Of a stretch of 64,000 nucleotides of DNA, positions 1 to 64,000 are shown one piece after another. The first letter of the stretch is position 1. Each line of letters starts with the position of its first letter. A model generated the notes under the pieces. That model saw only the letters and a program-made list of their open reading frames with translations. It made no database searches and was not told the origin of the DNA. The DNA lies in the NCBI RefSeq assembly GCF_001050275.1, contig NZ_BBYA01000009.1, positions 372,001 to 436,000 on the forward strand. The letters are read 5' to 3'. Source of the stretch: Leptolinea tardivitalis (GTDB taxonomy: Bacteria > Chloroflexota > Anaerolineae > Anaerolineales > Anaerolineaceae). The translations under genes and the position numbers were made by a program.

Positions 1-210
1 ATTTGCCATTGAAGTATCCAGGCAGGATGTTGGTAGAGTGGACGGGTCTAACGTTGGAAGCGGAGTATCAGTGGGTGTTGGCAGGGGAATAGGGGTGAGT
101 GTGGCTTTAGATTCTGCGAAGGACGGCGCGACAGATGGAATCAGACCTTGCGTTGGAGAGCAGGCAGTCAATAGAACGAGAAAAATCAAAACCGGCTGAA
201 TTCTCTTCAT
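1..210 (-). CDS. Lipoprotein, Thr/Pro-rich N-terminus (partial)
   Basis: Reading leftward from ATG at 210, 70 codons remain open to the window edge, so the C-terminus is missing. The N-terminus is a lipoprotein signal peptide: MKR, a hydrophobic stretch (VLIFLVLL) and the lipobox LTAC with the acylated Cys at residue 17. It is followed by a Thr/Pro-rich linker (TPIPLPTPTDTPLPT), a layout shared by several other lipoproteins in this window. The exported domain lies outside the window, so no function can be given. Its start faces the LysM gene, so the gap at 211-325 should hold divergent promoters. Confidence 0.8.
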   Translation of the reverse strand, partial: MKRIQPVLIFLVLLTACSPTQGLIPSVAPSFAESKATLTPIPLPTPTDTPLPTLDPSTLPTSCLDTSMAN

Positions 211-262
211 GAGATGATTATATCCTGCACAGGATTTCCATATTGAACCATTTATGACTGGA

Positions 263-291
263 TTGGTGCGAATCATATAAATCTGTATAAT
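263..291 (+). promoter_or_regulatory. Sigma-70-type promoter of the LysM gene
   Basis: TTGGTG at 263-268 and a perfect TATAAT at 286-291 are 17 nt apart. Transcription would start near 298, which leaves a leader of about 28 nt carrying GGAAAGG just before ATG 326. The ATG at 290 lies inside the -10 box and cannot be the start. Confidence 0.7.
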
Positions 292-325
292 GGTCATACA
301 AATCCGTTTTGTGGAAAGGTCCATT

Positions 326-835
326 ATGTCACCCGAACAAAAGAAGAGTATTCTTGATCAGGCAATTGATGCGCTGACCGATCGCGATGAAAAAGCTGCC
401 GCAGCTAAAGCAGCCGCTGAGGCACAGGCAAAGGCTGAAGCAGAAGCCCGGGCTAAAGCAGCGGCTGAAGAAAATGCCCGAAACGTGGCAGAAGCCAACC
501 TGAAAGCCCAGAAAGAAGCAGCCGAGAAAGCGGCTGCCGAAGCACAGGCAAAATTGAAGGAGGCCGAACAAAAAGCGGCTGTTGAAGCCAATCAGAAAGC
601 AGTCGAAGCCCGCAACGAACAGATTAAAGCCATGCTGGAAGCCCAGAAGGCAGCTGAAGTTCTCACCACGCATAAAGTGGAAGCCGGTGAAACCTTGAGC
701 GGCATTGCTCTCAAGTATTACAAGAGCTCCACTCGTGAATCTTGGATGAAAATTTACGAAGCCAACAAAGCTATCATCGGTGATAATCCGGGCATGATTA
801 AAGCCGGACAGGAATTGAAAATCCCCAAACCCTGA
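326..835 (+). CDS. LysM-domain protein with Ala-rich coiled-coil N-terminus
   Basis: 169 residues. Residues about 15-115 are a highly charged Ala/Lys/Glu repeat region (AKAAAEAQAKAEAEA type) that should form a long helix or coiled coil. Residues about 116-167 form a LysM domain (HKVEAGETLSGIALKYY ... IKAGQELKIP), which usually binds peptidoglycan or related glycans. There is no signal peptide, so the protein may be cytoplasmic, as with YgaU-like LysM proteins; the family comparison is from memory. The start at 326 has GGAAAGG upstream, and the earlier in-frame ATG (290) sits in the -10 box. The next gene begins 12 nt after the stop and is probably cotranscribed. Confidence 0.8.
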   Translation: MSPEQKKSILDQAIDALTDRDEKAAAAKAAAEAQAKAEAEARAKAAAEENARNVAEANLKAQKEAAEKAAAEAQAKLKEAEQKAAVEANQKAVEARNEQIKAMLEAQKAAEVLTTHKVEAGETLSGIALKYYKSSTRESWMKIYEANKAIIGDNPGMIKAGQELKIPKP

Positions 836-847
836 CAGGAATGTATT

Positions 848-1591
848 ATGGCAAAAGAGACGAAAGTAAACCTGGCATCACTGTTCGGTAATGTCGCCCA
901 GGAATTGGCGAAAAACCAGAGCCAATTGAACAAAGCTGACACCGAAAACAATGACCACGGCGACAACATGGTGGCGGTATTCAACACTATCACCCAGGCG
1001 TTGCAGGAAAAACCAAAAGGAACGCCGACATCTCAACTGGAATATGCCAGTGAACAGGTGAGGCAAAACTGCCAGTCAGGCAGCGGTCAGGTATATGCCG
1101 ACGGATTGGCACGTGCTGCTGAAATGTTGCAGGGACAATCCATCACCAGCGAGAATGCCATGCAGCTGATCACCGCCCTGATGGGATCAGCTGCCGGAGC
1201 CCAATCCACTTCACAGGCATCCGGTGATCCGATGGCCAGTCTGCTGGGCTCATTGCTGGGCGGCGGAACCGCACAGCCGGCACAACCGGCCGCCGGTGCA
1301 AATACCCAGGCAGACGCTCTCTCTTCGTTGCTTGGCGGCCTGCTGGGCGGGCAGTCTGCAGCTCAGCCTTCAGGATCGACGGGCACTGCCGGAGGCATTG
1401 GCCTTGAACAAATCCTGGCTGCCGGACTTGAATTCATGCAATCTCAGCAGCAAGGGCAAGATACCATGTCATCGCTGTTGGATGCTGTCATCGCCGGTTC
1501 ACAGGCGGGCAGCGGTTACCGGGCGCAATCCGGAAAACTGGTGGCCGGAACCCTGATGCAGGGTCTGAGTGCTCTATTGACGAAAAAATAA
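848..1591 (+). CDS. Gly/Ala-rich protein, possibly a degenerate DAK2/DhaL-like domain
   Basis: 247 residues, no signal peptide or membrane segment. Residues 30-45 contain ADTENNDHGDNM, which resembles the DAK2/DhaL metal-site motif (D-x-D-x-G-x-N-M). The C-terminus has GYRAQSGKLVAG where DhaL proteins carry another conserved loop. The middle (about 120-180) is a low-complexity Ser/Leu/Gly region with repeated SLLG and LLGG units. If it is DAK2-like, the first Asp of the metal site seems altered, so catalysis is doubtful. It follows the LysM gene by 12 nt. A structure prediction would decide between a DAK2 fold and an unrelated helical protein. Confidence 0.5.
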   Translation: MAKETKVNLASLFGNVAQELAKNQSQLNKADTENNDHGDNMVAVFNTITQALQEKPKGTPTSQLEYASEQVRQNCQSGSGQVYADGLARAAEMLQGQSITSENAMQLITALMGSAAGAQSTSQASGDPMASLLGSLLGGGTAQPAQPAAGANTQADALSSLLGGLLGGQSAAQPSGSTGTAGGIGLEQILAAGLEFMQSQQQGQDTMSSLLDAVIAGSQAGSGYRAQSGKLVAGTLMQGLSALLTKK

Positions 1592-1605
1592 GCGAATGCA
1601 AGAAT

Positions 1606-1632
1606 AAAGTCCGGGGCAATCCCCCGGACTTT
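1606..1632. terminator. Bidirectional intrinsic terminator
   Basis: AAAGTCCGGGG at 1606-1616 pairs with CCCCGGACTTT at 1622-1632 around a 5-nt loop. The flanking A and T runs allow termination in both directions, which suits the convergent genes ending at 1591 (+) and 1641 (-). Confidence 0.8.
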
Positions 1633-1640
1633 TCATTTAT

Positions 1641-1829
1641 TTAATGCTCGTGTGGATGAAGTTTTTCTGCTCCGGGCAGTTTCCCGGCGAGCTTCTGGGG
1701 ACTGTGGATCAACAGTGGGAAATGCTCCGGGCAGATATGGTAGACGTTGTTCTGATGGATCAACTGAATCAGTGGTACTTCATTCTGCCTGACCTGGCAG
1801 ACCAGGCAAACAGGTTCGGATGGGGTCAT
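1641..1829 (-). CDS. Small Cys/His protein, possible zinc-binding
   Basis: 62 residues, starting at ATG 1829. It contains CLVC near residue 8 and a second Cys/His group further on (HICPEH), with a His-rich end (HPHEH). This is compatible with a small treble-clef or zinc-ribbon-like protein. No family is recognised. Support comes from the Cys/His pattern, the terminator next to its stop, and its fit between two other genes without overlap. Confidence 0.5.
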   Translation of the reverse strand: MTPSEPVCLVCQVRQNEVPLIQLIHQNNVYHICPEHFPLLIHSPQKLAGKLPGAEKLHPHEH

Positions 1830-1944
1830 AGTTTTTAACCTGATATTAAAGATAAGGTATATCTACTATATCACATAAAACCATACTGTAAAGATGAGAG
1901 AGAGAAAGTTTTTCCGAAAGGGCATCACACTGTTATTCCTCCTG

Positions 1945-1950
1945 TATAAT
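1945..1950 (+). promoter_or_regulatory. -10 box of azlC, near-leaderless
   Basis: A perfect TATAAT ends 12 nt before ATG 1963. The expected transcription start would leave only about five leader bases and no room for a Shine-Dalgarno site. No good -35 box is visible. Confidence 0.5.
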
Positions 1951-1962
1951 CAGCCGATAATC

Positions 1963-2652
1963 ATGGAACCCTCTCCCCGCACCCAATTTCTGGCCGGTGT
2001 ACGCGACCTGCTCCCCATTTTGCTCGGAGTATTACCCTTCGGCTTGATCTACGGACTGGCGGCTGTGACGGCCGGGATACCGCCGCTGCAGGCCTTCCTG
2101 ATGTCTTCCGTCGTCTTTTCTGGCAGCGCGCAGATTGCCGCCACCCAGTTGATCGCCAACGGTGCCCTGACCTCGGTAGTCATCTTTTCCATCGTGGTGG
2201 TCAACCTGCGGCATGTGATGTATTCTGCGGCGATCGCTCCCCATTTCAAGAACCTGTCTACCCGCTGGAAAACCTTTCTGGCATACCTGCTGACCGATGA
2301 AGCCTTTGCCATGACCGTCACACGCTTCAACCAGAATCCCGACATGCCGCACAAAGGCTGGTATTTCTTCGGCGCCGGAATGGCACTGTGGGTTACCTGG
2401 CAGGCATCAACGGCTGTGGGGGTTTTCGCCGGGGGACAGATCCCGGCAAGCTGGTCACTGGATTTCACCATTGCACTCACCTTTCTGGCGCTGTCCGTTC
2501 CGTCCATCCGCGATAAGTCCACGGCAACGGCTGCCGTGGTGGGCGGCGTGGCGGCCATATTGCTGCGGGGAATGCCCTTCCAGTTGGGATTGGTCACAGC
2601 GGCGCTGCTGGGGATTGCCGCCGGAGTTGGAGTTGACCGATGGGCACATTGA
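1963..2652 (+). CDS. azlC: AzlC-family amino-acid exporter subunit
   Basis: 229 residues, the usual AzlC length. Family features include LPILLGVLPFGLIYGLAA at the first membrane span, FSGSAQIAATQLI, and the loop NLRHVMYSAA. AzlC is the large membrane subunit of the AzlCD pump, which exports branched-chain amino acids and their analogues. The ATG at 1963 is chosen because TATAAT lies just upstream at 1945-1950, so an upstream start at 1894 would precede the transcript. azlD overlaps its 3' end by 13 nt. Confidence 0.85.
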   Translation: MEPSPRTQFLAGVRDLLPILLGVLPFGLIYGLAAVTAGIPPLQAFLMSSVVFSGSAQIAATQLIANGALTSVVIFSIVVVNLRHVMYSAAIAPHFKNLSTRWKTFLAYLLTDEAFAMTVTRFNQNPDMPHKGWYFFGAGMALWVTWQASTAVGVFAGGQIPASWSLDFTIALTFLALSVPSIRDKSTATAAVVGGVAAILLRGMPFQLGLVTAALLGIAAGVGVDRWAH

Positions 2653-2975
2653 ACCTGTGGCTGATTTTGATCATTGGCGGACTGGCCACCTATCTGATGC
2701 GCCTGTCGTTCATTTTGATTTTCCAGCATGTGCAGATGCCGCTATCGTGGGTACGTGTTCTGCGGCTAGTACCGCCGGCGGTATTTTCGGCGATCGTCTT
2801 CCCGGAATTGCTGGTGAGGGATGGGAGTGTTCAACTTTCACTCTCCAACCTGCGCCTGATCGCCGGTCTGCTGGCGGCGGTGATAGCCCTCAAAACCCGC
2901 AATGTGTTCATCACCATCGCTTCCGGTATGGTGATCCTGTGGTTGCTGCAATGGGTAGTACCAATGATTCATTGA
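2640..2975 (+). CDS. azlD: AzlD-family small subunit of amino-acid exporter
   Basis: 111 residues with about four hydrophobic segments and the family signature GGLATYLMRLSF near residue 15, followed by PPAVFSAIVFPEL. AzlD pairs with AzlC to form the branched-chain amino-acid export complex. Its ATG lies inside the end of azlC (13-nt overlap), which suggests translational coupling and equal synthesis of both subunits. Confidence 0.85.
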   Translation: MGTLNLWLILIIGGLATYLMRLSFILIFQHVQMPLSWVRVLRLVPPAVFSAIVFPELLVRDGSVQLSLSNLRLIAGLLAAVIALKTRNVFITIASGMVILWLLQWVVPMIH

Positions 2976-3178
2976 GAAGAGGTATGGATATCAATGTTTG
3001 TAATTCACAAAAATAAACCATCAGTTGGCATTTTGAATACATGAAAATTTCAATTTTTGAATTTTTGGATAATATGAAGAATTCACCTTAAAGAAAACTT
3101 TTTTATAACTAGCCTTATTGGAAAATGAAATGAATTCGCAAATTAAAGTACATAAATATGTATTTTTGTATGTACTGT

Positions 3179-4039
3179 TTATCCATCAAGTATTGATATC
3201 TCAGAGTATTCAGCGGCAAATAATGAAGAATTTTGAGAAATCATATATATGAAAAATAAAAAAATCAATCCCAATATTGACCAACACCAATATAAATAGC
3301 TGAACTTAATAGATTTATTTGATAATGCTATCTTTTTTGCTGCACTAACTTGGGAAAATAGTCTATTTATTTCAGAGCGATTTTCCTTCATTCTTAAATG
3401 AATAAATTCCGCATCCTCAATAAGGATTAACTTGCCTTTATAGTTCACTTGGTATGAGAATTCAATATCTTGAAAGGCCGATAATTGTTCATTAAAACGG
3501 CAATCGATTATGTAGTCTCTTCTCCACCACATGCAACAGCCCCATAAAGCTTGTACTTCTTTTGGATAAATGGAAACATCTGGAAAATTAAAAAAGCCTG
3601 ATTTCAATTGGTTGGAAGTTCCATCTTTTGTTGATATTGATAATCCAAAGAATTTTCTGTATATATGTAATATGGTTGGAGTTTTTTGGTAATTTACAAC
3701 TCTTCCTCCAATACCAATTATCGAGTTTGAAGTCGAAAAAATATCTATTATTTTCTTTACATGATCTTTTTGCAGTATGGTGTCATCATCAAGAAATCCA
3801 ATAATTTCTGCAGTGCTGTTACTCAATCCAAGATTTCTTTGATAGGAAATATTCTCCCTTAATGCCCCAATAAAACGAATTCGCGGATGATATATATTGA
3901 TATTTGACAGAAACGGATGATTAATTGGGAGAACGACAATGATAGATACTTCTTCAGGTAAGATATTTAATAATCTATTTAAACATGCTTTAATTGTATC
4001 TGATGAACGATTTGAACAAATTATGATATCAATTTTCAT
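3179..4039 (-). CDS. Family 2 glycosyltransferase (AT-rich island)
   Basis: 286 residues. The N-terminal GT-A fold begins MKIDIIICSNRSSDTIKACL and carries the nucleotide-sugar and metal motif as GFLDDDTIL (DDD near residue 91). The acceptor-side region has LWGCCMWWRRD and FQDIEFSYQ, the ED-type loop of family 2 enzymes. A hydrophobic segment near residues 248-267 may anchor it in the membrane. It is the last gene of a four-gene AT-rich operon and starts 2 nt after the nucleotidyltransferase stop. Donor and acceptor are unknown. Its base composition differs sharply from the flanking azl and rib genes. Confidence 0.8.
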   Translation of the reverse strand: MKIDIIICSNRSSDTIKACLNRLLNILPEEVSIIVVLPINHPFLSNINIYHPRIRFIGALRENISYQRNLGLSNSTAEIIGFLDDDTILQKDHVKKIIDIFSTSNSIIGIGGRVVNYQKTPTILHIYRKFFGLSISTKDGTSNQLKSGFFNFPDVSIYPKEVQALWGCCMWWRRDYIIDCRFNEQLSAFQDIEFSYQVNYKGKLILIEDAEFIHLRMKENRSEINRLFSQVSAAKKIALSNKSIKFSYLYWCWSILGLIFLFFIYMISQNSSLFAAEYSEISILDG

Positions 4040-4041
4040 TA

Positions 4042-4995
4042 TTATCTCAATGATGGAATTTTCTCAAGTTGAATAACAGGATCATCAATAATAATTACCT
4101 TCTTTTTACAAAGAGAGGATGAGCAATAGAAACCATATCCTTTTATTCCTTCACCCTTATGTATTTCACCTCTGGCTGCGGTTCCTAAAATAATAAAATG
4201 ATATTTTGCACCTTCGATAATTGTTGGAGCAAAAAAGGAAAAATCATCGTTTATTACAATGTCTTCAAAAGAAACAACAATTGTTTCATTTTCAAATTCT
4301 ATAGAGTCCAAAAAATTGAACATTTCTTTGCTAGGTGGAAAGAATAAATCAACCTCAATATTTTTTCTTAATATTGCTTTCAATGGCCAAGTATTTCTAT
4401 ATTTAATATTAAGAAATTTATCTGTGATTAAACTAGCAATTCTTTTTGTATTCTCCAAAGATGTATCGATAACGAGATCAATATCTGTCATAGGTGAATA
4501 AATTCTAGGATCGATGAGAAGAGATCCTGTTATTCCAATTTTTTCAGTATTAAGTCTTAACTCATCATGGATTATTCTCATTGTCTGAGAAAAAGATTCA
4601 TTAGTAAGTAATTTTTTAAAACCATCATAAGGATCGAAAATATTATGAACATATTTCCAATTAATCTTGCATAGATGTCGTCTTAAAAAATGATTTTCTT
4701 CAGGTAATTTAAGTATTTTTAAGCAATAGTCGCGTGAGAGTATTGTTGGGCAAATGATCTTTTGATTATTTGAATATATATACCGTAAATCCCACCATGT
4801 TTTATCTAATAAATTAATCCTTCTTGGAAAAGGGTAAAAATCATCTTCGGATAATAATTCTAAATAAAGCGGTTTTCCCCAGAAAAACATTTTATTATCT
4901 AACATCTTTGGATAAGGAGAAAAGAAAAGACAGTATCGTTTTTGAAAATGACATAATATGTAAGAAAAAGGATTAATTTCAAATTGCTTAACCAA
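4042..4995 (-). CDS. Pol-beta-type nucleotidyltransferase domain protein
   Basis: 317 residues. Around residue 165 lies GITGSLLIDP ... SPMTDIDLVID, matching the nucleotidyltransferase signature G-S ... D-x-D; a third acidic position is in IEVDLFF. The first 130 residues have no recognisable domain. The C-terminus (GEGIKGYGFYCSSSLCKKK) has two Cys and may be a separate small domain. Such enzymes add a nucleotide to a protein, RNA or small molecule; the target here cannot be read. Its start overlaps the end of the radical SAM gene by 8 nt and the glycosyltransferase follows at once, so the three are probably made together. Confidence 0.7.
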   Translation of the reverse strand: MVKQFEINPFSYILCHFQKRYCLFFSPYPKMLDNKMFFWGKPLYLELLSEDDFYPFPRRINLLDKTWWDLRYIYSNNQKIICPTILSRDYCLKILKLPEENHFLRRHLCKINWKYVHNIFDPYDGFKKLLTNESFSQTMRIIHDELRLNTEKIGITGSLLIDPRIYSPMTDIDLVIDTSLENTKRIASLITDKFLNIKYRNTWPLKAILRKNIEVDLFFPPSKEMFNFLDSIEFENETIVVSFEDIVINDDFSFFAPTIIEGAKYHFIILGTAARGEIHKGEGIKGYGFYCSSSLCKKKVIIIDDPVIQLEKIPSLR

Positions 4996-5896
4996 TGAAT
5001 ACCTTCCTATGTTCAGTAATTCTCTGAGAAATAAATCTCTTTATTTGAACAACATCGTGGATTTTCGGGCCTTTTTTTTCAGCCCATATAAAACCATCTG
5101 GTTCAATTCTGAAATAACCTCGAAGATATTCATTTAAATTAACATTTCTCATTTGTCCAGGTATATGAATTGTGACATTTCCGTTTTCTGATAATTTTTT
5201 TGCCAGATCCCTTATATAAATTTGATTCAATACTTGATTATCTAATTCTCTTCCTCTTCCTATTTGGGTGATTGAGCTGAGGCGAATTTTCTTTACACCC
5301 ATTTGAACTATCTTTTGTAGGAATGTACTAGCTTTTTCTACATCATTATTCAGTAATAAATTACACCCAACATTAATTCCTGTATCGATATATTTATTAA
5401 TATTCTCTTCAATTAATTCCATGGAATCCTTGCTAAGAGTATTACTCTTATGACTTTTATCATCAAATCCATGGAGTGAGATATCAATCCAATCTACCAG
5501 ATTTGAACAATCTATGAATTTACTTCCATTTGTTGCCAAGACAATAATTCGTTCTCTCTTTTTTAATTTTTCGAGTAGCCATTTGATTTTCCAAAAATAA
5601 GTTGGTTCTCCCCCAGAAATGACAATTCTAGGAATTGTTATTTTTTCACAAAAATTAATTAACGATCCTAGATTGTCTTCGTTTATCCAGCTCCCATTTG
5701 TATTTGATTCTGCAAGGCAATATGGGCATGAATAATTACACCAATTTCCGATGCGTAAACAGATAGATAGGATATCGTATTCAGGAATACATAGATTTTT
5801 TTCATCTTTCGTATAATAGAAAGTATCCTTTTCAAAAGAGTAATAAATAGGTTCGTCATTCTCAGATGGAAAAAGACTCATCGACAGCATATTCAA
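4988..5896 (-). CDS. Radical SAM enzyme (AT-rich island)
   Basis: 302 residues. CNYSCPYC (CxxxCxxC, about residues 53-60) is the iron-sulfur site of radical SAM proteins, and SGGEPTYFW about 45 residues later is the SAM-binding GGEP motif. The rest fits a partial TIM barrel, with strands seen at IVLATNGS, WIDISLHG and GCNLLLN. No C-terminal Cys cluster of the SPASM type is present, so no extra clusters are expected. The product and substrate are unknown. It overlaps the membrane-protein gene by 35 nt and the nucleotidyltransferase gene by 8 nt. Confidence 0.85.
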   Translation of the reverse strand: MNMLSMSLFPSENDEPIYYSFEKDTFYYTKDEKNLCIPEYDILSICLRIGNWCNYSCPYCLAESNTNGSWINEDNLGSLINFCEKITIPRIVISGGEPTYFWKIKWLLEKLKKRERIIVLATNGSKFIDCSNLVDWIDISLHGFDDKSHKSNTLSKDSMELIEENINKYIDTGINVGCNLLLNNDVEKASTFLQKIVQMGVKKIRLSSITQIGRGRELDNQVLNQIYIRDLAKKLSENGNVTIHIPGQMRNVNLNEYLRGYFRIEPDGFIWAEKKGPKIHDVVQIKRFISQRITEHRKVFIG

Positions 5897-6545
5897 AAGA
5901 GCTCCTAAGCAGTTCCTGATTCTCGATTTTATATGTTTCGATTAATAGCAATCTATTCTGTCTTGTTGTAATCCAAATTAAAATAAGTATTAATAAATAG
6001 GAAAAATAAAAATATAGTGGGGTTGTATTAGAGCCAAACCTAAGGATTTTATATATTCCTAATCTCCAATCACCTGAAACAAAGCCAATAATCATATGAA
6101 TAAAAAAAGATATAAGCATTGCAGTGATTAGGTTGTACTCTATGTTAAGATGAGTCCAGATTTCATTTCGGAATTCCCTTGATTCTTTTTGTATATCTTC
6201 TGTTTTTTTTAATTTTTCCATTCTGGTTCGGAACAAATTTATTTGGCTTTGCAATTCATTGGTTATTATCCGGCTTTTTTCGAAAACATTGTTTTTATCA
6301 ATTGCATAACTAAAAATACCCAATTTGGGTGAGATTCTGAAGAAGAACATTGGGAAAATATTTATTAAATACCCAAAGGGTAATATCCCACCTATGATCA
6401 ATGTAGTAATTGTGTCGGAATAAACTGGATTTGTTAAAAAATGCCTTATTCTTTCATAGATTGGTGCACTTAATGATATTGAAAACAGAAGTAAAAACGA
6501 CCATGAAAGAGAATATTTTGTTAATGTATCTGTTATTGAATTCAT
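5862..6545 (-). CDS. Membrane protein of unknown function, first gene of the AT-rich operon
   Basis: 227 residues with about four predicted membrane segments: LSWSFLLLFSISLSA, TLIIGGILPFGYLINIFPMFFF, LITAMLISFFIHMIIGF and FYFSYLLILILIWI. Between the second and third lies a charged helical stretch (ITNELQSQINLFRTRMEKLKK) that may be a cytoplasmic coiled coil. No family is recognised. AGGAGGG stands just before ATG 6545, a strong ribosome site. Its 3' end overlaps the radical SAM gene by 35 nt, so it belongs to the same unit and may anchor or export its product. Confidence 0.65.
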   Translation of the reverse strand: MNSITDTLTKYSLSWSFLLLFSISLSAPIYERIRHFLTNPVYSDTITTLIIGGILPFGYLINIFPMFFFRISPKLGIFSYAIDKNNVFEKSRIITNELQSQINLFRTRMEKLKKTEDIQKESREFRNEIWTHLNIEYNLITAMLISFFIHMIIGFVSGDWRLGIYKILRFGSNTTPLYFYFSYLLILILIWITTRQNRLLLIETYKIENQELLRSSFEYAVDESFSI

Positions 6546-6641
6546 TTTCCCTCCTAATACTGAAATTATATAATAATTTCTACTTCTAAAATCTATTACT
6601 ATATTTATGTAAAGGCATAGAAATCATTTTCTTAATAATTC

Positions 6642-6746
6642 CTAAATGGTAATACATGAAATTCCGAATGGTCGCAATCCATCTTCAAATGTGATGACTA
6701 CTTTACCTTTTTTAATGACAAAAAAGGCAGCACAATAAGTGCCCAT
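6642..6746 (-). CDS. Short ORF upstream of the radical SAM operon, possible peptide gene
   Basis: A 34-codon frame runs from ATG 6746 to TAG 6642. It is preceded by AAAAAGGATCCT, giving an AAGGA ribosome site about 5 nt from ATG. The peptide begins MGTYCAAFFVIKKGK and ends FGISCITI, with two Cys at residues 5 and 31. It lies about 95 nt ahead of the first operon gene, on the same strand and with the same AT-rich composition. Radical SAM operons sometimes encode a small peptide substrate in this position, but the peptide has no recognised leader motif. It may equally be a fragment of a decayed gene. Confidence 0.35.
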   Translation of the reverse strand: MGTYCAAFFVIKKGKVVITFEDGLRPFGISCITI

Positions 6747-6888
6747 AGGATCCTTTTTAAATTACTTCTTTATGAAAAATTCACATTTACATTAAGCGAT
6801 TGATATGTTTACTATTTAATGAACATAAAATCTCGGATAATCCCCAAATGCATATGGTGTTAAAAATGATAGTTAAAAAGTCAAATAT

Positions 6889-6949
6889 AGGGATTTGAAA
6901 TCCCTGTATTTAATCCAAAAACAGGGAATAACACTCCCTGTTTTTGGAT
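6889..6949. repeat. Two adjacent palindromes sharing a CAGGGA/TCCCTG core
   Basis: AGGGATTT (6889-6896) and AAATCCCT (6898-6905) form an 8-bp palindrome around one base. A perfect 15-bp inverted repeat follows: ATCCAAAAACAGGGA at 6913-6927 with TCCCTGTTTTTGGAT at 6935-6949, separated by 7 nt. It stands between divergent genes, where no terminator is needed, so it may be an insertion remnant, an island junction or a regulatory site. Confidence 0.7.
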
Positions 6950-6973
6950 ATTGACGAAAATCCGATGCTGGAA

Positions 6974-7003
6974 TTGTCTTCGCATTTTCAATTGTGCTAT
7001 AAT
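6974..7003 (+). promoter_or_regulatory. Promoter of the rib operon
   Basis: TTGTCT at 6974-6979 and a perfect TATAAT at 6998-7003 are separated by 18 nt. The expected start near 7010 lies only a few bases before the riboswitch P1 stem. Confidence 0.7.
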
Positions 7004-7016
7004 TCACAAAATTCAA

Positions 7017-7150
7017 TTTCCTTCGGGGCAGGGTGCGAGGTAACAACCTCAATTCCCGATCGGTGGTGATAACCCACGAGCGCAGAACACCGCGCGCATG
7101 ACCTGGTGAAATTCCAGGGTCGACGGTACAGTCCGGATGCAAGAAGGAAA
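7017..7150 (+). promoter_or_regulatory. FMN riboswitch (RFN element)
   Basis: Conserved RFN segments occur in order: TTCGGGGCAGGGT, AATTCCCGATCGGTGGTGATAACCCACGAGCG, TGACCTGGTGAAATTCCAGGGTCGACGGTACAGTCCGGATGCAAGAAGG (each is a contiguous part of 7021-7148). The P1 stem is TTTCCTTC (7017-7024) with GAAGGAAA (7143-7150). An extra hairpin arm lies at about 7035-7050 (GCGAGGTAACAACCTC). In known systems FMN binding turns off riboflavin synthesis or uptake genes. Here a terminator follows 40 nt downstream and the controlled operon is an ABC transporter, so riboflavin uptake is the expected target. Confidence 0.95.
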
Positions 7151-7189
7151 CACTGGCAACACAAGTCAGCATTCCGCCAGTCACCCTAC

Positions 7190-7220
7190 CCCGAAAACCA
7201 TCTCGTTTTTCGGGTTTTTT
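7190..7220 (+). terminator. Riboswitch expression-platform terminator
   Basis: CCCGAAAAC at 7190-7198 pairs with GTTTTTCGGG at 7205-7214 (one T bulged) and is followed by six T at 7215-7220. It sits between the FMN aptamer and the ribX start (7226), so FMN probably acts by premature termination of transcription. Confidence 0.85.
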
Positions 7221-7225
7221 GTTTT

Positions 7226-8053
7226 ATGGCTGCCATCTATCCATCACCCAAACGATCTCCATCACAGGCGGTACGCACAGCCAAACAGCGCCGCTGGTTT
7301 ATGCCGGTGTCGCTGCTGGGGGGGCTGCTCCTCTGGCAGATTATTGTGACGGTCTCCGGTCTGCCGGCGTTTATCCTGCCTTCGCCGGTGGAGGTGGCTG
7401 TGCGCTTCTGGGATATGCTCACCGGCGGCCGCCTGCTGCTGCATACAGCTGTCACATTGAGTGAACTGCTGCTAGGCCTGCTGGCAGGCGGCGGCGCCGC
7501 CACCCTCACCGGGTATGCGCTGGCCAAATCCCCTTCGGCAGAACGGCTGATGTCACCCTACCTGATTGCCAGCCAGGCTGTACCGGTGGCCGCCATCGCC
7601 CCACTGCTGGTCATCTGGTTTGGACCGGGCATGGCTTCCAAGGTACTCATTTGCGGGTTGACTGTCTTCTTCCCGGTGCTCATCAATACCATTGTCAGCC
7701 TGCGGGGTGTTCCCGAGAACCTGCGGGATGTGATGCGCGCCATGCGCGCCACCCCGCGTCAGACGCTGCTTCTGTTGGAAATCCCTGCCGCACTGCCGGT
7801 GTATCTGGCCGGTCTGCGTGTGGGCGCCACCCTGTCAGTCATTGGAGCGGTGGTCGGCGAGCTGGTTGGTTCCAACCAGGGGCTGGGATTTCTCATCAAC
7901 CTGGGACGCGGTCAGTACGATACCGCCCTGGTATTTGTGGCCGTTTTTGGCCTGGTCACCCTCGCCATCCTGCTATATGGCACTGTCTTGCTTGTGGAAA
8001 GACGCTGCCTGGCCTGGCAGTCAGACCCGGATAAAGAAACTTCTCTTCTGTAA
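7226..8053 (+). CDS. ribX: Riboflavin ABC transporter, permease
   Basis: About 275 residues with six predicted membrane segments, of the BPD_transp_1 (SsuC/TauC-like) type. The EAA-type cytoplasmic loop is visible as LRDVMRAMRATPRQTLLLLEIPAALP. The upstream FMN riboswitch and the adjacent NMT1-like binding protein and ATPase match the RibXY(Z) riboflavin uptake system known from Chloroflexota (family knowledge). ATG 7226 is chosen because the earlier in-frame ATG (7106) lies inside the riboswitch. No Shine-Dalgarno site is seen, since the start follows the terminator T-run directly. Confidence 0.85.
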   Translation: MAAIYPSPKRSPSQAVRTAKQRRWFMPVSLLGGLLLWQIIVTVSGLPAFILPSPVEVAVRFWDMLTGGRLLLHTAVTLSELLLGLLAGGGAATLTGYALAKSPSAERLMSPYLIASQAVPVAAIAPLLVIWFGPGMASKVLICGLTVFFPVLINTIVSLRGVPENLRDVMRAMRATPRQTLLLLEIPAALPVYLAGLRVGATLSVIGAVVGELVGSNQGLGFLINLGRGQYDTALVFVAVFGLVTLAILLYGTVLLVERRCLAWQSDPDKETSLL

Positions 8054-8065
8054 AGGTCAATCATT

Positions 8066-9064
8066 ATGAAACACAATTCTCTCAAATTTGGCTTTCTGGC
8101 TTTGATCCTGATCTTATCTGCCTGTAGGACTGGCACACAGGCTCCAACCAAACCAACTGCGCTGACTCCCATCAAGCTGCCGGTGGGGTATATCCCCAAT
8201 ATTCAGTTTGCTCCGCTGTACGTGGCCATAGAAAAAGGTTATTTTAAGAATGAGGGGATTGATATCACCCTGGATTACAACATGGAGAACGATTCTGTGG
8301 CACTTCTGGGAGCCGGACAATTGCAATTTGCCATTGTTTCCGGCGAGCAGGTCCTACTGGGACGCGGAAAGGGTCTGCCGGTGGTCTACGCGGCGGCCTG
8401 GTATAACAATTACCCGGTGGGGGTGATTGTTGATCCGGCGAAAAATGTGACAAAACCGGCCGACCTGAAGGGTTTGACGATCGGTCTTCCCGGACCTTAC
8501 GGCGCCAACTACATTGGTCTGCGCGCCCTGCTGGCTGCCGGGGGCCTGACCGAGAACGATGTCAAATTGAGTTCGATCGGGTATACCCAGGCGGAAAACT
8601 TCATGACAAAAAAGGTGGATGCCGCCTCGATTTATGTGTCGAATGAACCCAATCTGCTGGAAAGCAAGGGGGTTCCTTTCACTTTGCTGAAAGTGTCTGA
8701 TTACACCAGTCTTGTGGCCAACGGTCTGGCCACCAATGAAACCACCCTGAAAGAGCACCCCGAACTGGTACGCGGGATGATAAGCGGGCTTTTGAAAGGA
8801 ATTGCCGATGCGGGAGCCAACCCGGAAGAAGCCTATGAAATAAGCAAGAAGTATATTGAAAACCTGGATAAAGCGGATACGACCGTTCAGAAAGCTGTGT
8901 TGAAATCGTCCATTGATTTCTGGAAGAGCCTTAAACCCGGATCCACCCAACCGGATGCCTGGGAGAATATGCAGAAACTGCTGTTGGATATGGGAATGCT
9001 CGATAAGCCTATCGACCTGACCAAAGCCTACACCAACGATTTCCTGCCGGTGCCAACAAAGTAA
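8066..9064 (+). CDS. ribY: Riboflavin ABC transporter, substrate-binding lipoprotein
   Basis: 332 residues. The signal peptide ends in a lipobox (ILSAC, Cys at about residue 19), so the protein is tethered outside the membrane. The mature part is an NMT1/THI5-like type 2 binding protein: VGYIPNIQFAPLYVAIEKGYF, then NDSVALLGAGQLQFAIVSGEQVL, then GLTIGLPGPYGANY. These proteins often bind thiamine precursors, but the FMN riboswitch points to riboflavin here. It lies 12 nt after ribX and 5 nt before the ATPase gene. Confidence 0.85.
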   Translation: MKHNSLKFGFLALILILSACRTGTQAPTKPTALTPIKLPVGYIPNIQFAPLYVAIEKGYFKNEGIDITLDYNMENDSVALLGAGQLQFAIVSGEQVLLGRGKGLPVVYAAAWYNNYPVGVIVDPAKNVTKPADLKGLTIGLPGPYGANYIGLRALLAAGGLTENDVKLSSIGYTQAENFMTKKVDAASIYVSNEPNLLESKGVPFTLLKVSDYTSLVANGLATNETTLKEHPELVRGMISGLLKGIADAGANPEEAYEISKKYIENLDKADTTVQKAVLKSSIDFWKSLKPGSTQPDAWENMQKLLLDMGMLDKPIDLTKAYTNDFLPVPTK

Positions 9065-9069
9065 ACCGT

Positions 9070-9864
9070 ATGTGCCCTGCCACTTTACTGCGTATTAAAA
9101 ATCTATCGGTCACCTTCCAGGATGGGAACGGCGGACTGGAAGCGCTGGATTCCGTCAACCTCGATCTGCCGGAGTGCCGTTTTGTGGCAGTGCTGGGTCC
9201 ATCGGGGAGCGGGAAAACAACCCTCCTGCGTATTATTGCCGGTCTGATCCAACCCACATCTGGAAGTCTGCAATTTAACACACCGGAGGGTAATCCGCCG
9301 CGTATTGGTCTGGTATTTCAGCAGGCAAATTTGATGCCCTGGCGTACAGCCATCCAGAATATCACCCTGCCGCTCGAAATGCAGGGAATATCTGAAAAGG
9401 ATGCCTGCGAACGAGCCCGAGGTTTTATCGACCTGGTGGGATTGCGGGGATTTGAAAACAGCTGGCCGCGTAATCTATCTGGCGGTATGGCGCAGCGGGT
9501 GGCGCTGGCGCGCGCGTTGATTCAAGAACCTGACCTTCTGCTGCTAGACGAACCCTTCGGGGCGCTGGATGCCCTTACCCGCGAACACATGGGCGCCGAG
9601 TTGCTGCGCATCTGGCAGGCACGCGAGACCACGGTGATGATGGTCACACATTCCATTTCGGAAGCCCTTCTGTTGGCTGACCGGGTGGTGGTTCTATCCG
9701 CTCGTCCGGGTCGGTTGGTACGCGAATTGGACGTTCCCTTCCCGCGCCCGCGAACGGACGAGATCCGTTATTCACCAGAATTTGTGGCGCTCTCGCATGA
9801 TTTACGGGCCAGTATTAAAGAAGAACCCGAACCCATACCGGTTGCCCGGAAACCGAAAAAATAA
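9070..9864 (+). CDS. ribZ: Riboflavin ABC transporter, ATP-binding protein
   Basis: 264 residues, a complete ABC ATPase. Walker A is GPSGSGKTT (about residues 44-52), the Q-loop is VFQQANLMPW, the signature is NLSGGMAQRVALARAL, Walker B is LLLLDEPFGALD, and the switch His is in MMVTHSISEA. It is of the SsuB/TauB type that pairs with NMT1-like binding proteins. It is third in the riboswitch-controlled operon and supplies the energy for uptake. The symbol follows the RibXYZ convention and is inferred from context. Confidence 0.85.
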   Translation: MCPATLLRIKNLSVTFQDGNGGLEALDSVNLDLPECRFVAVLGPSGSGKTTLLRIIAGLIQPTSGSLQFNTPEGNPPRIGLVFQQANLMPWRTAIQNITLPLEMQGISEKDACERARGFIDLVGLRGFENSWPRNLSGGMAQRVALARALIQEPDLLLLDEPFGALDALTREHMGAELLRIWQARETTVMMVTHSISEALLLADRVVVLSARPGRLVRELDVPFPRPRTDEIRYSPEFVALSHDLRASIKEEPEPIPVARKPKK

Positions 9865-9880
9865 CGCCGAAATTTTTACC

Positions 9881-10195
9881 TGTGCCGGGCTGAATCAGGC
9901 GGAATGAAACGCATCTATTATTAATGATCAAATCTCCGCCTGCTTCAACCGGAGGCCTGGATTGGTCAGGTGTGCAGTAGATGCAACCGGAGCCGGGGGG
10001 ACTATGTTTGGATTAGGCATATTTTATTTAAACACACCTGTGCAGGGTTGAAGCAGGCGGTATGAAACGGAACTGAAATCAATTTACCACTCTCCGCCTG
10101 CTTCAACCGGCGACCCGGTCAGGTACGCGCGCGGTAGATGCAAGCGGAGCCGGGGGTGTTTATGTAGAAGGAAGTATTGCCGCTTGCATCTACCC
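9881..10195. repeat. Duplicated palindromic repeat block (two units of about 120-130 nt)
   Basis: Two diverged direct copies (about 9879-10000 and 10037-10160) each contain a segment like TGAAGCAGGCGG-ATGAAACG, then TCTCCGCCTGCTTCAACCGG, then a segment ending TAGATGCAA-CGGAGCCGGGGG. The first and second segments of each copy are inverse complements (GAAGCAGGCGG with CCGCCTGCTTC). The third, GTAGATGCAAGCGG (10133-10146), is complemented perfectly by CCGCTTGCATCTAC (10180-10193). The whole gene-free interval 9865-10224 is therefore a nest of hairpins resembling a BIME/REP element, between the rib operon and a convergent GNAT gene. It may also end transcription from both sides. Confidence 0.8.
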
Positions 10196-10224
10196 TGCAT
10201 AGAGTTCTGAAGGGTTAATAAAAT

Positions 10225-10683
10225 TTATAAATGATATTCCATCGGTGTGAACCGGATGCCGTTCACCGTTTGCTCGGTGTTGGTATCTACAAAACCCAAC
10301 CGGTGATAGGCATTTACGGCATATGGTGATGAATTAACGGTGATCTTGCTCACGTCTCCGCGAGATTGGCAGGATCCCAAAACCTGGTTAAACAGAGCCC
10401 GGGCTATTCCCCGGCGGTGATATTCTTTTCGCACAAACAACAGGCAAATATGACTGATATCGCGGACGGCAATCACTCCGGCCAGCCGGTCATCAATGCG
10501 GCAGCCCCAGAAGCAGAGTTCGCCTTTTTCAAATTTTGAAACCACATCTTCATATCTGTTGAACGTCTTGAATTCGTTGATGCCCTCTTCGGAATACTCC
10601 GGGGCTTCAAATTCCATGAACACATCCATAATCAGGTCGAGTGCGGGTTTCAGGTCTTCTTTGGTCAGTGGGGTAATATTCAT
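10225..10683 (-). CDS. GNAT-family N-acetyltransferase
   Basis: 152 residues, a single GNAT domain. The acetyl-CoA loop is RKEYHRRGIARALF (Q/R-x-x-G-x-G/A type) near residue 95, followed by the typical end SSPYAVNAYHRLGFVDT. These enzymes move an acetyl group from acetyl-CoA to an amine; the substrate is not evident. It is transcribed away from the nurA operon, so the 110 nt before 10801 probably carries divergent promoters. Confidence 0.85.
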   Translation of the reverse strand: MNITPLTKEDLKPALDLIMDVFMEFEAPEYSEEGINEFKTFNRYEDVVSKFEKGELCFWGCRIDDRLAGVIAVRDISHICLLFVRKEYHRRGIARALFNQVLGSCQSRGDVSKITVNSSPYAVNAYHRLGFVDTNTEQTVNGIRFTPMEYHL

Positions 10684-10800
10684 TCTTCTTTTCCAATGAC
10701 AGGTCTTACAGCGATTTTACCCCGCAGACTTGATTCCGCCCATCCGGAAGGCTATAATTCAAACAGATGTTCGAAATCCATCATCAATCCGGGGAAGACC

Positions 10801-11973
10801 ATGCCGCTTGACTATGCCAGGATACAGGAGCAATTGATTGATCTTTCCGAGCAGTTTGCCGAACGGCGGGCTGCCGAAGTGGGGAATGCCTCACATGCCG
10901 CCGTTCTTCTTGACAGTCTGGCCGGGCAGACTGCAGAAACGCGCGAGAAGATTATGGCGGCTGCAGAGGCCAATCCCGGCCTGCGCAGTGCCATCCCTAC
11001 AGACGAAGATCTGACGGGCGTTTTTATGCCCCCGGTTATCCATAAACATTACACCCTGCTGGCGGCCGATGGATCTCAGGTCAACCCGAACCGGCATGAC
11101 AGTATCCCTTTCGGGGTGATCAACATCGGGGTGTTCCGCCTTGATTCAACCCTACAGGTGCCGCCCCGTGAGATCGTGGAGACGGAGCTGCTTCCGTTGG
11201 ATGCGATTTACAACGAATTTGGACTGGTCGGTGAAGAGGTCATTGCCCTGCGGCGTGATCTGCGCGAGCGGCAGACACTATCACGGCTGGCCGGAGAGAT
11301 CGACGGAACCGTCCTGACTCTGACGGATGGCCCGCTCGAATTATTCCGCGACCCGCAGGGCAGCAGAGAGACGCAGCACGAATTTGAGCAATACCTGTCG
11401 GTGCTGCGCGAATTGGCGGAAATGGGGACGATCACTGCCGGGTATGTTGACCGCCCTGGCTCCGATCTGGTGGTTCGCATGCTTGAAATCGTCAGCCGGA
11501 AATCCGGCGGTGAGACCGGAGAAGAAAACACCCGTCCGCTGGCGCCGTTGACCGATGCATTCCTGTTTCAGAACCGTCTTCCGCCCGGGGCACGATCCGC
11601 CATTTTTGCCATCCAATCACAATCGGCTTCCAGTTTTACCGGAGAGACAGCCCTGCACTTCTTTTATCTGAATACCGGTTTCACCGATAAACCGTCACTG
11701 GCACGGGTGGAAATCCCGGCCTGGGTGGCGAATAATACCGAGATGTTGGGGCTGCTGCATGCCGTCCTTCTGGAACAATGCCGTCATTTGGGCGGTCAGC
11801 CATATCCCTATGCCCTGCACCGATCCCATGAAATTGCCCTGGTCACAATGCTTGATAAGGATCAGATCGAAGGGATGATCAACCGGGTGCTGGTGTCACA
11901 GGGGCTGCCACCGGCTATGCCTTCCAATAAACAATTTGCCAAAAATCTGTCAGGAAGAATGAGGAACCGCTGA
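10801..11973 (+). CDS. nurA: NurA-domain nuclease
   Basis: 390 residues. The NurA N-terminal active-site motif appears as LLAADGSQVNPNRHD near residue 85, and a second acidic block is VLTLTDGPLELF near residue 170. NurA is the 5'-3' nuclease that works with the HerA translocase in end resection; in bacteria it is mainly found in Deinococcus-Thermus, Chloroflexota and a few others (family knowledge). ATG 10801 follows GGGGAAG. A TATAAT at 10753-10758 places the transcript start near 10766, downstream of the earlier in-frame ATG at 10696. The next gene overlaps its stop (ATGA-type, 1 nt). Confidence 0.8.
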   Translation: MPLDYARIQEQLIDLSEQFAERRAAEVGNASHAAVLLDSLAGQTAETREKIMAAAEANPGLRSAIPTDEDLTGVFMPPVIHKHYTLLAADGSQVNPNRHDSIPFGVINIGVFRLDSTLQVPPREIVETELLPLDAIYNEFGLVGEEVIALRRDLRERQTLSRLAGEIDGTVLTLTDGPLELFRDPQGSRETQHEFEQYLSVLRELAEMGTITAGYVDRPGSDLVVRMLEIVSRKSGGETGEENTRPLAPLTDAFLFQNRLPPGARSAIFAIQSQSASSFTGETALHFFYLNTGFTDKPSLARVEIPAWVANNTEMLGLLHAVLLEQCRHLGGQPYPYALHRSHEIALVTMLDKDQIEGMINRVLVSQGLPPAMPSNKQFAKNLSGRMRNR

Positions 11974-12593
11974 TGCTTCCGCTTACTCCCACATCCATTC
12001 AAATCGGCCGCCTGCTGCGAGCCTCAACCACCGGCTGTGTCATCGGCTGCCAGGTCAACCAGGTGGAAAACCTGACCTGCGGCGGCATGGTGCGCATACC
12101 GGCTGCCCAGGGGTATGAAATATTCGGTCTGGTGTATGACATCCATATTGATGATGACGGCCTGGTGCGTCAGCTTGTGACGGCAGAGCACGTCAGTGAG
12201 ATGGTGATTCAAGACAACCGCCTGAACCGCAATATCCCGGCAGAAATCAGTGTGTTGTTTATCGGATACAAAAAAGATGGCAAGGTTTCCCACCTGCTGC
12301 CGCCGCGTCCGCCGCTTTCACTGGATGAGATTTTTTCATGCAGCGCGCAGGAAATTCTCACGTTTACATCAGGCAGCCGGTTCGGTTACTTCAGGCACAT
12401 TCTGGGTAATCCAGACCTTCCGACCGGGGAGCTTCTGGCTGCCCATTTGCAGCAAACCCATGCCATCTACCGGCAAATTCACGATGAAACCTGGCTCGAA
12501 AGCGCGGTGAGCGAATTGATTGTGCTGCTGCGGGATGATTACGAGACCCTTAACCGGGTACTCGGCGCCATCAGCGAGATTTATCAGGATTGA
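11973..12593 (+). CDS. HAS-barrel-like protein between nurA and herA
   Basis: 206 residues, no signal or membrane segment. The first 110 residues read as a small beta-barrel (IGRLLRASTTGCVIGC, VRIPAAQGYEIFGLVYDI) resembling the HAS barrel that precedes many HerA ATPase domains. The second half is helical. Its ATG overlaps the nurA stop and herA begins 14 nt after its own stop. The HerA gene downstream has its own N-terminal barrel-like region, so this protein may be a regulatory or adaptor subunit of the NurA-HerA complex. The name is inferred from the fold pattern and context. Confidence 0.6.
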   Translation: MLPLTPTSIQIGRLLRASTTGCVIGCQVNQVENLTCGGMVRIPAAQGYEIFGLVYDIHIDDDGLVRQLVTAEHVSEMVIQDNRLNRNIPAEISVLFIGYKKDGKVSHLLPPRPPLSLDEIFSCSAQEILTFTSGSRFGYFRHILGNPDLPTGELLAAHLQQTHAIYRQIHDETWLESAVSELIVLLRDDYETLNRVLGAISEIYQD

Positions 12594-12607
12594 ACTGGAG
12601 AGAAATC

Positions 12608-14341
12608 ATGACACCCAATCAACCCATCCAAAATCCCGGAGAAAATCCTGAAATCGGCTACATTGTCGGCGGGTCGCTGAAAGACAGCCTGAATGCCCGG
12701 TTGACTGTTCCGGCGCATGATGTACAGGAAGGCAGTTTTGTGGTCACCCGCAGCGGAGACTGGCAATTTTACGGCCTGGTCACCAACCTGGTACTCGGCT
12801 CGACCAATCCACGTTTTGCTGATGAACAGAGCGAGCAGCGTCTGCCTCCCAATGTGGCACGCCTGCTCCACGGTCAGACGCTGTTCACCAATCTCGAAAT
12901 CCTGCCAGCCTTGATGCTTGACCGCGGTCCTGAACCCGGAACTCCTGCCTATGAACAATGGCTGACCACCCATCCCGAGGGACAGCACCCGCTGCCGGTA
13001 AAGACCGTCCCCGCGCATCATTCCCCCGTGCGGTTGGCGGCGGCTGGCGATGTGGCTGAAATCTTCGGCGACCCGGCAGACGGCGACGGCCGGCATTTCA
13101 TCATCGGTCATACCTGCGAACAGGGTCACCCGGTTTGCATCGACCTGGAGAAATTTGTGCAGCGGTCTTCTGGCGTTTTTGGCGCCACGGGAACGGGAAA
13201 GTCCTTTCTCACCCGGCTTTTACTGGCCGGGTTGATCCAGTACAACAAGTCGTCTCTGCTGGTGTTTGATATGCACAACGAATACGGTTTTGATGACACC
13301 TCATCAGACACCAATACCAAAGTCCCCGGCCTGCGGACGAAATTCCCGGCGCGGGTGCGGGTGGTCGGCCTGGGTGCCTCAGCCGCGGTGCGCGGGCGCA
13401 CACCGGATTACACGCTGGAAATTGCCGAAAAAGACATCCAGCCGGAAGATATCGAACTGTTGACCCGCGAATTAAACCTCAAAGAAACCACCCCCACCAC
13501 ACTGGATGCGCTGGTGCGCAGTTTCGGCAAGGAAGACTGGTTCCGGGAATTCCGGAACCTGCGGCCGGGAGCCACCGAAGAAACCGACGATGGAAAGAAA
13601 GTTCCGGCGGAAGACAGTGTGGAAGCCTGGGCGGCACGCGAAGGGATCCACCCGGCAGCGGCGGCCGGCCTGCACAGCAAATTGACGCGCGTCTTCAACC
13701 GTCCGTACATTTTGGAACAGCCGGCATCCGATGGATTGAGTGAGATCATCAAGTCACTGGAAGCGGGTCAGCATGTAGTGCTGTCATTTGGCAAGAACGA
13801 AAGCGACCTGGACTACCTGCTGGTCACCAATCTGCTCACCCGCCGGATCCGCGAAGCCTGGGAGAAAAAGACCAACGATTACCGCAGCAATCCGAACAAT
13901 AACAATGAACCGCGGCCCCTTGTCATAGTGGTGGAAGAAGCTCACAAGATATTGAATCGCGAGATGGCCTCACAGACCACCTTCAGCACCATCGCGCGGG
14001 AAATGCGCAAGTACTACGTCACCCTGCTGGTGATTGACCAGCGGCCTTCACAGATTTATGACGAAGTCATGTCGCAATTGGGCACGCGCATTTCCGGCTG
14101 GCTGGGTGACGATCTGGATATTCAAGCGGTGCTTTCCGGTCTGGCTGGTAAAGAGTCACTGCGAGGGATGCTCTCTCGGTTGCAGCCAAAAGAGGAAGTG
14201 CTGCTGCTCGGCTGGGGTGTTCCCATGCCTCTGCCGGTTCGGTCCCGCCGCTATGACGACCGCTTCTGGGCGGAGCTGCTCGGTCGCGGCAGCACCGGTC
14301 CGATTGATGTGGATAAGACAATTAAAGAAATAGGCTTCTGA
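12608..14341 (+). CDS. herA: HerA-type DNA translocase (DUF87 ATPase)
   Basis: 577 residues. Walker A is GATGTGKSFLT (about residues 194-204), Walker B is LVIVVEEAHKIL, and the arginine-rich region near the end (STIAREMRKYYVTLLVIDQRPSQI) fits the FtsK/HerA superfamily. The first 170 residues form the family's N-terminal beta-barrel region (SFVVTRSGDWQFYGLVTNLVL). HerA forms a hexamer that pumps DNA towards NurA. ATG 12608 has GGAGAG upstream; the TTG at 12590 is inside the previous gene. The gene set nurA-HAS-herA has the order expected for the repair machine and lacks Sir2 or DUF4297, the usual marks of HerA defence systems. Confidence 0.85.
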   Translation: MTPNQPIQNPGENPEIGYIVGGSLKDSLNARLTVPAHDVQEGSFVVTRSGDWQFYGLVTNLVLGSTNPRFADEQSEQRLPPNVARLLHGQTLFTNLEILPALMLDRGPEPGTPAYEQWLTTHPEGQHPLPVKTVPAHHSPVRLAAAGDVAEIFGDPADGDGRHFIIGHTCEQGHPVCIDLEKFVQRSSGVFGATGTGKSFLTRLLLAGLIQYNKSSLLVFDMHNEYGFDDTSSDTNTKVPGLRTKFPARVRVVGLGASAAVRGRTPDYTLEIAEKDIQPEDIELLTRELNLKETTPTTLDALVRSFGKEDWFREFRNLRPGATEETDDGKKVPAEDSVEAWAAREGIHPAAAAGLHSKLTRVFNRPYILEQPASDGLSEIIKSLEAGQHVVLSFGKNESDLDYLLVTNLLTRRIREAWEKKTNDYRSNPNNNNEPRPLVIVVEEAHKILNREMASQTTFSTIAREMRKYYVTLLVIDQRPSQIYDEVMSQLGTRISGWLGDDLDIQAVLSGLAGKESLRGMLSRLQPKEEVLLLGWGVPMPLPVRSRRYDDRFWAELLGRGSTGPIDVDKTIKEIGF

Positions 14342-14361
14342 TAGAAAAAGTAAACATTTTA

Positions 14362-15246
14362 ATGAGCAGGCATCCATTAATATGTTATTTTGTCATTTTG
14401 ATACTTCTATGCGCCGCCATCATCTTTGGCGCGCGTTCCATGGGAGAACAGGGTGCCTACCTGGCCCAATTCTATATGTTGACACCGGCTATTGCTGCTC
14501 TGATTACCCGTCAATTTTTTTATGAGCCCAAATTCTCGGATGCCTGCCTGGGTTTTGGACGATGGCGCGATTACCTGAAATACTGGCTGGCCGCCATCGG
14601 AATCACGCTTCTCTCCTATGGTTTCTTCACCCTGCTTGGCAGTGTGACCTGGGATTTCACCGGAAAGGTTTTTCTGGATCGTCTGGCCGCGCAGTTCGCG
14701 GCAACCGGTCAGGATATGAATACCTCATTACCTGAAGGTTTCACGCCGTTAACCATGCTGGTCATCTACACCATTGGCGGGCTGACGGTGTTCAATATTT
14801 TCCCCGGCATCATCACCGGCTTTGGCGAAGAATTCGGTCACCGCGGCTTCATGTTTCCACAGCTTTATCGAATCAAACCATGGGTTGGCCTGATCATTGG
14901 CGGCCTTATCTGGTATGTCTGGCACCTCCCGCTGGGGTTGGTTCTCCCTCAATCCATTGAACCGCTGACATGGCAGGTGGCGCTGAATTACCTCATCCTT
15001 GCGGTGGGTTCAGTTTGCGCCTTCATTTTTCTGGCGTATGTATATGTCAAGAGCGGGAGTGTGTGGGTCACGGCACTCACTCATATGACGTTGAATAATT
15101 CAGCATCCGCTTTTTCGTATTACGTGGTGATTCAGAACCAGTTGCTGGCCAACCTGGGTCTGACCCTGACGATGTTGGCGGTGGTGGCCTTCCTGTATTA
15201 CCGGAAAGAATTGGATGTGTTCCGAACACAAAAAGTTATTACATAA
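14362..15246 (+). CDS. CPBP-family intramembrane protease-like protein
   Basis: 294 residues with about eight hydrophobic segments. The CPBP (CAAX protease/bacteriocin-processing) motifs are present: GFGEEFGHRGFMFP supplies the EExxxR-type glutamates and arginine near residue 155, WHLPLG the first His, and ALTHMTLNN the second His/Asn. These are Rce1-like metalloproteases or scaffold proteins of uncertain substrate. It starts 20 nt after herA and may be cotranscribed, though no functional link is evident. A second CPBP gene lies at 43726-44595. Confidence 0.85.
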   Translation: MSRHPLICYFVILILLCAAIIFGARSMGEQGAYLAQFYMLTPAIAALITRQFFYEPKFSDACLGFGRWRDYLKYWLAAIGITLLSYGFFTLLGSVTWDFTGKVFLDRLAAQFAATGQDMNTSLPEGFTPLTMLVIYTIGGLTVFNIFPGIITGFGEEFGHRGFMFPQLYRIKPWVGLIIGGLIWYVWHLPLGLVLPQSIEPLTWQVALNYLILAVGSVCAFIFLAYVYVKSGSVWVTALTHMTLNNSASAFSYYVVIQNQLLANLGLTLTMLAVVAFLYYRKELDVFRTQKVIT

Positions 15247-15273
15247 TGTGAAAGATTTTTTTCAAAAGTAACC

Positions 15274-15301
15274 GTAGGGGCGTACGGCCGTACGCCCCTA
15301 C
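15274..15301. terminator. Perfect 28-bp palindrome, terminator-like
   Basis: GTAGGGGCGTACGG and CCGTACGCCCCTAC are exact inverse complements without a spacer. It follows the CPBP stop by 28 nt and faces the convergent PAP2-like gene. It lacks a clear T-run, so it may be a dispersed palindromic repeat that ends transcription in both directions. Confidence 0.6.
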
Positions 15302-15403
15302 AACAGGTTGGACGTAACAATTCTAAAAATATCCTTGTTTGATCGACTAATTAAATACGCCGGTAGTATGGATCGTGTCCCATTCTACCGAAAAAGTTCT
15401 AGG

Positions 15404-15865
15404 TTATTTAGGCGCGGCCATAAAAAGCAGCCACACAATAACGGCGATGGCCATACCAAAGAATACCCCGGCAATGACCTGGCGCGGAGTGTGCCCGATC
15501 ACTTCCTTGAGCTGTTTCTCATTGATCGGCTGCCCGGCAAAAATTTCGTTAATCATCCGGTTGATGCGTTCCGCGTGCATACCGGCCTGACGACGGACAC
15601 CGGCGGCATCATATACCACGATCATGGTGATGGCAAAAGACACGGCAAACACAGAGGAATCAAATCCTTCAAATAAACCGGCTGCCAGTGTTGTGGCAGA
15701 CATTAACGCTGAATGCGAACTGGGCATTCCGCCCGAACTGAACCACAATCCCCAGTTCCACCGGCGTGTACGTGAATAATGGATGAAGGGTTTGACTGCC
15801 TGTGCCAGGAACCATCCCAGCAGGGCGGAAATGAGTATGCCGTTACGCAGAAGAGCGTTGATCAT
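15404..15865 (-). CDS. Divergent PAP2-family membrane protein (YuiD-like)
   Basis: 153 residues with about four membrane segments. Motifs typical of the divergent PAP2 (DUF212) family are SSGGMPSSHSALMSA, VVYDAAGVRRQAG, and GHTPRQVIAGVFFG. Classical PAP2 phosphatases share the SxxxPSSH and GHTP-like elements, so lipid phosphatase activity is possible but unproven. Its ATG overlaps the xseB stop by 4 nt, so it is the last gene of a run with xseA-xseB. Confidence 0.85.
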   Translation of the reverse strand: MINALLRNGILISALLGWFLAQAVKPFIHYSRTRRWNWGLWFSSGGMPSSHSALMSATTLAAGLFEGFDSSVFAVSFAITMIVVYDAAGVRRQAGMHAERINRMINEIFAGQPINEKQLKEVIGHTPRQVIAGVFFGMAIAVIVWLLFMAAPK

Positions 15866-16110
15866 ACGTCGTCAGACTTGTCCTCCGGAAGCTCACCGCC
15901 CAGGGTGCGGATACGCAACTCCGCCTGGTCCAGCAATTGTTGACAGTGTTTGGCCAGCGCCTGTCCGCGTTCAAACCAGCCAATGGTGGCTTCCAGGTCT
16001 GTCTGTTCCTGTTCCAGCAGGGCAACAATTCCATCCAGTTCGGCATACGCCTGTTCGTAGGATAATTCTTCCACGGGTGTCTGCGTAATGGCAGTGGTTT
16101 TTTTCGTCAT
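15862..16110 (-). CDS. xseB: Exodeoxyribonuclease VII small subunit
   Basis: 82 residues, the normal XseB length. The core SYEQAYAELDGIVALLEQEQTDLE followed by ALAKHCQQLLDQAE (each within 16030-15890) is the two-helix family pattern. Several copies bind one XseA chain to make the nuclease that degrades single-stranded DNA into oligonucleotides. It starts 9 nt after the xseA stop, so the subunits are made from one mRNA. Confidence 0.92.
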   Translation of the reverse strand: MTKKTTAITQTPVEELSYEQAYAELDGIVALLEQEQTDLEATIGWFERGQALAKHCQQLLDQAELRIRTLGGELPEDKSDDV

Positions 16111-16119
16111 AGTCTGATT

Positions 16120-17340
16120 TTAATCCAGTCTGGTGGATTCGACGCGGCTTATGGCAGACCCGCGGGAAAATGTGGTTGTAATGTGGTCGCCGGATGAGAT
16201 CTGGTCAGCCGACCGGACAATGATTCCATCTTCCCGGCGTACCAGGGCATAACCTCGCTGCAATATCCCCTGAGGATTCAAAGCCGTGAGACGTCCAACA
16301 CGGTTTTCAAGCTGGGCTTTATACACCGTCATCCGGTGTGACAGGCTGCGTCCAATCTGGAGAGAAAGCATATCCACCTGCTGGCGTTCCCGTTCCACCC
16401 GACGCTGAGGGGATTCTCGGTTAAGGCGTGCTGCCGCCTGAAGAAGAGCTGCCCGGGCCGAATCAATGTTCCCGATTGCAATTGAATATATATCATCGAA
16501 AACATTCTCAATCTCGCGGGAAAGGTCATCACGGGATGGTGTGGCGGCCACCGCAGCACCGGTGGGCGTCGGGGCGCGCAGGTCGGCAGCAAAATCCGCC
16601 AGGGTAAAGTCTGTTTCATGACCGATGCCGGTGATGACCGGGGCTTCTGATTCGGCCACGGCGAACACCACCCGCTCATCATTGAATGCCCACAGGTCTT
16701 CCATGGAACCGCCGCCGCGCGCCAGCAAAATCACATCAGGATGAACTTCGGTGTTCAATTTGTGAAGCGCTGTGACGATTTCACCCGGAGCTTCCACTCC
16801 CTGAACGGCCGCGGGTGAAATGACCACCTCTGCAAGGCAATACCGTCCGCGCAGAGTGTTTAGCATATCCTGCAGGGCAGCTCCGGTGGCGGAGGTGACA
16901 ATTCCGATAGTGCGGGGACGTTCGGGAAGCGGACGTTTGCGTTCCTCGTCAAACCAACCGTCAGCTTCCAGGCGGGCTTTCAGGCGCAGGAATTCCTGGT
17001 AAAGCTCACCCTCACCGCGCATCCTCACGGCATTGACGTATAACTGGTAGGTGCCATCACGCTCGTATACAGAGACAGCGCCGTGAGCTTCAATTTGAGA
17101 CCCCACCTGAAACTCGGGAATGCGGAAGGCGGCAGACCGCCAGATGACGCATTTGATGGCCGCACCGCCATCTTTGAGGGTGAAATAAATATGACCCGAT
17201 GCCGGACGCGAGAGGTTGGAGACTTCCCCGGCGATCCAAACATCCTGCAAAAGAGGATCACTTTCCAGCAGGGTGCGCAGGTACTGGGTGACTTCCGTCA
17301 CCGTGAATGATGAAGGTCTGAGCAGGGTAGGTTGGAACAT
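16120..17340 (-). CDS. xseA: Exodeoxyribonuclease VII large subunit
   Basis: 406 residues, normal length. The N-terminal OB fold (residues about 10-105) contains VWIAGEVSNLSRPASGHIYFTLKD; the catalytic domain has GIVTSATGAALQDML, VILLARGGGSMEDLW, and GIGHETDFTLADFAADLRAPTPT. A coiled-coil region and the C-terminal GYALV segment follow. Acts with XseB on single-stranded DNA in repair. The gene before it (the helicase at 17466) is on the same strand, 125 nt away. Confidence 0.93.
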   Translation of the reverse strand: MFQPTLLRPSSFTVTEVTQYLRTLLESDPLLQDVWIAGEVSNLSRPASGHIYFTLKDGGAAIKCVIWRSAAFRIPEFQVGSQIEAHGAVSVYERDGTYQLYVNAVRMRGEGELYQEFLRLKARLEADGWFDEERKRPLPERPRTIGIVTSATGAALQDMLNTLRGRYCLAEVVISPAAVQGVEAPGEIVTALHKLNTEVHPDVILLARGGGSMEDLWAFNDERVVFAVAESEAPVITGIGHETDFTLADFAADLRAPTPTGAAVAATPSRDDLSREIENVFDDIYSIAIGNIDSARAALLQAAARLNRESPQRRVERERQQVDMLSLQIGRSLSHRMTVYKAQLENRVGRLTALNPQGILQRGYALVRREDGIIVRSADQISSGDHITTTFSRGSAISRVESTRLD

Positions 17341-17415
17341 GCCTTAACTGTACCCGGAAATAGGATTTACAGGTAGTAAACCCTTATTTTCCCATGGCGA
17401 ATCAATGGGAACCAA

Positions 17416-17440
17416 AGATCGCGTCAGTGATGCGATCTTC
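17416..17440. terminator. Weak hairpin between helicase and xseA genes
   Basis: AAGATCGC (17416-17423) pairs with GCGATCTT (17433-17440) around 9 nt. On the minus strand it is followed by only TTTGG, so termination after the helicase gene would be partial at best. Confidence 0.4.
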
Positions 17441-17465
17441 TTTCACCTCCTCTAAAAAGAAGGTC

Positions 17466-19718
17466 TTATTTCTTGATAATCTCCAATTTCGCCAGTGACG
17501 CGGCCAGCCGTTTGAACCCTACTGTGTCAAAGAATACATCCACGGTTTCATCACCGTCTTCCAGAACGCTCTTAACCACCAGACCTTCCCCCCAGACCTC
17601 ATGCTTCACCCGGCAATTGGCCGGAAAACGCTGTTCGACGGCCGGTTTGGCCTGCCGGGGAGTGGGTTTGAAAGAGCCGTATGTCGGCGACGGTGTGGTC
17701 CAGTTGGCGTAACTTTCCGTCCGGCGTTCCCTCGGAGAGGAGTAAGAAGAGGAAAAACCGCCTCGGCTTGAAGAGACTGCTCCCTGCTGGAGCAAAAGTT
17801 TGGCAGGAATATCTTTGAGAAAACGAGACGGCGCGGAGTTGTCATATCCGCCGTACGTACTGCGGCGATCAGCGCGGGTGAGGTAAACGCGGTCTTTTGC
17901 ACGGGTAATGCCCACATACAACAGACGACGTTCCTCGGCCATTTCTTCGGGGTCATCCAGCGACCGGCTGTGCGGCAGCAGGCCGTCATCCAGACCGGTA
18001 ATGAACACGATGGGGAATTCCAACCCTTTGGCGGCATGCAGAGTCAACAACGTGGGAGCTTCCACATCTTCCGCCAGTGTGTCCTGGTCAGATACCAGAG
18101 CCAGCCGCTCAAGAAATTCGTCCAGGCCGCGATCTTCAAATTCTGCTGCGATCTTGCCAAGCTCGAGAACGTTTTCCCAACGCTGGTGGCCTTCCTCGGT
18201 GGTATCGTCAATATATTCCTGGTAGGCGGTATCTTCCAGAATCTGGAAGAACAGGCGGGTTAGGGGCATCCCTTTGGAGCTGGCCTCCCGCCAGGTGTTC
18301 AAATTCGAACCGAAATCGGCCAGACTGAGAGCACTGCGACCGCTGAATGAAGCAAAGTGGGCGGATTGCTGTCCGAGTTTGCCGAGGTCTGCCAGAACTT
18401 CTCCGGCAGAGATGTTCATCTCATGGGCGCGCTGCTGCAATGTGGTCACTGTCTTATCGCCAATGCCACGTGGCGGCACATTGATGACCCGTGTCAGGCT
18501 GACCTCATCACTGGGGTTATAGATCAGCCGAAGGTAGGCGATGATGTCTTTGACTTCACGCCGGCCGTAAAAACGCTGGGCACCCACCAACCGGTAGGGC
18601 AGGTTGGCTCGCAGAAAGGCTTCTTCCAGCAGGCGGGATTGGGCGTTGGTACGGTACATTACCGCCACCTGACTGCCTTTCCATTTTTTTGCTTTTAAAT
18701 TCTGCCGGATGGTATCAGCCACGTAATCGGCTTCCAGTTTGTCATCAGCCGATTCAAACAGGGTGATGGCTTCACCTTTGCCATTATCAGAGAAAAGCCG
18801 TTTGGGGGTGCGGTTGATGTTGTGATCGATGATGGCTCGGGCAGCATCCAGAACCGTTTGCGTGGAACGGTAATTTTGTTCCAGCAGAATTTTCTGGCAA
18901 TCGGGAAAATCGCGTTCAAATGACTGCACGTTTCGGTAATCTGCTCCACGCCAGCGGTAAATGGATTGGTCTTCATCGCCCACCACGAACATACTGGCAT
19001 TGCCAACAGCCAGTGAGCGTAAAATCTGGTACTGGGCGGTGTTGGTATCCTGAAATTCATCAACAAGAATCTCGCCGAACCGGCGGCTGTACCGGTCGCG
19101 CACGGCCTGATTCTGAGTCAACAGGTTGACCACTTCATTTAGAAGGTCATCAAAGTCAAGTGCATTGTTAACTCGCAGTAATTCCTGATACCGGCGGTAA
19201 ACCCGCAGATTGACCTCTTCACGATAATTCCGTGAAGTAAGGTCATCGGGAGTTTGCATATTATTCTTGGCCGTTGAGATGACGCTGCGGATGCTGGCCG
19301 GTTTGAACATCTTTTCATCGATATTCAATTCTCGAAGAGCTGTCTTCACAAGGCTTTGCTGGTCATCTTCATCATAAATAACAAAATTAGAAGAGAACGG
19401 AAGGTTCTCTGCTTCGCGCCGCAAAATACGGGCGCAGATGGCGTGGAAAGTACCCAGCCAGATACCCTGCGGTTTTTCTCCCAGCAGATCTTCTAACCGG
19501 CTTTCCATCACACGGGCGGCTTTGTTGGTGAAGGTGACTGCCAGAATATTGGATGGCGGCAGGTGATACTGGGTAATCAGATAAGCAATACGATGAGTGA
19601 GAACGCGGGTCTTACCCGAACCGGGTCCGGCCAGAACCAGAATGTGGCCGGGTGGGGCGGTGACCGCCTGTTTTTGCTGAGGATTTAAACCGGAAAGGAA
19701 ATCAGGATTGGGTATCAT
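17466..19718 (-). CDS. pcrA: UvrD/PcrA-type superfamily 1 DNA helicase
   Basis: 750 residues, full length. Motif I is GPGSGKT (about residues 31-37), motif Ia TFTNKAA, motif II LVDEFQDTN, motif III VGDEDQSIYRWRGA, motif IV LEQNYRST, motif V LLTLHAAKGLEFPIVF, and motif VI YVGITRAKD. The C-terminus after residue 640 is a Ser-rich linker plus a Tudor-like end (VKHEVWGEGLVVKSV), as in PcrA, which binds RNA polymerase. It unwinds DNA 3'-5' in repair and replication restart. PcrA versus UvrD naming is a guess. Confidence 0.9.
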   Translation of the reverse strand: MIPNPDFLSGLNPQQKQAVTAPPGHILVLAGPGSGKTRVLTHRIAYLITQYHLPPSNILAVTFTNKAARVMESRLEDLLGEKPQGIWLGTFHAICARILRREAENLPFSSNFVIYDEDDQQSLVKTALRELNIDEKMFKPASIRSVISTAKNNMQTPDDLTSRNYREEVNLRVYRRYQELLRVNNALDFDDLLNEVVNLLTQNQAVRDRYSRRFGEILVDEFQDTNTAQYQILRSLAVGNASMFVVGDEDQSIYRWRGADYRNVQSFERDFPDCQKILLEQNYRSTQTVLDAARAIIDHNINRTPKRLFSDNGKGEAITLFESADDKLEADYVADTIRQNLKAKKWKGSQVAVMYRTNAQSRLLEEAFLRANLPYRLVGAQRFYGRREVKDIIAYLRLIYNPSDEVSLTRVINVPPRGIGDKTVTTLQQRAHEMNISAGEVLADLGKLGQQSAHFASFSGRSALSLADFGSNLNTWREASSKGMPLTRLFFQILEDTAYQEYIDDTTEEGHQRWENVLELGKIAAEFEDRGLDEFLERLALVSDQDTLAEDVEAPTLLTLHAAKGLEFPIVFITGLDDGLLPHSRSLDDPEEMAEERRLLYVGITRAKDRVYLTRADRRSTYGGYDNSAPSRFLKDIPAKLLLQQGAVSSSRGGFSSSYSSPRERRTESYANWTTPSPTYGSFKPTPRQAKPAVEQRFPANCRVKHEVWGEGLVVKSVLEDGDETVDVFFDTVGFKRLAASLAKLEIIKK

Positions 19719-19761
19719 AGCGGGGTGATTGTACCCCAGGAATCGAGTAGAATTTCAATCT

Positions 19762-20784
19762 ATGTCATGGGAAATTATGGGACACGAATGGGCTGTTCAC
19801 CTGCTGAGCGAACATATTCGCAGCGGCAGAGTCAGACATGCCTATCTGTTTACCGGACCGGCCGGCGTGGGAAAGCGAACACTGGCGTTGAAGTTCGCCC
19901 AGGCGCTTTTATGTACCCAACCACCGGCGCCAGGTGAATTTTGCGGAGAATGCCGGCCCTGCAAACAAACGGTACTTCAACAATTTTCTGATCTGACGAT
20001 ACTGCAGGCAGAAACGATCGGCGGCGAGATGAAGGTGGATGCCGTGCGGGAATTGCAGCACACCCTTTCGCTTACGCCGTTCGAAGCAGACCGCCGAGTG
20101 GCCGTGCTGCTGCGTTTTCAGGAGGCTAATGAAAACGCCCAGAATGCCCTGTTGAAAACGTTAGAGGAAGCTCCGGGAAAATCAATCTTATTATTAACGG
20201 CGGATACGGCGGAAAATTTGCTGCCCACCATTGTCTCACGTTGTGAACTTCTGCGGCTGCGCCCGCTTTCGGTGGAACACCTGGCCAGTGACCTGACACA
20301 AAGACAGGCAATTCCGGCTCCCGATGCACTGTCGCTGGCACGTATCAGCGGCGGCCGGCCGGGAATTGCCATTCGTTTGAACAGTGACAGTAATTTAAAT
20401 TCCAATCGCAAACAATGGATGGACCATCTTCTGGGATTGTTACCTGAAACCCTGGCGCAGCGGTTTGATTTTGTGGAAAAACAGGTCAAGATACGCAATA
20501 GTACCAAAGAGGAACGTGACCTGCTCCGTATGCGGCTGCGAGAAGGTTTTATCTTCTGGCAAAGCCTCTGGCGGGATGTCATGTTGCAGGTCACCGGTCT
20601 GGGGGATGAAATAGCCAATGTGGATTACCGCACTCAGATTGAACAACTGGCCAGCAAAGTGAATGAAAACGAAGCCGCCAGACAAATCAATTTGTTAGAA
20701 ACCACATCGAGCCGGTTGGGAAGCGCCAATATTCAGCTTTTGATTGAAGCTCTGGTGATGAACCTGCCGACAGTCCAGCTTTAA
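19762..20784 (+). CDS. holB: DNA polymerase III subunit delta'
   Basis: 340 residues. The P-loop is GPAGVGKRTLA (about residues 32-42). A zinc-binding Cys group (CTQ ... FCGECRPCKQ) and the SRC arginine-finger motif (IVSRCELLRL) follow, as in clamp-loader delta'. The C-terminus is helical. Start choice: ATG 19762 lies 8 nt after a -10-like TAGAAT (19748-19753), so the mRNA is probably leaderless and the ATG at 19729 would precede the transcript. The gene is divergent from the helicase. Confidence 0.9.
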   Translation: MSWEIMGHEWAVHLLSEHIRSGRVRHAYLFTGPAGVGKRTLALKFAQALLCTQPPAPGEFCGECRPCKQTVLQQFSDLTILQAETIGGEMKVDAVRELQHTLSLTPFEADRRVAVLLRFQEANENAQNALLKTLEEAPGKSILLLTADTAENLLPTIVSRCELLRLRPLSVEHLASDLTQRQAIPAPDALSLARISGGRPGIAIRLNSDSNLNSNRKQWMDHLLGLLPETLAQRFDFVEKQVKIRNSTKEERDLLRMRLREGFIFWQSLWRDVMLQVTGLGDEIANVDYRTQIEQLASKVNENEAARQINLLETTSSRLGSANIQLLIEALVMNLPTVQL

Positions 20785-20791
20785 GATTTGT

Positions 20792-20960
20792 CCGCTGGCT
20801 AAGTCTGGTTCGATGGTTGAGCCAGTCGAAGCCCCGCTGGCTGAGCTCGTCGAAGCCCCGCTGGCTGAACTCGTCGAAGCCCCGTTGGCGAGCCGGTCAA
20901 AGCCCCGCTGGCTGAGCTCGTCGAAGCCCTGCCCTGGCCCTCGACAGGCTCGGGCAGCGG
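20792..20960. repeat. Tandem 24-nt repeats
   Basis: The unit GTCGAAGCCCCGCTGGCTGAGCTC occurs at about 20825, 20849, 20873 (diverged), 20897 and in partial form at 20920. The array ends in an inverted pair (CTGCCC near 20928, GGGCAG near 20952) around CTCGACAGGCTCG. Units abut without spacers, so this is not a CRISPR array. The 222-nt gap between holB and the DUF3048 gene is filled by it. Confidence 0.85.
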
Positions 20961-21002
20961 AAGTATTTCGACGGCAGCCAATATAAACATATTCGCTTTT
21001 GG

Positions 21003-21008
21003 TACAAT
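21003..21008 (+). promoter_or_regulatory. -10 box giving a leaderless DUF3048 transcript
   Basis: TACAAT ends 7 nt before ATG 21016, which puts the transcription start at or next to the start codon. No Shine-Dalgarno sequence is present. Confidence 0.5.
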
Positions 21009-21015
21009 GCAAATA

Positions 21016-22323
21016 ATGAAACCTGCTTATTTAAACCTGATCCGCATTATTCTGCCGTTGATCGTCATTTCGGCTGCTGTGGTGTTATTGCTGCAAAACC
21101 TGCCAGAGACAAAACAGGCTGTTTCACCCACTCAAACCAGAGTTGAAATTACAGCTGCTTCCTCTTCCATCGAGAATACCCCCATCCCTCCAACACCCAC
21201 GGAAACACCTGTCAGTACAAACACCCCGACGGAAGCCGTTACACCCACGGCAACCGCTCCAGTCGTCTCATACCCGGTTGGACCAGATACCTATCCGGAG
21301 GGAATTAACCCGTTGAATGGATTGCCGGTCAATGATCCCTCCACCTTAAAACTTCCACCGGCACTGCTGTCCATCAGCAATTCTCCGGTCACTGCGCGTC
21401 CGCAGGCCGGACTCTCCTTCGCACCGTTGATCTATGAAATGTTCATCGGCGCCGGGAACAGCCGTTTCCTGACCATCTTCTACGGTGATTTACCGAAAAC
21501 TCCTGAAAATGATAATCCCGAAATTGGTCCCATCCGATCCGGACGCCTGGCTTATGAACACATTCGAAAACTACTGAATGGCTTTATTGTCATGGCGTAT
21601 GCCTCGGTCTGGGTCACACCGGAATTGAATTACTTCCACAACCTGCAGACAGAACATCCGGATGATATCAACGGCGCTCGACTGCGGGTTAATGACCTTA
21701 CTGCCTTGAAAGAGAATTATCAGAAAGAACTTGGCGAACCCAATCCGATCGGCTTGAAATTCGATCCGACTGTACCAGAAGGCGGCAAAGACGGTCACAC
21801 CATCTGGCTGCCATACGCTTATGTAGACCAGGTCTGGTGGCATTATGATAAGGACAGCGGAACATACCATCGCTGGCAGGACAAAGAAAATGGCAAGGAT
21901 TTTACCGAGCAGATAGACAGTTTGACAGGAAAACCTCTGGAAATTGAAAATGTGGCTGTGATTTTTGTCAACCACATCGCTTATCGTGAAACCCTCATTG
22001 ATTTGACATTGTTGTATACCAACCGCGAACGGGCGCTGTTTTTTCGTGACGGTCAGGTTTTTGAAGGATACTGGACAACAAAAGGCGAAGAGTATGAGAA
22101 AACCACCGGCAGGCTCCGTCCTCTGCGCTTTCTGGACAAAAACGGCGATCCTTTCCCGTTGAAACCGGGCCAAACCTGGGTGGAAATTGTCACACAGGAA
22201 ACACCAGTCTATGAAACCCAATACACAGATGATTATTACCGGCTGGTCAACAACAGAGAACCAGGCTCGGGTATCTGGGCTGTACGGTTTGTACATCCCG
22301 AGAACATGCAACCCAACCAATGA
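21016..22323 (+). CDS. DUF3048-domain secreted protein, copy 1
   Basis: 435 residues. A membrane segment (IRIILPLIVISAAVVLLL) near the N-terminus is followed by a Thr/Pro linker to about residue 85. The DUF3048 domain then shows GINPLNGLPV, ARPQAGLSFAPLIYEMFI, RFLTIFYGD and EIGPIRSGRLAYEHIRKL. The C-terminal half contains WHYDKDSGTYHRWQDKENGKDF and GQVFEGYWTT. The family (YerB-like) is extracytoplasmic and of unknown function. A second copy lies 660 nt downstream. ATG 21016 is chosen over 21007 because of the -10 at 21003-21008. Confidence 0.85.
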   Translation: MKPAYLNLIRIILPLIVISAAVVLLLQNLPETKQAVSPTQTRVEITAASSSIENTPIPPTPTETPVSTNTPTEAVTPTATAPVVSYPVGPDTYPEGINPLNGLPVNDPSTLKLPPALLSISNSPVTARPQAGLSFAPLIYEMFIGAGNSRFLTIFYGDLPKTPENDNPEIGPIRSGRLAYEHIRKLLNGFIVMAYASVWVTPELNYFHNLQTEHPDDINGARLRVNDLTALKENYQKELGEPNPIGLKFDPTVPEGGKDGHTIWLPYAYVDQVWWHYDKDSGTYHRWQDKENGKDFTEQIDSLTGKPLEIENVAVIFVNHIAYRETLIDLTLLYTNRERALFFRDGQVFEGYWTTKGEEYEKTTGRLRPLRFLDKNGDPFPLKPGQTWVEIVTQETPVYETQYTDDYYRLVNNREPGSGIWAVRFVHPENMQPNQ

Positions 22324-22336
22324 TTATCCGGTAACC

Positions 22337-22864
22337 ATGCCCAGACCCTATACCTTCAGCGAGTACTCTCCAGATTGGCCTTTGGAATTTGAACGGGAAG
22401 CCAGCAGATTGAAAGGTTACCTCAAAGAAAACCTGACGGCCATCTATCATATCGGCAGTACGTCCGTCCCTGGATTGGCTGCCAAACCGGTAATCGATAT
22501 TCAGCCCGTTGTTTCGTCCATCGAGCAAGTTGATGAATTGACCCCTTTTTTAGAAAGAGAAGGATATAAAGCCTGGGGTGAATATGGCCTGCCCGGTAGG
22601 CGTTTCTTTACCAAAGACCGAAATGGATATCGCACGCATAACATTCGTTGTTATCCTGTAGGCCATCCGGATATCGAACGACACCGGGCTTTTTGTTTAT
22701 ACCTGTGTGCCCATGATGTTGAGCGCAAGGAATATGAGGCGGTTAAAAGAGCTGCTTTTGCCCACAACCCTGGAAACATCGATGGGTATATGGATGAAAA
22801 GAATGGCTGGATCAAACATCTGGAGCCAATCGCAATTGACTGGTTTAGAAAACAAGTTTCGTAA
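22337..22864 (+). CDS. GrpB/UPF0157-family nucleotidyltransferase-like protein
   Basis: 175 residues. The family pattern starts with YSPDWPLEFEREASRLKG, then IYHIGSTSVPGLAAKPVIDIQPVV, where GST and DIQ match the Pol-beta nucleotidyltransferase G-S and D-x-D positions. It ends RAAFAHNPGNIDGYMDEK. GrpB proteins are single-domain enzymes of uncertain activity; some are fused to CoaE. ATG 22337 starts 13 nt after the DUF3048 stop and lacks a clear ribosome site, so coupling is likely. Confidence 0.88.
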   Translation: MPRPYTFSEYSPDWPLEFEREASRLKGYLKENLTAIYHIGSTSVPGLAAKPVIDIQPVVSSIEQVDELTPFLEREGYKAWGEYGLPGRRFFTKDRNGYRTHNIRCYPVGHPDIERHRAFCLYLCAHDVERKEYEAVKRAAFAHNPGNIDGYMDEKNGWIKHLEPIAIDWFRKQVS

Positions 22865-22981
22865 TATTCTCAAATATGTCCTAAAATTAGCATAAAGAGA
22901 AATTACAGGATTGTAGATTGGATTTGCCAGGGTATCCTGTACAATGGATTTGTCGTGTTGGTTTTTATTCAGGATGAAATT

Positions 22982-24223
22982 ATGCGCAAGACAGGAATAG
23001 TCCTTATTCTTCTGCTGGTTCTACTGATTTGTTCAGTACCGTTTGCAACCACACCGGTGGCTGCTTCGACACCGGAGCCTGATCAAAAGATAGCTGCCGT
23101 TGAACCAAGCGGTCCTACCAATTATCCACAAGGTGTGAACCCCCTGACCGGTCGGCCGGAAGAAAATCCTGATAATCTCTTCCTTCCGCCGGCAATGGTT
23201 TCCATTTCCACATTCCCGCCTTCTGCACGCCCGCAATCCGGTCTGTCCTTCAGCCCCTGGGTATTCGAACTCTTCATTGGCGAAGGCATGTCCCGTTACC
23301 TGGCACTTTTTTATGGCAGTTATCCTGAAGCAGCCGTCAAAGACAAAGACGATGTGTTTTCTGCCACTCCCACTCCAGAGATTGGCGATCCATCCATTGG
23401 CCCGATTCGCTCCGGCCGTCTTCCATATGAGAGTGTCCGCAAGTTATACAATGGCTTTCTTGTGATGGCATCTGCATATTCCAAAGTGGCTGAAAAATTG
23501 AATGATTTCACCAATATCTTTGGATCTGATAGCAGCGGGGCGGGCAGTTCCATCAAGGTGGCAGACCTGCAGGCTATCGCCGAGAAATACCGCGGAAAAA
23601 TCAAAATCACAGCCGAAGGGTTGAGCGGAATGCGGTTTGATCCCCAACCACCCACGGGCGGCAAATCGGCAACTCAAGTCTGGTATCCATATGCCCTGCT
23701 TAATCAAATTGTGTGGCAATATGACCCGGCACTGGGAGCCTATACCCGCTGGCAGGACGATGCCGATGGGAAGACATTCATTCAGGCCACCGACCGGCTG
23801 AATGGGAATGTGTTGTCATACGAAAATATTGTGATTTTGTATGCTGAGCATCATCGTTATGCCGAAACCCTTCTGGATGTCGATCTGATGTATGTGAACA
23901 AAGGGAAGGCAGTCTTATTCCGCGATGGCCAGAAGTATGACCTGTTCTGGACCACACGCAGCGATGAATATGAGAAAAAGACCGGCATGGTACGGCCGAT
24001 CCGATTTGTAGATGCCAATGGGGATCCATTCCCATTCAAACCGGGACAAACCTGGGTGCATCTGACTCCGGTCGGCGCTCCGGTATATGAAACCACCCCC
24101 TGGAATATGGCGGATATAAAGGATGCCACCCTGGCCTGGCAGCAACATAAGCGTTCGCGCCAGGATGGGTCAGGTTACTGGACGGTGGAGTTTTATCAAC
24201 CGGCCATTGAACCGAAACAGTAA
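22982..24223 (+). CDS. DUF3048-domain secreted protein, copy 2
   Basis: 413 residues. A Sec signal peptide is followed by the same domain plan as copy 1: GVNPLTGRPEENPDNLFLPPAM, ARPQSGLSFSPWVFELFI, SIGPIRSGRLPYESVRKLYNGF, and the C-terminal LRDG-type loop LFRDGQKYDLFWTT. The linker between the domains carries an insertion (KDKDDVFSATPTPEIGDP) absent from copy 1. AGGA lies 9 nt before ATG, and TACAAT at 22938-22943 is a possible -10. Copies flank the GrpB gene, so the trio probably arose by duplication. Confidence 0.85.
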   Translation: MRKTGIVLILLLVLLICSVPFATTPVAASTPEPDQKIAAVEPSGPTNYPQGVNPLTGRPEENPDNLFLPPAMVSISTFPPSARPQSGLSFSPWVFELFIGEGMSRYLALFYGSYPEAAVKDKDDVFSATPTPEIGDPSIGPIRSGRLPYESVRKLYNGFLVMASAYSKVAEKLNDFTNIFGSDSSGAGSSIKVADLQAIAEKYRGKIKITAEGLSGMRFDPQPPTGGKSATQVWYPYALLNQIVWQYDPALGAYTRWQDDADGKTFIQATDRLNGNVLSYENIVILYAEHHRYAETLLDVDLMYVNKGKAVLFRDGQKYDLFWTTRSDEYEKKTGMVRPIRFVDANGDPFPFKPGQTWVHLTPVGAPVYETTPWNMADIKDATLAWQQHKRSRQDGSGYWTVEFYQPAIEPKQ

Positions 24224-24304
24224 ATTCAAGGTCATCTCTTGCAGAAAAAGGATTGAAGGGGCATAATAGCCCTGTTTAAACAGAACAAAAATCCGAGTTA
24301 ATGT

Positions 24305-24877
24305 ATGACACGGTTTCAAGGGATGGAAATCTATTCCATAGGTCATGGCAACAGTCTGGTTTCTCAGTTTACCGAACTGTTGAAAAAGTATGATATTCAA
24401 ACACTGGTTGATGTACGCTCCACACCATACAGCAAACATTGCCCGCATTTTGACCGCGAATACCTGTCGTATTATTTACAGAACAAAGATATTCATTATA
24501 TTCATATGGGTAAGAAGCTGGGGGGACGGCCTACGGATCCAACAGTGTATTTCGCCGGAGTGGTTCCACAGGACTCACATGATTTCCTTCATCTGGTAAA
24601 TTACCCTGAAATTATGACGCGTGAGTGGTTCAAGAAAGGGATTGACGACCTTCTTGAAGTTGCATCCACCCAGCGGACAGTATATATGTGCAGTGAAGAG
24701 GATCCATCCACCTGCCATCGGCATTTCCTGATCGCGCAATATCTTCTTGGTCTGGGAATCGACGTAAAACATATTCGGGCCGATGGAACTATCGTGGAGG
24801 CCCACCAGCTTGCCAGGACACCTGAGAAGAAAAATAAAAAAGTAGAAAACTCTGATATGCAACTTCAATTATTCTGA
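24305..24877 (+). CDS. DUF488-family protein, copy 1
   Basis: 190 residues. It opens YSIGHGNSLVSQFTELLKKY and continues TLVDVRSTPYSKH, the usual DUF488 start. A C-terminal motif CSEEDPSTCHRHFLIA (C-x-x-E ... CHR) marks the probable active site. DUF488 proteins have a Rossmann-like fold and no proven reaction. A second, different DUF488 gene follows 2 nt after the stop, and a dual-OB-like gene follows that. The start may instead be ATG 24323. Confidence 0.85.
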   Translation: MTRFQGMEIYSIGHGNSLVSQFTELLKKYDIQTLVDVRSTPYSKHCPHFDREYLSYYLQNKDIHYIHMGKKLGGRPTDPTVYFAGVVPQDSHDFLHLVNYPEIMTREWFKKGIDDLLEVASTQRTVYMCSEEDPSTCHRHFLIAQYLLGLGIDVKHIRADGTIVEAHQLARTPEKKNKKVENSDMQLQLF

Positions 24878-24879
24878 GC

Positions 24880-25317
24880 ATGAAAATTTTCACCATCGGT
24901 TTTACGAAAAAGACAGCACAGGAATTCTTCTCCATTTTGAAAGAAGCTGGAGTTAATTGTGTTGTGGATATCCGTTTGCACCCTGACGGTCAACTGGCCG
25001 GATTTACCAAGCAGGGTGACCTTCAATATTTTCTACGGGAATTGATTGATTGTGATTACCATCCAATTCCACGATTGGCTCCCACAGATGAGATTCTCAA
25101 GGCTTATCGAAGCGGTGGCACATGGGATGCCTATGAACAGGCTTTTTTTGAACTTATGAAGTCGAGGGGAGTGCCAGACGTAATAGACAAGACATTGTTC
25201 ATGGAAAAGAATTGTTGCCTGCTATGCAGTGAACCCACACCGGAAAAATGCCACAGGCGGCTGGCAGCGGAACTTCTGGCGAATGCCTGGGGAGATACAC
25301 AGATAATTCATTTATAA
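24880..25317 (+). CDS. DUF488-family protein, copy 2
   Basis: 145 residues, compact form of the family. It begins FTIGFTKKTAQEFFSILKE, has CVVDIRLHPDGQLAGF instead of the VRS-type motif of copy 1, and ends with CSEPTPEKCHRRLAAELL carrying the same Cys ... CHR pattern. The two copies are distant relatives, which suggests different roles in one pathway or a heteromer rather than a fresh duplication. Separation is 2 nt from copy 1 and 21 nt to the next gene. Confidence 0.85.
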   Translation: MKIFTIGFTKKTAQEFFSILKEAGVNCVVDIRLHPDGQLAGFTKQGDLQYFLRELIDCDYHPIPRLAPTDEILKAYRSGGTWDAYEQAFFELMKSRGVPDVIDKTLFMEKNCCLLCSEPTPEKCHRRLAAELLANAWGDTQIIHL

Positions 25318-25338
25318 AACCATCATCAAAGAGGGGTT

Positions 25339-26094
25339 ATGACACTGACGCACATCTTAATCACCGATGTAACCCGTATGCAGCATGGCCATGTTTGCGT
25401 GGCTGGAATTCAAAAAGGGGGAGGGAATATCCGTCCGGTTTTACCACATTGTGGCATTCCAGAAGACTGGCTTTATCAGGATGAGAAAGCCATTATCCGT
25501 CCATTTGCCTGTGTTGAATTGGATCTTCAAAAGGCTTTTCCGAATAATCCCCATACCGAAGACTGGGTGATTGATCCGGAGACACGTATATTTCATGAAT
25601 TATTGCCTGAAGACATCAGGGAAAGTCAATTGACCCGTTATATCGACTCTTCTGTTGCAGACATATTTGGGGCCGATATTTATGATGATTTCGGCTGGTA
25701 TATCAAAGAGGGTGAGGGTAACAGGTCTTTGGGAACGATAATTCCTAAAAGAATTGAGAATGTGGTTTATCGTCAAAATGATTTTGGTGATGGTATGGAT
25801 TACCGAATCCACTTTAAGGATGCAGCCGGGCATCACTATCGATTAAAAGTAACAGATCTCTCATTCCGGTATTTTTTTGACCATCGCCATACAAAGGGAA
25901 ATATTTCGTGCGAAGTATTGAGTTTTAATATGACAGAATATTTCCAATCGGCCGATGTCATCCTTCGAATCGGGCTGACCAGACCCACATGGGAGAAACA
26001 TCCGCATTGCTGCGCTTTACAGATCACAGGTGTCTATACATTTCCTGATTATCTGGAAGGACGTTGTTTTGCTGATTTCCGACCGGAGAGTTAG
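25339..26094 (+). CDS. Probable dual OB-domain protein linked to DUF488 genes
   Basis: 251 residues, no signal peptide. Residues 1-75 are beta-rich (HILITDVTRMQHGHVCVAG ... NIRPVLPH) and the C-terminal part is also barrel-like, ending LRIGLTRPTWEKHPHCCALQ and ITGVYTFPDYL. This fits two OB folds around an insert, a layout I recall as a dual OB domain encoded next to DUF488 genes. OB folds usually bind nucleic acid, so a sensor or recruiter role is plausible. GAGGGG precedes ATG 25339. The assignment is from memory and needs a profile search. Confidence 0.55.
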   Translation: MTLTHILITDVTRMQHGHVCVAGIQKGGGNIRPVLPHCGIPEDWLYQDEKAIIRPFACVELDLQKAFPNNPHTEDWVIDPETRIFHELLPEDIRESQLTRYIDSSVADIFGADIYDDFGWYIKEGEGNRSLGTIIPKRIENVVYRQNDFGDGMDYRIHFKDAAGHHYRLKVTDLSFRYFFDHRHTKGNISCEVLSFNMTEYFQSADVILRIGLTRPTWEKHPHCCALQITGVYTFPDYLEGRCFADFRPES

Positions 26095-26280
26095 TATTGG
26101 GGAAACTCTCTCCAGTTTGCCAATGGTGATGTACAATTCAAAACTGCTTTTTGAACCTTACACAACATTTGATGTTTAAGGTACAGTAGAATCGGAACAA
26201 ACTGAAGCAAACGATCGTCATTAAGAAAGCCATATTTACTGACTGGTTGATACAACCATCGAAAAAAAAGGAAAATGTCT

Positions 26281-27036
26281 ATGATTCACAAAACACGCAC
26301 TCTGGCGGGATTAATTCTCCTGTGTCTATTGCTGGCAGCCTGTGGAAAGGCTGAGTCAAAAGAATCGCAGGAAGCCACCAAAGCCGCTCAGGCACAATCG
26401 GTGTTGTTGACAGCTCAATCCAATGTCAACGCCATACTCACCCAGACAGCCGCCGCTAAAAAACCGACCACAGCTCCCCTGAAGCCCACCAATACACAGG
26501 CGGCTGCCGCCGTTATTCCCACCCTGGCAGCACCCACCCAGAAACCGGCGGTTGTCAACAATAACACCGGAACAGACAGTGCCGCTATGGCCAGTGAAAC
26601 AGTTCCAGATGGAACCACCTACACCCCCGGGAAAACCTTTACCAAAACCTGGCGGATAATGAATACCGGCACGGCAACCTGGTCAACAGATTACAAACTG
26701 GTGTTTGTAGAGGGTGACCAGATGGGTGCATCCGGCACTGAATACCGGATGCCCATTCCGGTGGATCCGGGAAAGATTATTGATCTTTCTGTTTCATTTA
26801 AGGCACCGGATGCTGTCGGAACATACCAGGGTTACTGGGCTATTAAAAACCCGAGCGGAAAAACATTCGGATTTGGATCCAATTCCAAATTCTGGGTGAA
26901 AATTGTTGTCAGCGCAGCTACACCCACAGTCACCGCTACTATCCCGGCTGCCACGGCGACCACAGTCGCCCCCACGGTTGCCCCAACAGCGGCACCAGAA
27001 GTTACTCAACAAACTACTCAAGAAACACCGAAATAA
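26281..27036 (+). CDS. Lipoprotein with NBR1-Ig-like domain
   Basis: 251 residues. The signal peptide ends LLLAAC, with Cys as the acylated residue. A Thr/Ala-rich linker (TAAAKKPTTAPLKPTNTQ) spans about 55-100. The domain TVPDGTTYTPGKTFTKTWRI (about 110-130) through GTATWSTDYKLV and GSNSKFWVKI is of the NBR1-Ig-like type, common in Chloroflexota surface proteins. A Thr/Pro/Ala tail follows. ATG 26281 is favoured over 26275 because AAGGAAA then stands 8 nt away. Confidence 0.85.
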   Translation: MIHKTRTLAGLILLCLLLAACGKAESKESQEATKAAQAQSVLLTAQSNVNAILTQTAAAKKPTTAPLKPTNTQAAAAVIPTLAAPTQKPAVVNNNTGTDSAAMASETVPDGTTYTPGKTFTKTWRIMNTGTATWSTDYKLVFVEGDQMGASGTEYRMPIPVDPGKIIDLSVSFKAPDAVGTYQGYWAIKNPSGKTFGFGSNSKFWVKIVVSAATPTVTATIPAATATTVAPTVAPTAAPEVTQQTTQETPK

Positions 27037-27067
27037 AATTGTTAGAAAAACACGCTTGCAGAATCTT

Positions 27068-27100
27068 CGGGATAACATATATGTGTTATCCCGTTTTTTT
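27068..27100 (+). terminator. Intrinsic terminator after the lipoprotein gene
   Basis: CGGGATAACA (27068-27077) pairs with TGTTATCCCG (27084-27093), loop TATATG, followed by seven T (27094-27100). It overlaps the stop of the convergent minus-strand gene. Confidence 0.9.
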
Positions 27101-27669
27101 TATACTATTTCGATTTCAATTTTTTCATTAATTTTTTTTGAAATATCTTGAAGAATAGATTTTTTCTCGAGTGTACTACTGTGAGTAATTATATAATATT
27201 GACCTAATCTATACTGGCTAGGACCATATCTCTTGTCTTTGTATAAACAAACTAATGGAATTTTATTTACTACAAAATTTAGTGACTTCACACGCTCAAC
27301 ACCGATTTTATTTATTGCATTTACAAATGATAAAGCCGCGGTTTTTTCTTTTATCTGTGTTCCGTCTGAAAAAGTGATTCGTAAACCTGTTTTCCCCTTT
27401 TTTTTAGCAAGTGGAATATGTCTTTCAATTTTTTTACTATTTACTCTTTGTCTTGTTGTAATATCAAATCCGCGATTCCATTCATCTCGCAGTTTTTCAA
27501 GTTTCTCACGAAATGTACTTAATTCTTTTCCTACACTACCGAGATTCCCTGCTTGAGAATAATCACCATTCTTAAAAAAATTTGCACCCTCATCATTTAA
27601 TTGTTCTATTACTAGTTGAATTTCATCCAGCATAAGCTCAAATGCAATATTAACCCCATCTTGATTCAT
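27100..27669 (-). CDS. AT-rich orphan protein of unknown function
   Basis: 189 residues. The N-terminal half is helical (ELMLDEIQLVIEQLNDEGANFF); the C-terminal half has LRITFSDGTQIKEKTAALSFVNAINKIG and YYIITHSSTLEKKS, resembling a small beta-alpha module I have seen in uncharacterised proteins near restriction loci, but no firm family can be named. Composition is much more AT-rich than the pyr operon and lipoprotein that flank it, so it looks acquired. It is separated by only 85 nt from the M48 gene, transcribed the same way. Confidence 0.6.
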   Translation of the reverse strand: MNQDGVNIAFELMLDEIQLVIEQLNDEGANFFKNGDYSQAGNLGSVGKELSTFREKLEKLRDEWNRGFDITTRQRVNSKKIERHIPLAKKKGKTGLRITFSDGTQIKEKTAALSFVNAINKIGVERVKSLNFVVNKIPLVCLYKDKRYGPSQYRLGQYYIITHSSTLEKKSILQDISKKINEKIEIEIV

Positions 27670-27754
27670 TTTTGCCCCTTTGATTTGAAAAATTTACATA
27701 ATAAATAATTACTCTTTGGGATTATACATTACTTATTTATTTTCCAGCTTAAGA

Positions 27755-28534
27755 CTATCTTTGGTAATCTTGCAGCGCTTTGATTCGTTTGGCAATCATC
27801 GGATGGTCACTCAACACTTCACCCAGCACATTTTCCAGCGAATCGTCTTCGCGTTCAATAACAGCCAGGGCACGTTTCAATCCTTCGGCGGTATTGATAT
27901 CGCCAACAGCCAGTTGAGCCAGGGCGGAAATACTCTTGAGGGTACTGCCGCAGGCAGCCCGCCCGGCGCGGTCAGCGCTGTATTCACAGGCCCGGTTCCA
28001 CCAGCGGAAGGCAAAGGTGAAGATGATGGCTGCACCCAATGATGACGGCATTCCTGCCATTCCGCCAAGCAGAGTATTGAGCCAGGTGTGACCGAATACA
28101 ATATGCCCCATCTCATGCCCGATGACGAATTTCAACTCATCGGCGTCCATGATTTGCAGCATAGGCTCATACAAAACAATCACTTTGGGTGAATCCAACC
28201 CGAAGGTATAGGCATTCACCTGCTGGGATGGCGCAATAAACATCTCAACCGGCTCGCACCCCAGGGTATAGCGACACTCCCTGACCATTTCACCCAGTTT
28301 ATCCAGCGTTTCATTCTCACCTGTTGGGTGGTCGACAGGAACGCGGATGGCCTGGCGCATCAATGTGCGGTGGTGATCCTGGTTTGCCTGATAGCTGAAC
28401 ATGACAAGCACTGCCAGAATGACGGGTATGACACAAACAGTCAGTCCGGTGGTAACCACCAGCACACCGCCCACCACCAGCAGGGTAGCCAGAAAGATGG
28501 GTGTTTCAGAGGGATAGCGAGCCGGCCGGTTCAT
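27755..28534 (-). CDS. M48-family metallopeptidase
   Basis: 259 residues. Two N-terminal hydrophobic segments (IFLATLLVVGGVLVVTTGL and ILAVLVMFSY) anchor it. The zinc motif HEMGH lies in FVIGHEMGHIVFGH, and a third ligand is expected in the NRACEYSADRAG helix. Overlaps pyrD stop by 4 nt, so it is the last gene of the pyrimidine operon, though no metabolic link is known. Such HtpX-like proteases clear damaged membrane proteins. Confidence 0.88.
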   Translation of the reverse strand: MNRPARYPSETPIFLATLLVVGGVLVVTTGLTVCVIPVILAVLVMFSYQANQDHHRTLMRQAIRVPVDHPTGENETLDKLGEMVRECRYTLGCEPVEMFIAPSQQVNAYTFGLDSPKVIVLYEPMLQIMDADELKFVIGHEMGHIVFGHTWLNTLLGGMAGMPSSLGAAIIFTFAFRWWNRACEYSADRAGRAACGSTLKSISALAQLAVGDINTAEGLKRALAVIEREDDSLENVLGEVLSDHPMIAKRIKALQDYQR

Positions 28535-29568
28535 TTTAGTTTCAATCCGAAATTCAGGATATCTTTCACCAGTTCAGGGCCGGTGTAGATAAGGCCAGTG
28601 TAGACCTGAACAAGCGAGGCCCCTGCATCAATTTTCTCCTGGGCATCCTGCGGGGTGATGATTCCGCCGCTGGCGATCACCGGCAAGTTCCCGCCGGTGC
28701 GGGCAACCACTTTACGGATCATTTCGGTATTCAGAGATTTCAATGGTTTACCGCTCAATCCACCGATCTCATTCGCCATATGAGAATGCAGTTTCGGCCG
28801 CTTTACTGTGGTATTGCTGATGATCACGCCGTCAATTCCAGTATTTGTAACAACATCCAGGGCATCATCCAGCTCTTCATCGGTCAAATCGGGGGCCAGT
28901 TTCACCACCAGGGGGACATTCCGGCCAGTGGCTTCGCAGGCTGCGGTGACTTCAGCACTCAACGGACCCAAAAGATCCGTCAACGCCTTGCGAGATTGCA
29001 ACTCGCGCAGACCGGGAGTGTTGGGTGAGCTGACATTGATCGCCAGGTAATCTGCCAGCGGGAAGAATTTTCGGATAAGGATAAGATAATCATCAAGGGC
29101 TTTTTCGTTGGGGGTTACCTTATTCTTGCCAATATTCACTCCCATGACAAAGCCATTTCCCCGTCCGCGGGCGATTTTCTTTGCCAGAAAGTCAGCGCCG
29201 TTGTTGGGGAAACCCATCCGATTGATGACAGCTTCATCTTCCACCAGACGAAATACCCGAGGTTTCGGATTACCCGGTTGAGCTTTGGGGGTTACAGTTC
29301 CTACTTCGATGTGACCGAAGCCCAGGGCAGCCAGACCGCGCCAGCCCAGACCGTCTTTGTCATATCCGGCGGCCATTCCCACCGGATTGGGAAAACGCAG
29401 ACCCATACAATCCACTTCGGGGCCTTGTTTCCTGGCCCGATACATCGCGCGGACCAGAGCCGTGGCAGGCGGAAACCACCCGGCCAAAGAAAGCATATAG
29501 ATGGTCGTGTGGTGAGCCTGTTCCGGTGTGAGTAAGTAAATCAGAGGCCGAAACGTTTTATACATCAT
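28531..29568 (-). CDS. pyrD: Dihydroorotate dehydrogenase, class 2 (quinone-linked)
   Basis: 345 residues. The N-terminal membrane-associated helices (LIYLLTPEQAHHTTIYMLSLAG) mark class 2. FMN-barrel motifs include NPVGMAAGYDKDG, GFGHIEVGTVTPKAQPGNPKPR, NRMGFPNNGAD, SSPNTPGLRELQ with the catalytic Ser, VKLAPDLTDEE, and VIASGGIITPQDAQEKI. It oxidises dihydroorotate to orotate at the membrane. The start lies 4 nt after the pyrFE stop. Confidence 0.95.
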   Translation of the reverse strand: MMYKTFRPLIYLLTPEQAHHTTIYMLSLAGWFPPATALVRAMYRARKQGPEVDCMGLRFPNPVGMAAGYDKDGLGWRGLAALGFGHIEVGTVTPKAQPGNPKPRVFRLVEDEAVINRMGFPNNGADFLAKKIARGRGNGFVMGVNIGKNKVTPNEKALDDYLILIRKFFPLADYLAINVSSPNTPGLRELQSRKALTDLLGPLSAEVTAACEATGRNVPLVVKLAPDLTDEELDDALDVVTNTGIDGVIISNTTVKRPKLHSHMANEIGGLSGKPLKSLNTEMIRKVVARTGGNLPVIASGGIITPQDAQEKIDAGASLVQVYTGLIYTGPELVKDILNFGLKLK

Positions 29569-29572
29569 GATT

Positions 29573-31009
29573 TTATTTTCCCGGTTGTTTCAGAAACTCC
29601 CGAACGGCATTGATCTGATCTAATGGGATGCGTTCTTCTGCTTCCCAGTGATCCAGCAGGCCGGTCAAGGTTAATGCGGAGTGTAATTTGTAGCCGGCAG
29701 CTTCCAGCGCTTCGCTTGCGCCAGATTGTCTGTCAATCAGCACGGCGACGTCTTCTACGACAAGACCAGCCGATGCGAGTTTTTCAATGGCTTCAAATTT
29801 GCTTCCGCCGGTTGTTGCCAGATCATCAATCACTACCACCCGCTCGCCGGGTTTATAAAACCCTTCGATCTCCGCACGGGTACCGTATGCTTTGGCTTCC
29901 TTGCGCGGGTAGATCACCGGCCAGCCGGTTTGCAGGCTGATGGCTGTGGCAATCGGCAGGGCTGCATATGGCAGGGCAGCCAGCCGGTCGAATTTAAGCT
30001 CTTTCAAAATAGGAATATAGGCGGCCGCCGCCTGGGCCAGAAGGTCAGGGTGTGAGACGAGCTGGCGCAGGTCAATGTAAATCGGTGAAATCAAGCCTGA
30101 TTTAAGGGTAAATTTTCCGAACCCGATACATCCGTCAGTGAGCAATCCTTCCACCAGGGCATCTGAAATGCGGCGCTTGCCATTTGTTTTGGAAGCCACA
30201 GCCGACGGATTGCACAGGCTGATCTGCCGTTGAATTTCAGTATGCAGGTCAAGCGCAGCTTTGCGCATATCGGGTGCTTTGGAGATGGCCCTTGAGACTG
30301 GAATGAGCAGGCCGGATTTATCCGCCCGCAGACCTTCACGCAAGGCAGCCGCCAGGTCACCCCCCTGGGGACCTACTCCGGGTGCCAGTATCCACATATC
30401 AGGGACCAGTTCACGTACACAGTGCAGGGCTTCCACCTGGGTGGCGCCTACCACCAGCCCGATATTATTCCCGGTGTTCCATTCCTGTGCCAGCAGGGCG
30501 ACTTTTTCAAAGAGACGCAAAGGTATATGTTCACCGGCGAGATGAAGGTCTTGCAGGTCAACGGCGCCCGGATTGGATGTTTTACACAGCAGAAAAACAC
30601 CGTGATTGGGATTCTTCAAGAATGGCTGGATGGAATCGTACCCGAGGTATGGGTTCAGTGTAATGCCCCCGCCCTTCAGGTTCTCAAAGGCGGATCGGGC
30701 ATAGGCTTCTGCCGTGGAGGAAATATCCCCCCGTTTGCTATCCAGAAGGACAGGAATATCCGATGGAATGGCAGCCACAACCTCTTTCAAGGCCTGCCAG
30801 CCTTCTGGACCAAAGGCCTCAAAGAAAGCCGTGTTTGGTTTATAAGCGGCTGCGATATCTGATGTTGCTTCGATTAACCGCAGACTAAACTCCCGGGCGG
30901 CGCTGGCAGTCGGCTCTACCAGTTCTTCCGGTCGCGGATCGATCCCGATGCACAAAAGGGATCCGATCTTTTTGCTACGATCTTCCAATTGGGCGAAAAA
31001 CGGTTTCAT
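29573..31009 (-). CDS. pyrFE: Fused OMP decarboxylase and orotate phosphoribosyltransferase
   Basis: 478 residues. Residues 1-270 are a type 2 OMP decarboxylase: LLCIGIDPRPEEL, VLLDSKRGDISSTAEAY (Asp-Lys-Asp core), ILAPGVGPQGGDL. Residues about 285-478 are OPRT: GCIGFGKFTLKSGLISPIYIDLR, YPRKEAKAYGTRAE, and the PRPP loop VVVIDDLATTGGSK. The order decarboxylase-OPRT is opposite to eukaryotic UMP synthase but occurs in some bacteria and kinetoplastids (family knowledge). ATG 31009 has AGAGGTGG upstream. It performs the last two steps of UMP synthesis. Confidence 0.93.
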   Translation of the reverse strand: MKPFFAQLEDRSKKIGSLLCIGIDPRPEELVEPTASAAREFSLRLIEATSDIAAAYKPNTAFFEAFGPEGWQALKEVVAAIPSDIPVLLDSKRGDISSTAEAYARSAFENLKGGGITLNPYLGYDSIQPFLKNPNHGVFLLCKTSNPGAVDLQDLHLAGEHIPLRLFEKVALLAQEWNTGNNIGLVVGATQVEALHCVRELVPDMWILAPGVGPQGGDLAAALREGLRADKSGLLIPVSRAISKAPDMRKAALDLHTEIQRQISLCNPSAVASKTNGKRRISDALVEGLLTDGCIGFGKFTLKSGLISPIYIDLRQLVSHPDLLAQAAAAYIPILKELKFDRLAALPYAALPIATAISLQTGWPVIYPRKEAKAYGTRAEIEGFYKPGERVVVIDDLATTGGSKFEAIEKLASAGLVVEDVAVLIDRQSGASEALEAAGYKLHSALTLTGLLDHWEAEERIPLDQINAVREFLKQPGK

Positions 31010-31031
31010 CCCCACCTCTTTTTACGGTTGA

Positions 31032-32024
31032 TTATACCTTGCCTAACACGAGAGCAAGCAAAGCCATACGAATGTAAAGGCCGTATTCCATCTGACGGAA
31101 GTAGGCTGCCCGCGGATCATCGTCCACTTCCATGGCGATTTCATTGACACGTGGAAGAGGATGCATGACGATCATTTCCTCTTTGGCTTTGGCCAGTGTG
31201 TCAGTGCCAATCACATAGCTGCCTTTGACAGCTTCGTAGGAGGCTTCATCAGGGAAGCGCTCTTTTTGAACGCGGGTGACGTAAAGGACATCCGATTCTC
31301 CCAGGCAGGAATCCAATTTCTGATATGCCTGCTGGGGAATGTTTTTTGCTTTGATTTCATTGATAACTTCTTCGGGCATGCTCAGAACTTCGGGAGAAAC
31401 ATAATTGATTTTCACATCAAAGAGTGTGAGCAGCCGGGCCAGCGAATGGACTGTGCGGCCGTGTTTGAGATCGCCCAGCATGGTAACGGTCAGGCCGTCT
31501 ATCTGCCCCATCTCTTGATAGATGGTGAACAGGTCTAACAATGCCTGAGTGGGATGTTCACCCACACCATCACCGGCATTGATCACCGGTTTGCGGGCAT
31601 ATTTTGCGGCTATAGCTGCAGAACCGACTTCTGGATGTCTAAGAACGATTACATCGGCATAGCATTCGAGTGAACGGATGGTATCTGGCAGAGATTCACC
31701 TTTGGAAACGGAGGAGTATTTCACCTCATTAATCGGGATGACCGATCCACCCAGACGTTCCATGGCTGATGTGAAAGAAGCAGACGTACGAGTGGAGGGT
31801 TCGTAAAACAAATTGGCCAGAATTTTTCCTTTTAGCAGGTCAAATGTGCCGATCCGGCGCACCATTCCCTGCATTTCTTTGGCAACAGCGAAAATGTAAT
31901 CCAGGTCTTTCCGGTCAAACTGTTTGACTGAAATGACATCGGTTCCGTAAAAACGGGTTTCCTTATGATCACCAAACGGAAGAACAGGGTTTGGTTTATA
32001 GGCAGGTGGTTCATGAGGGGTCAT
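31032..32024 (-). CDS. pyrB: Aspartate carbamoyltransferase, catalytic subunit, CAD-like
   Basis: 330 residues. Carbamoyl-phosphate motif [12 protein letters not shown] near residue 83, [27 protein letters not shown], and at the end [10 protein letters not shown] ... DPRAAYFRQ. These strings, especially [14 protein letters not shown], resemble the ATCase domain of eukaryotic CAD more than E. coli PyrB (GDGANQHPTQ) from memory. No pyrI follows. AAAGGAGAG precedes ATG 32024. It lies 26 nt after pyrC, the same order as the two domains in CAD. Confidence 0.93.
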
Positions 32025-32049
32025 ATTTACTCTCCTTTTCTACTAGCAA

Positions 32050-33120
32050 TTATTGAATTCCATTAAGGGCAGGTCTGATATTCTGACCTGATCCAGATTT
32101 GGTTGTAATCTTTCCGTCTTGATAAACAACTTTGCCCCGCAGGGTGACGGAGATCACGCGGCCGGTCATAGTGTAGCCTTCAAAGGGTGACCATCCGCAG
32201 CGGGTGTAGGTGTTTGCGGCGGAAAACGTCCAGCGGGCTTGCGGATCTATTTCCACGAATGTATCGGGCTGTTCCGGCAAATGAAAGATGCGGCGCGGAT
32301 TGGTCACACTCCGCGTGATGATATCGTCTATGGTCAAACGGCCTTCTGCCGCGGCAGTCAGATAGAGGGGCAGGGCGCTTTCCAATCCTGGAAACCCAGG
32401 AGGGGGATTTTCGCCATCTTTTTCCTGTAACGTGTGAGGAGCATGATCGGTGGCAAAGCAATCGATGTATTCAAGGTTGTCCCACAAAGCCTGTACATCT
32501 GCACGACTGGCCAGCATAGGCCGAACCTCGGAACGGCCGGGGCCAATGGTAGAAACATCATCCTGACTGAGGAACAGATGGTGTGGGGTGACTTCGCAGG
32601 TCACCGGAATGCCGCGTTCTTTAGCTGCCTTGATCAGTAGAATCTCACTGCGCAAGGAAATGTGACACAGGTGCACCGGACGATTGGTCAGTTCTGCCAG
32701 TAAGATGGCAGTAGCCAGCGATGGACCTTCAGCGTGCACACACAGGGGCGAAGAAGATGGCCAATTCCTGAAATGGTTAAGCCAATCTTCCATATTATTC
32801 AATTTCAATGTGCCAAATGTTTGATCAAGGTACATTTTCAATCCGGCAGTGAAAGGCGCCAGAGTGGCAGCTTTCGTCAGATTACCGGAACCGGCGCCTA
32901 GAAATTGGGCATAATCGCAAACTGCCTTTGTCCGGGCGGCGGATAGTGCTGTTGCCAGTGTGTCTGAATCTGTGACGGATGGTTTCGTGTTGGGCATGGC
33001 CAGCACCATGGTCACACCGCCAGCCAGGGCTGCCCTGGTACCGCTTTCCCAGTCTTCCTTATGCTCACCCCCGGGTTCGCGCATATGCACATGTGGATCG
33101 ATCAACCCTGGTGTACGCAT
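32050..33120 (-). CDS. pyrC: Dihydroorotase, CAD-like
   Basis: 356 residues. It starts directly at the metal-binding motif GLIDPHVHMREPGG, without the 40-50-residue N-terminal strand region of usual bacterial enzymes. Other sites are GLKMYLDQTF (carboxylated Lys), HAEG, VHLCH (Cys-His pair), PVTCEVTPHHLFLSQDD and FATDHAPHT (catalytic Asp). These match the dihydroorotase domain of eukaryotic CAD closely from memory. GGAGAGAG precedes ATG 33120. It is the first gene of pyrC-B-FE-D and sits behind an attenuator. Confidence 0.93.
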   Translation of the reverse strand: MRTPGLIDPHVHMREPGGEHKEDWESGTRAALAGGVTMVLAMPNTKPSVTDSDTLATALSAARTKAVCDYAQFLGAGSGNLTKAATLAPFTAGLKMYLDQTFGTLKLNNMEDWLNHFRNWPSSSPLCVHAEGPSLATAILLAELTNRPVHLCHISLRSEILLIKAAKERGIPVTCEVTPHHLFLSQDDVSTIGPGRSEVRPMLASRADVQALWDNLEYIDCFATDHAPHTLQEKDGENPPPGFPGLESALPLYLTAAAEGRLTIDDIITRSVTNPRRIFHLPEQPDTFVEIDPQARWTFSAANTYTRCGWSPFEGYTMTGRVISVTLRGKVVYQDGKITTKSGSGQNIRPALNGIQ

Positions 33121-33251
33121 GGTCTCTCTCCGGTAATAGACAAAAAAAGAGAGCCCGATTCAGGCTCTCTAATAAAAATAAAATATTGATCTCCGCCGGG
33201 AAACGACGTCATTGACTTTTGGTTTCGGAAATGCGGGGGATTTTTGTACAT
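33102..33251 (-). CDS. Putative leader peptide (pyrL-like) of the pyr operon
   Basis: A 49-codon frame starts at ATG 33251, about 4 nt after the predicted transcript start, and runs across a U-rich tract and the attenuator hairpin. It stops at 33102, 18 nt inside pyrC. The peptide begins MYKNPPHFRNQK. The arrangement (leader ORF through the pause tract and terminator, overlapping the first gene) mirrors E. coli pyrL-pyrBI. No family similarity is claimed for the peptide itself, which would act through its translation. Confidence 0.5.
   Translation of the reverse strand: MYKNPPHFRNQKSMTSFPGGDQYFIFIREPESGSLFLSITGERPCVHQG
33148..33170 (-). terminator. pyr operon attenuator
   Basis: On the minus strand AGAGAGCC pairs with GGCTCTCT around TGAATCG, followed by seven T (A at 33142-33148 on the plus strand). 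It lies within the leader ORF and 22 nt before pyrC. Just upstream on the minus strand is a U-rich tract (TATTTTATTTTTATT, 33171-33186). Confidence 0.85.
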
Positions 33252-33261
33252 GTCGTGCGCT

Positions 33262-33289
33262 ATTTTACAGGAAAAAAAGACCGTGTCAA
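33262..33289 (-). promoter_or_regulatory. pyr operon promoter
   Basis: Minus strand TTGACA (33289-33284) and TAAAAT (33267-33262) are 16 nt apart. Predicted start is near 33255, so the leader RNA is about 135 nt before pyrC and the leader ORF is nearly leaderless. Confidence 0.8.
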
Positions 33290-33343
33290 GGGGGCAATTC
33301 TTAAAGTGGATTATTTGCGGATTTATCTCCGTCAATGACGAGT

Positions 33344-34138
33344 CTACCGGCAAAGGTCATCGTACAAATCCGGTCGTCTGCAGATGAAAAGGTCATTCTG
33401 ACGGGTCACATGCTTGTTGTCTGCCAGAGATAAATCAATGTCGACCACAGCAATTCCGGCGGCAGTGTCATCCATCTGTGTCAAAATGTCACCGGTGGGT
33501 GAAGTAATCTGTGACAGACCGGAGAAGGTCAGGTCGCGGTCAGTGCCAGTGCGGTTGGCCGTGGCAGTGAAGATGCGGTTCTCGATGGAACGGGTGAGCA
33601 TGGCCTTCTGGCACCAGGGAAGCACCAGGTTGGCTGGATGCAGAATGATCTGCGCTCCTCGGAGAGCCAGGCTGCGAGCCATTTCTGGGAAGAACCAATC
33701 GAAACAAATCATGATTCCCAGGTGGTGTCCGTGGTAATCCATTACGGGAGGTTTTTCGCTGCCGGGGACGAAAAAAGTAATTTCATTGGCGAACAGATGG
33801 GCTTTTCGATATAAACCGGTCAGACGGCCGTCAGCATAGACAACGGCGGAATTAAACAAAGTATCTCCGGACTTTTCACATAATCCCCCGGCCACCAGAC
33901 GTCCGGCTAATGACCAATCGCGCAGCAATGTGCAATACGGGCCGTTATCTGCTGCTTCGCTGGCAGACATGGCCTGTTCAATAGTCTCAAAGTTATAACC
34001 TGAATTGGCCAATTCTGGCAGAACCAGTATGTCCACTTTTGCCTGATACGCCTGGTCAAGCAAGTCAGCAACAGTGTTCAGATTAGCCTGGCAATCTGCC
34101 AATTTGAAATCCGCCTGGGCAACACCTACTCTAAGCAT
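33344..34138 (-). CDS. Carbon-nitrogen hydrolase (nitrilase superfamily)
   Basis: 264 residues. The catalytic triad is visible as Glu in LVLPELANSGY, Lys in GLYRKAHLF, and Cys in LGIMICFDWFFPE, with the usual alpha-beta-beta-alpha arrangement. Members hydrolyse omega-amides, carbamoyl-amino acids, or nitriles; the substrate is unknown. N-carbamoyl-beta-alanine or similar amidase activity is possible given the pyrimidine neighbours, but that is a guess. AAGGAGA precedes ATG 34138. The pyr operon behind it has its own promoter. Confidence 0.88.
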   Translation of the reverse strand: MLRVGVAQADFKLADCQANLNTVADLLDQAYQAKVDILVLPELANSGYNFETIEQAMSASEAADNGPYCTLLRDWSLAGRLVAGGLCEKSGDTLFNSAVVYADGRLTGLYRKAHLFANEITFFVPGSEKPPVMDYHGHHLGIMICFDWFFPEMARSLALRGAQIILHPANLVLPWCQKAMLTRSIENRIFTATANRTGTDRDLTFSGLSQITSPTGDILTQMDDTAAGIAVVDIDLSLADNKHVTRQNDLFICRRPDLYDDLCR

Positions 34139-34193
34139 CAGGGTCTCCTTGGGAATCAGATATTTAGGGCGATAATGGTTATGCAGAATTGCT

Positions 34194-34865
34194 TTATTTT
34201 AACAGCGCTCCGGTAATGATGGCTGCCTGCGCAAGATGATACAACACCATTTCCAGCGTTTTGCCACCGGGCAATGAACGGACAAAACGGTTGTATGCGA
34301 GGAGACTATCTGATAGAAGGAAAAAGAAACCGCCAGCAGTAGAAAAAGCAGCGGCAAAAACCGGCCAATCTGGACGAAACAACGTCTGGCAGGCACAAAG
34401 AGTCATAGTACAGAGAACAATACCGTAAAGAATTATCGGCACGACAAATCGTTGCCTGAAAATGCTGAATTTAAGTATCTGTAAAACATGATGAAAATAG
34501 AGATACCCCCCTGATATTAATAAAAACACAAAGAGCATAAGTCTGGGATCAAGGGCTGGTGTGGGCAGACAGAACCAGATGATGTAACTTAGATGTGCCA
34601 TCAAGAAACTGAACAACCCGGCAAGGAAGAATTTTCCCGGCAGCAATAATAGCCCATCACCAACCAGTGAAAAGATCAAACCCAATCCCATCCACCTTAG
34701 GTTACCACTCCATCCTCCGAATGACAGGCTCCAGAAGATGAGGGCAGCCATGACGGGGAGCTTTGTTAGTATACTGATGTGCATCCATCCGCATGCCCGG
34801 GCGATCCAATGAATAACAGCAAGAGCAAAAGCCGCCAAAAGCCACAGGTTTACCGGTTCTGGCAA
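34194..34865 (-). CDS. YhhN/TMEM86-family membrane protein (lysoplasmalogenase-like)
   Basis: 223 residues with about eight hydrophobic helices. The family pattern is seen as TKLPVMAALIF near residue 34, GLIFSLVGDGLLLLP near residue 63, MAHLSYIIWF near residue 89, and LSDSLLAYNRF near residue 184. Animal TMEM86 proteins hydrolyse lysoplasmalogen; the bacterial role is unclear. It starts away from the HD-GYP gene; no partner gene is evident. Confidence 0.82.
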   Translation of the reverse strand: MPEPVNLWLLAAFALAVIHWIARACGWMHISILTKLPVMAALIFWSLSFGGWSGNLRWMGLGLIFSLVGDGLLLLPGKFFLAGLFSFLMAHLSYIIWFCLPTPALDPRLMLFVFLLISGGYLYFHHVLQILKFSIFRQRFVVPIILYGIVLCTMTLCACQTLFRPDWPVFAAAFSTAGGFFFLLSDSLLAYNRFVRSLPGGKTLEMVLYHLAQAAIITGALLK

Positions 34866-34949
34866 GTTGTCCTCCTGTTTACCACATCATTCGATTGCGA
34901 TCAAAATGTCTGATTTCCTCATACTCCAGGAAAAATAAACGTAGATTAA

Positions 34950-37900
34950 TCACAATGTTTTTAAATCGTTGATTTCTGAATCTTTTTTATTCTCCAAAAT
35001 TTTCAGAAATGTAGCTACCACTTCCGGGTCGAATTGCCGGCCTGCCTGTTCCTTCAGGTATAACAACACCTCTTCTTCCGACCAGGCTTTGCGATATGGT
35101 CGGTCTGATGAAAGGGCATCCCAGACGTCAACCACAGAGAAAATCCTTGCGGCGATGGGAATATCATATTCTTTCAACCCGTTTGGGTATCCCGTACCAT
35201 CCCACCGTTCATGATGGTAATAAGGGATATCCAATGCCGGAATCAGATACGGAATTTGAGAGAGCAGATTATGAGCATATATCGGATGTTTCCTCATCAC
35301 CTGCCATTCTTTTTCTGAGAGAGGACCTTTTTTTAATAGAATCTTGTCTGGAATACCCATCTTGCCAATATCATGAAGCCTTGCGCCGCGTTGGATGTTA
35401 ATCAGGTCTTGTGGGCCAAATCCCATTGCTTTTGCCAATTCCACAGAATATTTCACTACACGCTTGCTGTGACCGGCTGTCTCCTGTTCGCGTAATTCCA
35501 GCGCTCTGGCCCAGCCTTCCAGTGTGGTCTCATAGGCGTTGGCCAGTTCAGCCGCGTCTTTTTGCGTTTGTTCGTGCAAGGTAGAACGATAGATGGCATT
35601 GGCGGCAATATCGGCTATGGCACTGAGCAGTCGTATCTCATTTTGGGAGATGCTGCTTCTTCGGCCAACCCACATAAAACCGAACAGGTTATCCTGGGCA
35701 ATCAACGGCATTCCGACGCTGCCCATTATCCCGTATCGAGCCCATTCATGATAAAACGTGCGTGGATCCTTCTCCAAGTTCTGGGTTATATAAGGTTTTC
35801 GTGAGGATTGAATAATGGCGTTAATACCAGTCCCCGCTTTTTGACGGGTACCAATCAAGCGTTCCCAGAGACCGTGGGCAGCTTCTACAACGGCTTCACC
35901 TGTAACAGGATCAATGATTTCAATAGTTGCACAATCGCAATCCAGCATGTTAACGGTTTGTTCCACAATGACCGGAAGCATTTCTGCCCTGCGGGGAGCT
36001 GTTCGCAAAGCCGAGCTAAGTGTGGCTATGGCCTGGAGTTCAATATCATGCTGTTTGCGATCGGTAATATCCCGAATGATCTCCATGACGGCCGGTTTCC
36101 CGTCATATTGGATCGATTGACCTGAAATTTCCACATGAACGCGCATTCCTGCTTTATTTCGATAGACCGTTTCATAATTCACAATACCGTTTACTTCAAG
36201 TTCCATCTGGCGGTGGGTTAGTTGTTCGTCTGTAACCGTCGGTTCAAGGTCCAATGGGGTCATTTCCAGCATTTCTTCTGGAGTAAACCCGAACATTTTT
36301 GGAGCCGTATTATTGACCTCAACATATTTGCTGATTGATTTCTCTCTTGACTGGAAATAAATACAGATGGCGTCTTTGTTTTCCTGGAAAAGTTCACGAT
36401 ATTTTCGTTCACTCTGTTCAATCCGTTCTTCTGCTCTCTTTCGTTCTGTGATAATTTCGCCAAAGACGGAAATTCCAAATGTATGATTCCCCTCTGTTAA
36501 TGAATTAATCGTAAGCTGCAAAATATCAGGTGTTGATTGGACTTTGTACTCCGTGATGAAAAGGCCTTCTTTCAGAGCATTTTGATATAAACTGTGCCAG
36601 AGCTCGATGTAACCGGAACCCCTGGGATACAGGTCTTCGGGGCGCATCCCCGATTTGATTTTAATTCCCCTGTGTTTCATAAAGTAGTTTTCAAAGGTTG
36701 GATTCCATGTCAGCAGACTAAAGTTCACTGGATCTACAGTCCAAACCATATTAGGGGTATGATCAACGATCGCTTTTATAAGCGCCTGGGTCTGGGCCAG
36801 CTCTTTTTCCGCCTTCTTCTTTTCCGTAAGGTCCATATCGATGCAATAGAGTTCAAACTGCTGGCCGGAAACCTGAGCGACAGCATGGCTGGTCAGAACG
36901 GGGATACGGGTTCCATCTTTCGTCATTAATATGTGTTCCATGGCAGGAGCGGTCTGCCCGGTTTTGATCATGTTTTTTATACATAAACTTAACTCGTCGA
37001 AGGATTCAGGGGGGACGACTAGATCAAAAAAATTCCTGCCAATGGCTTCCTCGGCGGAATACCCATATAAGACTTCGGAAGCTTTGTTCCAATACTTGAT
37101 TATCCCGTCAGAAGTAAATCCTTGAACAGCCACCGAAGATACACTCTGCAAGAGGTTGCCGAATCGAACCTCACTTTCATGAAGTGCATCAATTGCCTGC
37201 TTTCGTTCAGTAATATCCTGAACTATTCCAGTTCTTGATATTGGCCTTTCGTTGACATCCTTCTCTATTTGACCTGATTCGAATACCCAGCGAATATCAC
37301 CATCTAATTTCCGAATAATCCTATATTCAAGATTAAAAGTAAGATTCTTGTCTTCAGCTTCATTTTGAAAACAAATTTCCACATTGTCGCGGTCATCTGG
37401 ATGGATCATATCCATCCAGAGGTTAAGTGTATGGGGTTCAGATGGTTTAATTCCAAAAATCTCGTCGAGAATTTCGGATGATTCCCATGTTTCATTGATG
37501 AGGTTGGCTTTGTAAGAACCTATATGAGCCGCTTTTTGTGATTCTCGAAAGAAGTATTCGCTTTCTCTGAGCTTCTTTTCGGCTATTTTTTGTCTGGTTA
37601 TATCGAGAGTCACCCCGCCAAGCAATGGATCCTGTCCGGGGCGGTCTATAGGGAATTTATACGTAGACCAGTATTTTCCGGCAAATTCCTCATCGATTTT
37701 GTGGCTGGTGTTAGACGTTATCACCTTTCTGTCATCTTCCTGGATCTTTCTGCCAAATTCATCACCAAAAAGCATCTCGTTGGTTTTGCCGATCATATCT
37801 ATCGGATCCATTCCAAGATATGTGTTGAATCCCTGATTGGCAAAAAGCACTCTGCCATCAAATGTTTTAATGTAAGCCAGGCCAGGAAAGAACCGCATGA

Positions 37901-38546
37901 ACATTTGAAATCGATCTTCACTGAATTTCAATGCCTGTTCCGCCAGGAGCCGGGCATCACTTTGCTGTTTCACCTTCTGAAGAGATCTCTTCATATTATT
38001 TACAACAATGGTGATAAAAAATTGAATGAACAACAAGGCCAATGAAAACATGATCCATGAAGCAATCGGGGAAAATATGAATAGTTGTATTGATGGAGCT
38101 GTGTTGTTTTTTGAAAGAACCAATCCGAATGCCAATAAAATACCCAGCAGGAGGAAGATCAGGCGGAACCGCTGCTGGAAGATGAAGCTGATCACAATGG
38201 TTGAAGTCAGAATGACCGGCAGTAATGGACTGTTAATACCTCCCCCGAAAAATGCAACAATATAGAACAATAACCATGCAGGAATGGTCTGGATTAGAGC
38301 GGATAATTCCAATTTACCCATAAAAAGATATCTTCGCGCAAGAAAGAAAAGCGCTGTCAGTGCCGCCACCATGATATAGGCTTCGAGTTTCTGTTCAATA
38401 AATAATGGGATATAGAAAACAGTAATAAGTGCATACACTATGAGCAGGATAAGCCCCATTCTGTTTAGGATGTCTGCCAGTGTTGTTTTTTCTTCATCCC
38501 CATCAAAAATTGGAGGTTCTACCCACTTCTTGATTTTAGCCAGCAT
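34950..38546 (-). CDS. Large membrane sensor: multi-PAS, GAF, HD-GYP phosphodiesterase
   Basis: 1198 residues. An N-terminal module of about six membrane helices (1-190) precedes about five PAS domains (roughly 210-325, 335-450, 460-580, 590-705, 715-830), a GAF domain (850-985), and an HD-GYP domain (1000-1185). The metal motif HDIGKMGIPDKILLKKG and the GYP region HHERWDGTGYPNGLKE are intact, so c-di-GMP hydrolysis is expected. PAS domains probably sense small molecules or redox state. GAGAGG precedes ATG 38546. No GGDEF is fused. Confidence 0.9.
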   Translation of the reverse strand: MLAKIKKWVEPPIFDGDEEKTTLADILNRMGLILLIVYALITVFYIPLFIEQKLEAYIMVAALTALFFLARRYLFMGKLELSALIQTIPAWLLFYIVAFFGGGINSPLLPVILTSTIVISFIFQQRFRLIFLLLGILLAFGLVLSKNNTAPSIQLFIFSPIASWIMFSLALLFIQFFITIVVNNMKRSLQKVKQQSDARLLAEQALKFSEDRFQMFMRFFPGLAYIKTFDGRVLFANQGFNTYLGMDPIDMIGKTNEMLFGDEFGRKIQEDDRKVITSNTSHKIDEEFAGKYWSTYKFPIDRPGQDPLLGGVTLDITRQKIAEKKLRESEYFFRESQKAAHIGSYKANLINETWESSEILDEIFGIKPSEPHTLNLWMDMIHPDDRDNVEICFQNEAEDKNLTFNLEYRIIRKLDGDIRWVFESGQIEKDVNERPISRTGIVQDITERKQAIDALHESEVRFGNLLQSVSSVAVQGFTSDGIIKYWNKASEVLYGYSAEEAIGRNFFDLVVPPESFDELSLCIKNMIKTGQTAPAMEHILMTKDGTRIPVLTSHAVAQVSGQQFELYCIDMDLTEKKKAEKELAQTQALIKAIVDHTPNMVWTVDPVNFSLLTWNPTFENYFMKHRGIKIKSGMRPEDLYPRGSGYIELWHSLYQNALKEGLFITEYKVQSTPDILQLTINSLTEGNHTFGISVFGEIITERKRAEERIEQSERKYRELFQENKDAICIYFQSREKSISKYVEVNNTAPKMFGFTPEEMLEMTPLDLEPTVTDEQLTHRQMELEVNGIVNYETVYRNKAGMRVHVEISGQSIQYDGKPAVMEIIRDITDRKQHDIELQAIATLSSALRTAPRRAEMLPVIVEQTVNMLDCDCATIEIIDPVTGEAVVEAAHGLWERLIGTRQKAGTGINAIIQSSRKPYITQNLEKDPRTFYHEWARYGIMGSVGMPLIAQDNLFGFMWVGRRSSISQNEIRLLSAIADIAANAIYRSTLHEQTQKDAAELANAYETTLEGWARALELREQETAGHSKRVVKYSVELAKAMGFGPQDLINIQRGARLHDIGKMGIPDKILLKKGPLSEKEWQVMRKHPIYAHNLLSQIPYLIPALDIPYYHHERWDGTGYPNGLKEYDIPIAARIFSVVDVWDALSSDRPYRKAWSEEEVLLYLKEQAGRQFDPEVVATFLKILENKKDSEINDLKTL

Positions 38547-38932
38547 ACTGTACCTCTCTTCAAATTTCAGTACTTCCGGCTACGCAACGATGTGACTCCA
38601 TTTTCTAGAGCCAGATTTTTTACATCTTTCATAACCTTGAAATACTAGAATCTTAAATCAACAACTTCACCTTCAAAGAACAGTAAAAGGTGATGATATT
38701 AAAAAATTGACATCCAATTTTTGCTTGTCTGTAGGAATACCCCTTATTCAACATGAATTCATTATAGAAATTCAGATTACACGACGCAACTGTACAAGTG
38801 AGGATGCTAAAAATATTCTGTTTCCGCAGACCTCCCGAAAATCTCCATTTCTCCTCCACAATACATCCATATTTAAACGCCATACTATATCCATAGACAG
38901 ATGTGACACAGGTCACGATTTTGGAGGAGCAA
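38547..38932. other. Divergent promoter region, 386 nt without a gene
   Basis: AT-rich spacer between the HD-GYP gene (minus) and a small membrane protein (plus). Frames in it lack ribosome sites and codon bias. The only marked element is the palindrome at 38902-38917. Confidence 0.5.
38902..38917 (+). promoter_or_regulatory. CRP/FNR-type palindrome upstream of membrane protein gene
   Basis: TGTGACACAGGTCACG matches the CRP-family pattern TGTGA-N6-TCAC and contains GTGAC-N4-GTCAC as a perfect inverted repeat. It ends 15 nt before ATG 38933, downstream of a weak -10-like TACTAT (38883-38888), so it would act as a repressor site if bound. No CRP-family regulator is in the window. Confidence 0.45.
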
Positions 38933-39370
38933 ATGATTCATAAAAAATCGATTTTCTTTAGTTTTGTGGGCATATTTCTGGTTTTGGCCCTGATAGCCAT
39001 TGCCGGAGTGATGGGGTATCATGCCGGGCAGGTGCAGGGTTATGCCCTCGGAGGGGCATCGAACGGCGGACAGTCACAGGTGCAGGCTCCATTACCGGCT
39101 CAGATCCACCCGTATGAAATGATGCCGATACACTATTTCCCCTTCGGAATCTTTTTTGCGATTATTCCAATGATCGTAATCTTTTGTCTGATCGGATGTA
39201 TCTTCCGCTTCTTCCTGTGGGGATGCACCGGGAGGCGTTACAGCCGCTGGGCAGATGCCCCATTCATGCATCATCACGGTTGGATGTATGATCAGCCGGA
39301 TAATCCATACGAAAAAGAGCAACCCCAATCACCTTCGGGACAGGGACAAAAGGGGCCCGACTCGAAATAA
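38933..39370 (+). CDS. Small two-span membrane protein upstream of a two-component system
   Basis: 145 residues with two membrane segments (FVGIFLVLALIAIAGVMGY and FAIIPMIVIFCLIGCIFRFFLW), a His-rich loop (APFMHHHGWMYD), and a hydrophilic end rich in Gln, Pro and Lys. GGAGGAG stands just before ATG 38933. It precedes a response regulator and histidine kinase, so it may be their target or accessory sensor, possibly for metal because of the His residues; this is a guess. A terminator separates it from the regulator. Confidence 0.7.
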   Translation: MIHKKSIFFSFVGIFLVLALIAIAGVMGYHAGQVQGYALGGASNGGQSQVQAPLPAQIHPYEMMPIHYFPFGIFFAIIPMIVIFCLIGCIFRFFLWGCTGRRYSRWADAPFMHHHGWMYDQPDNPYEKEQPQSPSGQGQKGPDSK

Positions 39371-39378
39371 CATCCAAA

Positions 39379-39420
39379 ACAGGGCTGATTTTCCACAAGA
39401 AGATCAGCCCTGTCGTTCTT
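39379..39420 (+). terminator. Intrinsic terminator-like hairpin
   Basis: ACAGGGCTGAT (39379-39389) pairs with ATCAGCCCTGT (39403-39413) and is followed by CGTTCTTT. It ends the small membrane protein transcript before the two-component system. Confidence 0.7.
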
Positions 39421-39432
39421 TGAACTTTCAGG

Positions 39433-39438
39433 TACACT
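39433..39438 (+). promoter_or_regulatory. -10 box giving a leaderless response-regulator transcript
   Basis: TACACT ends 6 nt before ATG 39445, which leaves no space for a leader or ribosome site. Confidence 0.45.
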
Positions 39439-39444
39439 ACAAAC

Positions 39445-40131
39445 ATGCATGAAACCATCCTTCTCGTAGATGATGAACCCAAGATCGTCAAACTAACAAC
39501 AGATTACCTTGTGAAAGACGGATTTCGTGTTATCAGTTCGGGCGACGGTCTGGATGCTCTGGCGAAAATCAATGGCGAGAAACCCGATCTGGTGATCCTT
39601 GATTTAATGCTGCCTGGAATGGATGGCTGGGAAGTGTGCCGGAAAGTTCGTCAAAAAAGTGGAATACCCATTATCATGCTTACGGCCCGATCCGAAGAAA
39701 CCGATCAGTTGATTGGATTGGAACTGGGGGCAGATGACTACATCACCAAACCATTTTCCCCTCGTATGCTGGTGGCACGGGTAAAAGCTGTTCTACGAAG
39801 GACGCAGGGGCTCATCAATCCTCCCTCCATAATCCGTGCAGAAGGTTTGGAAATTGATCTGGATGGACACCGGGTCTCGTTGGATGGCCACCCGATCCAT
39901 CTGACCCCCAATGAATTCCGCTTACTCGCTGTTCTCGCTCAGCATCCGGGACAATTACTTTCAAGGGAACAATTGATAGACCAGATTCACGGTATTTCAC
40001 TGGAGAGCTTTGATCGCAGTATCGATTCGCATATTAAAAATTTACGCCGGAAACTGGAAAAAGATCCTAATCATCCAACCTATATATTGACGGTTTACGG
40101 CGAAGGTTACCGATTTATGGATGTGAAATGA
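39445..40131 (+). CDS. OmpR/PhoB-family response regulator
   Basis: 228 residues. Receiver domain (1-115): ILLVDDEPKIV acidic pocket, phosphorylation Asp in DLVILDLMLPGMDG, Thr in IIMLTARSE, Lys in DDYITKPF. Winged-helix domain (130-226): LTPNEFRLLAVLAQHPGQLLSREQL and a recognition helix SIDSHIKNLRRKL. The kinase gene overlaps its stop by 4 nt, so this is a cognate pair. It may control the upstream membrane protein and itself. Confidence 0.93.
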   Translation: MHETILLVDDEPKIVKLTTDYLVKDGFRVISSGDGLDALAKINGEKPDLVILDLMLPGMDGWEVCRKVRQKSGIPIIMLTARSEETDQLIGLELGADDYITKPFSPRMLVARVKAVLRRTQGLINPPSIIRAEGLEIDLDGHRVSLDGHPIHLTPNEFRLLAVLAQHPGQLLSREQLIDQIHGISLESFDRSIDSHIKNLRRKLEKDPNHPTYILTVYGEGYRFMDVK

Positions 40132-41339
40132 ACTGGTCGAAAAAGAGGAATGATCGCTGGCATTACGATCAGTCAGAAGATGCTTATCCGGGGGTAAAGG
40201 ATGGGCCAAATCACGAATCATTGTATGACGATAGTAAAAAACCGTATTTGAGGGGGGTGGATACGATAAAAAGATCTCAACGCGAGAAAAAGCATCGTTC
40301 GCTGTTTATGCGATTCTTGTTCTTTTTTCTTCCGATGTTTATTTTGTTTAACATCGGGTTTTATTTCTTCTATGGGTTGATTTTTCATCAGATTCCGTCA
40401 TCTGCCGGCACCCCGGATTCCTGGTTTACCCTGCCCCGGATTTTATTGATAGTTTTCATTATGTTAATTGCCGGAATTGGCAGTATGGCATTCCGGCGGT
40501 TCAGTTCCCCTTTCGCTGCCATGATGGATGCACTGGACAGAGTGGCTGAAGGTGATCGAAAAGTCCGCTTATCGGAAGATTTTCACGGGGAATTTAAAAA
40601 AATGGCCCGCAGTTTTAATCGCATGGTTGAAGAACTGGAGAGTGCCGAACAACGCCGCCGTAATATGACAGCGGATATCGCACATGAATTACGCACCCCT
40701 TTGCATATTGTTCAGGGAAACCTGGAAGGTATCCTGGATGGAGTATATGAGCCAACGGATGAACAAATCCGTTCCACCCTGGATGAACTTCATCTTTTAA
40801 CACGACTCGTTACAGACTTGCAAACCCTTTCACTGGCTGAAGCCGGGAAATTGCATTTGCATTTTGAAAAGGTTTCTGCGGCCGATCTGATTGAAGATAC
40901 GGTCACCAGTTTTACCGGTCTGTCATCAGAACATGGGATTGAACTCAGGTCTGTTATTAATAACAAAGATGAAACTCTTGTTTTTTCGGCAGATCCTGAT
41001 CGATTGAGTCAGGTTTTGAACAACCTGGTGGCAAATGCCATCCGCTATACACCGGCCGGCGGCACTATCACACTGACTGCCGGTAAAATTTCCAACCGTA
41101 TCCATCTGGAAGTGAGTGACACCGGGATTGGCATTTCAGATGAGGATTTACCGTATGTTTTTGATCGTTTCTGGAAAGCAGAACCATCACGTACACGGCA
41201 TGAAGGAGCCGGAAGCGGTCTTGGTTTAGCCATAGCCCGCCAATTAGTACAGGCTCATGGGGGAGAAATCTATGTTGAAAGTCAGCCTGGAAAAGGGACC
41301 CGGTTTATGATTGATCTTCCAATAAAACCAGAATACTGA
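40128..41339 (+). CDS. Sensor histidine kinase
   Basis: 403 residues. Two membrane spans (FLFFFLPMFILFNIGFYFFY near 64 and LLIVFIMLIAGIGSM near 107) enclose a short external loop. HAMP (125-175), HisKA with phospho-His in TADIAHELRTPL (about residue 188), and HATPase with NLVANAIRYT, DTGIGI, and GSGLGLAIA follow. The short outer loop suggests sensing within the membrane or of small ligands. It phosphorylates the regulator encoded just before it. Confidence 0.93.
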   Translation: MNWSKKRNDRWHYDQSEDAYPGVKDGPNHESLYDDSKKPYLRGVDTIKRSQREKKHRSLFMRFLFFFLPMFILFNIGFYFFYGLIFHQIPSSAGTPDSWFTLPRILLIVFIMLIAGIGSMAFRRFSSPFAAMMDALDRVAEGDRKVRLSEDFHGEFKKMARSFNRMVEELESAEQRRRNMTADIAHELRTPLHIVQGNLEGILDGVYEPTDEQIRSTLDELHLLTRLVTDLQTLSLAEAGKLHLHFEKVSAADLIEDTVTSFTGLSSEHGIELRSVINNKDETLVFSADPDRLSQVLNNLVANAIRYTPAGGTITLTAGKISNRIHLEVSDTGIGISDEDLPYVFDRFWKAEPSRTRHEGAGSGLGLAIARQLVQAHGGEIYVESQPGKGTRFMIDLPIKPEY

Positions 41340-41357
41340 TTACCTGTACAGTGATTA

Positions 41358-41792
41358 CTACTGGAACAACTCTTTGATAACGGCTCTTTGCGGATTGTTT
41401 GGATCGATCAGAACTACAACCTCATCTCCTACAGAGTATCGGGATGTTGCGGCATTCTTCAAAAAAATCTGTTTGCATGTGCGTAGTTCTCCCTGATAGC
41501 CATATTGTAATGATACCGAAATTTGATTCCGGAAACAGACAACGCGTGAGATTACAGCCTCAACACCGGTACCGAAATTAAAAATTCGGTAAAAAAGAGC
41601 AAGCCGAGCCACAACAATCGTACCTGCAATCATCGAGCCGATGACCAGAAACAATAAAAAGATGGCAGTTCCACCGGCTGTCAGAAAAGAACTTACCAGA
41701 ATCACAATCAAACAGATGAGCGGGAATGCAATACAGGTATAAGTAACATAATCATTAGAAATTATTCGAAAGAAAGATGGCTTTGATGGCAT
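41358..41792 (-). CDS. Two-span membrane protein, DUF3592-like
   Basis: 144 residues. Two hydrophobic segments (YTCIAFPLICLIVILVSSFL and GTAIFLLFLVIGSMIAGTIV) are followed by a beta-rich domain with ISVSLQYGYQGEL and YSVGDEVVVLIDPNNPQRAVI, the layout of DUF3592-type proteins. Function unknown. It converges on the histidine kinase, 18 nt apart. Confidence 0.7.
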   Translation of the reverse strand: MPSKPSFFRIISNDYVTYTCIAFPLICLIVILVSSFLTAGGTAIFLLFLVIGSMIAGTIVVARLALFYRIFNFGTGVEAVISRVVCFRNQISVSLQYGYQGELRTCKQIFLKNAATSRYSVGDEVVVLIDPNNPQRAVIKELFQ

Positions 41793-41905
41793 GCCGTCTG
41801 AAGAGAATCCTGATGAATTACCTGGAAGCTATTATTTCCTGGGGAAAGTAATTAACGACCATATAAAATGTGTGAAACTCTGGTGAGGATTACATTCCAC
41901 ATTTG

Positions 41906-42364
41906 TTATTCGGCCGGTAAATCGATACGGACAACAATAACACCCTTAGCGATTCGAGCCAGATCTTCGGCCTTATAGTTACCGTCTGAATTGCGTTGCA
42001 GCTTTTGCATGCGAGCCGCTTCATTAAATTTGTTGAAGAACATACCCAGAATCGAAGCAATATCTAACAGATTGTTTTCCGGAGTCAGCAGACTGGCAGA
42101 CGCCTGATAATTTTGTCCGCGGAGAAACACATTTACCGGTGTATTCTCATGAATGTTATGCCACCATTTCTTTAATTTCGGAGCACCTGGCATCACATAC
42201 ACCTTTCGGCCTTCCTGAACATATTGCACCGGTAATGTAATGGTCTTCCCAGACTTTTGGCCGACATATGTCAAAAGTAAAATGGTTTTATCCATCATCC
42301 CATGCAGAGGAGATTGTAAAATCAGACGGACAATTGGATTCCAGATATGATTCATGAACCACAT
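41906..42364 (-). CDS. DDN/F420-type nitroreductase-family protein
   Basis: 152 residues. It has the split beta-barrel pattern of the deazaflavin-dependent nitroreductase family: LLLTYVGQKSGKTITLPVQYV, VYVMPGAPKLKKWWHNI, and VNVFLRGQNYQAS. Members bind F420 or related flavins and reduce quinones or nitro compounds. It begins 21 nt after an MBL-fold gene and follows a flavodoxin gene, so the three may form a redox operon. AGGAGTAG precedes ATG 42364. Confidence 0.78.
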   Translation of the reverse strand: MWFMNHIWNPIVRLILQSPLHGMMDKTILLLTYVGQKSGKTITLPVQYVQEGRKVYVMPGAPKLKKWWHNIHENTPVNVFLRGQNYQASASLLTPENNLLDIASILGMFFNKFNEAARMQKLQRNSDGNYKAEDLARIAKGVIVVRIDLPAE

Positions 42365-42385
42365 AATCTACTCCTGATACGACGG

Positions 42386-43138
42386 TTATAAAGTGACCAT
42401 TTCCCCATCATCAGGAATGATCAATCGGGCGTCAGCTATGCCCTGATAATGAGCCAGATTACGAAGACTCTGACGGGTAACCGTTCCATGATCGAGCGCT
42501 TCCATGTGGACGGCTACTACTTTGCTTTTAGGTACCAGTTTGCAGACCTCGACGGTCTGTTCGGCATCCATCACTATCGTGATGCGGTCTTTGCCCCACA
42601 CAGCCCCGCTGGAGTGGGTGATGATAACTTCAGGCTGCCTTTCTGTAATTTCTCTACGGATCGCATCCGTCAGAATGGAATCGCCTATCCAGAAAACATC
42701 AGGTTCACCGGGGGCAGAAAGAATAAATCCAGATGCTTTCCCCATTTCTTTCAGCACATCACCGCTGCCATGTTGCACCTCAATTCGGTGGATATGAATA
42801 TTTTCGAAATCAGCTTCATCATTGACTGCGGTTACGTTTGAGAAGCCTTTCCCTATAAAAATCATCCTGTCTTCGGGTTGGCTGAAAATTGCTGCGTTTT
42901 TCGGTAAAAGATCCGCAGCAGCCGGATCAAAGTGATCGGAATGCAGGTGTGACAGCATAAAGAACTCGGCCCCGGCGATCACGTCAACAGCAGGCATAGG
43001 CAGATCTACCAGCGGATTGGGAGATTTGCCAGTATATGACGGGCGCGAGAATTTATCTGCCAGATAAGGGTCGCAGACAAACAGATGCCCTCCATATTCA
43101 ATTCGCATGTTGGCATTTCGAATGGACTGAATCTTCAT
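42386..43138 (-). CDS. MBL-fold metallohydrolase (UlaG-like)
   Basis: 250 residues. Metal motif HLHSDHFD (HxHxDH) near residue 75, a conserved Asp in WIGDSI, and HMEALDHG near the end. The start RNANMRIEYGGHLFVCDPYL is typical of UlaG-like lactonase-type hydrolases. Substrate not known. It lies 6 nt downstream of the flavodoxin gene. Confidence 0.87.
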   Translation of the reverse strand: MKIQSIRNANMRIEYGGHLFVCDPYLADKFSRPSYTGKSPNPLVDLPMPAVDVIAGAEFFMLSHLHSDHFDPAAADLLPKNAAIFSQPEDRMIFIGKGFSNVTAVNDEADFENIHIHRIEVQHGSGDVLKEMGKASGFILSAPGEPDVFWIGDSILTDAIRREITERQPEVIITHSSGAVWGKDRITIVMDAEQTVEVCKLVPKSKVVAVHMEALDHGTVTRQSLRNLAHYQGIADARLIIPDDGEMVTL

Positions 43139-43144
43139 TGAACC

Positions 43145-43660
43145 TCAAAGTAATAGTTTTGGTAATGCCGATGCCCAGATGCGGATGGCATTCCAATCAC
43201 GGTGGTCGCCTTCCTCCCAGATCCTGAAAATTACACTCAACCTGAATTTAATGCGATCTCCGAGCGAAGGAATTTTTTTGATATCCAGGGCACCGGCGAA
43301 TAGGCCTTCACTGCGTGTCTTTACGAGCGAACGAACCGGCTGCATCCAGGTGGAGACGTGTTCACGATATTTTCCACCGCCCATAGCCAGTGTCATGCAT
43401 ACGAGGAAGGCGGCAAAGGGGCGCTGGTTTAACGCCGCCCTGTGTTTCTGTAGAAAATGCATTGCTTCTGGCAGCCAGACGCCGCCCTGAATGGCGCTTC
43501 CGGCGATTACCGCTTTGTAAAGATTCAGCTCTTTCACGTCTGGCATGGGAATAACATCTACCTGCATGCCCTGTTCAGTCAACGTTGCGGCAATGGCCTG
43601 GGCAACACCGATGGTAGATCCGGTCCGGCTGGCATACGTCACCAAAATTCGATCAGCCAT
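43145..43660 (-). CDS. Flavodoxin-domain protein (HemG-like)
   Basis: 171 residues. The FMN phosphate loop is VTYASRTGSTIGVAQAI; AVIAGSAIQGGVWLPEAMHFL is the second FMN loop. Sequence is close to HemG/flavodoxin domain proteins that oxidise protoporphyrinogen, but the role here is unknown. ATG 43660 is chosen because GGGAGGAA lies just upstream; an earlier frame start at 43723 has no ribosome site. Confidence 0.85.
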   Translation of the reverse strand: MADRILVTYASRTGSTIGVAQAIAATLTEQGMQVDVIPMPDVKELNLYKAVIAGSAIQGGVWLPEAMHFLQKHRAALNQRPFAAFLVCMTLAMGGGKYREHVSTWMQPVRSLVKTRSEGLFAGALDIKKIPSLGDRIKFRLSVIFRIWEEGDHRDWNAIRIWASALPKLLL

Positions 43661-43725
43661 AGGGAAGTTCCTCCCGCAGATCTGGATTGGAATGACAGCC
43701 TTATTATAGGGTAGTTGCGGCAAAT

Positions 43726-44595
43726 TTATTCTGAGAGTAGTTGAAGTTCTTTCCGCTTTTTCCAGAAAATAATCGCAAGAACTGAAATAGCAATGGCTAA
43801 TCCGCAGCCGAATTCATCAATAATAAAAGGAGTAATGGCTGTCTGGCCGGTGAGAGGGGTGAAGATGGATTGAACAAACAGATTGTGACTGGCATGCAGC
43901 ATGGCAGCTGTCCACAGGCTGCCGGATCGAAGGCGCAGCCAGGCAAACACAAAACTGATCCCCACCACCATAATCATGAACATGAGAGCCGCATACCATG
44001 TTGGTATACCCGGCAGGTTATAGTTCGAGAAAAAGATGAGCGGCATATGCCATACGGCCCAGATCAAACCGCTGAACAGACCAACCTTCCAGAATGGGAG
44101 TATTTTTGCCATTTCCGGAACAAGCAATCCACGCCAGCCAATTTCTTCACCCAGACCTGAAAAAAGACTGACCAGTACACCGACTGTTCCCATTATCAGA
44201 GTATAGACGGCAATAGCGGCAGGGCTTGATAATCCTGGATAGGAACCTGTGAGGTTTTTTAGGAAAGATGAACAAGGAAATTGTCCCAATCCTGTCAACC
44301 AGGTTATCCCATATACTACAAGACAATAGATGAGTGGAATGATATAAGCGAGAGCCAGATATTTAAATGGCCCTGGTTTCCAACCCAACCCTTTGATGGA
44401 ATGTTCGTAGATCAGCTGTGTGGCAATGCCGGCCAATCCTGGTGTCCACATGAGTAAAAAAACATAGAGGCCGCCTTTGGCTTCCAAACCACCTGCATTA
44501 ATAATCAGAAAATAAAAAATACATGATATTGCAAAGGTAATACCCAGAAATGTTGATATTTTCTTTATTGGTTTATTTGCCAGCATGGTTACCAT
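43726..44595 (-). CDS. CPBP-family intramembrane protease-like protein, second copy
   Basis: 289 residues, about eight hydrophobic spans. Motifs GLGEEIGWRGLLVPEM (EExxxR), WAVWHMPLIFFS (His) and HASHNLFVQ (second His). It belongs to the same family as the protein at 14362-15246 but the sequences have diverged. Starts at ATG 44595 or 44586. Role unknown. Confidence 0.87.
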   Translation of the reverse strand: MVTMLANKPIKKISTFLGITFAISCIFYFLIINAGGLEAKGGLYVFLLMWTPGLAGIATQLIYEHSIKGLGWKPGPFKYLALAYIIPLIYCLVVYGITWLTGLGQFPCSSFLKNLTGSYPGLSSPAAIAVYTLIMGTVGVLVSLFSGLGEEIGWRGLLVPEMAKILPFWKVGLFSGLIWAVWHMPLIFFSNYNLPGIPTWYAALMFMIMVVGISFVFAWLRLRSGSLWTAAMLHASHNLFVQSIFTPLTGQTAITPFIIDEFGCGLAIAISVLAIIFWKKRKELQLLSE

Positions 44596-44741
44596 CCAGA
44601 TTGGAAGTATTCCCTCGGGTGATTTCAGAGGAAATGATTTTTATAATACGGTATACGATTTCAGGTAAATTTAGTTGTTTATTGAGAATTAAATAATCCA
44701 GTTATGCTGTAGAAATCCTTATTTTAAAATGAAACATTTCA

Positions 44742-45692
44742 TCAGGAATGATCAAGCAGATATTGAGCAGTCGTGTAGTCTGTGGCCAGAACATGCACGA
44801 ATTTCCCCCGCAATGCGCCTAGAATGGCATCCCCTTTGCGAACATCACCAGCAACGGCCACAATCTTGTGGATTTTTCGTAAAGCTGGCATACCAATACT
44901 GATCACACGGTCATTGATATCAATATCAACAATGGAACCATTGATATCAAAATGGTGACCGCAGAAGTCGCCTACTACACCAGCATCTTGCAATCGCTGG
45001 CGTTCTTTTTCCGTCACGTAACCGGCGATCTTTAGACTATAGAGATCTGGATGGATCGATCCAATTCCAACCAGGGCAACATCCGCCTGACTGGCGCGGT
45101 TTAGCGTATCTTTGATGCTTTTTTCTTCCAAAAGCGAATCACGGGCTGATTTTGTATCCACCACCAGGGGGGCATGCAAATATTGACAGGTGGCATTAAG
45201 CCGGTTGGTTAACAATTGGGCCAACAATGGGCCGTCAGATAGATTGCTTTCCAGTCCCGTTGCACCGATCAGTTGGACAATTTCCACTCCGCTCATTTTT
45301 CGGGGTTTCAAGGCGTTGATCATGTGCTGGATCGCACTTCCCCAGGAGATTCCAATGATCATGTTATCGTGCAAGATTTCGTCAAAGTATTCGGCAAACA
45401 CCTCGCCCAGCCCAACCAGAAGATCGTTGTGAGTGGCTGCATCCATCACCATCACTCGGGCAGCTTCCAACCCAAATCTGGCGGAAAGCTCTTTTTCCAT
45501 ATGTTTTGATGTCCACGGATAGTGGACTTTGATTTCAACAACACCACGTTCACGGGCTTCCATGATCATATGCGATACCATCGATCGGGCAATTCCCGTG
45601 ATGTCTGAGATTTCTTGTTGAGTTTTATTCTGATTGAAATATAGCGAAGCGACTCTAGCCAGGATGGCGTTGCGAGATTCGTTGTTGTCCAT
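44742..45692 (-). CDS. SorC/DeoR-like sugar-binding transcription regulator
   Basis: 316 residues. N-terminal helix-turn-helix: ARVASLYFNQNKTQQEISDITGIARSMVSHMI. The C-terminal sugar-phosphate domain shows VMVMDAATHNDLLVGLG, GISWGSAI, and LVGIGSIHPDLY, the pattern of SorC/LsrR proteins. AGGGG precedes ATG 45692. An LsrF-like aldolase gene lies 1.3 kb away, divergent, so the pair may be a small lsr-like metabolic switch. The inducer would be a phosphorylated sugar or similar. Confidence 0.9.
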   Translation of the reverse strand: MDNNESRNAILARVASLYFNQNKTQQEISDITGIARSMVSHMIMEARERGVVEIKVHYPWTSKHMEKELSARFGLEAARVMVMDAATHNDLLVGLGEVFAEYFDEILHDNMIIGISWGSAIQHMINALKPRKMSGVEIVQLIGATGLESNLSDGPLLAQLLTNRLNATCQYLHAPLVVDTKSARDSLLEEKSIKDTLNRASQADVALVGIGSIHPDLYSLKIAGYVTEKERQRLQDAGVVGDFCGHHFDINGSIVDIDINDRVISIGMPALRKIHKIVAVAGDVRKGDAILGALRGKFVHVLATDYTTAQYLLDHS

Positions 45693-45879
45693 AGGCCGCC
45701 CCTTTTTAATCTATTCAATTCAATGAACACAGAAAATCATACTATTAATATTGCACAGATATTAAAGAAAATCAAATGCAATAGAACACCAAGTAATCTT
45801 CTTTATATCTTATTCGATAATGATCTTTGAGGATTATCTCGTCTATTCGACCAGATGAGAGACTGCCAGTTTTAATGGA

Positions 45880-46785
45880 TCAATTAAAAGGTATCAATGG
45901 TTCACCTTTTTCCGGTGTCACGATGAAAGTGTGGCCATCGGTTGTAATCGTAATATTTCCATTGAAATTAGTACCATATACTTTGGCGCCGGCAAGCCGC
46001 AATCTGTCAAGAATGTCTTCATCTGGAAAACCGGGGAAAAAGTTTGAAGCAGAATATACAGCAACAGATGGCTTTATTGCCTCCAGAAATGCAGAAGAGG
46101 AGGATGTGTTTCCGGCATGGTGGGCAACTTTTAAAATATCCATATGCAGATTACGATTGGATTTAATCAGACGTTCTTCAATCGGTTTTTCAATATCACC
46201 TGTAAAAAGAAAACGCACTTTCCCAACCTCAAGGAATAGCACAATCGAATTATTGTTAACCACGTCCGGCCGGGCTTTGGATGGATTCCAGACTTCGAAT
46301 GTTAGATCTCCAAAAGGAATCCGGTCGCCGGTTTTTACTGTTTTTCGGTATACACCAGTCTCTTTAAGTGCTTTTTCAAGCTCAAGGTAATAAGTGGAGT
46401 CCAGAACTTGCCCATTCTCGATAAACTTGTCGACCTTTATTGACCGCAGAACTTCAGGTATACCTCCAATATGGTCTTCATGACCGTGCGTGGCCACCAG
46501 CATATTCAGATGGTTGATCTTGTGTTGCTTCAGATAGTCCAACGTACCCGAATCTGGGTATCCGGCATCGATAAGTACATTTTCTCCTTTTGATGATTGC
46601 AGAAGAATGGAATCGCCATGATTTACATTGATAAGCACTACCTTCAGCCCGGTCTGGCTTGATTGGCCAATGGTTGACCAGGAAAAACCTGTAAGCCAGA
46701 TAAACAGCAATATCGTTGCTGCCAGAAATGATCTCTCCCAAAAATAGACTTTATGAAGTTTTATCTCATTGCTGTGTATCATCAT
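45880..46785 (-). CDS. ComEC/Rec2-type MBL-fold hydrolase, membrane-anchored
   Basis: 301 residues. One N-terminal hydrophobic segment (SFLAATILLFIWLTGFSW) acts as an anchor or signal. The hydrolase shows VVLINVNHGDSILLQSS, ENVLIDAGYP and ATHGHEDHIGG (HxHxDH type), then FLFTGDIEKP and KVAHHAGNTSSS. This matches the isolated C-terminal domain of ComEC. Substrate probably a phosphodiester or nucleic acid outside the cell. Between the SorC gene and the aldolase promoter. Confidence 0.88.
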   Translation of the reverse strand: MMIHSNEIKLHKVYFWERSFLAATILLFIWLTGFSWSTIGQSSQTGLKVVLINVNHGDSILLQSSKGENVLIDAGYPDSGTLDYLKQHKINHLNMLVATHGHEDHIGGIPEVLRSIKVDKFIENGQVLDSTYYLELEKALKETGVYRKTVKTGDRIPFGDLTFEVWNPSKARPDVVNNNSIVLFLEVGKVRFLFTGDIEKPIEERLIKSNRNLHMDILKVAHHAGNTSSSSAFLEAIKPSVAVYSASNFFPGFPDEDILDRLRLAGAKVYGTNFNGNITITTDGHTFIVTPEKGEPLIPFN

Positions 46786-46946
46786 TTTTAATTCTCGGGA
46801 CTAAATGGATTGGTTGGTTTACGATTTGTTGAAGACTGATTCTAGTACAAGGACCACAATTGGAAGATTTTTTTGTTCAATATTCTTAAATCCCAATCTC
46901 AAAGTCCCTGGTACCTTCAGGTTCTCTTGGTCTTTTTAAGTTATGG

Positions 46947-46991
46947 TTGACATCTTACCTCAAGAAACCTATACTGACGATATTCAATATC
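46947..46991 (+). promoter_or_regulatory. Promoter and palindromic site of the aldolase gene
   Basis: TTGACA (46947-46952), 17 nt, TATACT (46970-46975). A 13-bp palindrome GATATTCAATATC (46979-46991) covers the predicted start near 46982 and may be the operator of the SorC-like regulator. Similar half-sites (AATATC, AATATT) stand upstream of the regulator gene. Confidence 0.65.
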
Positions 46992-47021
46992 AGTAAAATC
47001 ATGCCTTATGCGGAGAGTGCT

Positions 47022-47894
47022 ATGTTTGAATCAATGAGTTGGGGAAAAAGAAATCGTTTGTACCAGATAGTCAACCAACGGGACAACCGATGTCTTATGC
47101 TGGCCATTGATCACGGCTATTTTATGGGGCCTACTCATGGCATGGAGTTCCCACATGAAGATACGGCAAACCTGATCCCGTATATCGATTCGCTTATGCT
47201 CAGCCCCGGGATTCTATCAACCTGTATTGATCCTCAAACCAGGGGTATAGGCTGGGTATTACGGGCCACTGGTGGAAATTCAGTGTTGGATGTGGATATT
47301 GATGACGAGGGATTGATATTGGAGGCGGAAGAAGCAGTCAGGTTGAATGCTTCCGGCGTGGCTGTTTCCATTTATGTGGGAGCAGAGCATCAACACCAGA
47401 CATTACTCAACCTCTCGAAAATGATCAATGATGCTTCAAAATTCAATCTTCCGGTTCTGGGTGTGACGGCTGTTGGGAAACGTCTGTCTGATAAACGCGA
47501 AAAAAGATACCTGAGTCTGGCTTCCCGGATAGCGGCGGAATATGGCGCAGATATTGTCAAGACATATTATTGTGAAGGTTTTGAGGAAGTGGTGCAAAAA
47601 TGCCCTGTTCCCATCGTGGTGGCGGGCGGTGCCCGGCTGGATACCTATCGTGATGTGTTAGAGCTGACGTATAACTCCATCCAATGTGGCGCTATTGGTG
47701 TAGATATGGGACGGAACATCTGGCAATCTGAATACCCGGCGGCCATTATTCAAGCGGTCAGAGCGATTATTCATGAAGGCGCCAATGTAAAACAGGCTGC
47801 TGAGATGGTCGAATCTCTCAGCACAGAAGCCAACCGGCGAAAACCCCGATTTTCTATTTCAGACGAAGATAATAAAATCAGTTCGGTACATTAG
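47022..47894 (+). CDS. Class I aldolase, LsrF/DhnA type
   Basis: 290 residues. It opens LMLAIDHGYFMGPTHGME and has the Schiff-base Lys in GADIVKTYYCEGFEE near residue 188. GGARLDTYRDVL and GAIGVDMGRNIWQ form the phosphate site. This matches LsrF/class IA fructose-bisphosphate aldolases. ATG 47022 follows GGAGAG; TTGACA and TATACT (46947-46975) give a start near 46982. A SorC/LsrR-like regulator gene is next to it, so the two recall the lsr system, but no lsrB or lsrK is in view. Confidence 0.87.
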   Translation: MFESMSWGKRNRLYQIVNQRDNRCLMLAIDHGYFMGPTHGMEFPHEDTANLIPYIDSLMLSPGILSTCIDPQTRGIGWVLRATGGNSVLDVDIDDEGLILEAEEAVRLNASGVAVSIYVGAEHQHQTLLNLSKMINDASKFNLPVLGVTAVGKRLSDKREKRYLSLASRIAAEYGADIVKTYYCEGFEEVVQKCPVPIVVAGGARLDTYRDVLELTYNSIQCGAIGVDMGRNIWQSEYPAAIIQAVRAIIHEGANVKQAAEMVESLSTEANRRKPRFSISDEDNKISSVH

Positions 47895-48096
47895 TTGAAC
47901 CATTTATAGAATGTTTTGTTTTGTACTATGTTTTTCGGAGGCTGTCAGTTATCTGTATAATATATAACGTAAATTGTGATTTTCCGGTTGTTTTTCTCTG
48001 GATTACCTGATGCATAAGTTGATGCAGGTTTAAACCGCTCATTTATTGCAAAAAAGTGCACATGTTTATGTCCCCATCAAAAGGGAATCCAGCCTT

Positions 48097-49656
48097 ATGA
48101 AATTTAAACCCCAAGACAGCACTCTGGGACGACGTTTTTTTCGACTATCTTTACTGGTAGCCGCTTTTCTAATAGTTGTTATCAGCCTGATTCAGGTATT
48201 TATAAGCTATCAAGAAAAACTCCATTCTGTACAGGAAACCTTTACCGATATCCGGAATACCGAAGTGAAAGGTATCAGTACAGCCCTTTGGAATTTCAGT
48301 CTGCCTGAACTTGAAGCATTGACTGACGGCATCGCCAATCATCCTCTGATTACCTATGTAGAAATCCGAGAGACTTCACAGAATGTACTTTATTCAGCCG
48401 GGCGTGAAAAACTGACCCAGAATGTTATCGAAGATGCCATCCCACTTGTTTATGAAAGCAATGGTGTTAAAACAAGCATTGGAACTCTATTGATGCAAGT
48501 GGACCGTTCAAAAATTTGGGAAACCCTCTGGGATGATATCGTAGAGGTCTTGATTTTTCGAATTGTTACTATACTGGTGATGATCTTTTTATTTGTTTTT
48601 TTGATTGATCATCAGATTACCCGGTATTTACATTACGTTTCTGAAATTTTGCAGAACTATGATCTGTCACATCTAGAGATACCGTTAAAAATAGACAAGC
48701 CAGACAATAATGATGAAATAGATCAACTGGTACATGCCTTTAATGATATGCGCCAGAGGGTATTATTCGCTAATCGTCAGCAAAATGAATCGGAAAGAAA
48801 ATTCGCCACTCTGCTCGGAAATCTACCAGGGATGGCCTACCGCTGTAAATATGATTTAAATTGGACGATGGAAGTAGTCAGTGCAGGCTGTTATTCCCTT
48901 ACAGGATATCAACCGGATGATTTGATTGAAAACAATGTAATCAGCTACAGCCAAATTATCTATTTTGAAGACAGAGATATGGTCTGGAATTCCATCCATT
49001 CTCAGATAGCTAACAGCCAATCATTTGAAATTTCGTATCGAATCGTAACAAAATCTGGAAGCATGCGGTGGGTATGGGAGCGAGGAAGCGTAATTTATTC
49101 GGAAGATCACAGTATTTCGGCTATTGAAGGATTTATATCTGACATCACAGAAAAAAAGCAACAAGAACGCGAGTTGGAAGCCATCGCATCCATGAGCTAT
49201 GCCATTCGATCGGCGGAAACCAGTAAAGCAACACTTACTATTATTATGGAACAAACCACCAGTTTGTTGAGTACAGATGGCTGCATGATTGAATTGATCG
49301 AACCTGAAACGGGTGGATCAGTCATTCAGGTGGCAAATGGTATATATGTAAATGCGGTTGGTTCTCATATACCTGAAGGCAAAGGGCTTAACACGTACAT
49401 TCGCGAAACATTGAAACCATACCTGAATAATGATGCAATAGATGATCCCAGAGTCTATCTGACAGAGATTATCAAAAAAAGCCCTGCTGTTTGCGGTGCT
49501 CCTTTAATCGCTCAAGACGAACTTATTGGTTTTCTATGGATTGGCCGAACCGACGAAATCTCTAATAGAGTAGTCAGTGTTTTAACTGCTATTGCGGATA
49601 TTGCCGCAAATGCCATACATCGGATTCGCCTCTTCCAACAAACGGAAAAAATCTGA
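48097..49656 (+). CDS. Sensor with PAS and GAF domains, 5' part of a frameshifted HD-GYP gene
   Basis: 519 residues. Two membrane spans (SLLVAAFLIVVISLIQVFI and IFRIVTILVMIFLFVFLI) flank a ligand-binding region; HAMP-like (190-240), PAS with PAC (250-360), and GAF (370-510) follow. The frame ends at TGA 49654 after A6 (49646-49651), and the next reading frame continues directly as if one A were missing (GAA AAA AAT CTG AAA). The two parts would form one protein of about 880 residues. The break may be a mutation, a sequencing error, or slippage. Confidence 0.8.
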   Translation: MKFKPQDSTLGRRFFRLSLLVAAFLIVVISLIQVFISYQEKLHSVQETFTDIRNTEVKGISTALWNFSLPELEALTDGIANHPLITYVEIRETSQNVLYSAGREKLTQNVIEDAIPLVYESNGVKTSIGTLLMQVDRSKIWETLWDDIVEVLIFRIVTILVMIFLFVFLIDHQITRYLHYVSEILQNYDLSHLEIPLKIDKPDNNDEIDQLVHAFNDMRQRVLFANRQQNESERKFATLLGNLPGMAYRCKYDLNWTMEVVSAGCYSLTGYQPDDLIENNVISYSQIIYFEDRDMVWNSIHSQIANSQSFEISYRIVTKSGSMRWVWERGSVIYSEDHSISAIEGFISDITEKKQQERELEAIASMSYAIRSAETSKATLTIIMEQTTSLLSTDGCMIELIEPETGGSVIQVANGIYVNAVGSHIPEGKGLNTYIRETLKPYLNNDAIDDPRVYLTEIIKKSPAVCGAPLIAQDELIGFLWIGRTDEISNRVVSVLTAIADIAANAIHRIRLFQQTEKI

Positions 49657-49661
49657 AACAA

Positions 49662-50729
49662 TTGATTGGATTACGCAAAATTGACAATGCCATTAATAGT
49701 AATGTTGGCTTGTCTAATACGCTTGATGTTGTTCTTCAGCAAACGATTACCCTGCTAGATGGAAATGCTGCTCAAATCATAGATTACAACGCCGAATCCA
49801 ATATGGTCACATATTTAGCCGCCGGTGGGATCGATATACCAACAACACAGAAGACATCATTGCTTGATCGTAATTCTTTAATCGGGAGGGCAATTGATGA
49901 GCATAAAACTATTCGAATAGAAGATGTTCATGAATCAGACCTGCCTGTAAATTTTCGGGCTTGGATGCAAATTCATGGCTTTGTCTCTGTGTTTACGGCA
50001 CCATTAATTGTAAAAACTGATCTCCGAGGTGTATTGCAAATCTTCTTCAAAAAAGCCTTTCATCCTGATCAAGATTGGATAGATTATTTTGAGACATTGG
50101 CCGGACAGACGGCGATAGCCATAAATGAAGCTTCATTGTGGCAAAACCTCCAACAATCCAATATGGAATTAATACAAGCCTACGATGAGACTCTGGCGGG
50201 TTGGTCAAATGCACTGGATTTGCGCGACCATGAAACAGAAGACCACACCCGGCGTGTTACGGAACTCACCCTCCGTCTGGCAAAAATGCTTGGAATAGAT
50301 AGAGATGATCTGGTTGATATCCGGCGAGGAGCCTTGCTGCATGATATTGGGAAGATGGGTGTTCCTGATAATATTCTTACAAAACCGGGCAGATTAACGG
50401 CGGAAGAATGGGAAATCATGCGTAAACACCCTGTTTTTGCCTATACTCTTCTTTCTCCTATTAAATTCTTGCGAAAATCACTGGATATTCCATATTGTCA
50501 TCATGAAAAATGGGATGGCACAGGCTACCCCAGGGGATTGAAAGGAGAGGAAATACCTCTGGCTGCCCGGATTTTCGCTGTGGTGGATGTGTGGGATGCC
50601 ATGACTTCTGATCGCTATTACCGGGCAGCAATGAGTAAGAAGGAAGCCGCAGATTATATACTGGCGAATTCCGGTAAACACTTTGATCCTATGGTTGTTG
50701 AAGTATTTAAAACAATTCTCGAAGAATAA
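49662..50729 (+). CDS. GAF plus HD-GYP protein, 3' part of a frameshifted gene
   Basis: 355 residues, beginning at a TTG that has no ribosome site, which supports it being the -1 continuation of the sensor upstream. GAF (10-150) ends SLWQNLQQS; HD-GYP (160-350) has the metal motif LHDIGKMGVPDNILTKPGR, and HHEKWDGTGYPRG as the GYP region. Both c-di-GMP binding features are intact. Related to the C-terminus of the 1198-residue protein at 34950-38546. The convergent periplasmic binding protein ends 5 nt away. Confidence 0.8.
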   Translation: MIGLRKIDNAINSNVGLSNTLDVVLQQTITLLDGNAAQIIDYNAESNMVTYLAAGGIDIPTTQKTSLLDRNSLIGRAIDEHKTIRIEDVHESDLPVNFRAWMQIHGFVSVFTAPLIVKTDLRGVLQIFFKKAFHPDQDWIDYFETLAGQTAIAINEASLWQNLQQSNMELIQAYDETLAGWSNALDLRDHETEDHTRRVTELTLRLAKMLGIDRDDLVDIRRGALLHDIGKMGVPDNILTKPGRLTAEEWEIMRKHPVFAYTLLSPIKFLRKSLDIPYCHHEKWDGTGYPRGLKGEEIPLAARIFAVVDVWDAMTSDRYYRAAMSKKEAADYILANSGKHFDPMVVEVFKTILEE

Positions 50730-50734
50730 CGGTT

Positions 50735-51544
50735 TTACTTTTGATCACAATTTTCTACGATTTCTCTATACCGTGAGCTGTTTTGATATTTTTTGAATTC
50801 ATCATCAAATTGCTTAATCAACTGTTCATTACTTGGATTGGCTTTCGTTAAGAGTAAATACGGTTCAAATTCGGTTAATGGCCTGTCATTAAAGGTTATC
50901 TGGTCTCTTTCTTCCTTGGTGAACTCATTATTGAGGATATATATCCCTACATTTTTCTCCATGGGGAAAATATCGACTCGACCGGCAAGAATTTTCTTAA
51001 AATTTGCACTATCAGATGAGGCTTCCTCTAATTTCAATTGATTTGAGATTGGATCGAATATATCGCTATAAACGTAACCACTGGTAACACCAATAGTCTT
51101 GCTTTTAATATCATCCAGTGTTTGCCATTCGAAAGGTCTGTCTACACGATGGAAGAATACCCAAACTTGTTTAGAAATAGGTAAAGAGCTGATGTAAAAC
51201 TTTTCAACAGCCATCTTTGATTTTGCCCATTCCATAGTTCCATCCCAATCCCCTGTCTGTGCAAATGACAGGCTCCTGGCCCATGGAAAGAATCCGTACT
51301 GCACAGAAATTCCCATCTGAGCGAAGGTTTCTTTTACTATTTTCGAATCACAACCGTATTCCGATAGGTTTTTACCTGTATAAGGGGGCCATTCTCCTAT
51401 GGCAAGTCGGATGGTTCTATTTATTTCAGGCTGTTTTGAGTTTTCTGGTGTGGAACCGGTCAGGGAACTGTATGAAGGTTGAACCTGTCCAGAGCAGGAT
51501 GCCAGAAAAATGGAAATAAGAATAATCGGAAGGAATTTGCTCAT
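50735..51544 (-). CDS. Extracellular solute-binding lipoprotein (SBP_bac_3 type)
   Basis: 269 residues. Lipobox FLASCSG (Cys at about residue 17). The mature part begins TIRLAIGEWPPYTGKNL, the usual entry of amino-acid-type binding proteins, with KTIGVTSGYVYSDI and ADFKKILAGRVDIFPM. No ABC permease or ATPase is adjacent, so it may serve as a sensor partner. The convergent HD-GYP sensor next to it is a possible partner, but that is only context. Confidence 0.85.
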   Translation of the reverse strand: MSKFLPIILISIFLASCSGQVQPSYSSLTGSTPENSKQPEINRTIRLAIGEWPPYTGKNLSEYGCDSKIVKETFAQMGISVQYGFFPWARSLSFAQTGDWDGTMEWAKSKMAVEKFYISSLPISKQVWVFFHRVDRPFEWQTLDDIKSKTIGVTSGYVYSDIFDPISNQLKLEEASSDSANFKKILAGRVDIFPMEKNVGIYILNNEFTKEERDQITFNDRPLTEFEPYLLLTKANPSNEQLIKQFDDEFKKYQNSSRYREIVENCDQK

Positions 51545-51674
51545 CTGAAGAATTTACTTTGAAAAATTCGAGAGGCAACGGGGGACCCGATTTCTGGTTA
51601 TAACGAACTTTTTCTATCAGATTAATTATAGAGGGTAAATAGACCGGATTATATTAACAATTCCGAAAAAACTA

Positions 51675-51721
51675 TTGACAAATTTTAGGCAAGATATATA
51701 ATACCTATTGAACATGTTCAA
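51675..51721 (+). promoter_or_regulatory. Promoter and operator of the tetR gene
   Basis: TTGACA (51675-51680) and TATAAT (51697-51702) are 16 nt apart. The perfect palindrome TTGAACATGTTCAA (51708-51721) covers the predicted start, the usual place for TetR self-repression. Confidence 0.85.
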
Positions 51722-51742
51722 AACAGATTCAAACGAGAGACC

Positions 51743-52309
51743 ATGAAAAATAACATCCGCGAACAAATTCTTCAGGCAACCATCCAATTGTTGGAATCAG
51801 ACAATGATGCCAGCCACCTTACCGTTCGGCAGATTGCTGAAAAAGCCGGTGTCGGGCTCGGGTTGATCAATTACCACTTCAAATCCCGCGATGCACTGAT
51901 CAATGATGCCATCGGAGCAATGATGTTCCATGCCGCCAAGCCTTATTTCTCCATTCCATCTGCTTATGAAAACGACCCGGCCGATGCCATAAAGTCCATT
52001 TTCAAAGCAACTTCTGAAATAGGCATCAGGTATTCACTGGGACGATTTGCAGTTCAATACACATTGCTTAACGGAAATATGGAAGTACCTGCATTGATTG
52101 TGCCGCTTCTACGTCAATATTTCGAAGGACGAAAATCTGATCTTGAAATTCGCATGATGGCATTTTCTATGGTTACAACCATTCAAGTGGCGTACATTCG
52201 CAGCGATGCCTTCCGAATTTATGCCGGAATGGATATTCAAAATGAACAACAGAGAAATCAATTGATTGATCTTGTTGTTGACCAGTTTCTATCTAAGGAG
52301 CAAAAATGA
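51743..52309 (+). CDS. TetR/AcrR-family repressor
   Basis: 188 residues. N-terminal helix-turn-helix: EQILQATIQLLE then LTVRQIAEKAGVGLGLINYHFKS. The rest is the ligand-binding helical domain, ending LVVDQFLSKEQ. Its promoter carries the palindrome TTGAACATGTTCAA at 51708-51721. The small membrane protein gene overlaps its stop by 4 nt, so the regulator probably controls both. The ligand is unknown. Confidence 0.9.
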   Translation: MKNNIREQILQATIQLLESDNDASHLTVRQIAEKAGVGLGLINYHFKSRDALINDAIGAMMFHAAKPYFSIPSAYENDPADAIKSIFKATSEIGIRYSLGRFAVQYTLLNGNMEVPALIVPLLRQYFEGRKSDLEIRMMAFSMVTTIQVAYIRSDAFRIYAGMDIQNEQQRNQLIDLVVDQFLSKEQK

Positions 52310-52506
52310 AAGCAGTGAGCATTATTTTGAGTGTGGTCAGTATATTGATGATGGGTTCCACCCTGTTATGTGGTTTCTGGCTTCGGTCTCACACCGCAGC
52401 TGGTACCGCAACGGATCCAAGTGGCGTGACATTCCATATCCAGATTGCTGTTGCTACAGTGGTTTGTGTTCTGGTTACCCTGGGAGTATTCTTATTCTCC
52501 AACTAA
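52306..52506 (+). CDS. Small membrane protein cotranscribed with tetR
   Basis: 66 residues with two hydrophobic segments (IILSVVSILMMGSTLLCGFWL and IQIAVATVVCVLVTLGVFLFS). ATG overlaps the tetR stop. No family is named. As the target of its own repressor it may be a small transporter subunit, sensor or stress protein. A strong terminator follows. Confidence 0.75.
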   Translation: MKAVSIILSVVSILMMGSTLLCGFWLRSHTAAGTATDPSGVTFHIQIAVATVVCVLVTLGVFLFSN

Positions 52507-52528
52507 TCTGAAAATCCTTTTACCCATT

Positions 52529-52564
52529 AAAAGGCCGCATGGATTCAATTGACATGCGGCCTTT
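52529..52564 (+). terminator. Intrinsic terminator of the tetR operon (contains the SRP -35)
   Basis: AAAGGCCGCATG pairs with CATGCGGCCTTT around a loop of about 11 nt (GATTCAATTGA) and ends in T-rich sequence. The TTGACA of the SRP RNA promoter (52549-52554) starts in its loop and runs into the right arm. Confidence 0.9.
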
Positions 52565-52577
52565 CCTAAGGTATGCT
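52549..52577 (+). promoter_or_regulatory. Promoter of the SRP RNA gene
   Basis: TTGACA (52549-52554), 17-nt spacer, TATGCT (52572-52577). Predicted start near 52584, at the first base of the SRP end helix. Confidence 0.85.
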
Positions 52578-52583
52578 TACGCC

Positions 52584-52698
52584 GCGTTCGGGTGGGACCG
52601 GCGCGGCAGAATCTTTCGAACCCCGCCAGGTCTGAGAGGAAGCAACGGTAAGGAGGACACTCTGGGTGCCGCCGGGAAACCTGCCCGAACGCATTTTG
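52584..52698 (+). ncRNA. ffs: Signal recognition particle RNA, small bacterial type (4.5S)
   Basis: The end helix is GCGTTCGGG (52584-52592) with CCCGAACGC (52684-52692). The conserved SRP core is CCCCGCCAGGTCTGAGAGGAAGCAACGG (52621-52648, given here in two parts: CCCCGCCAGGTC and GAGAGGAAGCAACGG). The apical loop is UGAGAG, a GAGA tetraloop closed by U-G, rather than the common CGGAAG. A short T-rich tail (ATTTTGTT) follows. SRP RNA with Ffh directs nascent membrane proteins to the translocon. The methyltransferase gene starts 20 nt further on. Confidence 0.9.
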
Positions 52699-52716
52699 TT
52701 AAGCTGGAGACCGGAT

Positions 52717-53601
52717 ATGATGGAAAAAACACCGCCCGTTTGCAGTTATGAGGGTTCAGATTATCAAAAAAGTTTTTGGGATGAAGGTGGACGGGCGTAT
52801 GAGGATGCCGCAGAAGAAAGAGCCCTTCGCCGTTTATTACCGTCAAATGGAAATATGCTCCTTGAGCTCGGCGCAGGTGCCGGCCGGAATACCCCCCGGT
52901 ATCGTGGATACAAACAGATCACCCTCGTGGATTTTTCCCTGACACAACTGCAGCAGGCCAGCCAGAGGCTTGGGCAATCTGACCGCTACCGGTATGTGGC
53001 TGCTGATATTTACAGACTGCCATTTGGTGAAAACCAGTTTGATGCCGCCACAATGATTCGAACCTTGCATCACATGAAAGACGCTCCTCTGGCATTGAAA
53101 AAAATTCATGCCTGCCTGAAGCCGGGAGCAACATTTATTCTTGAATATGCCAATAAACTCAATTTAAAGGCGATACTGCGGTATGCTCTTAAGCGTCAGA
53201 CCTGGAGCCCGTATACATTAGAACCTGTCGAATTTGTCGAATTGAATTTTGATTTCCATCCCCGGGCTATCCGTAATTGGCTGTTTGACGCCGGTTATAC
53301 ACTTGAACGCCAGGTGACAGTTTCACATTTCAGGGTTGGATTTTTGAAACGATTATTTCCGGCGAATTTTCTGGCAACACTTGATTCCTGGGCATCCTTT
53401 ACCGGCGGTTGGTGGCAGTTAACTCCCAGTGTATTTACCCGGTCAATCGTGACGGCAAAGGAAAATTCAACTACCGGATCGTTTTTCTGTTGCCCGTCCT
53501 GTGGATCCGCATTGCAGGATACCCCGCCAGAACTGGTTTGTCAGGCCTGCGGAAAGAAATACCCAGTGGTTGATGGAATCTACGATTTTCGATCTGCCTG
53601 A
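52717..53601 (+). CDS. SAM-dependent methyltransferase with C-terminal zinc ribbon
   Basis: 294 residues. Class I fold: LLELGAGAGRNTPRY (motif I, near residue 50), YVAADIYRLPFGENQFDAATMI and the post-I acidic Asp, LKPGATFILEYANK. The C-terminus has CPSCG ... CQACGKKYPVVDGIYDF, a Trm112-like zinc ribbon. Substrate unknown. ATG 52717 follows GGAG at about 9 nt. Its end overlaps the convergent second methyltransferase by 22 nt. It starts just downstream of the SRP RNA and may be read through from it. Confidence 0.87.
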   Translation: MMEKTPPVCSYEGSDYQKSFWDEGGRAYEDAAEERALRRLLPSNGNMLLELGAGAGRNTPRYRGYKQITLVDFSLTQLQQASQRLGQSDRYRYVAADIYRLPFGENQFDAATMIRTLHHMKDAPLALKKIHACLKPGATFILEYANKLNLKAILRYALKRQTWSPYTLEPVEFVELNFDFHPRAIRNWLFDAGYTLERQVTVSHFRVGFLKRLFPANFLATLDSWASFTGGWWQLTPSVFTRSIVTAKENSTTGSFFCCPSCGSALQDTPPELVCQACGKKYPVVDGIYDFRSA

Positions 53602-54335
53602 ATTTTTTCAACCACCCAGAAATGCGATAACCCCAGGCCACGCAGGGGTGTTTTTTCCAGCCATTGTAGAAAGCCCCGCAATGCTTTTCCTAATGCCGGT
53701 GCACGGGCAATGATATTGTCGTATGCACCAAATATCACTGTGCGGTATTCAAAACGCACTGGATGCCCTGAAAACAGGCGTTCCAGGTCTTTGCGGGTAT
53801 ATACATTCACATGAGGGGCAAGTTTGTCGCGCCAGACTCGGGGAAGATAATTAATAAAGAAAATATTTCCAAAGTGATACTGCCCATGCCAGTAAAACCC
53901 ATGGGTTTCAAAAGGGTACCCCCGGTTCGGGACAAATAATATCAGCCGGCCGCCGGGTTTTAACACCCGCACAATTTCGTTAATGGTTAATTGATCGTCC
54001 TGAACATGTTCCAGAACTTCATGACTGAGAACCAGATCAAACGAATTGTCAGGAAAGGGAAGGTGTTCTCCAACACCGGCTAAAGTGATCGGGCCTTTCT
54101 TATGGGCTTCGAGGGCGCGTTCAAATTCAATATCCAAACCGACTGACATGGATGCCTGTTCTGCCAGTTTGGCCAGATAGGAACCGACCCCGCAGCCATC
54201 CACAAGCACCTGTCCTGATGTTCGCTCACCGGCAGCCTGCCGGATAAGAGCCAGCCGGCGTTCCTGCCCGGCACGCCAGACATAGGATGGCTCGCCGCGC
54301 AGGGCGGCTTTGGAGGATGGATTATGATCAGTCAA
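53580..54335 (-). CDS. SAM-dependent methyltransferase
   Basis: 251 residues. Class I fold: VDGCGVGSYLAKL (motif I), VGLDIEFERALEA (motif II Asp), LPFPDNSFDLVLSHEVLEHV, and RVLKPGGRLILFVPNRGYPFE. The UbiE/Coq5-like form suggests lipid, quinone or glycan targets. It converges on the zinc-ribbon methyltransferase, overlapping 22 nt at the 3' ends. Confidence 0.87.
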   Translation of the reverse strand: MTDHNPSSKAALRGEPSYVWRAGQERRLALIRQAAGERTSGQVLVDGCGVGSYLAKLAEQASMSVGLDIEFERALEAHKKGPITLAGVGEHLPFPDNSFDLVLSHEVLEHVQDDQLTINEIVRVLKPGGRLILFVPNRGYPFETHGFYWHGQYHFGNIFFINYLPRVWRDKLAPHVNVYTRKDLERLFSGHPVRFEYRTVIFGAYDNIIARAPALGKALRGFLQWLEKTPLRGLGLSHFWVVEKIQADRKS

Positions 54336-54387
54336 AGGAGTGATTTCCTGAATTGAGTAAGATGCGCCCTATTGTAACCTGAGATGC

Positions 54388-56067
54388 CTACTCTTCCGTG
54401 GTGAATGGCACCCAGGTTAGTATAGTGGTACCCATTCCCGGTTCAGACGTCAGTTCCAGATCACCACCCACATTGCGGGCGCGGGTTTGCATATTCGACA
54501 GGCCATGGCCCAGGGATGTTCGGGTACTCTCCATCTCAAACCCTTTGCCATTGTCTCGTATTTCCATCAGGGCACGGTCAGCCGTTGTCCAGACTACCAC
54601 TTCCACCTTCTTGGCTTTGGCATGTTTGGCTGTATTCGCCAATGCTTCCTGACAGATGTGAAAGAGAGCCAGAGCTTTGGAAGCCGGCAATTTTTCCAAT
54701 CCGTCTGCCGGGCCGTTAAGGTGAGCTTCAGCCAGAGTATTTGCCCGGAATTCATTAACGAGCCGCTGGAGCCCTTGCATCAAGTTCTCATCCACCAACT
54801 GGCGGGGACGGAGATCCAATATGTACGTCCGGATATCCCGGATAGTGTTGTTGAGGCCATTGATGGATTGGTCAATGCGGTCCTGTGCTTCACCGGGATT
54901 TTCAGAAAGAAGCAAACGTGCGTGTTCCAACCCTAATCCAACAGCATAAATGGATTGAATAATGCCATCATGCAGATCCATACCGATCCGTTCACGCTCT
55001 TCAAGAACTGCGAGCCTGCGGCTGTTATTGTTATATCGCACATTTTCGAGAGCGGTGCCCATCCAGGAGCCGATGGCACCGATAAACTGAATATCCAGAT
55101 CGGTAAACGGTCGGTTATCCAATACGGCAACACAGAGTACGCCAAGAACGCTGCTGCGTCCACGAAGCGGAAAACTGGCAATCTGATGAATGCTGTTCAA
55201 CAGAACACTTTCATGCAATTCCTGACCGTCATTCGGGTTGACCGTCAGCACTTTGGGCAGCCCGGTTTTGGCCGTCATGCCGACCATCCCACGACCAACG
55301 GAAAACGTTTCTTCTTTCCAAAGGCAGGGTATCAGTTTTCCCCGGTGAAGGACAAGTTTCATTTTCTTTTCCCCTTCAGGACGCAGATAAACCTCACCAA
55401 CTTTCAGATTTAAAAAGTCCATCAACTGGGTCAAAGAAATTTTACAGATGGCATCAATTTCAGTAGATGTCGCCAGGGTAGATGCCATATTATTCAAAAG
55501 GGAAAGATTTTCATTCCGTCTGGTCATATCCTGATCTCGTTTGATCAGGCGGTCATATTTGCGTGCATTCCGGATCGCAGCCGCAGCAGATATGGCCAGC
55601 ATTTCAATCAGGTTTTGATCGGAATCGGTGAAATCTGTCCCATCTTTTTTATCCGCCAGAAAAATCACACCCAGATTCCGGTTATCTTGTCGGATGGGTA
55701 CGCCTAAAAATGATCTCATGGCAGGATGATTGACCGGAAAACCAACACTGCGAGAATCGGTAGAAATATCCTTTAGCCGGATTGATTCGCTGGAACACAT
55801 TAACTCGCCAATCAAACCCATCCCGATCGGTTGGTGGTCCATCCCGGCCAGCTCGGCAGCTGACAGACCAATGGGGATAAACCGTTCGAGTTTACCCGTA
55901 TCGCTCAACATGCCAAAAGCGGCATAGCGGGCTTCTGTCAATTCGCTAGCCTGGGCGGCAATTCGTTCCATCAGTGAATCAAGCGAGACATCCTGAATTA
56001 ACTGAATTGTTGCCTGGTGAAGCGCCATCATCTTTTGTTCCAATGATGAGCGCGAATTTTTCGCCAA
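54388..56067 (-). CDS. GAF-domain histidine kinase, NarL-type
   Basis: 559 residues, no membrane span, so soluble. Two GAF domains (30-175, 195-345) precede HisKA_3 with phospho-His in IGMDLHDGIIQSIYAV (about residue 365), then HATPase (CQEALANTAKHAKA, REIRDNGKGFE, GHGLSNMQTRARNVGG). Start is TTG 56067, preceded by a perfect AGGAGG. No response regulator lies next to it. Confidence 0.9.
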   Translation of the reverse strand: MAKNSRSSLEQKMMALHQATIQLIQDVSLDSLMERIAAQASELTEARYAAFGMLSDTGKLERFIPIGLSAAELAGMDHQPIGMGLIGELMCSSESIRLKDISTDSRSVGFPVNHPAMRSFLGVPIRQDNRNLGVIFLADKKDGTDFTDSDQNLIEMLAISAAAAIRNARKYDRLIKRDQDMTRRNENLSLLNNMASTLATSTEIDAICKISLTQLMDFLNLKVGEVYLRPEGEKKMKLVLHRGKLIPCLWKEETFSVGRGMVGMTAKTGLPKVLTVNPNDGQELHESVLLNSIHQIASFPLRGRSSVLGVLCVAVLDNRPFTDLDIQFIGAIGSWMGTALENVRYNNNSRRLAVLEERERIGMDLHDGIIQSIYAVGLGLEHARLLLSENPGEAQDRIDQSINGLNNTIRDIRTYILDLRPRQLVDENLMQGLQRLVNEFRANTLAEAHLNGPADGLEKLPASKALALFHICQEALANTAKHAKAKKVEVVVWTTADRALMEIRDNGKGFEMESTRTSLGHGLSNMQTRARNVGGDLELTSEPGMGTTILTWVPFTTEE

Positions 56068-56200
56068 TAGAACCTCCTGAACCGAAGCGCTTAGGATTCT
56101 ACCCGAAAAATGCCTGAGATGTTACATAATCCGGCAAGGCTTTGACATTTAGGAGACAGTCAGAAACAGAACCGATATAATCAGTAAAGGAGATTTGATT

Positions 56201-56839
56201 ATGTTGGATAGTTTCAGGCAGCGCAAGGAACGTGAATCTCAATTACAGGCAGAAGGTCGTATTCCACCAGGGCAATCATTAACCCAGAAATTCCCGGTTC
56301 TGCATTATGGACCGGTTCCGGCATTTAATCCAGAAACCTGGGATTTTAATATCTGGGGAGAAGTGGAAAAACAGCTCACTCTGACCTGGGAAGAATTTAA
56401 TCAACTTCCACGGACAAAATTGTTGATCGATATTCACTGTGTAACCCGATGGAGCAAACCGGATACACTCTGGGAAGGAGTTTCCGTCCGTTCTCTATTG
56501 GAAAGCGGGTTGATAACTCTTCGTCCGTCTGCGCGGTTCGTTTTACAACATGCCGAATTGGGATTCACGGCCAATCTGCCTGTTGAAATCGTGCTGGCTG
56601 ATAACTTCCTTTTGGCCACACATTATGATGGCCAGCCCATCACGCCGGATCATGGATATCCATTGAGGGGTGTGGTTGGTGCTATAGTTGGACGGACTGA
56701 TCTGAAAGTGCCTTATTTTTGGAAAGGCGCAAAATGGCTGCGCGGATTGGAATTCCTGGCAGAAGACCACCTTGGATTTTGGGAACAGGCTGGTTATAAC
56801 AATAGCGCGGATGTTTGGAAGGAAGAGCGGCTCAGATAA
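56201..56839 (+). CDS. Sulfite oxidase/YedY-like molybdopterin-binding protein
   Basis: 212 residues. The fold shows FPVLHYGPVPAFNPETWDF, then the molybdenum-ligating Cys in LLIDIHCVTRWSKPDTLWEGV, and PITPDHGYPLRGVVGAIVGRTDLKVPYFW. No signal peptide or dimer domain is present, so it is a minimal cytoplasmic form of the family. Substrate unknown. ATG 56201 follows AAGGAG; TATAAT lies at 56174-56179. Confidence 0.85.
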   Translation: MLDSFRQRKERESQLQAEGRIPPGQSLTQKFPVLHYGPVPAFNPETWDFNIWGEVEKQLTLTWEEFNQLPRTKLLIDIHCVTRWSKPDTLWEGVSVRSLLESGLITLRPSARFVLQHAELGFTANLPVEIVLADNFLLATHYDGQPITPDHGYPLRGVVGAIVGRTDLKVPYFWKGAKWLRGLEFLAEDHLGFWEQAGYNNSADVWKEERLR

Positions 56840-56843
56840 CGCA

Positions 56844-57614
56844 TCATCTGGCTCTGTTCAGCCGGGACACATAAAATCCTAATCCGGCTCCACCCAGAAT
56901 AAGAACAGCTCCGATGATCCCCAAAATGGGAGATTTGGGATTGCTCTCACTGGTTGCCGGCTGTATCTGTTTTGAACTGGGTTGTGCGCCAAAATCCAGT
57001 GTGGAGCTGTCTCCCCCGTTTAGTTTTAATGGTTGGTTCAACAGGGTTGTGGCGTTAAATCCTTCTGGTACAGCCACGCTGATGTTGTAATCGCCTTCCA
57101 GCAGGTCTTTGAAACAGACGGCTTCTGTGGCGTTGGTCTGATTGGTAAGTGAGACTTTCCCATCACGGTCAGTGACGCTGATGGCTCCTCCAGCCAGCGG
57201 TTTTTCATCCCCATCGGGAGTGGCATTTCCATTTGTATCATTGAAGAGCAGAACACAAATGTCTCCAGTGCCTGGCGGCAGGGTTGGGGTGGCAACCTGG
57301 CCTGCCGGGGTGGCAGTTGGTTGCGCTGTTGTTTTTTCTGCTATCCCAATAAGTAATTGTTGATTTTCCTGCAAGGTACAGTCATCTTTCAGGTTGTTTA
57401 ATCGTTTCAATTCTTCAATCTGAATGTTGTTCTTCCATGAAATGCTGATGCAGTTATCACCGGGTTTGACAACATAGATAATGCGACCATCGGCATTTGG
57501 AGTGGGCGTAGCATAAACGACCTGCGGGGGTAGATTTTCTGCCTGAACAGGAAAAATGCGGAAAAACAGGGAAAGGGCTGAAATAATCAAGCCTGAAATA
57601 AAGAGTTTTTTCAT
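56844..57614 (-). CDS. Secreted LysM protein with SdrB-like domain and C-terminal anchor
   Basis: 256 residues. A Sec signal peptide (LFISGLIISALSLFF), a LysM domain (VVKPGDNCISISWKNNIQIEELKRL), and a Thr/Pro linker are followed by a Cna-B/SdrB-type domain (ICVLLFNDTNGNATPDGDE). The end is a membrane segment (ILGIIGAVLILGGAGLGFYV) plus a basic tail. DTNGNATPDGDE resembles a calcium-binding loop. ATG 57614 is the start, because the in-frame ATG at 57638 lies inside the -10 TATAAT (minus strand 57642-57637). The gene faces the lipoprotein gene across 77 nt. Confidence 0.87.
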   Translation of the reverse strand: MKKLFISGLIISALSLFFRIFPVQAENLPPQVVYATPTPNADGRIIYVVKPGDNCISISWKNNIQIEELKRLNNLKDDCTLQENQQLLIGIAEKTTAQPTATPAGQVATPTLPPGTGDICVLLFNDTNGNATPDGDEKPLAGGAISVTDRDGKVSLTNQTNATEAVCFKDLLEGDYNISVAVPEGFNATTLLNQPLKLNGGDSSTLDFGAQPSSKQIQPATSESNPKSPILGIIGAVLILGGAGLGFYVSRLNRAR

Positions 57615-57636
57615 CGTTCGTATCCAGTATGGCGAC

Positions 57637-57680
57637 ATTATAACATTTACATGAAAGCCTTCACCACCGGCGGTTATAAT
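57637..57680. promoter_or_regulatory. Divergent -10 boxes of the LysM and lipoprotein genes
   Basis: Minus-strand TATAAT at 57642-57637 serves the LysM gene; plus-strand TATAAT at 57675-57680 serves the lipoprotein gene, ending 11 nt before ATG 57692. The two boxes are 32 nt apart, so the -35 regions overlap each other's promoter. Confidence 0.6.
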
Positions 57681-57691
57681 TTTACCTGCGC

Positions 57692-58579
57692 ATGAAGATC
57701 AATGATCGATCCAATAAATATCTAAAGATAGAAACCCTGTTGGGTTTCTTCCTGGGTACTTTGTTGTTTTCAGCCTGTACAGGTACATTTGAACAACCCG
57801 CATATCTAACCCCAACCCCCACGGATTCTCCTACACCCACTGAGACGATTATCTGGTTTCCAGCCACATCCACTGCCACCCAGGTGCCCACCCGGCAACC
57901 GGAACCGACTGAAAACTTGCACCCGTCGGTAACAGAGATCCTTTTTCGGGATGATTTCTCCAACACAGCATTATGGTCAACAAAAGCTGAAGCGGGAGGA
58001 AATATCGCGTATGGGAAAAATGAATTAACTCTTGCTTCTCAAGAACCTAAAACCTACATTGCCAGTCTATTTGCCCCGGCTGAATTGGATGATGCTTCTG
58101 TTGAAATCTCGTCAAATGTAACTCTGTGCAAGTCAGAAGATTCGTATGGATTCTTAATGCGGGCTGTTAATGGAATGAACGGATACCGTTTTCTGGTAAA
58201 CTGTCAGGGACAGGTGAAGCTGGAAGTCCTTAAATCGGGTCGTCCTTATACGTTGGTAGATTGGATGCAGAGCGGACAGGTTTTACCTGGTTCACCTTAT
58301 CAGTTGCGGCTGCGAGTCTGGATGGTAAAAGATGAATTGAGGTTCTTCTTGAATGATGTGTTTCAATTCTCTGCACGCGATGCCGTTTTCAAAAAAGGTA
58401 AAGTGGGTGTTTTTGCCCGGCAGGCAGCTGATACACCTGTCACTGTAACATTTACAAATCTGATCATCCGGGCGATTGATCCGGAATTTGTTTTGCCAAA
58501 GGCAACCCTGAAACCTACAGCCACCCGGCAGCCTAAGTACATTCCGGTAAACACCAGTGTACCATCACCAAACCCCTGA
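57692..58579 (+). CDS. Lipoprotein with LamG/DUF1080-like domain
   Basis: 295 residues. Lipobox LFSAC with a Thr/Pro linker (TPTPTDSPTPTET). The domain from about residue 90 has ILFRDDFSNTALWSTK, VEISSNVTLC, YGFLMRAVNGMNGYRF and KVGVFARQAADTPVTVTFTNL, typical of concanavalin-like sugar-binding or DUF1080-type domains. TATAAT (57675-57680) ends 11 nt before ATG, so only a few leader bases are expected. Confidence 0.82.
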   Translation: MKINDRSNKYLKIETLLGFFLGTLLFSACTGTFEQPAYLTPTPTDSPTPTETIIWFPATSTATQVPTRQPEPTENLHPSVTEILFRDDFSNTALWSTKAEAGGNIAYGKNELTLASQEPKTYIASLFAPAELDDASVEISSNVTLCKSEDSYGFLMRAVNGMNGYRFLVNCQGQVKLEVLKSGRPYTLVDWMQSGQVLPGSPYQLRLRVWMVKDELRFFLNDVFQFSARDAVFKKGKVGVFARQAADTPVTVTFTNLIIRAIDPEFVLPKATLKPTATRQPKYIPVNTSVPSPNP

Positions 58580-58628
58580 TCGGCGGGTTGTATAATCAAA
58601 TGAAAACCCGCAGAGAACAGAAACCACC

Positions 58629-60995
58629 TTGTTTGATCTCTACATCTTTCCCATCTTTATAACGGGCGGCAAAGAACTGGCAGACTTGCCAGGTCTGGTT
58701 GCTTCGGCTGCTCCACGCCGCGTCCTTCGCAACCGGGCGGGGGATATGCTGACAGCTCTGCTCACACTGCCGAGCAAGAATATATTGACGGCAGAATCAC
58801 AGCAAGAGATGCTTTTGCACCTTTCAGCCACGTATTTCAGTACACCTGGATCGGTAACCTCTGGTTTACGGGCTGCCTCTGAACAAATTAATACATTCAT
58901 CCTGGGGTCAAACCAGTTTGATTCACCGTCAGGGCGTCCAAATGTGGGCGTCTTGAATCTGGCCGTTTTTCACGGCGATACACTGTTTATGTTGCACGCC
59001 GGACCGACCCATACCCTGGTGGTTAACCCAGATGGTGTAACTGATTTTGTAGACCTTGAAGGAGCCGGGCGCGGGTTAGGTGTAAGCAGTACGATCAATC
59101 CGCGGTATTTCACAACCACGCTCAGGGAAGGTTCAATGGTCTTGCTATGCCCGGCGCCCCCGCCCACCTGGACGGCAGCTTTGCTGGGGGGCAGTTCAAA
59201 ACTTAGTTTGGACCAATTCCGCCGGCGGCTGCTGGCCCAATCGCCGTTCAACATGACGGCTGCTGTTGCCCAGGTACAGGCCGGGAGGGGTGAAGTCCAC
59301 CGGTTAAGGCCGCGAATTCCGCAGGAACCATCCCCGGCTGATCCATATTCTGAACCGGTTGGGCAGCCAGAAAAAAGTGAAACCACAGTTGAAAATCATC
59401 AAGAATGGCCGCTCTCCCCGGGTGCAATTGTTCACCCATCTGAACAACCATCTGATTTCGATGCAGCCATTCCACCATCCATGCCGGAACCGATCTGGCC
59501 TATTGACTTGAACCAGCCAATCGATCTGTCGGGAATACCCGAACCGGCACCGGAAAAACCAGCGCCTCCACCGGAAAAAAAACCGGCTTCTTCGGTTCCG
59601 CCACGGCGGGAAGAAAATATGGGGTTCCGAACAATCCCGGCCAGCGAACTTCCCGGTCCGCAGGTTGCAGCACCAGATACTCCCTTATTGGATAAGTTAA
59701 CAGATTTCCTGCGGAAAATTGTAGAGGTTTCATCGCAGGTCAAACCAAAAATTAAGCCTCCACAAATCAAGATCAATCCGGTAAAAACCGACCCATCTGG
59801 CAGTATTGCCGCTTCGACCCTGTTATTCATTGCCCTGGCTGTTCCGGTGATCGTTGTGTTTATCTCCACAACAGTGTATACACGATCGGGGCGGGGGGAA
59901 CAACGCACTGGTTATCTCGTTCAGGCGCAGGCATTCGCCTTGCAGGCAGCCGGTCAAATTGACCCTGAAGCCCAGCGCAGTGGTTGGACCCAGTCTCTCT
60001 ATTACGTCAAAAAAGCGGAAGAATATGGCCGCACTGACGAAACGAAACTGCTCCGTGCTCAGGCTCAGACGGCTTTAGACAGCCTGGATAGCATCATCCG
60101 CCTGCCGGTTCAAGAAGCCGTTCCCGATGCTATACCATCCACCGTCAATATAACCCAGCTCGCGGCATCGCCAACCGATGTCTTCGCATTGGATTCCAAT
60201 CAGGGCCGGGTATTGCGATTCGAACTGACCGGCGATGGTTACCAGCTCGATCCCAATTTCAATTGCGGACCTGGTCCATCAGGCGGAAAAATCATCGGTG
60301 CACTGGTGGATATTGTGCCACTGCCGATCAACAACCAATACAAGGCATCTGTCATGGGGATGGACGCCACAGGCAATCTGTTATATTGCATTCCCAACTC
60401 ACCGCCATTATCGTCACAACTTGCTCCTCCATCAACCAACTGGGGAAAGATCACCGCTTTTACAATTGAAGGAAGTGCCTTATTAATCCTTGACCCCGTG
60501 AGCAATGCTGTCTGGCGGGTGGGTGGAGATGGAATCGGGTTCCCCAACCAGCCGCACCTTTTCTTTGACCAGGATATTCCAAATCTGTCTGATGTTATCG
60601 ACCTGGCCATGTATGAAGACGATCTTTTGCTTTTACGTAAAGATGGTCATATCACACGCTGTACATTCAATAATTTCTCCAGCTCACCCACGCGTTGTCA
60701 GGACCCGGCAGGTTTTGGTGATAAAGCCGGGAATCCCATCCCGCAATTTGCGGATGCTCAATTTACCCAACTGGCTACTGTACCGCCGCCGGATCCGTCT
60801 ATATACATCATGGATGTCTCCGGCCCGACAGTCTATCATTTCAGCCTGCGATTGAACTTGCAGCGTAGATTAAGATTTCAGACTCTGGACGAATATTCTC
60901 TGCCCGATAAACCAGTCACTGCATTCACGGTGGGTTCCAACCGGGTGGCGTGGATTGCCCTGGGTAATAGGGTGTACTACACTCCGCTGCCATGA
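58629..60995 (+). CDS. PP2C-like/propeller membrane protein
   Basis: 788 residues, TTG start. Residues 1-210 resemble a degenerate PP2C-like fold (GVLNLAVFHGDTLFMLHAGPTHTLVV and SMVLLCPAPPP) without the full metal set. A Pro-rich linker leads to one membrane segment (about 394-418, LLFIALAVPVIVVFIST) and a long outer part whose repeats (VFALDSNQGRVLRFELTG, ALLILDPVSNAVWRVGG) suggest a beta-propeller. It may link cytoplasm and surface. The start TTG 58629 is taken because the frame has a stop just upstream and TATAAT at 58591-58596. The S51 gene overlaps its stop by 4 nt. Confidence 0.65.
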   Translation: MFDLYIFPIFITGGKELADLPGLVASAAPRRVLRNRAGDMLTALLTLPSKNILTAESQQEMLLHLSATYFSTPGSVTSGLRAASEQINTFILGSNQFDSPSGRPNVGVLNLAVFHGDTLFMLHAGPTHTLVVNPDGVTDFVDLEGAGRGLGVSSTINPRYFTTTLREGSMVLLCPAPPPTWTAALLGGSSKLSLDQFRRRLLAQSPFNMTAAVAQVQAGRGEVHRLRPRIPQEPSPADPYSEPVGQPEKSETTVENHQEWPLSPGAIVHPSEQPSDFDAAIPPSMPEPIWPIDLNQPIDLSGIPEPAPEKPAPPPEKKPASSVPPRREENMGFRTIPASELPGPQVAAPDTPLLDKLTDFLRKIVEVSSQVKPKIKPPQIKINPVKTDPSGSIAASTLLFIALAVPVIVVFISTTVYTRSGRGEQRTGYLVQAQAFALQAAGQIDPEAQRSGWTQSLYYVKKAEEYGRTDETKLLRAQAQTALDSLDSIIRLPVQEAVPDAIPSTVNITQLAASPTDVFALDSNQGRVLRFELTGDGYQLDPNFNCGPGPSGGKIIGALVDIVPLPINNQYKASVMGMDATGNLLYCIPNSPPLSSQLAPPSTNWGKITAFTIEGSALLILDPVSNAVWRVGGDGIGFPNQPHLFFDQDIPNLSDVIDLAMYEDDLLLLRKDGHITRCTFNNFSSSPTRCQDPAGFGDKAGNPIPQFADAQFTQLATVPPPDPSIYIMDVSGPTVYHFSLRLNLQRRLRFQTLDEYSLPDKPVTAFTVGSNRVAWIALGNRVYYTPLP

Positions 60996-61696
60996 TTGTT
61001 CCAGTGGACTGCCGTTTCCCCCATAAGGGAACACTGGCACTGGCGGGCAGTGGTGAGTATTTACCGCCCATGGAACCGGTTGACAGGGTTTTGCTGGCTG
61101 AGTTGGGTGAACCAGGCAGGGTTGTCTGCCTGCCAACAGCCGCTGGAACAGAGGGACAAGACCGGTTGGATTACTGGATGCAATTGGGAGAAAAACACTT
61201 CAAGCAATTAGAAGTGGAATCGGTTGAATCACTCCCTGTATTTACCCGGGAACATGCTTTTTCTGTAGAATTGGTAAAGAAAGTTGAACAGGCAAATTTC
61301 GTCTATCTCTCAGGGGGTAAGCCGTCATATCTGCTGGAATGCTTCACTGCAACTCCTATTCTTGAAACCATTTTGCGCAAATTGGATACGGGAGGAGTTG
61401 TGGCAGGTTGTTCTGCCGGGGCTATGATATTCGGAGAACGCATTCCAAACCGTTCTTTCATAGGTGGTACTACAACCGGTTTGAATTTACTTCCCAATCA
61501 CTTTGTTGTGCCGCACTTTGACGAGATTCCCTTTATTTTGAAATTTGGTATTCCACAAATGGTTGGTCACTTAACGTTATTGGGAATCGAAGCCAACACG
61601 GTATTACATTGCCGGGATAATCGTTTTTCGGTTATTGGCGAAGGAGGAATCACGCTGGGTTCAGGGAGCAACGCCATCAGGTATTTGGCTGGTTGA
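60992..61696 (+). CDS. Peptidase S51/cyanophycinase-like protein
   Basis: 234 residues. Glutamine-amidotransferase-like fold: LALAGSGEYLPP at the start, AANFVYLSGGKPSYLLECF near residue 105, and VVAGCSAGAMIFGE with the nucleophile Ser near residue 142. HFVVPHFDEIPF supplies the His. S51 members cleave Asp-dipeptides or cyanophycin. ATG overlaps the PP2C-like gene by 4 nt, so they are coupled. No cyanophycin synthetase is in the window. Confidence 0.87.
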   Translation: MIVPVDCRFPHKGTLALAGSGEYLPPMEPVDRVLLAELGEPGRVVCLPTAAGTEGQDRLDYWMQLGEKHFKQLEVESVESLPVFTREHAFSVELVKKVEQANFVYLSGGKPSYLLECFTATPILETILRKLDTGGVVAGCSAGAMIFGERIPNRSFIGGTTTGLNLLPNHFVVPHFDEIPFILKFGIPQMVGHLTLLGIEANTVLHCRDNRFSVIGEGGITLGSGSNAIRYLAG

Positions 61697-61716
61697 CAGA
61701 AAAGAGCCGGTTATTG

Positions 61717-61763
61717 AACTGCACCCCTATCAGTTGGTGATGTCCAACTTTTGGGGTGCAGTT
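61717..61763. mobile_element. IS3-end-like hairpin, probable remnant
   Basis: AACTGCACCCC (61717-61727) and GGGGTGCAGTT (61753-61763) are perfect inverse complements around an inner pair AGTTGG (61732-61737) and CCAACT (61744-61749). The right half, TGTCCAACTTTTGGGGTGCAG, is the form of IS3-family terminal inverted repeats as I remember them. No transposase is present between the ends, so this would be two IS ends joined. It now sits as a terminator-like hairpin after the S51 gene. Confidence 0.5.
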
Positions 61764-61841
61764 TATTTAATACCAGCTTTTTCCTGTTTCAATCTATTTA
61801 ATTGTGATTCAGAGGATGCACCGGTAATCAGGCTCTCTCTG

Positions 61842-62270
61842 TTATTTCGTTACAACTTTAATGGATTTTGGTTTAGCGTCTTCTGCTTTCGGGATTCGCA
61901 GAGTTAAAACACCGTTTGCCACTTCAGCTTCTGCTTTGGAAGCATCCAACGGATCTGGCAGTGTCAGTACCCGACTAAACCGGCCGGCAGGACGCTCGTT
62001 CAGCAGATATGTGTCTTTTTCATCCCGGTCAATCTTGATTTCACCCTGAATGGTCACTGTCTCGTTGACCACCTGGATATTCAAATCTTTAGCGGAAACA
62101 CCGGGAATGGTGGCCGTCAATTCATAAGCCTCTTCTTCTGCTTTAATATCCACCGGGATAAAGATATCGCAATATTGATCTTGCTGTTCGGCTTCAATCC
62201 ATCGCCGGGCCCAGGGACGTGCAAAAGCATGTGGTGTTTGTGTAAAATAGAGTGTCATTTTTTCCTCCAA
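61842..62270 (-). CDS. Hsp20/alpha-crystallin small heat-shock protein
   Basis: 142 residues. The alpha-crystallin domain shows VDIKAEEEAYELTATIPGVSAKDLNIQV, ERPAGRFSRVLTLPDPLDAS, and AEVANGVLTLRIPKAE (conserved GVL). C-terminal IPK tail is KAEDAKPKSIKV. It holds unfolded proteins in large oligomers. GGAGG lies just before ATG 62270. No CIRCE element was seen upstream. Confidence 0.93.
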   Translation of the reverse strand: MEEKMTLYFTQTPHAFARPWARRWIEAEQQDQYCDIFIPVDIKAEEEAYELTATIPGVSAKDLNIQVVNETVTIQGEIKIDRDEKDTYLLNERPAGRFSRVLTLPDPLDASKAEAEVANGVLTLRIPKAEDAKPKSIKVVTK

Positions 62271-62412
62271 TGATTCACGTGTTTTATATGTTGATAGTCT
62301 TAGGATAGACGATAATTATCAAAGAAATGCAAGAGAAAAATAGGAAAAATATAAGAACAGTTAAAATGGCAGAAATCATATTGTGGTATGATCTTTGCAG
62401 TGGAGATGAACA

Positions 62413-62769
62413 ATGGACGACAAAATCACCATAATCGAGGGACCAACCCCGACATTTGAAGAGATAAACGATGGGTGGGCACTGGGTTTGAATGAAGGAC
62501 CAGTGTTATATGACCTTGTGATGACCCGAGTCCGCACGTTCAACGGACCGGCTCTGGTGGAGCGTTGTCACCGGGCCTGGAATGATCATTCCAATATATT
62601 TCTCCATTACCGGAATGAACTGGGAATGGAAGAAAAAGCTCCCATCATGGCTGCACGATCCGTAAATACCCCGGATGGTTCTGTTTTACTACTCTGGGTC
62701 AGATTGGAATTTGAACAGACAGAGACAGAATCCGGGAAAGATTCTGGAAGCGAGGATTTTGACGACTGA
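62413..62769 (+). CDS. Small protein of unknown function
   Basis: 118 residues, acidic, no signal peptide. It includes ITIIEGPTPTFEEINDGWALGLNEGPVLYDLVMTRVRTFNGPALVERCHRAW in its first half (read in parts); the end is acidic (SGKDSGSEDFDD). I do not recognise a family, though the pattern looks conserved rather than random. GGAGATG stands 8 nt before ATG. The aminotransferase-like gene begins 2 nt after its stop, so they are cotranscribed. Confidence 0.6.
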   Translation: MDDKITIIEGPTPTFEEINDGWALGLNEGPVLYDLVMTRVRTFNGPALVERCHRAWNDHSNIFLHYRNELGMEEKAPIMAARSVNTPDGSVLLLWVRLEFEQTETESGKDSGSEDFDD

Positions 62770-62771
62770 CG

Positions 62772-64000
62772 ATGCCATTGGATATCCAAAGGATCCGAAA
62801 AGAATTTCCTGCCTTATCCCGCCCGGTATTATTTCTTGATAATCCGGGCGGTACTCAAATTACCCGGCGAAGTCTTGAACGAATTCAAGACTACCTGATC
62901 AATAAAAACGCCAATCATGGCGGCGCCTTTGAAACCAGCCGCCTGTCAGATCAATCTGTAAACGATGCCCGCCTGGCCGAGGCGGAATTTTTGAATGCTT
63001 CAAGCCTGCAGGAAATTGTCTTCGGAGCAAACATGACCACGCTGACATTTAATATCAGCCGGTCATTGGCGCGGCTATTTAACCCGGGCGATACACTTGT
63101 GGTCACCCGTCTTGATCATGATGCCAATATCTCCCCCTGGCTGCTCGCTGCTGAAGATCGCGGATGCCGAATCCGCTGGGTGGATTTTCATCCAGAAGAT
63201 TGCACTCTGGACGTGGATGATTTCAAAAAGGCCATGGAGGAAAAACCGCGCCTGGTTGCACTTGGTTATGCTGCCAATGCCGTGGGTACGATTAATCCCG
63301 TGGCTGACCTGATCCCTCTGGCACATGCCGCCGGGGCGCTGGTGTATATTGATGCTGTTCAATACGCACCTCACGGCCCAATTGATGTTCAGGCGTTGGA
63401 TTGCGATTTTCTGGTGTGCTCGGCGTACAAATTTTTTGGCCCGCATGCCGGTGTTTTGTTTGGGAAATATGAATTACTCGATCAGTTACGTGCCTACAGG
63501 GTTCGGCCTGCCCCGGCTCTTCCACCCGGCAAGTTTGAAACCGGTACCGGCAACTTTGAGCACATGGCCGGTACGCTAGGTGCGTTGGACTATTTTGAAT
63601 GGATCGGCCGGACATTCGGCGACGAATTCAGAGAAAACACTCAGACATATACTGGCCGCAGGCAAGTTTATAAGCAAGCCATGCAGTCCATAAGAGCATA
63701 TGAATTTGAGATCAGCCGCGAGTTTGTCAAACAGCTTGAAGATATACATGGTTTGCATCTGTACGGGTTGACTGAAATCTCAAGATTGGATCACCGCGTA
63801 CCAACATTTTCCTTTACCCTGGATGGTTGGACACCAAAAGAACTGGCCGTAGAACTCAACCGCGAACATATCTACACATGGGACGGAAATTTCTATGCCC
63901 TGGCAGTAACTGACCGGCTTGGCCTGGAAGGCAAAGGTGGGTTACTGCGTTCGGGTGCTGTTCATTACAACACTATTGAGGAAATTCGGCATTTTGGCGA
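62772..64000 (+). CDS. Cysteine desulfurase-like class V aminotransferase (partial)
   Basis: At least 409 residues from ATG 62772; the 3' end lies beyond the window. It opens MPLDIQRIRKEFPALSRPVL and has FLDNPGGTQIT, HGGAFETS, and the PLP Lys in CSAYKFFGPHAGVLFG. FETGTGNFEHMAGTL is the family C-terminal marker, typical of the cysteine desulfurase-like proteins of the VC1184 type, which differ from NifS/IscS. The usual catalytic Cys loop cannot be located with confidence. It starts 2 nt after the small gene before it. Confidence 0.87.
   Translation, partial: MPLDIQRIRKEFPALSRPVLFLDNPGGTQITRRSLERIQDYLINKNANHGGAFETSRLSDQSVNDARLAEAEFLNASSLQEIVFGANMTTLTFNISRSLARLFNPGDTLVVTRLDHDANISPWLLAAEDRGCRIRWVDFHPEDCTLDVDDFKKAMEEKPRLVALGYAANAVGTINPVADLIPLAHAAGALVYIDAVQYAPHGPIDVQALDCDFLVCSAYKFFGPHAGVLFGKYELLDQLRAYRVRPAPALPPGKFETGTGNFEHMAGTLGALDYFEWIGRTFGDEFRENTQTYTGRRQVYKQAMQSIRAYEFEISREFVKQLEDIHGLHLYGLTEISRLDHRVPTFSFTLDGWTPKELAVELNREHIYTWDGNFYALAVTDRLGLEGKGGLLRSGAVHYNTIEEIRHFG

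What the first reader, a model, noticed from the sequence alone, without database searches (positions are those of the whole stretch)
2976..6747. AT-rich operon of membrane protein, radical SAM, nucleotidyltransferase and glycosyltransferase
Four minus-strand genes overlap or abut (35 nt, 8 nt, 2 nt) and share a base composition far more AT-rich than the azl and rib genes on either side. The set TM protein + CxxxCxxC radical SAM + Pol-beta NTase (GS ... DID) + GT2 does not match any pathway I can name, and no mobility gene is left. It could make a modified peptide, nucleotide or surface glycan.
Basis: partly seen in the sequence, partly recalled or inferred. Interest (0 to 1): 0.75.

Follow-up and report, generated by a model that had tools for sequence, protein, structure and literature searches.

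The report
Orphan AT-rich cassette at defence hotspot
A foreign-looking block of four genes for an unnamed mix of enzymes sits in a chromosome spot where close relatives carry different anti-virus gene sets, so it may be an undescribed bacterial defence or cell-surface chemistry module, but no relative was found to prove it.

Summary
Four minus-strand genes (membrane protein 5862-6545, radical SAM 4988-5896, nucleotidyltransferase 4042-4995, GT2 3179-4039) overlap or abut as described, at about 29% GC against 48-63% in the flanks. Radical SAM and GT2 are secure at superfamily level; the nucleotidyltransferase rests on a motif and a weak profile match; the membrane protein matches no library.

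No related operon was found. Nucleotidyltransferase and membrane protein each occur in 1 of 400 phylum genomes (the own one); the radical SAM too at E 1e-10. Contig scans see close relatives only, and other phyla could not be searched sensitively.

The new fact is positional. Upstream of the FMN riboswitch, 3 of 4 same-genus genomes (own included) carry AT-rich DNA with different cargo: this operon, a DNA-methylase/NurA/HerA-like cassette, or an NgoMIV-type restriction-modification system. None of 38 other-genus sites does within 3 kb. Only the riboswitch-side border is shared, because an inversion breakpoint lies here, and our operon points the other way.

Best reading: an acquired accessory cassette, most likely phage defence in the broad sense (0.42), biochemistry untested. 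Surface-glycan and peptide/small-molecule chemistry remain live rivals.

The parts
2976..6991 (.). AT-rich island (about 29% GC) between azlD stop and FMN riboswitch leader
   Evidence: GC profile; homology to same-genus genomes stops at 2950-2971 and resumes at 6992-6994
5862..6545 (-). 227-aa membrane protein: hydrophobic stretches 45-69, 135-160, 174-202 over the threshold used, a weaker one near 12-30 seen by eye, around a charged stretch 71-134; no family
   Evidence: AGGAGG site upstream
4988..5896 (-). 302-aa radical SAM protein: CNYSCPYC at 53, GGEP at 95, last Cys at 178, so no C-terminal auxiliary-cluster cysteines; TTG start
   Evidence: Pfam PF04055 2.6e-15; the 25 NCBIfam matches shown are all below cut-off; PADLOC viperins; cysteines
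4042..4995 (-). 317-aa probable Pol-beta-type nucleotidyltransferase: GS at 157, TDID, then IEVDLF; extra N- and C-terminal regions of unknown kind; TTG start
   Evidence: motif and hhalign against PF01909-type proteins; no Pfam match at E 10, not hit by PF01909 search of the own genome at E 0.001
3179..4039 (-). 286-aa GT2 glycosyltransferase with DDD at 84, DxE at 191 and one C-terminal hydrophobic stretch (244-276)
   Evidence: Pfam PF00535 9.9e-12; motifs; hydrophobic stretch
6642..6746 (-). 34-aa ORF (MGTYCAAFF...) ahead of the operon, AAGGA run upstream; possible leader or precursor peptide, or gene remnant
   Evidence: no Pfam match at E 0.001; expression unknown
6913..6949 (.). perfect 15-nt inverted repeat with 7-nt loop between island and riboswitch
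   Evidence: no second copy in the own genome at E 0.1
7015..7152 (+). FMN riboswitch: right-hand border, the border shared with the cassettes of G408 and G438
   Evidence: Rfam RF00050, 92.9 bits
1894..2975 (+). azlC-azlD: left-hand border
   Evidence: Pfam PF03591 1.5e-40, PF05437 6.8e-24

Best explanation
A horizontally acquired, AT-rich accessory operon in a genus-level cargo hotspot upstream of an FMN riboswitch, most likely a phage-defence or conflict module of an undescribed type. Shown: compact operon, foreign composition, different AT-rich cargo upstream of the same riboswitch in sister genomes, superfamily of the radical SAM and GT2 proteins. Inferred: the radical SAM enzyme makes a radical modification on a small molecule, nucleotide or peptide; the nucleotidyltransferase transfers a nucleotide to that product or to a protein; the GT2 (C-terminal hydrophobic stretch) and the multi-pass protein act at the membrane, as effector or as surface-modifying step. 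Which product is made is not known.
For: Upstream of the same riboswitch G408 holds a D12 DNA methylase (PADLOC PD-Lambda-5_B 8.1e-93), NurA (Pfam 6.9e-6), a HerA-like ATPase (PADLOC 2.2e-13), an AAA protein (4.8e-5, below Pfam's cut-off) and an unknown; G438 holds an NgoMIV-type restriction enzyme (Pfam 1e-106), a DNA methylase (4.8e-25) and a DUF2726 protein (2.7e-25). 3 of 4 same-genus genomes, own included, are occupied; G453 is not. 0 of 38 other-genus sites show a 1-kb window below 36% GC in the first 3 kb. GC of our island (0.29) is like the G408 cassette (0.28-0.32 per kb). The radical SAM's only PADLOC matches at E 1 are viperin models (best 1.4e-14).
Against: Guilt by location only, and the location is shared on one side: the azlD border is not the partner of the riboswitch in G408, G438 or G453. 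Our operon reads away from the riboswitch, whereas the cassettes of G408 and G438 read towards it. G438's cargo is less AT-rich (0.34-0.40 per kb). The viperin match is no better than that to MoaA (1.3e-16) and far below NCBIfam's viperin cut-off (42.2 of 180 bits). A GT2 is not a usual defence gene (recalled). The 470-aa AT-rich gene beside azlD in G408 and the 301-aa gene beside its riboswitch match nothing. No homologue shows that the four genes travel together. Only four same-genus genomes are held.
Confidence: 0.42

Rival explanations
1. Surface-glycan modification cassette: the GT2, held at the membrane by its C-terminal hydrophobic stretch, adds a sugar to a lipid carrier or envelope polymer, the radical SAM alters the sugar, the nucleotidyltransferase activates or decorates it, the multi-pass protein helps at the membrane.
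For: GT2's best NCBIfam matches, all far below cut-off, are exopolysaccharide enzymes HpsE 3.1e-07 and HpsN 6.7e-07; plasmid matches include one annotated succinoglycan ExoM; two of four proteins have long hydrophobic stretches.
Against: None of the island's four main ORFs is a known flippase, polymerase or sugar-nucleotide enzyme, and there is one glycosyltransferase only. GT2 matches in plasmids are weak (48 records, best E 2e-7, at most 29.2% identity in the 20 rows listed). Pol-beta-fold enzymes are not the usual sugar-1-phosphate nucleotidyltransferases (recalled).
Confidence: 0.28
2. Small peptide or metabolite pathway: the radical SAM matures a peptide (the 34-aa ORF at 6642-6746 or one elsewhere) or a nucleoside, which is then nucleotidylated and glycosylated.
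For: Radical SAM matches SPASM peptide maturases weakly (StsB 4.9e-09, WgkB 1.1e-08, both far below cut-off); a 34-aa ORF with a ribosome-binding-like run lies just ahead of the operon.
Against: No leader-binding (PqqD-like) domain among Pfam matches of the four proteins, no exporter or protease among them, no cysteine after 178 for auxiliary clusters; the 34-aa ORF matches no Pfam family and may be a remnant.
Confidence: 0.2
3. Chance or decaying assembly of unrelated genes caught at a rearrangement breakpoint, with no joint function.
For: The island is at a breakpoint relative to the same-genus genomes, and no homologous operon was found.
Against: All four frames are open, overlap or abut, and share composition.
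Confidence: 0.1

Closest known systems
Prokaryotic viperins (pVip)
   Same: Radical SAM core with CxxxCxxC; PADLOC matches 1.4e-14 and 1.1e-13 over residues 45-276
   Different: 42.2 bits against NCBIfam cut-off 180; MoaA matches better; nucleotidyltransferase and GT2 partners are not part of that system as I recall it
MoaA-type radical SAM enzymes
   Same: Best NCBIfam match (TIGR02668 1.3e-16, residues 42-236)
   Different: 60.5 of 325.25 bits; no cysteine after residue 178, so MoaA's C-terminal cluster (recalled) cannot form
Minimal/Pol-beta nucleotidyltransferases (PF01909)
   Same: GS...DID...(D/E) motif; best hhalign score among the proteins compared
   Different: No Pfam match at E 10; not found by PF01909 in the own genome at E 0.001; 317 aa with unknown N- and C-terminal regions, where many members listed lie in frames under 200 aa
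Cassettes upstream of the same riboswitch in G408 (methylase/NurA/HerA-like) and G438 (NgoMIV-type restriction-modification)
   Same: Same riboswitch-side border, lower GC than the host, compact
   Different: No nuclease or methylase recognised in the window's cassette; opposite orientation to the riboswitch

Membership tests
Radical SAM superfamily | CxxxCxxC cluster motif and radical SAM profile | tested here: met
   PF04055 57.4 of 29.5 bits; CNYSCPYC at 53, GGEP at 95
Viperin (prokaryotic) | Score over NCBIfam NF038283 cut-off | tested here: not met
   42.2 of 180 bits
MoaA | Score over cut-off; second, C-terminal iron-sulphur cluster (recalled) | tested here: not met
   60.5 of 325.25 bits; no Cys after 178
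Pol-beta nucleotidyltransferase fold | GS-x(n)-DxD and a third acidic residue; profile similarity | tested here: inconclusive
   Motif present; strict form in 0 of 229 background ORFs, loose form in 2 of 229; hhalign P 0.0027 but probability only 11.2%, against at most 2.2% in 20 shuffles. No Pfam match. Model too poor to judge (pLDDT 33.8)
CBASS-type (CD-NTase) signalling | CD-NTase or known effector model in PADLOC | tested here: not met
   No PADLOC match for nucleotidyltransferase or membrane protein at E 1
GT2 glycosyltransferase | PF00535 over cut-off, DxD | tested here: met
   45.5 of 23.3 bits; DDD at 84
Ribosomal peptide (RiPP) maturation cluster | Precursor peptide plus recognition element and exporter | tested here: inconclusive
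   34-aa ORF only; no known domain
Anti-phage defence system | Protection against phage | not testable with these tools
   Only position: defence cargo upstream of the same riboswitch in two relatives

The most novel reading that the evidence does not exclude
A new type of defence system in which a viperin-like radical SAM enzyme and a Pol-beta nucleotidyltransferase together make an unusual nucleotide signal or chain terminator, read or acted on by the membrane proteins.
Probability: 0.12. Interest if true: 0.85.

Novelty: new variant of a known kind. Interest (0 to 1): 0.45.

Why it matters
If the module protects against phage, it would add radical chemistry coupled to nucleotide transfer and glycosylation to the known repertoire. 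Independently, the riboswitch-side site is a defined place in this genus (unnamed here; genomes carry handles only) where cargo can be read across strains, which makes the defence hypothesis directly testable by cloning each strain's cargo.

Tried and rejected
Homologue hunts that failed. Nucleotidyltransferase: 1 of 400 phylum genomes, own only; 3 of 147 family genomes at E 0.1, where the two others lie in unrelated ORFs (GntR-like regulator and dehydrogenase-like, names recalled); viral contigs none; plasmids none at 0.01, 1 record at E 10; phages none; genome contigs 40 pattern stretches, none confirmed. Radical SAM: 1 of 400 at 1e-10; 36 of 400 at 1e-5, where all matches except the window's own are 21-30% identical and lie in frames of 327-591 aa, which I take as generic radical SAM proteins; viral 7 stretches, none confirmed; genome contigs 62 stretches, none confirmed; plasmids none at 1e-5, 50 weak records at E 10, several listed rows MoaA; phages 1 record. 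PDB sequence searches gave nothing useful. Membrane protein: 1 of 400, viral none, plasmids none; not searched in phages or genome contigs. GT2: searched in plasmids only. All proteins were also compared with the loci held, without a new relative.

Thermus phage YS40_Isch, the one phage record: its radical SAM gene has a 317-aa neighbour, the same length as our nucleotidyltransferase; compared and rejected, no similarity. Priestia plasmid match at E 0.2 rejected: the annotated gene is 121 aa, and no radical SAM or glycosyltransferase is annotated in the stretches shown.

AlphaFold models from single sequences were too poor to use (pLDDT 33.8 and 47.3), so no fold search was run. A resemblance of the nucleotidyltransferase's ends to an archaeal family that I recall as COG1665 could not be tested; a paper search for that name found 0.

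Literature: eight searches of an open-licence library; one search used phylum and class names that I guessed. I read passages of PMC7159879 (it mentions a radical SAM domain thought to modify a peptide effector in a different conflict system) and saw only listings with starts of abstracts for the others. No listing described this four-gene set.

Caveats on my own tests. The Pol-beta motif patterns were written after seeing the protein, and the comparison profile was made from 21 of 30 family loci, kept because they showed exactly one ORF with the loose motif, so it leans to the motif. One of the 27 window control ORFs scored the same 11.2 and is presumably the nucleotidyltransferase itself; the next best was 0.9. 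The 41 other-genus sites were picked by hand from the listing (84 of 101 genomes had a match, list cut); 3 of the 41 were dropped for under 1 kb of upstream DNA, and 5 of the 38 kept reach less than 3 kb. Some of the 38 share a genus with one another. Farther than 3 kb some do have AT-rich DNA (L054, L065).

Full report
Observation. The window holds four minus-strand ORFs with the stated overlaps (35 nt, 8 nt, gap 2 nt). They lie in a stretch of about 29% GC running from the azlD stop codon (2975) to about 6992, just before an FMN riboswitch (7015-7152, RF00050, 92.9 bits). Flanking 500-base windows that do not straddle a border are 48-63% GC. In 104 kb of own chromosome only one other stretch, 26801-27900, has 1-kb windows under 36% GC. 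Flanking genes are AzlC/AzlD and an ABC transporter with an NMT1-like binding protein.

Proteins. The GT2 (PF00535, 45.5 of 23.3 bits) and radical SAM (PF04055, 57.4 of 29.5 bits) are secure at superfamily level. The radical SAM protein has CNYSCPYC at 53 and GGEP at 95, and no cysteine after 178. It reaches no curated subfamily among the 25 NCBIfam matches shown of 44: MoaA 60.5 of 325.25 bits, viperin 42.2 of 180 bits; PADLOC viperins at 1.4e-14. The nucleotidyltransferase has no Pfam match at E 10, and PF01909 finds another protein but not this one in the own genome; it does show GS (157), TDID and IEVDLF. Profile comparison with PF01909-type proteins from relatives aligned the GS...DIDL segment with P 0.0027, probability 11.2%; 20 shuffles reached at most 2.2%, and GT2, radical SAM and membrane protein 0.2-1.3%. 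I take the fold as likely, not proved. The membrane protein has three hydrophobic stretches over my threshold and a weaker N-terminal one by eye, around a charged segment, and matches nothing in Pfam at E 10.

Relatives. No related operon was found in the collections available. The nucleotidyltransferase was found only in the own genome among 400 phylum genomes, with no credible second match in 147 family genomes. The membrane protein: own only among 400. The radical SAM at 1e-10: own only among 400; at 1e-5, 36 of 400, all but the own one at 21-30% identity. Contig, plasmid and phage searches of these three gave no confirmed or convincing relative (not every collection was searched with every protein). 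The contig scans use exact short peptides from one query, so they see close relatives only, and other phyla could not be reached with the sensitive tool.

Site. Three same-genus genomes were compared with 104 kb of own DNA. Homology stops at 2950-2971 (azlD end) and resumes at 6992-6994. The order differs: in G408, G438 and G453 azlD faces sequence homologous to about 33182-33276, and in G408 and G438 the riboswitch side faces, across 6-9 kb, sequence homologous to 33345-33496. One inversion of 6992-33275 accounts for these junctions; G408 and G453 have further rearrangements (for example own 10729 onward is separated from own 6992-9817 in G408). So the island is at a breakpoint, and the border shared with relatives is the riboswitch side only.

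Upstream of that riboswitch G408 carries about 7 kb at 0.28-0.32 GC per kb with a D12 DNA methylase (PADLOC PD-Lambda-5_B 8.1e-93), NurA (6.9e-6), a HerA-like ATPase (2.2e-13), an AAA protein (4.8e-5, below cut-off) and a 301-aa unknown; G438 carries DNA of 0.34-0.40 GC per kb with an NgoMIV restriction enzyme (1e-106), DNA methylase and DUF2726 protein. Those genes read towards the riboswitch; ours read away from it. G408 also has a 470-aa AT-rich ORF of no known family beside azlD. G453 has no 1-kb window under 36% GC in the 37.7 kb held. So 3 of 4 same-genus genomes, own included, are occupied, with three different cargoes. In 38 other-genus sites with at least 1 kb of upstream DNA, none had such a window within 3 kb. 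At about 3-6 kb, G423 has an AT-rich block whose ORFs look like two DNA methylases and a restriction-type protein (read by eye, not profiled).

Reading. The simplest account is an acquired accessory cassette in a genus-level cargo hotspot. In the other two occupied genomes the recognisable cargo is DNA-directed defence. That makes phage defence the leading guess for this operon, at 0.42, with envelope-glycan (0.28) and peptide or small-molecule chemistry (0.20) as rivals. The three are not fully exclusive: a surface change can itself block phage. The bold reading, a viperin-like radical SAM plus nucleotidyltransferase making an unusual nucleotide, is not excluded, but the viperin similarity is no stronger than that to MoaA, so I give it 0.12.

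Limits. Function rests on position and superfamily; no homologous operon, no usable structure and no experiment supports it.

Noticed in passing
window 6992-33345: Inverted relative to same-genus genomes: one breakpoint at the island, the other between 33276 and 33345; G408 and G453 show further rearrangements.
   Followed up: partly
window 26801-27900: Second small AT-rich stretch (GC 0.367), inside a gap of the alignment to G408 (own 26852-27773), with a 189-aa minus-strand ORF (27100-27669).
   Followed up: no
L020:300-6997 (G408, riboswitch side): AT-rich five-gene cassette: D12 methylase, NurA, HerA-like ATPase, AAA protein and an unknown 301-aa protein; possible defence system in its own right.
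   Followed up: partly
L019:3844-5256 (G408, azlD side): 470-aa AT-rich ORF with no Pfam or PADLOC match beside azlD.
   Followed up: no
window 6642-6746, minus: 34-aa ORF with a ribosome-binding-like run ahead of the operon; leader, precursor peptide or remnant.
   Followed up: partly
L054:3276-6434 (G423): AT-rich block about 3-6 kb upstream of the riboswitch in another genus, with methylase-like and restriction-like ORFs read by eye.
   Followed up: no
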